From a virus, in IMG/VR virus record IMGVR_UViG_3300005471_000048, positions 1 through 27,778 of that record: a stretch of DNA of 27,778 nucleotides; one strand, 5' to 3'. Of the stretch, positions 1 to 27,778 are shown in pieces. Every line of letters begins with the position of its first letter. Within the stretch, counting starts at the first letter, position 1. The position numbers and the translations under genes were made by a program. The notes beneath the pieces were generated by a model. It was not told where the DNA came from. It worked only from the letters and a program-made list of their open reading frames with translations, and did no database searches.

Positions 1-16
1 CGTGTTCCGCGAGGAG
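1..16. repeat. Terminal direct repeat, left copy (circularity signature)
   Basis: The first 16 bases are identical to the last 16 bases of the window (27763-27778). The open reading frame entering the right copy leaves the left copy in the same frame. This is what a circular or circularly permuted genome gives when it is linearised with a short overlap. The unique length would then be about 27,762 bp. Confidence 0.9.
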
Positions 17-178
17 CAGACGGGGTTCTACTGCTGGCGGTTGCTTACCCGCGCCGAGTGTCCGGTCGGTGGGTTCGAGGACTTCCTCGAGGGTGTTGAG
101 GAGGTGACACTCGAAGCCCTCGAGGGACCCGCGGACCCTACGGACCCGGTTCCGCTGCCTGGTCCGTCGCCGTCCTAG
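2..178 (+). CDS. Tail assembly chaperone, C-terminal part (continues from 27605)
   Basis: This is the 3' part of a gene cut by the linearisation point; the 5' part is at 27605-27778. The joined product is about 111 residues and ends at TAG 176-178 with a proline-rich tail. It lies between the tail tube gene and the tape measure gene, which is where G/GT-type chaperones sit. The aromatic motif FYCWRLL followed by an acidic C-terminus (FEDFLEGVEEV) is typical of actinophage tail chaperones. These bind the tape measure protein and help tube polymerisation. The stop is followed by a coding-like extension in the -1 frame (100-318), as expected for a G/GT frameshift pair. The family call rests on position and general character, not on a strong motif. 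Confidence 0.72.
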   Translation: MFREEQTGFYCWRLLTRAECPVGGFEDFLEGVEEVTLEALEGPADPTDPVPLPGPSPS

Positions 179-318
179 CGGCCGACCTGCATCTCGCGCC
201 GACTGCGATCCTGGATGCCCCGGTCGAAGTGCAGCAGGCGCTCGTCGACTATCACAACGAGCAGATCGAGGAGATCGAGCGGCTTCGACGTGAGGCGGGG
301 GTGAGGGCGCGTGGCTGA
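100..318 (+). CDS. Tail chaperone frameshift extension (T of G/GT)
   Basis: This frame is open from just after TGA 97-99 to TGA 316-318 and has no ATG start; the first usable start is a GTG at 229. From about 160 it reads like real protein: Trp, an alternating helix, then VDYHNEQIEEIERLRREAG. That matches the general look of the T domain of actinophage chaperones, where a -1 ribosomal slip in G makes the longer GT protein. The extension must be entered between 100 and about 160. The best-placed heptamer in the zero frame is G GGA CCC at 124-130, a poor match to X XXY YYZ, so the exact slip site is uncertain. The end overlaps the GTG start of the next gene at 311. Confidence 0.6.
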   Translation, partial: GGDTRSPRGTRGPYGPGSAAWSVAVLAADLHLAPTAILDAPVEVQQALVDYHNEQIEEIERLRREAGVRARG

Positions 319-706
319 CAGCGGCATCGTGATCGAGGGCTTGACCGCGTTCCGCGCGTCGGTGCGTGCTGCAGCAGGGAAGTATCCTAGTGAGATCCCG
401 AGGGCGTTGAAAGCCGCAGGTGTTCCGATCGTCGCTCAGGCATCGGCGCTGGCGCCGCGCCTCTCGGGTGCCCTCGCTGGCGGATACAAGGTGAGCGTGC
501 GGGGGACGACGGCCAGCGTGGTCTCGTCCGTGCCTTACTCAGGTGGGGCGGAATGGGGCACGCGAGGGAAGTTCAGCGGGTTCAACCGCTACGGGTCACC
601 GCCGCGCTTCGCCGGACTAGCTGTCGAGATGCAGGAGCCGGTGATCGCGCTCATCGTCGAGGCCGAACTCCGCGACATCATCGGTGCGTACGGCTGGTTC
701 GCCTAG
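311..706 (+). CDS. HK97 gp10-like head-tail / tail completion protein
   Basis: The 131-residue product has the profile of the HK97_gp10 family: an N-terminal GLTAFRASV helix, a middle ALAPRLSGALAGGYKV segment (the family's aP-x-tG-x-L region), then a beta-strand and a PYSGGAEWGTRG loop. These proteins act at the head-tail joining or tail-completion step. The GTG start overlaps the end of the tail chaperone extension, which indicates translational coupling. Its place is unusual. The family normally sits between the head-tail connector and the tail terminator, whereas here it lies between the chaperone and the tape measure. Function is assigned by family pattern only. Confidence 0.68.
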   Translation: MADSGIVIEGLTAFRASVRAAAGKYPSEIPRALKAAGVPIVAQASALAPRLSGALAGGYKVSVRGTTASVVSSVPYSGGAEWGTRGKFSGFNRYGSPPRFAGLAVEMQEPVIALIVEAELRDIIGAYGWFA

Positions 707-798
707 GCGCGCAACCCGATCCATAGGCCGGTCGAGCCGACGACCAGCAGGGCCAGGACCAAGGCCCACCACGGGATCACGATCTCGCTCTTTCTCAC
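703..798 (-). CDS. Possible antisense 31-residue membrane microprotein
   Basis: The 114-base gap between the gp10-like gene and the tape measure gene has no convincing + strand protein. On the minus strand a GTG (798-796) opens a 31-codon frame ending at TAG (705-703). The peptide begins VRKSEIVIPWW and continues with about 18 hydrophobic residues (ALVLALLVVGSTGLWIGL), ending RA. It has a basic N-terminus, one transmembrane helix and tryptophans at the likely interface. No Shine-Dalgarno motif is visible upstream, because that stretch is the complement of the tape measure RBS. The peptide could be an accident of GC-rich reverse complement, but the gap is otherwise unexplained in a densely packed operon. 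Confidence 0.35.
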   Translation of the reverse strand: MRKSEIVIPWWALVLALLVVGSTGLWIGLRA

Positions 799-807
799 GT
801 CCACGCC

Positions 808-814
808 GAGGAGG
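808..814 (+). promoter_or_regulatory. Strong ribosome binding site of the tape measure gene
   Basis: GAGGAGG lies six bases before GTG 821. It fixes the start of the tape measure gene, although the frame is open back to 707. Confidence 0.75.
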
Positions 815-820
815 ATATAC

Positions 821-2593
821 GTGGCTGGCAGAGCACTGACAATCACGTACCTCGCAGACGCTCGGTCGGTCCTCGCCGCCCAGGGTCAGATCGACCGTGG
901 GCACACGACGATGCAGGGAACCACGGCTAAGACCGGCAGCATCTTCTCAACGACGTTCGGCTCTCTCATGCCGATCGCTGCTGCCGCCGCCGGTGCCGCG
1001 GTCATCAAGTTCGGCGTGGACTCGGTGAAGGCGTTCTCCGAATCCCAGCAGATCATGGCCCAGACCGAGGCTGTCCTGAAATCGACGGGCGGCTCGGCCA
1101 ACGTCACCGCCGACCAGATCGTCGGACTATCCGGGCGCCTCCGTGACATGACGGGTGTCGATGACGAAGCGATCCAGGCATCTTCGAACCTCCTGCTCAC
1201 GTTCCGCGCCGTCCACAACGAGGTCGGCAAGGGCAACGACATCTTCAACCAGGCTCAGGGCGCGATCCTCGACATGGCGACGGCGCTCAACCAGGGGGCG
1301 GTGCCCTCGTCCGAGCAGCTCAAGTCGGCGACGCTCTCGCTGGGCAAGGCACTGAACGATCCGATCAGCGGCATGACCGCGCTGCGACGTGTCGGCGTCT
1401 CCTTCACGCAGGGACAGCGCGACACCATCGCCTCGCTCGTCGAATCAGGCGACCTGATGGGCGCGCAGAAGATCATCCTCGGTGAGCTCACCAAGGAGTT
1501 CGGTGGCGCAGCCGAGGCGGCTGGCGACACGTTCGCCGGTCAGATGGCGATCCTCAGCTCGAAGATGGGCGATGTCCAGGAGCAGGTCGGTGCCGCGCTG
1601 ATCCCGGCGCTCGAGGGCCTCGCTGATGTGGCGCTTACGCTGGTCCCGGCGTTCGAGCTGGCCGCGAAGGCGATCTCCGCGTTGCCGTTGGTCCAGATGT
1701 CCGAGGACATCCAGCAGGTGAAGAACAGCGCCGACGGGAGCGGCAAGAGCATCGGCGACTATGCGGACATCGTCATCGACACGATCCCAGTCCTCGGGCA
1801 TTTCGTCGATATCAACGACCACTCCTCGGACTCGTTGGAAACGCAACGTGGCGTTGTGGGTGATCTCTCCGACTTCTACCGCGGGAAGTTCGCCGAGGCC
1901 ATGGACACTGCGGCCGAGGCCAACAAGCTCACCGAGAACGCGACACGCGCTCTGACCGATGCCCAGCGTGAGCAGCGGCTTGCGACGTTGGCGCTGACCG
2001 ATAGCTACCTCGGGATCCTCGACTCGGCGAGCGATGTGACCGAGGCCCAGAAGGAGCTCAACCGGCTCGAGCGCGCTGGTCGTGAGGACACGAAGGCGTA
2101 CGAGCAAGCCGTGCTCGACGCCCTTGAGGCGCAGGTCGGGCTCGAGGATTCGGTGCTGTCCTACGGCAAGGAGCTAGCCGACTCGGGGGAGACCCAGAAG
2201 GCCGTCAAGCAGAAGGTCAAAGAGCTCGCCGATCAGTTCGGGATTCAGGACAGCGTGGTCGACGACCTGCTCCGGCGGGTGCAGTCGTACATCCGCGAGC
2301 TGAACAACATTCCCAGCAACGTGACTACGCACATCGGCGTCATCACCGAAGGCGGCTTCCAGACCGGCGGTGATTTCCAGCACGGCGGCGTCGTCGAGCG
2401 CACCGGCATGGCGCTCGTCCACAAGGGCGAGGTGTTCTCGGGCGTCAACAACGAGATGGGCTTCGGCGGTCCCACGCTGAACGTGAGCATCGGCACCGTC
2501 GTCGGCCCCGGCGGGATCGAGGAGGTCGCCGGCATCCTGCTGCGCGAGCTGCAGAAGCACGGCATCCGCAACGTGACCGCCGGTATCCCGTGA
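821..2593 (+). CDS. Tape measure protein
   Basis: The 590-residue protein sets tail length and is threaded inside the tail tube. Residues 70-130 carry the typical tape measure core: Q-x2-TEAVLKSTGG, then a DDEAIQASSNLLLTF motif. An alanine/glycine-rich hydrophobic segment at about 48-64 follows the basic N-terminus, more hydrophobic helices lie near 260-290, and residues 370-480 are rich in charged helix likely to form coiled coil. The C-terminus has the usual glycine-rich GGVVERTG-x4-VHKGEV motif. The GTG start has a strong RBS, and the stop overlaps the GTG of the next gene. At this size the tail should be short for a siphovirus, roughly 90 nm by the usual 0.15 nm per residue rule. Dense open frames on the opposite strand are GC-rich shadows. 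Confidence 0.93.
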   Translation: MAGRALTITYLADARSVLAAQGQIDRGHTTMQGTTAKTGSIFSTTFGSLMPIAAAAAGAAVIKFGVDSVKAFSESQQIMAQTEAVLKSTGGSANVTADQIVGLSGRLRDMTGVDDEAIQASSNLLLTFRAVHNEVGKGNDIFNQAQGAILDMATALNQGAVPSSEQLKSATLSLGKALNDPISGMTALRRVGVSFTQGQRDTIASLVESGDLMGAQKIILGELTKEFGGAAEAAGDTFAGQMAILSSKMGDVQEQVGAALIPALEGLADVALTLVPAFELAAKAISALPLVQMSEDIQQVKNSADGSGKSIGDYADIVIDTIPVLGHFVDINDHSSDSLETQRGVVGDLSDFYRGKFAEAMDTAAEANKLTENATRALTDAQREQRLATLALTDSYLGILDSASDVTEAQKELNRLERAGREDTKAYEQAVLDALEAQVGLEDSVLSYGKELADSGETQKAVKQKVKELADQFGIQDSVVDDLLRRVQSYIRELNNIPSNVTTHIGVITEGGFQTGGDFQHGGVVERTGMALVHKGEVFSGVNNEMGFGGPTLNVSIGTVVGPGGIEEVAGILLRELQKHGIRNVTAGIP

Positions 2594-3756
2594 GCCTGCC
2601 GACCGTCACCTGCGAGATCGCGTTCGGCGACCCGACGGACACCCCGGTATACACCGACGTGTCGGCGCAGCACATCTCGACGCGGATCACGCGTGGGCGC
2701 AACCACGAGCTCGACCGCGTGGAGGCGGCCAAGTGCGTCACGCGGCTGCGCGACCCGGACGGCTACTTCGACACGACGAACCTCGGCTCGCCCTACGCGG
2801 GGAACGTCCTGCCGATGCGGCGGATGCGGGTGCGCGGGACGTGGCAGGGCGTGACGTACGACCGGTTCAACGGTTACATCGAGTCCTACCCGCGGTCGTG
2901 GACACCCGGACCCGCCGGGATCGCCTACGTCGAGATCCACGCCGTCGATGCATTCAAGGTGCTCGCACTGGCGAAGGTGAGCACGGTGCGCTCGGCCGAG
3001 TCCTCTGGCGCACGGGTCGGTGCCATCCTCGACGCGATCGGATGGCCGGCCGCCGACCGTGCCATCGACACGGGGCTGTCGACCGTGCAGGCCGTGACGT
3101 ACGTCGACCAGCCCGCGCTGACTGCCCTGCAGGCCGTCGAGGCCACTGAGGGCGGCATCCTGTTCGTCTCGCGCGACGGCAAGATCACGTTCCTCGATCG
3201 GACCAAGCCGATAACTGTGGCGCTCGACGACGTGAATCTGACCTGGGGAGACTCCGGTCTCGAGAAGGACTACCTCGAGCTGACGACCTCGTTCGACGAC
3301 TCGCAGATATGGAACGACGTCAAGGTCACGGCGCCCGGCAACGCGGACGGGACGGCCGAAGACCTCACGAGCCAGGATCGGTTCTTCCGCAGGACGCTCG
3401 TGCAGTCGACGTTTCATGAAGACGAGAACGAGCAACAGTCCAAGGCCGAGTACCTCGTGACGCGGTTCTCCGAACCGGCGCTGCGCATCACCACGCTCGA
3501 TCTGAGCTCGGCTAGGGGCCAGGACATCCAGTGGCCGCACATCCTGCCCCGCGAGCTTCACGACAAGGTGCGCGCCCGGAAGACGTCGGTCGGGGGCGGC
3601 ACGATCTCGCAGGACTCGTTCATCGAGGGCAGCGCCGAGGTGATCCGCCAGGGCGCCTGGGACATCGTGTGGAACCTGTCGCCGCTCGATCGCGCTACCG
3701 ACTACTGGATTTGGGGGCAGTCTGCATGGGGCGTCGACACACGCTGGTACTGGTGA
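2590..3756 (+). CDS. Minor tail protein / baseplate hub-like
   Basis: The 388-residue protein directly follows the tape measure and overlaps it by GTGA. The N-terminal part carries ITRGRNHELDRVEAAK-x-VTRLRD and GYFDTTN, a pattern common in actinophage minor tail proteins of the distal tail/hub type. The middle alternates beta strands, and the C-terminus is rich in Trp (YWIWGQSAWGVDTRWYW). It probably forms part of the tail tip and binds the host surface directly or through the proteins that follow. Family-level confidence is good; the exact tip role is inferred from order. Confidence 0.8.
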   Translation: MSLPTVTCEIAFGDPTDTPVYTDVSAQHISTRITRGRNHELDRVEAAKCVTRLRDPDGYFDTTNLGSPYAGNVLPMRRMRVRGTWQGVTYDRFNGYIESYPRSWTPGPAGIAYVEIHAVDAFKVLALAKVSTVRSAESSGARVGAILDAIGWPAADRAIDTGLSTVQAVTYVDQPALTALQAVEATEGGILFVSRDGKITFLDRTKPITVALDDVNLTWGDSGLEKDYLELTTSFDDSQIWNDVKVTAPGNADGTAEDLTSQDRFFRRTLVQSTFHEDENEQQSKAEYLVTRFSEPALRITTLDLSSARGQDIQWPHILPRELHDKVRARKTSVGGGTISQDSFIEGSAEVIRQGAWDIVWNLSPLDRATDYWIWGQSAWGVDTRWYW

Positions 3757-3765
3757 GGGGGGCCG

Positions 3766-4302
3766 ATGGCCTACACCACGCCTGACACGGCCGTCACTGG
3801 TGTCGTCGCACCGGCGGCCATGTGGAACTCGGGCGTACGCGACAACCTGCTCGCGATGATGCACCCCATCGCCCGGAAGACCGCCGACCAATCGGTCACA
3901 TCATCGACGGCTTTCGTGGATGACACCCATCTGTTCACCCCGTCCATCCCAGCTAATGAGGTCTGGAAGTTTCATCTGCAACTTCGTGTGCAGCCGGGTG
4001 CCGGGGGCCAAAAACATTCCTTCTCGTTCCCCTCCGGTGGCACGATGAACTTCGTCGAGATCGGGGTGCACTCCGGGGGCACTCAATACGTTCAGCAACC
4101 CGGCGAGTTCACCACCTCGGACGCTAACTCCACCACCACTTCAACCTTCGCTAGCAACAACCTTTACCTCATCGAGGCTCTCTATATTCAGGGCGGCACG
4201 GCGGGCGTCGTGACATTCCGGTGGGCGCAGACCTCATCCAACGCAACCGCGAGCATCGTCCGAACCCACTCGACCCTTTGGGGAGCGAAGCTCTCACCAT
4301 AG
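3766..4302 (+). CDS. Tail fibre-like minor tail protein
   Basis: The 178-residue product begins with a segment containing VVAPAAMWNSGVRDNLLAMM, a motif (A-x-W-N-x2-VRDN) often seen at the N-terminus of actinophage tail fibre or receptor-binding proteins. The rest is rich in Ser, Thr, Gly and beta-strand residues and looks like a small jelly-roll or beta-sandwich head domain. The start ATG is preceded by a G-rich RBS (GAGGGGGG). It is probably a tip or fibre subunit. The receptor is unknown. Confidence 0.65.
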   Translation: MAYTTPDTAVTGVVAPAAMWNSGVRDNLLAMMHPIARKTADQSVTSSTAFVDDTHLFTPSIPANEVWKFHLQLRVQPGAGGQKHSFSFPSGGTMNFVEIGVHSGGTQYVQQPGEFTTSDANSTTTSTFASNNLYLIEALYIQGGTAGVVTFRWAQTSSNATASIVRTHSTLWGAKLSP

Positions 4303-4311
4303 GAGGGCAGC

Positions 4312-4638
4312 GTGGCAGTCATCGCTATCCAGACCATCGACCTCGACGGCGAGGGCGCCGACTACGCCGCGGCCGTCGGCCCCGACACGTTCGTCAACGA
4401 CGGGCGCACGTTCCTGCATGTGAAGAACACGAACGCGGCGACGCGCGACGTCACCATCGACTCGACGAAGCTCTGCGACCAGGGGTTCGACCACAACCAG
4501 GTCGTGACGATCCCGGCGACCACCGGCGACATGATGATCGGGCCGTTCCCCACGGCGCGATTCGGGACGACCGTCACCGTCACCTACTCGGCCGTGACCG
4601 GCGTCACCGTCGCCGCGTTCAAGCTGTCCGTCGCCTAG
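4312..4638 (+). CDS. Small beta-rich tail-tip or decoration protein
   Basis: The 108-residue product starts at GTG with AGGAGGG upstream. It has the features of a small all-beta virion protein: NDGRTFLHVKNTNAATRDVTI, then a TIPATTGDMMIGPFP turn, ending in hydrophobic strands. Such domains occur as decoration or fibre-associated proteins in many phages. Its place between the fibre-like gene and the endolysin gene suggests a structural role at the tail tip. No specific family is claimed. Confidence 0.6.
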   Translation: MAVIAIQTIDLDGEGADYAAAVGPDTFVNDGRTFLHVKNTNAATRDVTIDSTKLCDQGFDHNQVVTIPATTGDMMIGPFPTARFGTTVTVTYSAVTGVTVAAFKLSVA

Positions 4639-4652
4639 ACAGGGGGACCACC

Positions 4653-5111
4653 GTGAGCAACTACCAGGATGGTGACTTCGCCACGAAGTACGGGACCATC
4701 ACCGTCCGCAACCCTGGGCGTGTGCAGGCGCCGCCGAACCTCCACTCATGGAAGCAGGAGGACGGCAGCACCGTTACGCTGCAAGGCCCGGCCCTTCGCG
4801 CATTCAAGGCGGCGGCGGTGCGAGCGACTCCGCGACGCCTGCGCCGCAAGGGCCGCACCCTCCCCATCAAGCTCACCGGCGTCGGCTTCCGCAGCTACTC
4901 GCTGCAGAAGACCCTCTACGAGAACAGCGATCAGCCGGGCCGGTACGCCGACCCCGACGGCTCGCTGCACTGTGAGGGGCTCGCCGTCGACATCCACTCC
5001 GGCCAGAGCCTTGCGCGGCGCGCGCGGATCAAGGTCTGTCTTCTCCTCGAGGGCTGGCACTACGCCGTCTCCGGTGAGTCCTGGCACGCGAGCTTCCGCC
5101 TGAAGGGGTAG
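4653..5111 (+). CDS. Endolysin: D-Ala-D-Ala carboxypeptidase-like, peptidase M15 (LAS)
   Basis: The 152-residue protein carries the zinc peptidase signature S-x-H-x2-G-x-A-x-D as SLHCEGLAVD at about 107-116, and the second signature E-x-W-H as ESWH near 142-145. His, Asp and His are the expected zinc ligands and Glu the catalytic base. A conserved Arg precedes them in GFRSYSLQKTL. Such enzymes cleave peptide cross-links in the cell wall. The GTG start at 4653 follows AGGGGGA. The frame is open upstream, but that part is a shadow of the preceding gene. Holin-like genes follow, so this is the lysis cassette. No separate cell-wall binding domain is visible apart from the 50-60 residue N-terminus. 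Confidence 0.85.
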   Translation: MSNYQDGDFATKYGTITVRNPGRVQAPPNLHSWKQEDGSTVTLQGPALRAFKAAAVRATPRRLRRKGRTLPIKLTGVGFRSYSLQKTLYENSDQPGRYADPDGSLHCEGLAVDIHSGQSLARRARIKVCLLLEGWHYAVSGESWHASFRLKG

Positions 5112-5113
5112 GG

Positions 5114-5317
5114 GTGAACGAGGAGGAGCTCGCCCGCCTCCACGACGACGTGCTCGTCCTGCAGACGAACGTCAAGGGGATCGAGGTGGCGTTCGTGGAC
5201 TTCCGCGCCGAGAGCCGGGACGAGATCAAGTGGATACGACGGATGCTCATCGGCACCCTCGCCTCGGCCATCGTCGGCAGCTTCTTCGCGTCCACCGTCG
5301 CCGTCATCGTGCGATGA
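5114..5317 (+). CDS. XhlA-like membrane protein (holin-associated)
   Basis: The 67-residue product has an acidic heptad-like helix (EEELARLHDDVLVLQTNVKGIE), then RDEIKWIRRML leading into one C-terminal transmembrane segment (IGTLASAIVGSFFASTVAVIV). This architecture is that of the XhlA/haemolysin family, small membrane proteins that act with holins in lysis. The GTG start lies two bases after the endolysin stop. The end overlaps the next gene by ATGA. Confidence 0.72.
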   Translation: MNEEELARLHDDVLVLQTNVKGIEVAFVDFRAESRDEIKWIRRMLIGTLASAIVGSFFASTVAVIVR

Positions 5318-5577
5318 CTCCCGAGCGTAGGATCGCGCGCCTTCGGACCTGGGTCCTCGTCCTCACGATCGTCGTCGTGTTCGGCGCGATCTCGGGTCCG
5401 ATCATCGTGCAGGCGCTCGTGTCCAACGCCGGGGACGAGACCCAGCTCGAGGTCGGGTGTCAGATCATCCGCTCGGAGCTACGGACCCACGAAGACCTCG
5501 CCGACATACGTCGAGTCCTCGGTCTGCCGCTGGGTCCCCCACCCCAGGAGGTGCCGCCCGAGTGCGATGGTCACTGA
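5314..5577 (+). CDS. Small membrane protein of the lysis cassette
   Basis: The 87-residue product starts at the ATGA overlap with the XhlA-like gene. It has a basic N-terminus (PERRIARLRTW), one strong transmembrane helix (residues 12-35), and a soluble tail ending in a proline-rich stretch with two cysteines. The topology suits a holin partner or a spanin-like protein, but no family was recognised. Its last bases overlap the GTG start of the RTX-like gene. Confidence 0.6.
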   Translation: MTPERRIARLRTWVLVLTIVVVFGAISGPIIVQALVSNAGDETQLEVGCQIIRSELRTHEDLADIRRVLGLPLGPPPQEVPPECDGH

Positions 5578-6137
5578 TCTCCCTCGTCCTGGCAACGATC
5601 GCGTCCCTCGCCCTGGTCGCTGCTGGTGGGGAGTCCTCGAGGGCACCATCACCTTGCACATGGACCGGGACTCCCGAGCGCGACGTGAAGACCGGGACCG
5701 CGGGCGCGAACGTCCTGTGTGCCTTGCCGGGCAACGACTTCATCCACGGTGCCGCGGGCAACGATGTGCTCCGAGCCGGCAAGGGGCGCGACGTGGCGGT
5801 GGGCGGCGGTGGCCGTGACGTGCTGCGCGGTGGCCGTGGACGCGATCGGCTATTCGCCGTGGACGACCAGGGCGGGGAGCGCATCGTTGGCGGGCGAGGC
5901 AACGACCAGTGTTTCGCCGACCCCGGCGATGTCGTGTTCGGATGTGAGCAGACCTTTCGATCCAACGAGCCCGAGATGGCGAGCGCGCTCGGTCAGTCGC
6001 TCCGTTCCGTGATGGAGATCGTCGAGGAGGTCGCGGCGACGGCGACCGTGCCGCCGCCAATCGTCACCGAGACGGCCACCGTGACCCAGACCTTCCCGCC
6101 GTGCGTTCCACCGAACACGCCACCACCGTTCTGTTAG
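5562..6137 (+). CDS. Secreted RTX-like (haemolysin-type Ca-binding repeat) protein
   Basis: From GTG 5562 the product is 191 residues: a signal peptide (VRWSLISLVLATIASLALVAAG), then a Cys-containing segment and about five glycine-aspartate nonapeptides (LPGNDFIHG, AAGNDVLRAG, KGRDVAVGG, GGRDVLRGG, RGRDRLF), then GGRGNDQCF and DVVFGCE. These match the beta-roll GGxGxDxLx type that binds calcium. The C-terminus is Pro/Thr-rich with valines. Proteins of this composition with paired cysteines are common in soil actinobacterial genomes. Inside a lysis cassette this looks like an acquired cargo gene (moron). It may act on the cell surface of the lysogen or be a virion or lysis accessory; the function is unknown. 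Confidence 0.7.
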   Translation: MRWSLISLVLATIASLALVAAGGESSRAPSPCTWTGTPERDVKTGTAGANVLCALPGNDFIHGAAGNDVLRAGKGRDVAVGGGGRDVLRGGRGRDRLFAVDDQGGERIVGGRGNDQCFADPGDVVFGCEQTFRSNEPEMASALGQSLRSVMEIVEEVAATATVPPPIVTETATVTQTFPPCVPPNTPPPFC

Positions 6138-6151
6138 CGAGGAGGGGTTCC

Positions 6152-6349
6152 ATGCTCAAGCGCATCATCGCGTTTCTCAAGTCCCGGCCGACCGAGGTGT
6201 GGCTCGGCCTGTGGGCAGCGATCGTCGCCGTCCTGTACGGCACCGAGGCCCCCACGTGGGCGACCGGCGTCTCGGCGGTCATCGGCTGGGTCATCACCTT
6301 CATCGCGTCCCGCGACTCGAACAGCCTCGGGCCGCAGCCGGGTGAGTGA
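6152..6349 (+). CDS. Holin-like protein
   Basis: The 65-residue product starts at ATG 6152 with GAGGAGG upstream. It has two hydrophobic helices (about residues 14-30 and 37-53) separated by a short TEAPTWAT turn, a basic N-terminus (LKRIIAFLKSRP) and a polar C-terminus. Size, topology and position near the endolysin fit a class II holin that makes membrane lesions for the M15 endolysin. Direct family identification was not possible. Confidence 0.7.
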   Translation: MLKRIIAFLKSRPTEVWLGLWAAIVAVLYGTEAPTWATGVSAVIGWVITFIASRDSNSLGPQPGE

Positions 6350-6530
6350 CTTCCGCATCGTCGCGCAGCGTTCCGGCCGCATGATCCGCCAGAAGTTCTA
6401 CGTGACCATCGTCGCGGCCAACGGCGAGACGCTGTTCACCTCGGAGCAGTACCGCGACAAGTCGCACGCGATCGAGCTCGGGCAGCGGTTCGCGGCCAAG
6501 CTCGACGGCAACTTCATCAACGCCACCTGA
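6342..6530 (+). CDS. DUF1508/YegP-like small protein
   Basis: The 62-residue product overlaps the holin-like gene and starts with GTG. It contains RQKFYVTIVAANGETLFTSEQYRDKSHAIE, matching the DUF1508 (YegP) pattern F-Y-x-T-x2-AANGE-x2-TSE-x-Y-x-x-K. Members are small alpha-beta proteins of unknown role found in bacteria and some phages. It is the last gene of the rightward late operon before the terminator. Confidence 0.68.
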   Translation: MSDFRIVAQRSGRMIRQKFYVTIVAANGETLFTSEQYRDKSHAIELGQRFAAKLDGNFINAT

Positions 6531-6552
6531 TCGTCGCGCTCCGCGCGGCCCC

Positions 6553-6599
6553 AGCGCCCGTCTCGACCGTGGTTCTCCCTGGCGGTCGGGGCGGGCGCT
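6553..6599. terminator. Strong hairpin terminator between convergent operons
   Basis: AGCGCCCGTCTCGACCG (6553-6569) pairs with CGGTCGGGGCGGGCGCT (6583-6599), a 17-bp stem with two mismatched or wobble positions and a 13-base loop. A short T-containing run (TTCGCATT) follows. It sits 23 bases after the last rightward gene and before the convergent integrase gene, so it probably stops both the late operon and leftward transcripts. Confidence 0.8.
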
Positions 6600-6690
6600 T
6601 TCGCATTGCCCCATTGCGGGGCTCAGGAAGGCTCAGGATCGGCCTGGCGCTGATTCCCAGGGCTGGGAGTCCTGCCCACATCCGGGAGGC
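6600..6690. other. Candidate attP region downstream of the integrase
   Basis: Between the terminator and the integrase stop there are two direct repeats GGCTCAGGA (6620-6628 and 6630-6638), a third GGCTCAG at 6688-6694, and a palindrome TCCCAG-GG-CTGGGA (6655-6668). Clustered short repeats next to an integrase are typical of attachment sites. No match to a tRNA 3' end is obvious, so the core is not located. Confidence 0.35.
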
Positions 6691-7680
6691 TCAGAGGCTC
6701 TGAACGGCCCGCCGGACCCGCTCGTCGGTCCCGGCCACGTACCGCGCCCACTGCGACAGGTCAGCGTGGTTCATGAACCGCCGCCAGGTCTCGGGATCTG
6801 AGGACCGAGCGACCCTAGTCGACGCCGCGTGGCGCAGGAGATGCGGCCAGACCCTGCCGAGGCCGGCCTCCTGCTCGGCGGCGTGGACCCACTGACGGAA
6901 CCGCTCGGCGCCGACACCGATGAGGGCGTAAGATGACGGAGCCGGGGCACCAGGCCCCGTATCGCATCGGTCCCCAGCCTGCAGGCGGGACAACGAGCGA
7001 TCCTGGTTCGGGAGTCCGTCAGCGCGGGCTCGTCCGCCGGGGGGACGCTCTGCAGGGCGCCCCCCACGGCTTAGTAGGTGCCGAGCCGCGATCACTCCGG
7101 TCCGCTCGAGCGGCACGCTGTACGGCTTCCCACCCTTGGCCTCGAGCAGGTCAATGCGAGCGTCCGGGCCGAGGTGGACGTCGGCCGGTTTCACCTGCAT
7201 CAGCGACCCGACCCGAGCGCCGGTGACGTAGCAGAGCAGAATCGCCCACCCTCGCCGAGGCTCACGGCGGAAGGCGGCGCGGAGCAGCCGGCGCAGCTCG
7301 TCGTCGGACAGGTCCGGCGCCGGAGGTACCTTCGGCCGGGGGATGGGGATGTGTCCGGCTGGGTCGTCATCCTTCTCCCCGCTCATGTGCGCCCACCGAC
7401 AGAATGCGCGGAGCGCCCGTAGGGCGTCGCCCCGTTTCGACCCGTTGCGGGGGAGGGCGCCGAGGTACTCCTCGACATGCCGGGCGCGGACGTCGGCGAG
7501 CTCGAACCCTGCCGGGAACAGGTAGTCCGTCCACCAACAGAGCAGCTCGTACCGGTACTTCCTCCGTGTGGCGTCGGATCGTCCGAGGACATCAAGGTGG
7601 CGGTCGAACCGACGGAGCACCGCGGGGAAGGTGCGGTCCTCCATCTCTACGTCATCGGCGACAAGGGCTACGGCGCGCAT
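6691..7680 (-). CDS. int: Tyrosine-type integrase
   Basis: The 329-residue site-specific recombinase has an N-terminal SAM-like core-binding domain (about 15-110) and a catalytic domain from about 120. The catalytic residues can be placed: Arg156 in TGARVGSL, Lys in the AKGGK hairpin near 182-185, HLLRH at 280-284 (His280 and Arg283), His305 in MNHADL, and the nucleophile Tyr314 in WARYV. ATG 7680 is chosen because the further upstream frame overlaps the repressor in another frame. A Gly/Pro/Arg-rich stretch at about 203-250 separates the Lys hairpin from HxxR and has poor third-position GC; see findings. It integrates the phage into the host chromosome and lies next to the repressor, as in most temperate actinophages. 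Confidence 0.88.
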   Translation of the reverse strand: MRAVALVADDVEMEDRTFPAVLRRFDRHLDVLGRSDATRRKYRYELLCWWTDYLFPAGFELADVRARHVEEYLGALPRNGSKRGDALRALRAFCRWAHMSGEKDDDPAGHIPIPRPKVPPAPDLSDDELRRLLRAAFRREPRRGWAILLCYVTGARVGSLMQVKPADVHLGPDARIDLLEAKGGKPYSVPLERTGVIAARHLLSRGGRPAERPPGGRARADGLPNQDRSLSRLQAGDRCDTGPGAPAPSSYALIGVGAERFRQWVHAAEQEAGLGRVWPHLLRHAASTRVARSSDPETWRRFMNHADLSQWARYVAGTDERVRRAVQSL

Positions 7681-7714
7681 CGGTCGGTTAGGTGGTTCGG
7701 GTGGGGAGGCTGGG

Positions 7715-8002
7715 CTAGGCCGCTTGGGTTTGGGTTTGACCGTTGGAGGACGCCCGCGTGGCCGAAGGCGGATTCCCAAGAGGTGCTCCCACCTCGAGGA
7801 ACCGCTCGAACGGCACATCGTATAGCCCGGCGAGCAGGAGCAGGTCTTCGATCTCGATCGCCCGCTCGCCCTTCTCGATCCTGGACAGGCGCGACGTGTC
7901 GATGCCGGTCGCCTGCTCGACCTGAACCTGGGACAGCCCGCTCTCGGCGCGTGCTCCGCGGAGTCGTCCGGCGAGCTTCTGTCGGTACGTCTCTCGGTCC
8001 AT
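7715..8002 (-). CDS. XRE-family repressor (immunity repressor candidate)
   Basis: The 95-residue product has a classical XRE helix-turn-helix at about residues 14-65 (RGARAESGLSQVQVEQATG, then IDTSRLSRIEKGERAI and a scaffold helix ending YDVPFERFLEV). The C-terminal 25 residues are polar and likely disordered. ATG 8002 is preceded by GGGAGGGCGAGGG on the minus strand. It is divergent from the Cro-like gene and next to the integrase, which makes it the likely lysogeny repressor. No peptidase (S24) domain is present, so induction is not by LexA-like self-cleavage. Confidence 0.82.
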   Translation of the reverse strand: MDRETYRQKLAGRLRGARAESGLSQVQVEQATGIDTSRLSRIEKGERAIEIEDLLLLAGLYDVPFERFLEVGAPLGNPPSATRASSNGQTQTQAA

Positions 8003-8037
8003 CGGCCCTCGCCCTCCCTGGGGAATGGGGTACGTAG

Positions 8038-8057
8038 TCTGGGGGATTCCTCCCAGA
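8038..8057. promoter_or_regulatory. Inverted repeat, possible operator for the leftward promoter
   Basis: TCTGGG (8038-8043) and CCCAGA (8052-8057) are perfect inverted arms around an 8-base centre, and the inner bases are partly symmetric. A minus-strand TTGACT lies at 8064-8059, just upstream in the direction of the repressor gene. No good -10 box is visible at 16-18 bases, so the leftward promoter is uncertain. Confidence 0.5.
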
Positions 8058-8083
8058 TAGTCAAATCCATACCCGGTGAGGGG

Positions 8084-8112
8084 TTGACTGCTCGCCCGTG
8101 GGCGAGTACGGT
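8084..8112 (+). promoter_or_regulatory. Rightward early promoter with palindromic operator in the spacer
   Basis: TTGACT (8084-8089), a 17-base spacer, then TACGGT (8107-8112): a good sigma70-type promoter. The spacer contains the perfect palindrome CTCGCCC-GT-GGGCGAG (8091-8106). A repressor dimer bound there would block RNA polymerase directly. The predicted transcription start is near 8119, only about two bases before ATG 8121. Confidence 0.8.
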
Positions 8113-8120
8113 ACCCACCC

Positions 8121-8348
8121 ATGCAAGCAATGCCCGCACTCGCAAGGCTCCGAGGTGCCCGCGGCCTCTCGCAGCGGCAGCTCGCCCAGCGCGCTGACCT
8201 CACCGTCGAGACCGTCTCGGACATCGAGCGTGGCGCGACGGCCAGGCCGTATCCGTCCACGATCCGCAAGCTCGCGCGCGCCCTCGAGATGGACTTCGAC
8301 GAGCTGGCGGCGCTGCTGACCGAGGAGCCCGACGAGGTGTCAGCGTGA
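8121..8348 (+). CDS. Cro-like XRE-family regulator
   Basis: The 75-residue protein carries a single XRE helix-turn-helix across nearly its whole length: LRGARGLSQRQLAQRADLTVETVSDIERG, then a scaffold helix and LEMDFDELAALL. It is the first gene of the rightward early operon and is divergent from the repressor, so a Cro-like role in the lytic switch is likely. There is almost no 5' leader between the predicted promoter and ATG, so translation is probably leaderless. Its end overlaps the next gene by GTGA. Confidence 0.8.
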   Translation: MQAMPALARLRGARGLSQRQLAQRADLTVETVSDIERGATARPYPSTIRKLARALEMDFDELAALLTEEPDEVSA

Positions 8349-8584
8349 ACACGCGCGAGCGGCTCGAGCTGATTCGTGAGGACTGCAAGGCCGACGCCGC
8401 GCGACCGATCATCGACCACCTGCAGGAGCCGACCCCGGCCGAGCTCCGGCTGGCATTGGGCGGTCGACTCGGCGAGGTCTACGCCATGCTCAACGCGCTC
8501 GCCGACTCGATGCTTGAGCAGCAGGATCAACTCGACGCCATCGAGGCGACACTCGACCGGGCTGAGGCGGCGGCGGCACCATGA
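8345..8584 (+). CDS. Hypothetical helical early protein
   Basis: The 79-residue product starts at GTG, overlapping the Cro-like gene. It is rich in Leu, Glu, Asp and Ala, and its C-terminal half (LADSMLEQQDQLDAIEATLDRAEAAAA) should form a coiled coil. No family was recognised. Tight coupling suggests it is expressed with the switch gene. Confidence 0.6.
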   Translation: MNTRERLELIREDCKADAARPIIDHLQEPTPAELRLALGGRLGEVYAMLNALADSMLEQQDQLDAIEATLDRAEAAAAP

Positions 8585-8655
8585 CCTACCCGCTCATGTG
8601 TTCTCGCTTCCCGTGCCGGCGGTGCCCGGTATCAATCCGGAAGGGGCAGGCATGA
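8581..8655 (+). CDS. 24-residue ORF linking two genes by ATGA overlaps
   Basis: From ATG 8581 a 24-codon frame encodes a basic peptide with three cysteines (MTYPLMCSRFPCRRCPVS, then IRKGQA). It overlaps the preceding stop by ATGA, and its own TGA overlaps the next ATG at 8652. It may be a real micropeptide or a translational bridge that feeds ribosomes to the next gene. Confidence 0.4.
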   Translation: MTYPLMCSRFPCRRCPVSIRKGQA

Positions 8656-8807
8656 CCTACCTGTACGTGGCCACGTTCAAGGGCCAGCACCTCGGCTCGG
8701 GCATCATCTGGGCGGACGACATCTACGACGCGTTCGACCAAGCCCGCCACCTGTACGGGGTGCTGGCCGACATCACGATTCGCGAGGACGAGGAGGTCAA
8801 CGCATGA
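8652..8807 (+). CDS. Small hypothetical early protein
   Basis: The 51-residue product is acidic, with an N-terminal beta strand (MTYLYVATFKGQHLGSGIIW) followed by a helix (DDIYDAFDQARHLYG) and a C-terminal strand. The layout resembles small alpha-beta phage proteins of unknown function. It is joined to both neighbours by ATGA overlaps. Confidence 0.6.
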   Translation: MTYLYVATFKGQHLGSGIIWADDIYDAFDQARHLYGVLADITIREDEEVNA

Positions 8808-8860
8808 GCACGCTGAAGGATGAGGTGCTGGGCATTTCGGAGCGAGGGCTGGGGGCATGA
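8804..8860 (+). CDS. 18-residue ORF bridging two genes
   Basis: ATG 8804 overlaps the previous stop, and its TGA (8858-8860) overlaps ATG 8857 of the next gene. The 18-residue peptide (MSTLKDEVLGISERGLGA) is too short to classify. Its exact fit between the two genes supports translational coupling rather than chance. Confidence 0.4.
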   Translation: MSTLKDEVLGISERGLGA

Positions 8861-9174
8861 CCCTGACCCAGGATGGCGGCACCGCGCGGTATGCCGGCGG
8901 CGACGGCTGGTACGTGGAGGGCCGGGTCCCGAACCCGTGGCACGACGTGACCATGGGACCCTTCGACACTGCGCGCGACGCCGGCGAGGCTGGGCGAGAG
9001 CGCCGGCTCGGAGGGCGGCACCTGTTCCAGGTACGTGAGGGGCGGCGAGTGGTGGCGGCCGCAGCGCCAGCACGTCATCGCTGCGATCACTGCGGCTGGT
9101 CACCGTGCCGCTGGTGGTGCCTCGGTCCCGATGCCGAGTGGTACTCCGTCAACCCAGCCCGGCGGATCGCGTGA
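8857..9174 (+). CDS. Hypothetical protein with C-terminal zinc-ribbon-like cysteines
   Basis: The 105-residue product has an N-terminal beta-rich part with a GDGWYVEGRVPNPWHDVTMGPF segment. The C-terminal part has HRCDHCGWSPCRWWC, with Cys, His and Trp spaced like a small metal-binding knuckle. No family was recognised. Confidence 0.6.
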   Translation: MTLTQDGGTARYAGGDGWYVEGRVPNPWHDVTMGPFDTARDAGEAGRERRLGGRHLFQVREGRRVVAAAAPARHRCDHCGWSPCRWWCLGPDAEWYSVNPARRIA

Positions 9175-9434
9175 TGCATCATCTCCTCCGCAAGGTCGGG
9201 TTCACCCCGCTCGCTGGCGTCCGCACACGAGCCGAGCTCGACGAGGAGATCGCCCAGGAGAACCGGGCGATCGCGCGCATCGAGCAGGCGATCGACGAGT
9301 ACGTCCCGCCGACGTGTGAGTTCTGCACGGCGTCGGCGATGGACTGGTGTTCGCTCTGCGAGCGTCCGATGTGCGAGGACGATTCGGTCGCCGATGGCAT
9401 TTGCATCGAGTGCGACGCGGAGGTGCTCCGGTGA
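9174..9434 (+). CDS. Zinc-binding small protein
   Basis: The 86-residue product has an N-terminal helix (LDEEIAQENRAIARIEQAI), then a cysteine-rich region with CEFC, CSLC, C and CIEC pairs spaced over about 30 residues, like a B-box or treble-clef metal site. It starts at ATG within the TGATG overlap of the previous gene. It probably binds zinc and possibly protein or nucleic acid; no specific role is known. Confidence 0.6.
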   Translation: MHHLLRKVGFTPLAGVRTRAELDEEIAQENRAIARIEQAIDEYVPPTCEFCTASAMDWCSLCERPMCEDDSVADGICIECDAEVLR

Positions 9435-9622
9435 TCGTCCTGTCGCCGACCGAGCGCCGCGTGTTCGAGCTGTTCCTCCGTGGTCACTCGCTAGATCAGA
9501 TCGCCGTCGCGTGCTGCATCTCGTTCTACACCGCGCGCGAGCACCTCAGCGCGGTCATGCGGAAGTTCGGCGTGCGGTCGCGGATCGAGCTCCTGTACCT
9601 GGCGAATCAGAGGGTCGCATGA
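9431..9622 (+). CDS. LuxR-type helix-turn-helix protein
   Basis: The 63-residue product is little more than a LuxR C-terminal HTH domain: LSPTERRVFELFLRGHSLDQIA, then a recognition helix in SFYTAREHLSAVMRKFG and a closing RIELLYLA. There is no sensor or receiver domain, so it is a stand-alone DNA-binding protein, perhaps controlling the middle or late promoter. GTG 9431 overlaps the preceding TGA. Confidence 0.75.
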   Translation: MIVLSPTERRVFELFLRGHSLDQIAVACCISFYTAREHLSAVMRKFGVRSRIELLYLANQRVA

Positions 9623-9975
9623 GCCCGGCGCTGTCGTGGGCGGCGTTCCTGGTCTGCATCGCCATCGGCGCCGTGGTCTACGTCGTCGTGGCGGGCGGTG
9701 GTCGGTATCGCCGGATGGAGCGCGACGCTCTCTGGCACGCGGGATGGGACGACCCGAAACGGTCTGCGCCATCTCTGCGCGTCTACGGCGGCGTGTACGA
9801 CCACGAGGCCCGCGGCGATTTCGACTGGACGTTCGACCACGACCCGCTGACCGACGACTGCGAGGTCTGCCGCGGGCGACGTCGTCGAGCATTCAACCGG
9901 CTCGCCGACCGACTTGGATCACCACGCGATGCCGACGAGCTACTGGCCGCGATCCGCGAGGAGCTCGAGTCATGA
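9619..9975 (+). CDS. Membrane-anchored hypothetical protein
   Basis: The 118-residue product has one N-terminal transmembrane helix (LSWAAFLVCIAIGAVVYVVVAG) followed by a soluble domain. That domain has many acidic and aromatic residues (DFDWTFDHDPLTDDCEVCRGRRRRAF) and a CxxC. It is joined by ATGA to the LuxR-like gene. No family was recognised; it could be a superinfection-exclusion or host-takeover protein, which is inference only. Confidence 0.6.
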   Translation: MSPALSWAAFLVCIAIGAVVYVVVAGGGRYRRMERDALWHAGWDDPKRSAPSLRVYGGVYDHEARGDFDWTFDHDPLTDDCEVCRGRRRRAFNRLADRLGSPRDADELLAAIREELES

Positions 9976-10271
9976 GGGTCAACGTCTACGCCGAGGAGCT
10001 CACCGACCGCATCGAGCACGTCACCAAGTCGATGCCGATGGACGATCACGGGCTCGGGGGCATCACGTTCCACGCCGTTCGCCTCTACCTCGGGTTCCCA
10101 TTCCTGCACCGTGAGGACGACGACGACTCATCGGCAATCACCGTCTGGGTCCCGTGGACGAGGGCCGAGGGGCACGACTTCGATCGGGTGATCTCGACCT
10201 TGAGGGGCATGGCGCGGACGCTCGAAATCGTGCGAGACGAGGTCAAGGAACACGAGCCGGTGAAGTCGTGA
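9972..10271 (+). CDS. Hypothetical early protein
   Basis: The 99-residue product has alternating beta-strand and helix character, with an acidic EDDDDSS loop in the middle and a C-terminal helix (TLRGMARTLEIVRDEVKEH). It is coupled by ATGA to its upstream neighbour and by GTGA to the nuclease gene. No recognisable family. Confidence 0.6.
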   Translation: MRVNVYAEELTDRIEHVTKSMPMDDHGLGGITFHAVRLYLGFPFLHREDDDDSSAITVWVPWTRAEGHDFDRVISTLRGMARTLEIVRDEVKEHEPVKS

Positions 10272-11239
10272 GCGAGCCGCGTAGGGACAGGTGGGGTCGA
10301 TACCTCCTACCCGATCCCGTCACCGGCGAGGAGCGCGCGTGGACGCGGGCGACGACCCTAGCGAACACGCTGTCGGACCCGTGGGGCCTCGTCGACTGGA
10401 AACTCCGCATGGCCGTCAAGGGCGTCGCCACGCGCGACGACCTGCGCGCGCTCGCGTCGGCGCTGCCGCTCGACACCGGGAAGAAGCAACTCAACGAGGT
10501 CGCGCAGGACGCGATCGAGTACGCCGGGGGCTCGAGCGGCCGGAACATGGGCACGGCGCTGCACGAGTGGACCGCGCAGTCCGACCGGGGCGAGGCCCCG
10601 GAGGTGCCGTCGCCGTGGGACCGAGACCTCGAGGCGTACCATGCGGCGCTCGCGGTACGCAGGGTGAGCGTTGCGCCGTCGATGGTCGAGCAGATCGTGT
10701 GCCTTCCTGATCTCGGCGTGGCCGGGACGCTTGATCGAATCGTGCAGTGGCATCCAGGGCTCTACATCGCCGACGTGAAGACCGCCGCTGGGCTCGACTA
10801 TTCGTGGCTTGAGATCGCGATCCAGCTCGCCATCTACGCCAACGCGGAGTGGATGTGGGACGCCGACGCCGAACAGTGGATCGGGATGCGCGCGGTCGAC
10901 CGCACGCAGGGGCTCGTGATGCACCTGCCCGTCGGCCAGGCTCGGTGCGAGCTGTATTGGGTCGACCTTGAGATCGGGTGGGAAGCGGTGACGCTCGCGG
11001 TCGACGTGCGCGAGTGGCGCAAGCGGAAGGACATCTCCCGGCCGTTCGGCGTCGACCTGCTGGGTCGGTCTCCGGTGCAGCCGGTGCTCGACTTGGCGGG
11101 GGAGGCCCAGACCGATGCTAGCCAGGGACCGGCCTCCCTCGTCGAGGATTCCCCGGTCGACGCAGGCGCGATCGAGACCGAGGGGGCGGGCGTGACCGCG
11201 CTCGTAGCTGCGCCCGCCCCCGCCGGGGATGACTCGTGA
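10268..11239 (+). CDS. PD-(D/E)XK nuclease, RecB/Cas4-like exonuclease
   Basis: The 323-residue protein carries the nuclease core in order: an early MGTALHEW helix (about residue 94), then VEQIVC (about 140), AGTLDRIV with the metal-binding Asp, and IADVKTA with the D-x-K pair (about 170). The downstream helix QLAIYANA matches the QxxxY motif of RecB/Cas4-type exonucleases. Such phage nucleases pair with a strand-annealing protein for recombination and DNA processing, and the next large gene fits that partner role. GTG start with a GTGA overlap. The acidic Pro/Ala-rich C-terminus (from about 280) is probably disordered. Confidence 0.8.
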   Translation: MSEPRRDRWGRYLLPDPVTGEERAWTRATTLANTLSDPWGLVDWKLRMAVKGVATRDDLRALASALPLDTGKKQLNEVAQDAIEYAGGSSGRNMGTALHEWTAQSDRGEAPEVPSPWDRDLEAYHAALAVRRVSVAPSMVEQIVCLPDLGVAGTLDRIVQWHPGLYIADVKTAAGLDYSWLEIAIQLAIYANAEWMWDADAEQWIGMRAVDRTQGLVMHLPVGQARCELYWVDLEIGWEAVTLAVDVREWRKRKDISRPFGVDLLGRSPVQPVLDLAGEAQTDASQGPASLVEDSPVDAGAIETEGAGVTALVAAPAPAGDDS

Positions 11240-11403
11240 TGCGTGCCGCTGTCGTGAACGGCGGTATCGGGGGGTCGCGGACCCCGGGCGTGAGGCTGTG
11301 CTGCCGCGACAGGGCCTCAAGATGCCTTTTTTCACCCCGGGTGGCGGGGGTCGGGCGACTCCCCTGGCCTCCGTCCCCGGGTCAAAACGTGGGGGACGCA
11401 TGA
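11239..11403 (+). CDS. Possible 54-residue ORF between nuclease and annealing genes
   Basis: ATG 11239 overlaps the nuclease stop, and the TGA (11401-11403) overlaps ATG 11400 of the next gene, so a 54-codon frame fits exactly. The peptide is Gly/Arg/Pro-rich, with two cysteines in LCCRDR. Composition is not strongly protein-like. The stretch may instead be a regulatory spacer, since it holds the hairpin GGGGTC-GCG-GACCCC (11271-11285). Confidence 0.35.
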   Translation: MRAAVVNGGIGGSRTPGVRLCCRDRASRCLFSPRVAGVGRLPWPPSPGQNVGDA

Positions 11404-12209
11404 GCGAGCCCGCCGCCATCGAGCGTCGCGACGATGCCCTGTCGCAGATCGTCGGAACCGGCGACACACGCGCGATGCTCGAGAGCGTCGAGCGGAACGT
11501 CCGCGACGTCATCGACATCGCCCGCGACCGTGGATTCGTGACCCGGTTCAATAACCGCGACTTCTTCGGGTTCCCCGCTTGGTCGCTGCTCGCCATGACG
11601 TATGGGCTGACGCCGTTCGTCGAGTGGACTCGGCCGGTCGAGAACGGTTGGGAGGCAAGGGCTATCGTGCGGACCCGCGACGGCGACGTGGTCGGATCGG
11701 CCGAGGCGATGTGCACGCGCAAGGAACAACCGCGGCGTAACGCCGACGACCACACGCTGCGGGCGATGGCCCAGACACGGGCGATGCGGAACGCGCTGCG
11801 GTCCTGCCTCGGCGCCGCACTGGTCATGGCCGGCTTCGACTTCGCCGACCCGGAGGGACCGGCCACGAACGAACAGGTCGGCCTGTTGCACCAGCTCGAG
11901 CGCGAGATCGGGATGTCGCACGACGAGGGTCACGCGATGGCGAACGTGGACTCGTACAAGCAGCTCAACCGCGAGGACGCGTCCACCCTGATCGACAGGT
12001 GGACGGCGGTCCGCGACGAACTTGGAACGTCCGCCGCTCTTGGGGAAGTTGCGGCGGCAGAGGAGTCCCCGGAGCCCGAGCCCGTAAGGGGAAGGCGAGC
12101 GAAAGGCGCCGGGGACTCCTCACCACCCTGCTCACACCCGTCGTGGAAGCGGTCGGAGGGTGAGCTCCGCTGTACCAAGTGTGGCACCGCGAAGAAGGCC
12201 GCGACGTGA
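11400..12209 (+). CDS. Probable phage recombination / single-strand annealing protein with zinc finger
   Basis: The 269-residue product contains W-x-LLAMTYGL, EARAIVRTRDGDVVG and HTLRAMAQTRAMRNALRS-x-L motifs. This is a pattern shared by a family of phage recombination-type proteins encoded beside RecB-like nucleases. The C-terminus carries CSHPSWKR followed by CTKCG, a compact zinc knuckle likely to bind DNA. ATG 11400 is chosen because GGGGGA lies upstream and the stop of the small ORF overlaps it; the frame is open further upstream. Family identity is by motif memory, so the annealing role is probable rather than certain. It follows the exonuclease gene directly. Confidence 0.55.
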   Translation: MSEPAAIERRDDALSQIVGTGDTRAMLESVERNVRDVIDIARDRGFVTRFNNRDFFGFPAWSLLAMTYGLTPFVEWTRPVENGWEARAIVRTRDGDVVGSAEAMCTRKEQPRRNADDHTLRAMAQTRAMRNALRSCLGAALVMAGFDFADPEGPATNEQVGLLHQLEREIGMSHDEGHAMANVDSYKQLNREDASTLIDRWTAVRDELGTSAALGEVAAAEESPEPEPVRGRRAKGAGDSSPPCSHPSWKRSEGELRCTKCGTAKKAAT

Positions 12210-12418
12210 CGGCGGCGATCTGTTCGCACCCCGCCCACGTCGGCGCACGTCTCGTTGAACGCCGCGACCTCCTCGAGGAACGCACCGAGTGGCGCGACGT
12301 CGTGACGCAGTCTCGGTTCCTCGTTCGTACCCGTCGGCGGGTCTGCCGCGACTGCGCCCGGCGTGACGTCGCGCGGCTCGACGGCGTGACCGGAGACCAG
12401 GCGGCGATGCAGCTATGA
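12206..12418 (+). CDS. Small Cys-containing early protein
   Basis: The 70-residue basic product has CSHP near the N-terminus and C-x2-C (CRDCARRDV) near residue 48, which could form one metal site. GTG start at 12206 overlaps the previous TGA, and its end overlaps the initiator ATG at 12415. No family recognised. Confidence 0.58.
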   Translation: MTAAICSHPAHVGARLVERRDLLEERTEWRDVVTQSRFLVRTRRRVCRDCARRDVARLDGVTGDQAAMQL

Positions 12419-13227
12419 GCCGGATCCGCACGGTCAAGCCGGACTTCTTCACCCATCCGAGCATCACGCCGCTGTCGATCCCGGCGCGGCTGCTGCTGCT
12501 GTCACTGCTGACCCAGGCCGACGACGAGGGCCGGCTGTACGACCAGGGCGCGAAGATTCGAGGGCTCGCCTTCGGCGACGACGACCGAGTGAACATCGCC
12601 GCGCTGCTGGCCGAGCTCGCCGATCACGAGCGCATCCTCCGGTACGAGATGGGCGGCCGAGCGTGTATCCAAATCCTCGGTTTCGCGGATCACCAGCGCG
12701 TCAACCGACCGACGCCCAGCGTCATCCCTCCTCCCGGTCTATTCAGCGCGCCCTCACCGAACGGTCAGGGAGTCCTCACTGAGCCCTCACCGCTGGAAGG
12801 GAAAGGAAGGGAAAGGAAGGGAAAGGAAGGGAAAGGAGTCACGCCGCGTGAGCGCGACGTGATCGCCGACACCCTGGCCCGCATCGAAGGGGGCAACCCG
12901 CTCGAGGTCCCGGCCTCCCACATGCGAACGCTCTGCGTCAAGGCGAACGAGCTGCGAAAGGTCGCGCCCGACGTGACCCCGACCGAGGTCGAACGGCGCG
13001 CGCGCAACTGGTCGGGGCACATGCACGACGCGACGATCAGCGGCCCGGCCGTTGTGAAGCATTGGGCGCGGCTCGCCAATCCGGCGCGCGTCGGCCCGGC
13101 GACGAACCACCCGCTCGATCGCATGGCCCGCGACCTGATCGAGGGGGTGAACGCGAATGGTGACCGAGGAAGCACGAGCTCTGGCGCTGCGCCTGTTGGC
13201 GAGCTACCCAGGGTGGCCGGTGAGTGA
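12415..13227 (+). CDS. Replication initiator / replisome organiser with internal iterons
   Basis: The 270-residue protein begins with a winged-helix region typical of phage replisome organisers (SRIRTVKPDFFTHPSI, then SIPARLLLLSLLTQADDEGRL and FGDDDRVNIAALLAELADHERI). It is followed by a Pro-rich linker and a Gly/Lys/Glu/Arg repeat stretch at about 122-141, then a C-terminal helical domain. The repeat stretch is the translation of four 10-bp DNA repeats (12796-12835), which resemble origin iterons inside an initiator gene, as in lambda O. The C-terminal domain probably recruits the helicase or its loader. A DnaD-like or O-like role is inferred from the N-terminal pattern and context. Confidence 0.75.
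   Translation: MSRIRTVKPDFFTHPSITPLSIPARLLLLSLLTQADDEGRLYDQGAKIRGLAFGDDDRVNIAALLAELADHERILRYEMGGRACIQILGFADHQRVNRPTPSVIPPPGLFSAPSPNGQGVLTEPSPLEGKGRERKGKEGKGVTPRERDVIADTLARIEGGNPLEVPASHMRTLCVKANELRKVAPDVTPTEVERRARNWSGHMHDATISGPAVVKHWARLANPARVGPATNHPLDRMARDLIEGVNANGDRGSTSSGAAPVGELPRVAGE
12796..12835 (+). repeat. Four 10-bp iterons (candidate replication origin)
   Basis: GAAGGGAAAG is repeated perfectly four times with no spacing (12796-12805, 12806-12815, 12816-12825, 12826-12835). The period is close to one DNA turn and not a multiple of three, so DNA rather than peptide appears to be selected. It lies in the middle of the replication initiator gene. Confidence 0.7.
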
Positions 13228-13657
13228 GATGAGCGTGGTCGCCATCGCCGAGTCGCTCGACCGTATGGGGCTGGACATCGCCGAGGCCGTGATCGAGCGC
13301 GCCCGCGCCGAGCTCGTCAAGCCGCCCTCGATCGCCCAGCTCTACGAGGTCGCGCACGACATCCACGTCGAGACCGCCGAACGAGATCGCCCCGCGCTGC
13401 CCTCGGCCGAGGAGTTCGTCTCCGCGATGCCCGACGACATCCGCGCGAAGGTCCGCGCGATGGTCGACCCCGACCGCAAGCGCAGAGAGCGCGAGGCCGA
13501 GATCGCCGATCAGGACGCCGACTGGCAGCGCGTGAAGACGGCGACGCTCGCCCGGCTGCGGATGCACGGCACCTGCCTCGGCACCGACAAGCCACCAGTG
13601 CAGGTCGACGGGATGCTCGTCTGCCCGGTCTGTCGCGTGGAGGTGGTGCGGGCGTGA
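13157..13657 (+). CDS. G39P-like helicase loader candidate
   Basis: The 166-residue product starts at ATG 13157 (a GTG one codon later is possible) inside the 3' end of the initiator gene. The N-terminal ALRLLASYPGWPVSEMSVVAIAESLDRM and KPPSIAQLYEVA segments match the pattern of phage G39P-type proteins, which bind helicase and load it at the origin. A basic helical region follows (RKRREREAEIADQDADWQRVK), and the C-terminus has CLGTDKPP plus CPVC, a likely zinc site. No phage helicase was found, so it would load host DnaB. Confidence 0.55.
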   Translation: MVTEEARALALRLLASYPGWPVSEMSVVAIAESLDRMGLDIAEAVIERARAELVKPPSIAQLYEVAHDIHVETAERDRPALPSAEEFVSAMPDDIRAKVRAMVDPDRKRREREAEIADQDADWQRVKTATLARLRMHGTCLGTDKPPVQVDGMLVCPVCRVEVVRA

Positions 13658-13866
13658 AGTGTCCGCGCGAACGCTGCCTGCTCGAGGAGCACACCGGCAA
13701 GCACTGGTTCGGTTCGCCCCAGCGGTCGCCCGGGTTCGTCGATGACGCGATCGCCGTGCGCGAACTGTATCGAGCGATGGCAGGGGCGTGCATCGACATC
13801 GCCGCGGAACGGCGGGGTGAGGAGCTGCGGAAGCCCGCGGCCGAACGGTGGAGGCGTGGAGCATGA
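13654..13866 (+). CDS. Hypothetical protein
   Basis: The 70-residue product has CPRERCLLEEHTGKHWFG at the N-terminus, a Cys/His pattern that could bind metal, and a helical C-terminus ending in RWRRGA. GTG start with GTGA overlap. No family recognised. Confidence 0.55.
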   Translation: MKCPRERCLLEEHTGKHWFGSPQRSPGFVDDAIAVRELYRAMAGACIDIAAERRGEELRKPAAERWRRGA

Positions 13867-14267
13867 GATCGCTGGCCTTCCAGGTCTTCGGCGACCCGAT
13901 CCCCCAGGGATCGAAGCGCGCGTTCGTCGTGAAGAACCGGGCGGTCGTCGTCGATGACAACAAGTCGACGCTGCGGTCGTGGCGGTCGGCGGTCATCGAC
14001 GCGGCGCGCGCCGAGCTGAACGGCGATGGTCCCGAGCTCGGCCCGGTGCGCATCACGCTGATGTTCTTCCTGCGACGGCCGCAGCGGCCGAAGGCTGGCG
14101 TACCGATCGTGAAGCCCGACGTCGACAAGCTCGCTCGAGCCGTTCTCGACGGCATGACCGATGCCGGGGTGTTCCGCGACGACTCGCAGGTGACGACGCT
14201 GACCGCGCGCAAGCGGTACACGACCGAGGCGCCCTGCGTGCGCGTGTTCGTGGACGGTGACGCATGA
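13863..14267 (+). CDS. rusA: RusA-like Holliday junction resolvase
   Basis: The 134-residue product matches the RusA family: N-terminal FGDPIPQGSKRAF, then KPDVDKLARAVLDGMTDAGVFRDDSQV. The conserved acidic residues that bind Mg2+ (D in KPDVDKL, D in LDGM, DD in FRDDSQV) are all present. It would cut four-way junctions produced by recombination or replication before packaging. ATG 13863 was chosen; an upstream in-frame GTG at 13848 is possible. It follows the replication genes, as in many phages. Confidence 0.9.
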   Translation: MRSLAFQVFGDPIPQGSKRAFVVKNRAVVVDDNKSTLRSWRSAVIDAARAELNGDGPELGPVRITLMFFLRRPQRPKAGVPIVKPDVDKLARAVLDGMTDAGVFRDDSQVTTLTARKRYTTEAPCVRVFVDGDA

Positions 14268-14302
14268 CCGACTGTCGACCGAGCAACGGGATGAGCCGAT
14301 GA
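14264..14302 (+). CDS. 12-residue coupling ORF
   Basis: ATG 14264 overlaps the RusA stop and the frame ends at TGA 14300-14302, overlapping the next ATG (14299). The peptide (MTDCRPSNGMSR) is too short to classify. Its exact fit suggests translational coupling. Confidence 0.3.
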   Translation: MTDCRPSNGMSR

Positions 14303-14370
14303 AGTTCCCGTCGCGTTGTGAGCAGGCGCTTGACCGAGCCCGTGCCACCCTAGCCGAGGAGGAAGCATGA
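14299..14370 (+). CDS. 23-residue ORF before the transglycosylase gene
   Basis: ATG 14299 overlaps the previous micro-ORF, and TGA 14368-14370 overlaps ATG 14367. The peptide is a short acidic-tailed helix (CEQALDRARATLAEEEA). A GAGGAGGA motif within its 3' end serves as RBS for the next gene. Confidence 0.4.
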   Translation: MKFPSRCEQALDRARATLAEEEA

Positions 14371-14870
14371 AGTGCAAAGCCTGTGGGGGTAGCGGACTCA
14401 ACCTAATCAACGTGAAACGAGCAGTCGTGTACGCGGCCGCCATCACCGTGCTGTTGGCGACAGGGGTGACAGCGGCCACCGGGGCATCAGGAGAAGCCCG
14501 GCGTTTGGAGGATAGACCGAGGGTCGCACGGTGCGCCGAACGGCACCCGTGGACCCAGGTAGGTCAGCGAGAGGAGCTCGTGTGGTGCATCGCCCATCTG
14601 TTCGACGCACCTGGATCGCCACGCACGGCAATCGCGGTGGCGCATTGCGAGAGCGGTGCCGACCTGCAGGACGCGTACGGGGGCGACGGCCACGTCGGGA
14701 CGTACCAGCACATCACTTCCCGATGGGACGCCCGCTGGCGAACGTGGGGCCGTGCGATCGGCGTGAAGGACTCGGCGACGAACGTGCTGTCGCAGGCGGT
14801 CGTCTCGGTGCGGATGGCGCGCTCGCTCGGGACGTGGAATAGCTCGGCCGGCTGGGCCGGGTGTGCATGA
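14367..14870 (+). CDS. Secreted transglycosylase-like protein
   Basis: The 167-residue product has a hydrophobic signal/anchor (VKRAVVYAAAITVLLATGVTAATG) and a C-terminal domain like actinobacterial transglycosylase or Rpf-type domains. AIAVAHCESGADL supplies the catalytic Glu, followed by DGHVGTYQHITSRWDARWRTWG, then a TNVLSQAVVSVRMARS helix and WAGCA. It would cut peptidoglycan glycan strands outside the membrane. ATG 14367 is coupled to the upstream ORF and adds a CKACGGSG knuckle before the signal peptide. GTG 14412 would start exactly at the signal peptide. Its place in the early region, away from the lysis cassette, is notable. Confidence 0.65.
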   Translation: MKCKACGGSGLNLINVKRAVVYAAAITVLLATGVTAATGASGEARRLEDRPRVARCAERHPWTQVGQREELVWCIAHLFDAPGSPRTAIAVAHCESGADLQDAYGGDGHVGTYQHITSRWDARWRTWGRAIGVKDSATNVLSQAVVSVRMARSLGTWNSSAGWAGCA

Positions 14871-14879
14871 CAGGGAGGG

Positions 14880-15092
14880 ATGGATGAGGACGTACAACGA
14901 AATGCCCATCACGAAGGAGACCGTCAACTTCGGGGTGGGTGGGGTGTTCACCCGCGACGATGGCACGGCAACGTCGAGGAGACGCTGATCCTCACGCTCG
15001 ACGTGTCGACGTTCGAGGTGGTCGACGTTGAGGAGGCACCGCCCGAGCCGGAGCAGCAGGAGCTCAGCGGCACCGACGAAGGCGCCGAATGA
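14880..15092 (+). CDS. Hypothetical small protein (C-terminal half convincing)
   Basis: From ATG 14880 the 70-residue frame begins with an Arg/His-rich stretch that looks like a shadow, but from about residue 31 it reads as real protein: VEETLILTLDVSTFEVVDVEE, then an acidic Pro-rich tail. The convincing N-terminus lies in another frame (14884-14988), so a base loss or programmed -1 slip between about 14940 and 14985 is suspected. It ends with an ATGA overlap to the next gene. Confidence 0.5.
   Translation: MDEDVQRNAHHEGDRQLRGGWGVHPRRWHGNVEETLILTLDVSTFEVVDVEEAPPEPEQQELSGTDEGAE
14884..14988 (+). CDS. N-terminal part of a probably frame-shifted small gene
   Basis: ATG 14884 (GGGAGGGATGG upstream) opens a 34-codon frame with protein-like sequence (MRTYNEMPITKETVNFGVGG, then VFTRDDGT) that degrades into SRRR and a stop at 14986-14988. 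The -1 frame then continues with a good-looking acidic protein to 15092. The two parts probably belong to one product of about 70 residues. Confidence 0.45.
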   Translation: MRTYNEMPITKETVNFGVGGVFTRDDGTATSRRR

Positions 15093-15541
15093 CGATGGCG
15101 CAGGATGTGGAGCGGTCCCCTGGGGGAGGTGGTCGACGAGGGGACCGCTCCCGCACGCCCGACGTCCTGCCCCAGCCACGAGCCGTACGCCGTGAGGTCC
15201 GGGAGCTCGTCGTCCGCGCGCACGCGCTCGCCCTCGTCTACAGCGCCGAGCATGAGGCGTTGCTGACGCTGGGTAGCAGTGAGGTGCACGTCACGTCAGC
15301 GCCAGGATCGGCGACCGAGAGCGCGGTCCTGGACCGGGAGAACGAGGCAGCTCGCCGGCGGTGCGCCAGGGCCGTCAGCCATCTCCGATCGGCTGCGACG
15401 CACATCGACCTCGCGCTGCGCGCTTTCGGGCCACTGGCCGACCAGCCGGAGCGATCACCGGATGCCGTGGTGTCGCAGTCGACGTTCGACAAGGCCAGGC
15501 GTGAGCACTACGAGCGGGAGAAACGGCTGCGGGTAGAATGA
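15089..15541 (+). CDS. Hypothetical helical protein
   Basis: The 150-residue product is mostly helical. Its N-terminal 30 residues are Gly/Arg-rich and coincide with a long inverted repeat in the DNA (15109-15151), so they may not be functional protein. From VRREVRELVVRAHALALVYSAEHEALLTLG the sequence is convincing, followed by RENEAARRRCARAVSHLRSAATHIDLALRAFG. No family recognised. Confidence 0.55.
   Translation: MTMAQDVERSPGGGGRRGDRSRTPDVLPQPRAVRREVRELVVRAHALALVYSAEHEALLTLGSSEVHVTSAPGSATESAVLDRENEAARRRCARAVSHLRSAATHIDLALRAFGPLADQPERSPDAVVSQSTFDKARREHYEREKRLRVE
15109..15151. promoter_or_regulatory. Perfect 12-bp inverted repeat with extended outer arms
   Basis: GGAGCGGTCCCC (15109-15120) and GGGGACCGCTCC (15140-15151) are perfect inverted arms around a 19-base loop. 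Outside them, GCAGGATGT and ACGTCCTGC form a second, near-perfect arm pair. No T-run follows. It lies in the 5' end of the hypothetical gene at 15089 and could be an RNA hairpin that attenuates the early operon or a protein-binding site. Confidence 0.55.
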
Positions 15542-15547
15542 CGCTCC

Positions 15548-15799
15548 GTGGGGACGTGCTCAAACTGTCGGCAGCAACGCGGGCGGCTGAGACAGGGGCG
15601 GTGCAACACCTGCTATCGCTTCTGGAACCGCACTGGCCGCGATCGCGATGCCGACCGGATCATCCGGACGAACGCACTACGGCTTGAGCGTGAGCAGGCC
15701 AATCCGTACGAGTTGCGGATCCGGTACCAGCAGACGGTCGCGTATGTGCGTGAGGCTAGGCACGAGAATCACTATCACGTCCCGCCGGTCCTTGACTGA
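15548..15799 (+). CDS. Zinc-ribbon protein
   Basis: The 83-residue product has CSNC (N-terminus) and CNTC separated by 14 residues, a zinc-ribbon knuckle of the kind found in small phage DNA-binding proteins. The rest is highly basic and helical (RFWNRTGRDRDADRIIRT and LRIRYQQTVAYVREA). It is the last gene of the early region. A promoter for the late region starts within its final codons. Confidence 0.65.
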   Translation: MGTCSNCRQQRGRLRQGRCNTCYRFWNRTGRDRDADRIIRTNALRLEREQANPYELRIRYQQTVAYVREARHENHYHVPPVLD

Positions 15800-15821
15800 C
15801 CCGGCACGGTGAGGGTATAAG
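15792..15821 (+). promoter_or_regulatory. Late-region promoter
   Basis: TTGACT (15792-15797), 18-base spacer, TATAAG (15816-15821): a near-consensus sigma70-type promoter at the end of the zinc-ribbon gene. The predicted start near 15828 gives a leader of about 120 bases before the first structural gene. The leader contains two strong hairpins. Confidence 0.78.
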
Positions 15822-15828
15822 GCATCAC

Positions 15829-15851
15829 GTTCGCGTGGTGTCCCCGCGAAC
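15829..15851. promoter_or_regulatory. Leader hairpin 1
   Basis: GTTCGCG (15829-15835) pairs with CGCGAAC (15845-15851) around a 9-base loop. It begins at the predicted transcription start, so it would cap the 5' end of the late transcript. Confidence 0.6.
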
Positions 15852-15875
15852 CGCTTCACGTCCCTGATCTAGCCC

Positions 15876-15926
15876 TCCGAGCGCATCTCCGCGTGCGTCC
15901 CCACGCCCTGCGGTCGTGCGCTCGGA
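15876..15926. promoter_or_regulatory. Leader hairpin 2 (perfect 10-bp stem with inner stem)
   Basis: TCCGAGCGCA (15876-15885) pairs perfectly with TGCGCTCGGA (15917-15926). An inner stem GCGTG/CACGC (15891-15895 with 15902-15906) lies inside. The structure ends nine bases before the GAGGAGGA ribosome binding site of the next gene. It could control antitermination or translation of the late operon. Confidence 0.65.
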
Positions 15927-15948
15927 CCCATGTCCGAGGAGGACGCAG

Positions 15949-17121
15949 TTGAGCAAGGTCCCCGACGTCGATCAGATTGCGACGAAGCTGCTCGACCTCG
16001 GTCTGTCGGCGCGAATGATGGCCCCGGCATGGGACAAGGCGGGCATCCGCCAACCCGCGATGGGACCGGAGGGGCAGTTCGTGGGATGGATGCTCCCCGG
16101 CAAGGGTCTGCTCCTCGACGGCCTCGACAAGGACCGGGTCGGCATCACACGCGAGATGCCCTACGTGTACGACTATTCGCCGTTCGCACGCAAGCGTGAC
16201 TTCTTCCTTCGCCGACTCCGCGATCTCCATCGGAGCGAGGTCGGGGCCATCACGACATACGACGACATAGTCAACGCGCGAGCGAACGGCAAGGCGCGAG
16301 ACGCGGCGTTCCAGAAGGCGTCGATCACCACTGCGGCAGGGTTCTGGTACGACACCTGGCGCGCTACTGGCTCCGGGGGCGCCGGAACGTTCCTCGGCAC
16401 AACGGCCCCGACTGACGCTGCGCTTGACGCCACAACGACTGGAACGCTGTTCGGCGGATCGCCTTTCAATCCGTCGGGCTCGGACAAATCCTACCTGCTG
16501 ACCATGGGCATCTTCGCGGGGTCGGCGCACTTCATGGCTCTGCTCATCGACCGCCACATCTCGGGCGGGGCCTATCGCCTGTCGGTGTCCACGACCGAGA
16601 CCACGGGCACGCCCGACACCGTCACGCGCGACTATGGCGGAGGTGCAGGCGTCGGAGCCCAGCTCATCGCCACCGTCAGAACGGCTCGCGCGACCCCCGG
16701 CGCAGGAACCTGGGCCGTGACCTACCTCGACCAGGGCGGCGCTTCGTCGGTGAGTGCCGCGAACGCACTCCCCGCGACGGCCGACCCCGTGGACCGGCTC
16801 GTCGCCCACGTCAGCGTGTCGCACCCATTCGTTCAACTTGAGGCCGGTGACACCGGGGTCAAACAGATCGTTTCATCGGCTCGGGTGGCGGCGCTCGACA
16901 CCACTGGGGACGTTGCTATCTCCATCGTGCAGCCGCTCGTGTGGATACCCATGCTGAACGCGGCGAGCATCTATCTCGAGCGAGACCTGCCGTCGGACCT
17001 GTCGGGTCTGATCGAGCTGGCTAATGTCAGCTTGGCGACCGGGGCACTCAGCCTCCTCATGTACGCGAACGCAGCCACCCTCGGTGCGGTCATGGGGTTC
17101 ATCCGAACCTGTCAGGGATAA
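15949..17121 (+). CDS. Putative virion protein (late cassette, unknown role)
   Basis: From TTG 15949 (GAGGAGGA six bases upstream) the product is 390 residues. The N-terminal third is alpha-beta with a VPDVDQIATKLLDLG start. The middle is rich in Gly, Thr and Ser, with WYDTWRATGSGGAGTF and many beta strands. The C-terminus is hydrophobic (LANVSLATGALSLLMYANAATLGAVMGF). Composition and position in front of other beta-rich genes suggest a capsid or fibre-associated protein. TTG is preferred over GTG 15916, which lies within the leader hairpin. No family recognised. Confidence 0.6.
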   Translation: MSKVPDVDQIATKLLDLGLSARMMAPAWDKAGIRQPAMGPEGQFVGWMLPGKGLLLDGLDKDRVGITREMPYVYDYSPFARKRDFFLRRLRDLHRSEVGAITTYDDIVNARANGKARDAAFQKASITTAAGFWYDTWRATGSGGAGTFLGTTAPTDAALDATTTGTLFGGSPFNPSGSDKSYLLTMGIFAGSAHFMALLIDRHISGGAYRLSVSTTETTGTPDTVTRDYGGGAGVGAQLIATVRTARATPGAGTWAVTYLDQGGASSVSAANALPATADPVDRLVAHVSVSHPFVQLEAGDTGVKQIVSSARVAALDTTGDVAISIVQPLVWIPMLNAASIYLERDLPSDLSGLIELANVSLATGALSLLMYANAATLGAVMGFIRTCQG

Positions 17122-17124
17122 CCG

Positions 17125-17427
17125 ATGGCTCTCATCGGCAACTCCACGGGGTCGGCATTTCACGGCAGCATCGAGGGCGCGTTCAGGGGAGGTTGGCGGT
17201 TCTTCCTCCACAGCACGAACACGACCGGGTCAGGAACCAGGGAAGCCTTCCAGGGTCAGAGTCTGAACGGGCAGTTCCGAAAGAACAACGATGGACCGGG
17301 ATGGACGAGCAACCGGACGACCTCGACACCTGACAAGTTCCGGCCGATCCCGTTCAAGGCCATCGTGTCTGCGGCGGTTTCGCTCATCGCAAGCCTCGCT
17401 CGCCGAGACCTACTCGGCCGACGATAG
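17125..17427 (+). CDS. Small putative virion protein
   Basis: The 100-residue product is rich in Gly, Ser, Thr and aromatic residues (STGSAFHGSIEGAFRGGWRFF), with a hydrophobic C-terminal helix followed by basic residues (AAVSLIASLARRDLLGRR). It starts three bases after the previous stop, at TAACCGATGG, a junction also used at 17931. It may be a minor structural protein; no family recognised. Confidence 0.55.
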   Translation: MALIGNSTGSAFHGSIEGAFRGGWRFFLHSTNTTGSGTREAFQGQSLNGQFRKNNDGPGWTSNRTTSTPDKFRPIPFKAIVSAAVSLIASLARRDLLGRR

Positions 17428-17435
17428 GAGGGACC

Positions 17436-17927
17436 ATGCAGGGTCGCATCTACACCGTCCAGTTCGACAACGTGGCGATCACCACGGCGGCGGACTTCTT
17501 CGAGCTCGACCCGGCGGCCGACAAGCCCATCCGGATCCTGGCGATCGACATCGGCCAGACGAACAGAACCGGCGATGCGAACGAAGACATGGTGCGGTGG
17601 GCCATCGCCCGTTTCAGCGGTGCGACGATCACCTCCGGCTCGGGCGGGACAACCCCGACCCCGGTTCCGCTGAACCCTGGGGACGTGGCGGCGTCATTCA
17701 CCGCCGAAGCGGCGAACACGACTGCGGCGACCACGTCCGGCTCGAACTTCGTCGCCCACGTCTCGACGTTCAATACTCGGGTGGGTCTGCTCTGGGTTCC
17801 ACCGCCGGAGTGTCTGACGTTGTGCGTCGACAACGGCGGCAACTCGAAACTCCTGGTGCGGCTGCTTGAGGCACCGTCCGCGTCGACGACGTTCTCCGGC
17901 ACCTGCTACGTCGAAGAACTCGGCTAA
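17436..17927 (+). CDS. Beta-sandwich virion-associated protein (GSGGxTPTP type)
   Basis: The 163-residue product starts with YTVQFDNVAITTAADFFEL and has the central GSGGTTPTPVPLNPGDVAASF and TSGSNFVAHVSTFN stretches, then WVPPPE and CYVEELG at the end. This pattern (SGG-x-TPTP followed by GD-x-AA) recurs in phage-encoded structural proteins that look like one beta-sandwich domain. GGAGGGACC before ATG is a good RBS. It probably decorates the virion; the exact place is unknown. Confidence 0.6.
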   Translation: MQGRIYTVQFDNVAITTAADFFELDPAADKPIRILAIDIGQTNRTGDANEDMVRWAIARFSGATITSGSGGTTPTPVPLNPGDVAASFTAEAANTTAATTSGSNFVAHVSTFNTRVGLLWVPPPECLTLCVDNGGNSKLLVRLLEAPSASTTFSGTCYVEELG

Positions 17928-17930
17928 CCG

Positions 17931-18074
17931 ATGGGGCTGCACCGTCAGCCCTCCCGGAACGCACATCGGCTGGCGATCTATCGGCGGCGCAGGGCATTCG
18001 GGGTTACGGGCGCAGCTCCGACGGTGTCCCTGCTGCATAGGCGAACGATGGCGAAGCTGGTGACGGTCCGGTGA
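17931..18074 (+). CDS. Arg-rich 47-residue protein, member 1 of a trio
   Basis: ATG 17931 follows the previous stop as TAACCGATGG. The 47-residue basic product contains HRLAIYRRRRAFG followed by an APTVSLLHRR motif. Its TGA overlaps the GTG start of the next basic gene. The motif of an Arg patch plus a short hydrophobic strand recurs in both following genes. Confidence 0.5.
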   Translation: MGLHRQPSRNAHRLAIYRRRRAFGVTGAAPTVSLLHRRTMAKLVTVR

Positions 18075-18463
18075 GGTTCCGCCAGCCACCCAGGCGCGCG
18101 ATCCAGCAGGCGGTCTACCACCAGCGCCGGCCACTGGCGATCGGCTCGAGGCCGGCGCGGTCCTCGCTGCAGTTACAGGCTCGCCATCGTGGGGTGCGTC
18201 ACCGTAGGCGCTACCCCACGCAGCAGCGCACGATGGCGTTCCTACATCACCGCCGGATCATCGGCTCGGTGTTCGTTGCGCCGACGGTGTTCTCGCTGGC
18301 GACACGGCCCAAGGGCAAGGCGTCGCGGCGTCCACGGTCACGGCAGGCTGGGATCAACGCCATGCAGCGAAAGCACCGCCCGCTGTCCATAGGATCGAGG
18401 CCGACAGGGAGGGCGCTCGTGCGGTCTCACCCCATGAGCCGGAACGTGTTGCTGCGCCGATGA
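18071..18463 (+). CDS. Arg-rich 130-residue protein, member 2 of a trio
   Basis: GTG 18071 overlaps the previous stop. The very basic product has two internal copies of a similar module: HQRRPLAIGSRPARSS and KHRPLSIGSRPTGRAL. Between them lies a hydrophobic strand (GSVFVAPTVFSLATR) like the APTVSLL of member 1. It has no obvious acidic partner and could bind nucleic acid or the capsid interior. It overlaps the next gene by ATGA. Confidence 0.5.
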   Translation: MRFRQPPRRAIQQAVYHQRRPLAIGSRPARSSLQLQARHRGVRHRRRYPTQQRTMAFLHHRRIIGSVFVAPTVFSLATRPKGKASRRPRSRQAGINAMQRKHRPLSIGSRPTGRALVRSHPMSRNVLLRR

Positions 18464-18837
18464 GTGCCCCGGTCTACCGCCGGGGTCCACGCCAGGCTTA
18501 CGGCCAGCGCAGGGCACGAGGCTGGGTCGGCTCACGCACTGTTGTCGCTGGTGCATCCCTGCTCCCTCGGCGTCGCCAGCCACGGCGACGTCGAGCACCA
18601 CAGCTCCATGCTCGGCTACCACGACGTCTGACCCTAGGGCCATCTGGCGTAGTCGTTGTCACCCCAGTGTTCATCACCGAGGGCGACGCCGACGCACTGG
18701 TCACGCTGCAGGGTAGTGGTGCGATGGCGTCTGCACTCGAGCTCGACACCGATGCAACGGCAGGCCGAGAGGGCGACGACGGCAAGGCGGACAGCATCGA
18801 GGGCGGCGTGCTCATCGGGACAGGGCTCGAGTCGTGA
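18460..18837 (+). CDS. Arg-rich then acidic 125-residue protein, member 3 of a trio
   Basis: The product has a basic N-terminal half (YRRGPRQAYGQRRARGWVG, then GASLLPRRRQPRRRRAP) related in pattern to the two upstream genes. A hydrophobic strand (SGVVVVTPVFI) and an acidic C-terminal half with ALELDTDATAG and GDDGKADSIEGG follow. The switch from strongly basic to acidic may mark a fusion of two modules. No family recognised. Confidence 0.5.
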   Translation: MSAPVYRRGPRQAYGQRRARGWVGSRTVVAGASLLPRRRQPRRRRAPQLHARLPRRLTLGPSGVVVVTPVFITEGDADALVTLQGSGAMASALELDTDATAGREGDDGKADSIEGGVLIGTGLES

Positions 18838-18863
18838 ATGTAGTTGACCATCGCACGTAGCCC

Positions 18864-18894
18864 TTGACGTGCAGTTATCCGACGGATGTATGAT
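18864..18894 (+). promoter_or_regulatory. Promoter for the HNH/terminase genes
   Basis: TTGACG (18864-18869) and TATGAT (18889-18894) are separated by 19 bases, slightly long. The predicted start near 18901 is 44 bases before GTG 18945. It lies in the 107-base gap after the Arg-rich trio, so the packaging and head genes may also have their own promoter. Confidence 0.5.
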
Positions 18895-18944
18895 CGGGGT
18901 CGCTCCGGCCACGGACACCCTACGACCTCAAGCGAGGCAACGAC

Positions 18945-19319
18945 GTGGGTTCTCCCGGTGGCAGGCTGCAGGTCCCCGACGGATACAACCGAGGCGAGCA
19001 TGGCTTCATGGTGCTGCTCGAGGCGCAGGGTGGCAGGTGCGCGATCTGCGGGGATCAGCAGGGGATGGAGCTCATCCCCGACCATGACCATCTGAGCGGT
19101 AGACCTCGAGGCCTGCTCTGCTCACCGTGCAACCTCGGTCTCGGGATGATGGCCGATGACCCCGAGCGGTTGCGTGCCGCCATGATCTACGTCACGACAT
19201 GGCGTCTGTCTCACGCCGAGCAGGCCACGGCCCAGCGTGAACGACGCAAGGCCCAGCGTGCCGGGGTGAAGCGGTCGAACCTATACGGGCCGAACGCCCG
19301 CCCCGTCTCATCGGGGTGA
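18945..19319 (+). CDS. HNH endonuclease, endonuclease VII-like
   Basis: The 124-residue product carries the recombination endonuclease VII pattern: LLEAQGGRCAICG, then LIPDHDH, GRPRGLLCSPCNLGLG and DDPERLRAAMIYV. The four Cys (CAIC and CSPC) bind zinc, and the DHDH/N residues form the beta-beta-alpha metal active site. Phage relatives cut branched DNA or nick host DNA, and can act in packaging or as homing-like nucleases. GTG start at 18945 follows GAGG. Confidence 0.85.
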   Translation: MGSPGGRLQVPDGYNRGEHGFMVLLEAQGGRCAICGDQQGMELIPDHDHLSGRPRGLLCSPCNLGLGMMADDPERLRAAMIYVTTWRLSHAEQATAQRERRKAQRAGVKRSNLYGPNARPVSSG

Positions 19320-19436
19320 AAGAGCGAGGCTCCGTCGTTCGGGAGGGAGTGCGGTGCGAAAGTTCGCGCGGATTCACGCCGCGACACCCGCCAGTCGCCA
19401 TTTATCCCCAGGGCCGCTGACCTGCGGGGACGCCCG
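19320..19436. other. Inverted-repeat-rich gap; possible cos/packaging region
   Basis: This 117-base gap before the HNH and terminase genes holds three inverted repeats: GCGAA-AG-TTCGC (19356-19367), CGCGG-CCGCG (19367-19371 with 19379-19383) and TCCCC-AGG with CCT-GGGGA (19405-19412 with 19421-19430). No protein-coding frame is apparent. In HK97-like phages the cos site lies next to a small HNH gene and the terminase, so this is the best candidate for the packaging site. Confidence 0.4.
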
Positions 19437-19700
19437 ATGAGCATGACTCGCAACGTCGTGTACGGCTCGCGGTGGCGCCAGGTCAGACTGACCGTCCTTC
19501 AGCGCGACGGGTGGCAGTGTCAGATACGGGGACCGCGGTGCACCGGGCGCGCGAGCGACGTCGATCACATCATCGACTGGCACATCGGCGGCGCCCTGTA
19601 CGACCTCGAGAACCTGCGCTCGGTCTGTCGGACCTGTCACAACCGGAAGACACACGCAGGGCACGTACAGGCCGAGCGGCGGCCCAGCCGCGAATGGTAG
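19437..19700 (+). CDS. Small HNH endonuclease adjacent to terminase (HK97 gp74-like)
   Basis: The 87-residue product has the short HNH pattern: RWRQVRLTVLQRDGWQCQI, DVDHIIDWHIGGALYDLENLRSVCRTCHNRKT. The His of DHI, the Asn in LENL and the His of CHN form the active site, and the Cys residues bind zinc. Such HNH proteins next to the large terminase are needed for specific cos cleavage in HK97-type phages. Its stop overlaps the terminase start. Confidence 0.85.
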   Translation: MSMTRNVVYGSRWRQVRLTVLQRDGWQCQIRGPRCTGRASDVDHIIDWHIGGALYDLENLRSVCRTCHNRKTHAGHVQAERRPSREW

Positions 19701-21085
19701 GGGCCTGCGCGCCCAGGTACGCGACGCGGCGCCGACCCGAGCGGTTCACGTTCGGGCACCGGCTCGCTGCGCTGGCCGAGGTGCTCGGCGTGCCGTTCAT
19801 GCCGTGGCAGTCCTACGTCGCCGACGTCGGGTGCGAGATCGAGGCCGAGACCGGGTTCCCGGCGTACAACGAGGTCATCGTCACGGTCCCGCGGCAATCG
19901 GGGAAGACCACGCTGAATCTGTCGTGGCAGCTCGATCGCTGCCTGCATTGGGGCTCACCTCAGCGTTCGGCCTTCACCGCCCAGACAGGCAAGGACGCGC
20001 GGGACAAGTGGATCGACGAGCTGTTCCCGCAGCTCGAGGCGTCCGAGCTCGCCGGCAAGATCGCGGCGATCAACCGCGGGATGGGCAACGAGGCCGTCCG
20101 GTTCCGTAACGGCTCGCTCATCCGCATCCTGTCGACGTCGGCGTCCTCGGGGCACTCGAAGACGCTCGACCAGGCCGTGATGGACGAGGTCTGGCACGAC
20201 TACGACGACCGGCGCGAGCAGGGGCTCCGGCCGGCGATGATCACGCGGGAGGACCGGCAGCTCCTGATCTGCTCGACGGCCGGGACCGCCGCCTCGACGG
20301 TGTACAACGCGAAGGTCGCGGCGGGACGGCGGGCTGTGGAGGCCGATGTCGGTCACGGCATCGCGTACTTCGAGTGGTCGGCGCCGGAGGAATGGGATCC
20401 GGAGGACCGCGAGTCGTGGTGGTCGTTCATGCCCGCGCTCGGGTTCACGATCACCGAGCGGTCGATCGAGTCCGAACGTCTGGCGATGAAACCCGGCGAG
20501 TTTCGCCGGGCCTACGGGAACCGGCCGACGATGGGCGTCGAGATGATCCTGCCGCTCGAGACCTGGCAACGGGCGTGCGACCCGACCGCCAAGCCCGAGG
20601 GCGCTTTACGGTTCGGCCTGGACGTCGCCGAGGACCGGGCCTCGGCCGCCATCGTGGCCGCGGGCGCCAACGGCGTCGTCGAGCTCATCGACCACCGGCC
20701 GGGGATCGGGTGGGTCGTCGATCGCGCCAACGAGCTCATCGACCGCCACGGCACGGCGATCGCCCTGGACTTCGGCGGTCCCGCGGGGGTGGTGGCCGAC
20801 TCGTTGCGCCGGTGTGAGCGGATGACCGGCCGCACCGTGCTGCAGGCGTGCGCCGCGACGTACGACGCGATCATCGAGGGCACGGTGCGCTTCCGCACCG
20901 ACCAGGCGTTCGACGCCGCGATCCACGGGGCTGTGCGCAAGGTCGTCGGCGATATGTGGGCGTGGTCGCGCAAGGGGTCGGTGGCCGACATCACGCCGAT
21001 CATGGCGGCGTCGCTCGCCCTGCGGTCAACGGTCACGACGCTCGCGCCCGGCTACTACGACCTCGACGATACGGAGACCGGATGA
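19694..21085 (+). CDS. terL: Terminase large subunit
   Basis: From ATG 19694 (or GTG 19697) the product is 463 residues. ATPase motifs: Walker A VPRQSGKTT (about 65-73), the SSGHSKTLDQ coupling region and Walker B AVMDEVW. The nuclease half has GLDVAEDRASAAIV (first acidic residue), ALDFGGPAGVV (second) and a late DITPIMAASLAL. It translocates DNA into the prohead and cuts it. The upstream frame is open but overlaps the HNH gene. No recognisable small terminase lies upstream; the HNH proteins may substitute in part. Confidence 0.93.
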   Translation: MVGACAPRYATRRRPERFTFGHRLAALAEVLGVPFMPWQSYVADVGCEIEAETGFPAYNEVIVTVPRQSGKTTLNLSWQLDRCLHWGSPQRSAFTAQTGKDARDKWIDELFPQLEASELAGKIAAINRGMGNEAVRFRNGSLIRILSTSASSGHSKTLDQAVMDEVWHDYDDRREQGLRPAMITREDRQLLICSTAGTAASTVYNAKVAAGRRAVEADVGHGIAYFEWSAPEEWDPEDRESWWSFMPALGFTITERSIESERLAMKPGEFRRAYGNRPTMGVEMILPLETWQRACDPTAKPEGALRFGLDVAEDRASAAIVAAGANGVVELIDHRPGIGWVVDRANELIDRHGTAIALDFGGPAGVVADSLRRCERMTGRTVLQACAATYDAIIEGTVRFRTDQAFDAAIHGAVRKVVGDMWAWSRKGSVADITPIMAASLALRSTVTTLAPGYYDLDDTETG

Positions 21086-22359
21086 GCCTGCTCGAACGGC
21101 TGGATCAGTTCCTCTGGGCGCCCGAGCGCCGCGCCGAACAGCACGCCATCGACCGGATGGATCTGTGGGGTCGGGGCGAGTCGATCGGCGAGCCCGTCCA
21201 CGCCGGGGTGGAGGTCTCGCAGGAGGGCGCGCTGCGCCTGTCGGTCGTGTGGCGGTGCGTGAGGCTGATCTCCGAGACGCTCGCGGGACTGCCGGCCGAC
21301 GTGGTGCGGAAGAAGGGCGACATCCGCCAGCCAGTCGAGCGGCCTCCCGCGTGGCTCGAGCAGCCGAACCCGGAGGCGACGTGGTTCGAGTTCACCGAGC
21401 GCGTCTTCGAGTCGCTGCTGATGGATGGGAACGCGTTCATCGTCATCACCGCTCGGGACTCGACGACGTTCCCGAGCGAGCTGAACACGCTGAACCCGCA
21501 GATGGTGCAGGTCAAGCGTCGTCGCAACGGTCAGACGTTCTTCCTGTGGGACGGCCAGCGTGAGCTCGAGCGGTACGGGCCGACCGCTCCCGGCGGCGAG
21601 GTGCTGCACATCAGACTCGCGTCGGGGGGGACCGGGCGCGGCTTGTCCCCGATCGCGGCGGCGATGCAGTCGATCGGGCTGGCGCTGGCCGCCGAGAAGC
21701 AGGGTGCGCGGTTCTACGGCCGGGGACAGACGCTCGCGGGTCTGATGGAGTTCGAGCCGACGGCGACGCAGGAGAACGTCGACCTAACCAAAGCCAACTG
21801 GCGGCGTCGGCACGCCGGCACCGATCGTGCGTACGAGCCCGGCATCCTGGTCGGTGCGAAGTGGAAGCCGATGTCCGTCACGCCCGAGGAGGGGCAGTTC
21901 CTACAGACGCGGGCGTTCCAGGTCGAGGACATCGCGTCGAGGTTCTACGGCATCCCGCCCCACCTCGTCGGGCTGACCGAGAAACAGACGAGCTGGGGCA
22001 CCGGGGTCGAGCAGCAGGGGATCGGGTTGTACCGGTTCACGCTGCGCGGTCACATGATCCGGTTCGAGCAGGCGATGAGCCAACTGCTGCCGCGGGGGCA
22101 GTTCCTACGGCTGAACCCAAGGGCGCTGCTCGAGGCCGACTCGGAGACCGAGGCGAAGGTGCTGCAGACGGCGCTGCAGAACGCGGTCATCACCCGCAAC
22201 GACTGGCGGGCGATCCTGGACAAGGCTCCGGTGCCAGGGGGCGACCGGTTCATCCTTCCGGCGCAGATGCAGATCCTCACCCCGGCGGGTGAGATGGAGG
22301 CCAAACCCGAATCGGCACCGAGCTCCAACGGGAAGGTTCCAGCGGAGGTGAACCCGTGA
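21082..22359 (+). CDS. Portal protein (HK97 family)
   Basis: The 425-residue product follows the terminase with an ATGA overlap. Typical features: an N-terminal ALRLSVVWRCVRLISETLAGLP helix, PAWLEQPNP, LLMDGNAFIV, a FQVEDIASRFYGIPPHLVGL segment and an EQQGIGLYRFTLRGHMIRFEQAM region. The dodecameric portal forms the DNA entry ring and the head-tail joint. The Pro/Ser/Asn-rich C-terminus is probably disordered. Confidence 0.95.
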   Translation: MSLLERLDQFLWAPERRAEQHAIDRMDLWGRGESIGEPVHAGVEVSQEGALRLSVVWRCVRLISETLAGLPADVVRKKGDIRQPVERPPAWLEQPNPEATWFEFTERVFESLLMDGNAFIVITARDSTTFPSELNTLNPQMVQVKRRRNGQTFFLWDGQRELERYGPTAPGGEVLHIRLASGGTGRGLSPIAAAMQSIGLALAAEKQGARFYGRGQTLAGLMEFEPTATQENVDLTKANWRRRHAGTDRAYEPGILVGAKWKPMSVTPEEGQFLQTRAFQVEDIASRFYGIPPHLVGLTEKQTSWGTGVEQQGIGLYRFTLRGHMIRFEQAMSQLLPRGQFLRLNPRALLEADSETEAKVLQTALQNAVITRNDWRAILDKAPVPGGDRFILPAQMQILTPAGEMEAKPESAPSSNGKVPAEVNP

Positions 22360-23279
22360 GGCAGATGGAGTACGAGACGATGGGGTTCGAGCTTGCGCAG
22401 CTCGAGCTGCACTCAGACGGCGACGGTCGCACGATGGTCGGATACGCGAGCGCGTTCGACGTGCCGATGATGGGCGACGCCGGCGAGACGGTCGTGATGG
22501 ACCCGCGCGTGTGGGACAAGACGCTCAAGGAACGCGCCGGCCAGATCCAGGTGCTCTACCACCACGGCCGCGACCCTCAGATCGGGACGAAGCCGCTCGG
22601 GGTGCCCTCGGTGCTGCGGACGGATCGCAAGGGTCTGTGGACCGAGACACCGCTCGCCCACACGTCGTACAACGACGAGATCGTGATCCCACTGCTCGCA
22701 TCGGGGGCGCTGCGCGCCATGTCGGTCGGGTTCGGCGTGATCGCGCAGTCGTGGGACGACAAGGGCAACGAGCGCAGGGTGACCGAGGCGATCCTGGGCG
22801 AGTTCGGCCCGACGCCGTTCCCGCGGAACCTCGGTGCGACGGCCGCCCTGCACTCGATGGATCTGATCGAGTTCCTCGAGGAGCATTGGGATGGTGCCGC
22901 AGCGATGCGGGCGTGCTCGACCGCCGCCGACTTCCGGCAGATCGCGTTCGAGCGTTCCAACGACTCGGACCCTGACACGGCCGCCCACTGGACCCTGCCG
23001 CATCACCAGCGCCCCGGCGCTGGCGCCGACTCGGCCGGCGTCGCCGCAGCGCTTGGGGCGTTGAGCGGCGCTCGTGGTGGAGCACCGGACCTCAAGCAAT
23101 CCGTCGAAACAGTCAGGGCACATCTACAGGCGCACCAGGCCGAGTCATCGTCCGATGACGACCGCGGCACCGATGAGGCCGCCGCATCGTCGATCGGCGA
23201 CCGGCTCACCCGGCGCATGGACGAACACGCAGCCGACCTCGCAGAACAGGAGGCACGATGGCAAGCACTCGGGAGCTGA
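22356..23279 (+). CDS. Prohead protease (HK97 U35 type) with scaffold-like tail
   Basis: The 307-residue product starts at GTG 22356, overlapping the portal stop; ATG 22365 is an alternative. The S78/U35 protease core shows VGYASAFDVP, then IQVLYHHGRD with the active-site His and LRAMSVGFGV with the nucleophile Ser. From about residue 190 it becomes helical and charged, ending in DRLTRRMDEHAADLAEQEARW, which may help scaffold assembly. It cleaves the capsid delta domain during maturation. It overlaps the capsid gene by 22 bases. Confidence 0.93.
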   Translation: MRQMEYETMGFELAQLELHSDGDGRTMVGYASAFDVPMMGDAGETVVMDPRVWDKTLKERAGQIQVLYHHGRDPQIGTKPLGVPSVLRTDRKGLWTETPLAHTSYNDEIVIPLLASGALRAMSVGFGVIAQSWDDKGNERRVTEAILGEFGPTPFPRNLGATAALHSMDLIEFLEEHWDGAAAMRACSTAADFRQIAFERSNDSDPDTAAHWTLPHHQRPGAGADSAGVAAALGALSGARGGAPDLKQSVETVRAHLQAHQAESSSDDDRGTDEAAASSIGDRLTRRMDEHAADLAEQEARWQALGS

Positions 23280-24526
23280 TCCGCGAGCTCCACGATTCAC
23301 GGCGCCGCGACATCGAGGAGCAGCGCGCCATCTTCATCGAGATGGAGGGCAGCCTCGACGATCCGGGCAACGCGGAACGACAGGCCAAGTGGGACGCCCT
23401 GGACGGGGTGATCGTCGACAAGGGCAAGCGCATCGAAGTGATGACGTCGATGCTCGAGCACGAGTCCGAGCAGGCCAAACAGCGCGAGAAGTACAGCGAG
23501 CTGTTCCGGTCCGAGGCCGAGGACTTCGCCGAGCACAAGGCGGTCGAGGACCGCATCCGAACGTGGATGTCGGCCTCGCTGCCCAACGCCGAGGTGTACG
23601 CCCCGAAGGCGATCACGCTGACCTGGGAGACGCACGACCTGGTCAAGGGCACGACCACGGCCGGCGGCTTCACCGTCCCGCAAGACTTCGTGAACGAGCT
23701 CATGACGCACCTGGTCGAGGCGGCGGCGGTTCGCCAGACCAACGCACGGGTGTTCCAGACCGCCGAAGGCCGCGACCTGCCGGTGCCGAAGACCACGGCA
23801 CACGGTACGGCCGTGCTTCTGACGGAGGGTGCGGCGCTGACCGAAGGTGATCCGGCCTTCGGCCAGGTCACGCTCAACGCCTACAAGTTCGGCGACCTGA
23901 TCCAGGTCTCGCGGGAGCTGATCCAGGACACCGGGGTCGACCTGCTGGGCTACCTCGCCGAGCAGGCCGGGGAGGCGATCGGGAACGTGACCGGGACGTA
24001 CTTCGTCACCGGGACCGGCACCGGCCAGCCTCAGGGCATCGCCAACGCCCCGACGGTGGGTAAGACCGGGGTCACCGGCCAGACGCTCACCTGGATCGCC
24101 AACGACATCGTCGACCTGTATCACTCGATCGTGACCCGCTACCGTCGGAACGCGACGTGGATCATGAACGACCTGACGGCGGCCATCACGCGGAAGATCA
24201 GGGACGACACCGGCGGCGCCGGGCTCGGCAATTTCCTGTGGCAGCCGGGCCTGCAGGCCGGGGCGCCGGACACCATCTTCGGGCGTCCGGTGCTGACCGA
24301 CCCGAACATGGCCGTGATGGCGGCCAACGCCAACTCGGTCGCGTTCGGGGACTTCTCGAAGTACTACGCGATCCGCGACGTGCGGGAGATCGCCTTCGAG
24401 CGGTCGGATGACTTCGCCTTCGCGAACGACCTGGTGAGCTTCCGTGCGATCTTCCGCACGGACGGCAAGCAGATCATCAACGGGTCGGCCGCGGCGGTGA
24501 AGTTCTACAAGAACAGCGCCACGTAA
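23258..24526 (+). CDS. Major capsid protein (HK97 fold)
   Basis: The 422-residue product has an N-terminal coiled-coil delta domain (residues 1-100, rich in Glu, Lys and Arg) that acts as internal scaffold and should be removed by the protease. The HK97 fold follows: TTTAGGFTVPQDFVNELM, VSRELIQDT, FGRPVLTDPNM and a C-terminal FRTDGKQIINGSAA segment. It forms the icosahedral shell. A 12-bp hairpin follows the stop, perhaps protecting or ending part of the capsid mRNA. Confidence 0.95.
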   Translation: MASTRELIRELHDSRRRDIEEQRAIFIEMEGSLDDPGNAERQAKWDALDGVIVDKGKRIEVMTSMLEHESEQAKQREKYSELFRSEAEDFAEHKAVEDRIRTWMSASLPNAEVYAPKAITLTWETHDLVKGTTTAGGFTVPQDFVNELMTHLVEAAAVRQTNARVFQTAEGRDLPVPKTTAHGTAVLLTEGAALTEGDPAFGQVTLNAYKFGDLIQVSRELIQDTGVDLLGYLAEQAGEAIGNVTGTYFVTGTGTGQPQGIANAPTVGKTGVTGQTLTWIANDIVDLYHSIVTRYRRNATWIMNDLTAAITRKIRDDTGGAGLGNFLWQPGLQAGAPDTIFGRPVLTDPNMAVMAANANSVAFGDFSKYYAIRDVREIAFERSDDFAFANDLVSFRAIFRTDGKQIINGSAAAVKFYKNSAT

Positions 24527-24560
24527 TGCCGTTGACGAAGGCGACCGTGGCACCGGTGCA

Positions 24561-24588
24561 GGGTGGGGGGACTCCGGTCCCCTCACCC
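24561..24588. terminator. Intercistronic hairpin after the capsid gene (UCCG tetraloop)
   Basis: GGGTGGGGGGAC (24561-24572) pairs over 12 bp (one G-T pair) with GTCCCCTCACCC (24577-24588). The loop is TCCG, a UNCG-type tetraloop that gives very stable RNA hairpins. There is no T-run; a strong RBS (GGAGGGAGGA) follows directly. It probably stabilises or partly terminates the capsid transcript. Confidence 0.7.
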
Positions 24589-24603
24589 TCGGAGGGAGGA
24601 AAG

Positions 24604-24807
24604 ATGGCAGGCACGAAGGTCCGCATCCTGTACCCGTCGGCGTTCGAGGCGCGCGGCATCGAGACGTGGAAGCGCGAGGAGCTCAAGCGGCCCGACGGGC
24701 GGGTGTACGTCCGCGACCTCGAGCAGCTCGAGGAGGTCACGATCGACCCGAAGGTGGCCGAGGAGCTCATCGCTGCCGGACACGCCGAGAAAGTCGCTGA
24801 CAAGTAG
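24604..24807 (+). CDS. Small head-region protein
   Basis: From ATG 24604 (GGAGGGAGGA just upstream) the product is 67 residues, charged and mainly alpha-beta: KVRILYPSAFEARGIETWKRE, RVYVRDLEQLEEV, then DPKVAEELIAAGHAEKV. Position between capsid and connector suggests a head-tail or decoration role. The ATG at 24526 overlaps the capsid stop, but that extension would cross the hairpin and is less likely. No family recognised. Confidence 0.6.
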   Translation: MAGTKVRILYPSAFEARGIETWKREELKRPDGRVYVRDLEQLEEVTIDPKVAEELIAAGHAEKVADK

Positions 24808-25641
24808 GTGACCGTTCAGCGCGTCCTCCGTGACACACGGGCGCAGCCCGAGGTGGTGTTCTACGTCGGCACGACGCCGACCGACGCCGACGCGTCCGTC
24901 ACGGTGGACATCTTCCGCGGCGACGGCTCGATCTTCGCCACCGACGCGGCGACGACCCACGGCGCGACGGGTCACTACTCGTACACGCTCGCGCCGCAGT
25001 CGGTGCTCGAGCGGTTCCAGATCGTGTGGGAGGGCACGTTCGGCGGCGTCGTGCAGCGGCAGACGTCGTACGTGGAGGTCGTTGGCGGCTACGTCGTCGC
25101 GCTCGCCGATCTGCAGGCCGAGTCCGGGCTGTCGACGAAGACCCCGGCCCAGCTCGCCGAGGCGCGACAGTGGTTCGAGGATCTCGCCGAGCAATACTGC
25201 GGCGTGGCGTTCGTGCCGCGGTACGCCCGCGAGGTGCGCGACGGCGATGGGACCAACGAGCTCGAGCTGCGCCATCCGTATCCCCAGACGGTGCTGTCGT
25301 GCAAGGTGGGCGGCGTCGCCCAGACCGGCCTTACGACGTGGGACCTGTATCCCGAAGGACTCGTGGCCCGTGACACCGGGGCTTTCAGCGTTGGCCGGCG
25401 CAACGTCGAGATCATCTACGAGCACGGCCTCGACACGGTTCCCTCAGACGTCCGAGAGGCGGCGCTGACCGCGATCCGGTCGAACGTGTTGAGCGCAACC
25501 GCGGGAGGCGGCATCCCGGCCGGGGTCACGCAGCTCATCACCGACGCGGGCACATACAACTTCGGTCGACCTACCTCGCCGTTCGGGATTCGTGACGTCG
25601 ACCTAGTGTTGGCCGCGCGGAAGATCATCCCCGTCGGCTGA
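24808..25641 (+). CDS. Head-tail connector (gp6/gp15-like) with N-terminal beta domain
   Basis: The 277-residue product starts at GTG 24808 directly after the previous stop. The N-terminal ~90 residues form a beta-rich domain (VVFYVGTTPTDADASVTVDIF, YSYTLAPQSVLERFQIVW). The C-terminal part is a helical connector domain: AEARQWFEDLAEQYCGVAFVPR, EVRDGDGTNELEL, then DTVPSDVREAALTAIRSNVLS. The latter pattern is typical of gp6/gp15-type adaptor rings that join portal and tail. The extra beta domain is unusual and could decorate the neck. Confidence 0.8.
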   Translation: MTVQRVLRDTRAQPEVVFYVGTTPTDADASVTVDIFRGDGSIFATDAATTHGATGHYSYTLAPQSVLERFQIVWEGTFGGVVQRQTSYVEVVGGYVVALADLQAESGLSTKTPAQLAEARQWFEDLAEQYCGVAFVPRYAREVRDGDGTNELELRHPYPQTVLSCKVGGVAQTGLTTWDLYPEGLVARDTGAFSVGRRNVEIIYEHGLDTVPSDVREAALTAIRSNVLSATAGGGIPAGVTQLITDAGTYNFGRPTSPFGIRDVDLVLAARKIIPVG

Positions 25642-26096
25642 TGTCGCGGACGTCGCGCCTCGCCGCCGCTGAGATAGGGCTGTTCCACCTGCTCGAGGGA
25701 CGCGCTGCCATCGGGGGCAACCCGCTCTCGGGCGTGCCGCTGTCCTACGGGTGGCCGGGAGATGAGCTCGCCAACGAGCACGTGTGGATCGGTGAGGAGG
25801 CCACGTCCGAGCAGACGTGGGAGATCACCGGATCGGGCACGCAGGCCAAGACCGAGACGGCCTCGCTCGAGGTGTGGTTCTGGCACACGGTCCCCGGCAG
25901 CGACTACCCGACCGCGCGCGACCGCATCCTCGAGATGGTCGCCGAGCTCGAGATCGCGCTGCGCGACGACTGGAAACTGCAGGAGACAGTCTTCGACGCG
26001 ACGCTGACCCGCATCCGCAAGGCCGCGGCGCCCGCCGAGAACGCGCGCGGGCTGTTCGTCCGCGCTGACGTCGAGTTCAGGGCATGGCTCTCGTGA
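25641..26096 (+). CDS. Tail terminator / minor tail protein
   Basis: The 151-residue product starts at ATG overlapping the previous TGA. It has an alpha-beta fold profile (LAAAEIGLFHLLEGRAA, SLEVWFWHTVPGSDYPTARDRILEMVAELEIALRDDW, then LFVRADVEFRAWLS) like tail terminators, which cap the growing tube and join it to the head. Assignment rests on order (between connector and tail tube) and overall pattern. Confidence 0.65.
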   Translation: MSRTSRLAAAEIGLFHLLEGRAAIGGNPLSGVPLSYGWPGDELANEHVWIGEEATSEQTWEITGSGTQAKTETASLEVWFWHTVPGSDYPTARDRILEMVAELEIALRDDWKLQETVFDATLTRIRKAAAPAENARGLFVRADVEFRAWLS

Positions 26097-26109
26097 CGAG
26101 GAGGTCGTC

Positions 26110-26277
26110 GTGAAGTTCCGCGTGAAGGAAGACGTCTCGGTGTCGAACCAGTTCGGGCCGGACACCGAGTTCAAGCAGGGCGTGCATGAGGCGAAGGAAG
26201 CGAACCGGGCGCAGCTCGAGCAGCTCGAGAGCCTCGGCCTCGCGGAACGGGTGAAGTCGTCCGACAAGGAGGCATGA
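26110..26277 (+). CDS. 55-residue tail-region protein
   Basis: GTG 26110 has GAGGAGG five to six bases upstream. The 55-residue product is helical and charged (FKQGVHEAKEANRAQLEQLESLGLAERVKSSDKEA), and its end lies directly before the GTG of the tail tube gene. It resembles small tail-associated proteins of unknown role in other siphoviruses. Confidence 0.65.
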   Translation: MKFRVKEDVSVSNQFGPDTEFKQGVHEAKEANRAQLEQLESLGLAERVKSSDKEA

Positions 26278-26278
26278 G

Positions 26279-27268
26279 GTGGCGCTGAACAAGAAGATCG
26301 CGGTCGTCGCGTTCGACAAGCAGACCTCGTTCGGCACCCTGGCGGCGAGCCGGAAGTACGGGTTCGGGGTGCGGTCGGGCTCCATCCTCGACGCCGGGGT
26401 CGACCAGGCGTACGAGGAGCTCACGACGGCCAACCGCTTCCCGCCATCGGCCTACCGATCCGGCGCCCAGTGGACGGTCGACGCCGTTTCGAGGGCGTGG
26501 CCCCGGTCGGTCGTCATGCTGCTCGAGAACGCACTCGGGTCACGGAACACGACCGGCGCCGGTGACCCGTTCACCCACACTCTCACCCCGGCCGACGTCC
26601 CCGGCTACCTCACCGCGGCGACCCGGCTCGACACGGAGTACCACAAGATCCGCGACTGCCGCGTCGATGTGCTGTCGTTCTCGTGGAACCAGGCCGAGCC
26701 GGTCGAGATGGGCGTGCGGATGATGGGAACCGTCGGCTCCCCGTACACGACCTCCGGTGACCCCACCACCGACGACTCGGACCAGCAGTCGTTCTACCCC
26801 GCGGGCGGCGTCTTCCAGATCGACTCGGACTCGACGACGCCGGTCACCGCCGACATCACGGGCGGCACCATCACGATCGCCAACCACCTCGAGGCAGTGC
26901 GCGTCTCCCGGTCGCTCGAGCCGATCGACGTGTGGCCGGGTCTGCACGAGATCACCGTGACGCTCCGACTGATCCCGACGAACACGACGCTGTGGCGCTC
27001 AGTCGTGACCGGCGCCGACGCCGGAACCGCGCTCGGGAGCGCGCCAGTGTATGGATCTTTCCACACGCTGTTCACGATCACGGCCGGCACCCGTGACCTG
27101 GATATGACCGCTACGCGCATCGCGTTCATGGGCGACTACCCCGAGCCCGACCCCGCGGGCGGGCCGGTCGAGATCGAGCTCACCGGCACCGTGGTCAAGC
27201 CAGCGGCCGCGGCGTTCACCGCCGTCGTTCACAACCAGGACGCGGCGACCAACTACGCGGGCTCCTAA
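26279..27268 (+). CDS. Major tail (tube) protein
   Basis: The 329-residue product starts at GTG with GAGG upstream. It carries typical tail tube features: an N-terminal FDKQTSFGTL-x3-RKYGFGVRSGSI stretch, PFTHTLTP near the middle, SFSWNQAEPVEMGVRMMGT, and alternating strands with many Thr, Asp and Gly. It polymerises into the tube around the tape measure protein. Its large size suggests an added surface domain at the C-terminus. Confidence 0.9.
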   Translation: MALNKKIAVVAFDKQTSFGTLAASRKYGFGVRSGSILDAGVDQAYEELTTANRFPPSAYRSGAQWTVDAVSRAWPRSVVMLLENALGSRNTTGAGDPFTHTLTPADVPGYLTAATRLDTEYHKIRDCRVDVLSFSWNQAEPVEMGVRMMGTVGSPYTTSGDPTTDDSDQQSFYPAGGVFQIDSDSTTPVTADITGGTITIANHLEAVRVSRSLEPIDVWPGLHEITVTLRLIPTNTTLWRSVVTGADAGTALGSAPVYGSFHTLFTITAGTRDLDMTATRIAFMGDYPEPDPAGGPVEIELTGTVVKPAAAAFTAVVHNQDAATNYAGS

Positions 27269-27290
27269 CCCGCGGGAACAGGGAGGCACC

Positions 27291-27605
27291 ATGTTCATCG
27301 TCAACGACCTCGGGAGCGAGGTGCTGAACGCGGACAACGTGTTCTCGTTCGCTGTCCTGCAGGCTTCCGATGGGAACTCGATCCTGATGGCATTCGCGCC
27401 CGCGCTCGCCCAAGCGGGTCCGCTGCAGACGGCGCTCGTCGTCGGGACGAAGGATCGCTGTCAGCGCGCGCTCAAGTGCATCACCGACGGCCTCAAGCAG
27501 CGACAGCACATCGTCGACCTGGTCGGCATCCTCGGCCAACGGCCGGACATCACCGTCCCGCAGCAGAAGATCGTGCTGCCCGGCAACGGCGAAGGGCGGC
27601 CGTGA
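27291..27605 (+). CDS. Hypothetical tail-region protein
   Basis: The 104-residue product lies between the tail tube and the tail chaperone. It has an N-terminal beta-rich part (ADNVFSFAVLQASDGNSILMAF), a helical middle (TKDRCQRALKCITDGLKQRQHIV) and a Pro-rich end. It overlaps the next ATG as TGATG. GGGAGGCACC upstream of ATG 27291 is the RBS. No family recognised. Confidence 0.6.
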   Translation: MFIVNDLGSEVLNADNVFSFAVLQASDGNSILMAFAPALAQAGPLQTALVVGTKDRCQRALKCITDGLKQRQHIVDLVGILGQRPDITVPQQKIVLPGNGEGRP

Positions 27606-27778
27606 TGGCGTCGATGCGCGTGGTCGCCGTCATGCTCGACGGGACGAAACACGAGGCCGTCGGGGTCTACATGGCGCTGTCGGATCGTGTCGCGTTCGAG
27701 CGGCACTTCGATGTCTCGATGATGCAGCTCCGGCGTGAGGCGCGCGGCGAGGAAGGGCTGAACGTGTTCCGCGAGGAG
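27605..27778 (+). CDS. Tail assembly chaperone, N-terminal part (continues at 2)
   Basis: ATG 27605 opens a frame of 58 codons that runs off the right end. With the overlap removed, it continues in the same frame at 2-178, giving about 111 residues. The N-terminal part has VVAVMLDGTKHEAVGVYM, then VAFERHFDVSMMQLRREARGEEGLNVFREE. See the C-terminal entry for the functional reasoning. Confidence 0.72.
   Translation, partial: MASMRVVAVMLDGTKHEAVGVYMALSDRVAFERHFDVSMMQLRREARGEEGLNVFREE
27763..27778. repeat. Terminal direct repeat, right copy
   Basis: Identical to bases 1-16; see the left copy. It confirms that the contig closes on itself in phase with the tail chaperone gene. Confidence 0.9.

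Follow-up and report, generated by a model that had tools for sequence, protein, structure and literature searches.

The locus raises the question of what three short, overlapping genes with arginine-rich products contribute to the phage that carries them just ahead of its terminase. We analysed the complete 27,778-base virus record IMGVR_UViG_3300005471_000048 (the window), the gene content of which is that of a temperate siphovirus-type phage (Table 1). A perfect 16-nt direct repeat, CGTGTTCCGCGAGGAG, is shared by both ends of the window (1–16 and 27763–27778), so the circular assembly may perhaps be complete. The block between the replication genes and the terminase contains, in order, genes for proteins of 401, 100 and 163 aa, the trio A, B and C, and endonuclease VII and HNH genes; the six genes from the 401-aa gene to C match no known family. 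Promoter-like or terminator-like sites were not seen in the region of the trio, and an Rfam search of the region found no family.

Two other features of the window are recorded here. The phage tail region encodes a 226-aa protein (5457–6137, plus strand) with RTX calcium-binding nonapeptide repeats (HemolysinCabind, E 7e-17). Between window 19694–22359 and L003:1076–3872, the terminases are 77% identical and the portals are distant relatives only, which indicates sharp mosaicism within the packaging block.

Table 1. Positions of the trio, its parts and other features, in window coordinates unless a contig is named
Feature	Position	Strand	Remarks
Tape measure	at 821		
Integrase	6691–8145	−	
Exonuclease, replication initiation and RusA genes	10–14 kb		
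401-aa neighbour	15916–17121	+	Uncertain start codon; without family; presumed to open the accessory cassette
100-aa neighbour	17125–17427	+	Basic C-terminus, SLIASLARRDLLGRR, resembling the ends of the module genes
163-aa neighbour	17436–17927	+	Modelled as a jelly-roll-like beta sandwich; the L002 and L012 arrays follow homologues (75% and 66%)
Gene A	17931–18074	+	47 aa; 21% Arg, no Asp/Glu; short module copy
Gene B	18071–18463	+	130 aa; GTG start; 23% Arg, no Asp/Glu; two module copies; C-terminus SRNVLLRR
32-nt repeat, first copy	18123–18154	+	Encodes RRPLAIGSRP
32-nt repeat, second copy	18372–18403	+	Encodes HRPLSIGSRP; 78% against first copy
Gene C (whole)	18460–18837	+	
Gene C, basic body	18460–18669	+	Residues 1–70 (MSAPVYRRGPRQAYG...); 24% Arg, no Asp/Glu
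Gene C, acidic tail	18670–18837	+	Residues 71–125 (FITEGDADALVTL...EGDDG...SIEGG...GLES); common to L002, L011 and L012
Endonuclease VII-like protein	18945–19319	+	Downstream limit of the cassette; HNH gene(s) adjoin
Terminase large subunit	19694–21085	+	
Portal	at 20848		
Protease	at 22356		
Major head protein	at 23258		Head–tail genes onward to window end
Proteins with similar basic C-termini	17125–17427; L012:1–399; L002:87–1298; L015:5249–5986		

A divergent tandem family

Gene A starts 3 nt past the stop codon of the 163-aa gene, and the 4-nt overlaps that couple A to B and B to C read GTGA and ATGA. The initial annotation, made from the sequence alone, had described three overlapping genes that share a repeated module, and its details hold: the genes lie as listed in Table 1, the peptides that it quoted are in frame (GAAPTVSLL in A, APTVFSL in B and GASLLPRRR in C), and the two copies that it saw inside B, RPLAIGSRPA and RPLSIGSRPT, are encoded by the 32-nt DNA repeat. 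A second repeat pair of 21 nt lies at 18015–18035 and 18278–18298 (81%). The switch to an acidic tail that it noted in the third gene is equally clear. The basic parts of the trio have a pI of 12, with Arg roughly ten times commoner than Lys and, in A and B, no Asp or Glu over 177 aa (Arg 21–23%), and the tail of C has a pI of 4.1, with 22% Asp/Glu. Strings resembling GASLLPRRR also occur outside the trio, where upstream LamG-type proteins end in similar basic C-termini.

The coding frame was tested because DNA of this kind, this window included, often contains spurious frames rich in Arg and poor in acidic residues. The trio might accordingly consist not of genes but of Arg-rich frames of GC-rich DNA with the true coding frame elsewhere, and codon usage alone, which over codons 1–57 of C gives frame +1 a better score than frame 0, agrees with that reading. 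Comparison with a related array in another phage contig, L002, gives a different answer. When all frame pairs are compared, the annotated frames score best. Codon position 3 is the most variable in nearly all pairs (the exception being A against the first module copy of B, 30 codons), in alignments made from the proteins, which somewhat favour third-position variation. C and the fourth L002 gene specify an identical peptide over their first 11 codons, with five synonymous differences, and starts, overlaps and the location behind the 163-aa gene are conserved. Codon statistics, which the initial annotation had named as a check on the frames, are thus divided, with the homology-based tests backing the annotated frames and codon usage siding with frame +1 over codons 1–57 of C. 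On the strength of these comparisons, together with the profile search below, we take A, B and C as real genes in the annotated frames; that they are not genes is largely refuted and scarcely credible.

Several lines of evidence establish their kinship. First, a profile built from three L002 genes only was searched against the 547 six-frame stretches of the window, and B (E 7e-17), C (0.003) and A (0.009) were its top three matches, the next stretch following at E 0.18. The module profile search proposed with the initial annotation, here with a profile made without the window, therefore recovers exactly the trio at the top. Second, alignments of the two module copies of B (B1 and B2) with each other, of A with B1 and of B1 with C outscore all 300 composition-preserving shuffles. 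Third, in shuffle tests B reaches z values of 6–9 against the L002 genes, and C reaches 22 against L002 gene 4. Gene A is the weakest member, both in the profile search and against single L002 genes (z −0.9 to 2.8). The trio is a divergent tandem family with a shared repeated module, as had been surmised, and four coupled copies stand at the same place in L002.

The family had also been thought undescribed, which agrees with our searches: there is no accepted family match for the trio in Pfam, PHROGs, NCBIfam or PADLOC, including the PADLOC models of defence systems; module matches in 50,697 phage records are marginal and partial (best E 0.3); no homologue with an established function was found in these libraries and records; and a literature search found no description of such an array. 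Weak Pfam matches of B and C, to DarA_C (E 0.21) and Herpes_UL56 (E 0.05), fall below the cut-offs and were dismissed. Gene B used directly against viral contigs found no relative, and the PDB holds no sequence relative of the module or of the 163-aa family. No host was identified, since scans of genome contigs with the 163-aa family and with the terminase large subunit (TerL) were empty. An annotated 47-aa ORF with 28% Arg lies near the terminase of podovirus ctkAd229 (L016:8568–8711); we claim no kinship for it.

Related arrays and their acidic end

In L002, a 164-aa homologue (75%) of the 163-aa gene is followed by four coupled Arg-rich genes of 83, 86, 86 and 124 aa, which overlap by TGATG, ATGA and ATGA. 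The fourth gene and C both begin MSAPVYRRGPR and end in an acidic tail, which in the fourth gene contains the 10-residue repeat LEGDSVTIGT; at the DNA level, this acidic decapeptide is encoded by a 30-nt tandem repeat of three to four copies (L002:2770–2889). In L012, the homologue of the 163-aa gene (66%) precedes a single 259-aa ORF with ten GR[ILV]RLRS.A repeats of 18–22 aa and the same acidic tail; single-sequence structure prediction gives an all-beta body at low confidence (pLDDT 57). In L011, the tail closes a LamG-type protein with Ala/Pro/Val repeats at the end of the contig, the opposite end of which carries a terminase 77% identical to that of the window. The L011 body is not basic; it is an Ala/Pro sequence of negative net charge, not clearly homologous to the bodies of the trio. 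The repeat proteins of L012, L011 and L015 have no match in the phage records, a test weakened by the BLAST low-complexity filter.

The acidic tail is conserved in all four phages (window, L002, L011 and L012), as alignment and profile agree, and a tail profile built without the window finds the window tail at E 9e-10. Neither inspection by eye nor a profile supported a proposed identity of the C tail with the 'ITE' motif of the MEP401 tail protein.

L002 and L012 are close relatives: their TerL proteins are 97% identical, and their DNA hardly differs over the acidic tail and the gene that follows it. Upstream of the tail, the alignment ends abruptly, with four genes in L002 and one ORF in L012, and the L012 body compares with the L002 body genes at near shuffle level (z −0.2 to 2.6). 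Because these bodies are unrelated yet both about 20–24% Arg and almost free of Asp/Glu, beside near-identical tail DNA, the pair points to exchange of the body, perhaps under selection on composition, as judged from two phages. The basic charge of the body is kept in L002 and L012 and absent in L011, so that the charge pattern seems to be kept in most, but not all, relatives.

Cassette context and candidate roles

The neighbours of the array are of structural and surface type. The 163-aa family is modelled as a jelly-roll-like sandwich (pLDDT 73), with PDB fold matches up to Z 7.6 that lie within the range of unspecific matches, and the protein matches predicted tailed-phage proteins down to E 1.5e-7. 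The array stands directly behind this structural-type gene in three phages. Surface-type neighbours in relatives include LamG-type proteins and members of the virion structural PHROGs 3758 and 240; the Gp80 podophage fibre family (PF23140) is matched only by the L012 neighbour at 403–1044. Searches of A, B and C found neither a LamG nor a Gp80 domain, LamG occurring only in neighbours of relatives. In L014 and L015, repeat proteins with Arg-rich, WI[GA]-bearing N-termini lie one or two genes beyond the 163-aa homologue; their likeness to the trio is confined to that short low-complexity N-terminus and is not significant as sequence kinship. The cassette also occurs beside other, only distantly related terminases and portals, and therefore seems to move as a unit: a swappable set of fibre-, lectin- and jelly-roll-type genes before the terminase.

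Two further observations concern these neighbours. Similar basic C-terminal peptides (SLLAPRRTARNSLLRR, SLIASLARRDLLGRR), which resemble the ends of module genes (RNVLLRR), close several structural-type proteins (Table 1). Additionally, L023:5542–8880 encodes a 1112-aa fusion of a LamG-type domain, Ala/Pro repeats and a region of phrog_5313, the family of the window gene just after the tape measure, which carries no functional annotation as a family.

We tentatively favour the reading that A, B and C are accessory components of the virion surface, where we infer them to be located, and form a hypervariable, polycationic element of this swappable adhesin cassette. The module would be a short Arg-rich peptide with a hydrophobic, beta-strand-prone segment, and tandem duplication of a unit equipped with an overlapping stop and start of its own (CGC CGA TGA) could add further copies. 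The last protein would add the acidic tail as the conserved end of the array, and this tail might plausibly dock, either onto the basic modules or onto an invariant partner in the virion. Electrostatic attraction between the Arg faces and anionic polymers of the host envelope may keep the particle attached, in addition to the specific binding that the LamG, jelly-roll and fibre neighbours would provide. The array would then be a charged stalk or coat, lengthened by copying modules and capped by the acidic tail. A bolder version, which we consider rather unlikely, makes the array a virion polyelectrolyte selected mainly for its charge and its end-cap and less for its sequence: a tandem-duplicating, stop/start-coupled polyarginine beta-strand coat with one conserved acidic cap, the body of which is swapped wholesale between near-identical phages at a recombination boundary inside the tail.

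The initial annotation had suggested peptides that bind DNA or the capsid. Putative capsid binding of the trio is compatible with the findings; DNA binding is less likely, given the acidic tail on a non-basic body in L011 and the fibre, lectin-like and jelly-roll-like neighbours in relatives. The main rival to a place on the virion surface is nevertheless nucleic-acid binding, by protamine-like proteins packaged or ejected with the genome or used in packaging. Such a role is proposed because the genes lie just upstream of the terminase and the bodies are almost acid-free; the high pI, the preference for Arg over Lys, the adjoining nucleases and the basic composition that L012 retains though its sequence is lost all speak for it. 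We still judge it unlikely, and unlikely as a conserved role, because the tail in L011 caps an Ala/Pro body, wholly non-basic, that is joined to a LamG-type domain, and because the upstream neighbours are of surface type in a cassette also present in phages with different terminases and portals. L011 counts against a function shared by the relatives, less so against one in the window.

Small, coupled, fast-evolving tandem paralogues that match no known family would also suit intracellular host-takeover or anti-defence proteins, an improbable role for genes with a constant place after a 163-aa structural-type gene in three phages and with a counterpart in L011 that fuses LamG, repeats and tail. 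Membrane-active cationic lysis peptides, to which the trio bears a likeness in being small and cationic with short hydrophobic strands, and of which the disruptins of some phages are examples, are very improbable here, with no recognised lysis gene nearby and with acid-capped tandem copies and L011 and L012 architectures that fit them poorly.

Comparison with known systems

If the virion-surface reading is correct, a part of the phage surface would retain composition and charge while its sequence is freely exchanged, and copying a module with its own start codon would be a simple genetic route to lengthening it. Environmental phages would then offer a case in which charge-driven adhesion can be tested, and the acidic tail together with the 163-aa gene before the terminase would serve as a marker for hypervariable cassettes in metagenomes.

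Protamine-like proteins and basic viral core proteins combine extreme Arg content with an acid-free body. The body of the trio is likewise Arg-rich and free of acidic residues; the trio differs from them in its acidic tail, its tandem coupled genes and its non-basic counterpart in L011. The 163-aa neighbour, rather than the trio, recalls the capsid turret of Haloferax tailed virus 1 (HFTV1; PDB 8QPG), to which its model aligns over 105 residues at Z 7.2 and 3.0 Å, in the unspecific range; the head of that turret is proposed to bind host glycans (PMC12494034).

In setting, the trio resembles the accessory fibre and lectin cassettes of tailed phages (LamG/concanavalin-like, Pfam Laminin_G_3; podophage GP4 fibre I gp80, PF23140), which occupy the same neighbourhood in relatives, are modular and exchanged between phages, and in L011, L022 and L023 combine LamG and repeats by fusion. 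By contrast, the trio, with no LamG or Gp80 domain, consists of small coupled genes with Arg-rich products. The proteins with 18–22-aa beta-strand repeats at L014:1202–2182 and L015:7094–8038 likewise lie downstream of the 163-aa homologue and have an Arg-rich WIG/WIA N-terminus, but they are long single proteins with Ser/Gly/Ala repeats and without this acidic tail. Variable accessory cassettes with repeat-bearing adhesins are thus already known; what is new is an Arg-rich form that is split into stop/start-coupled genes and has a conserved acidic end.
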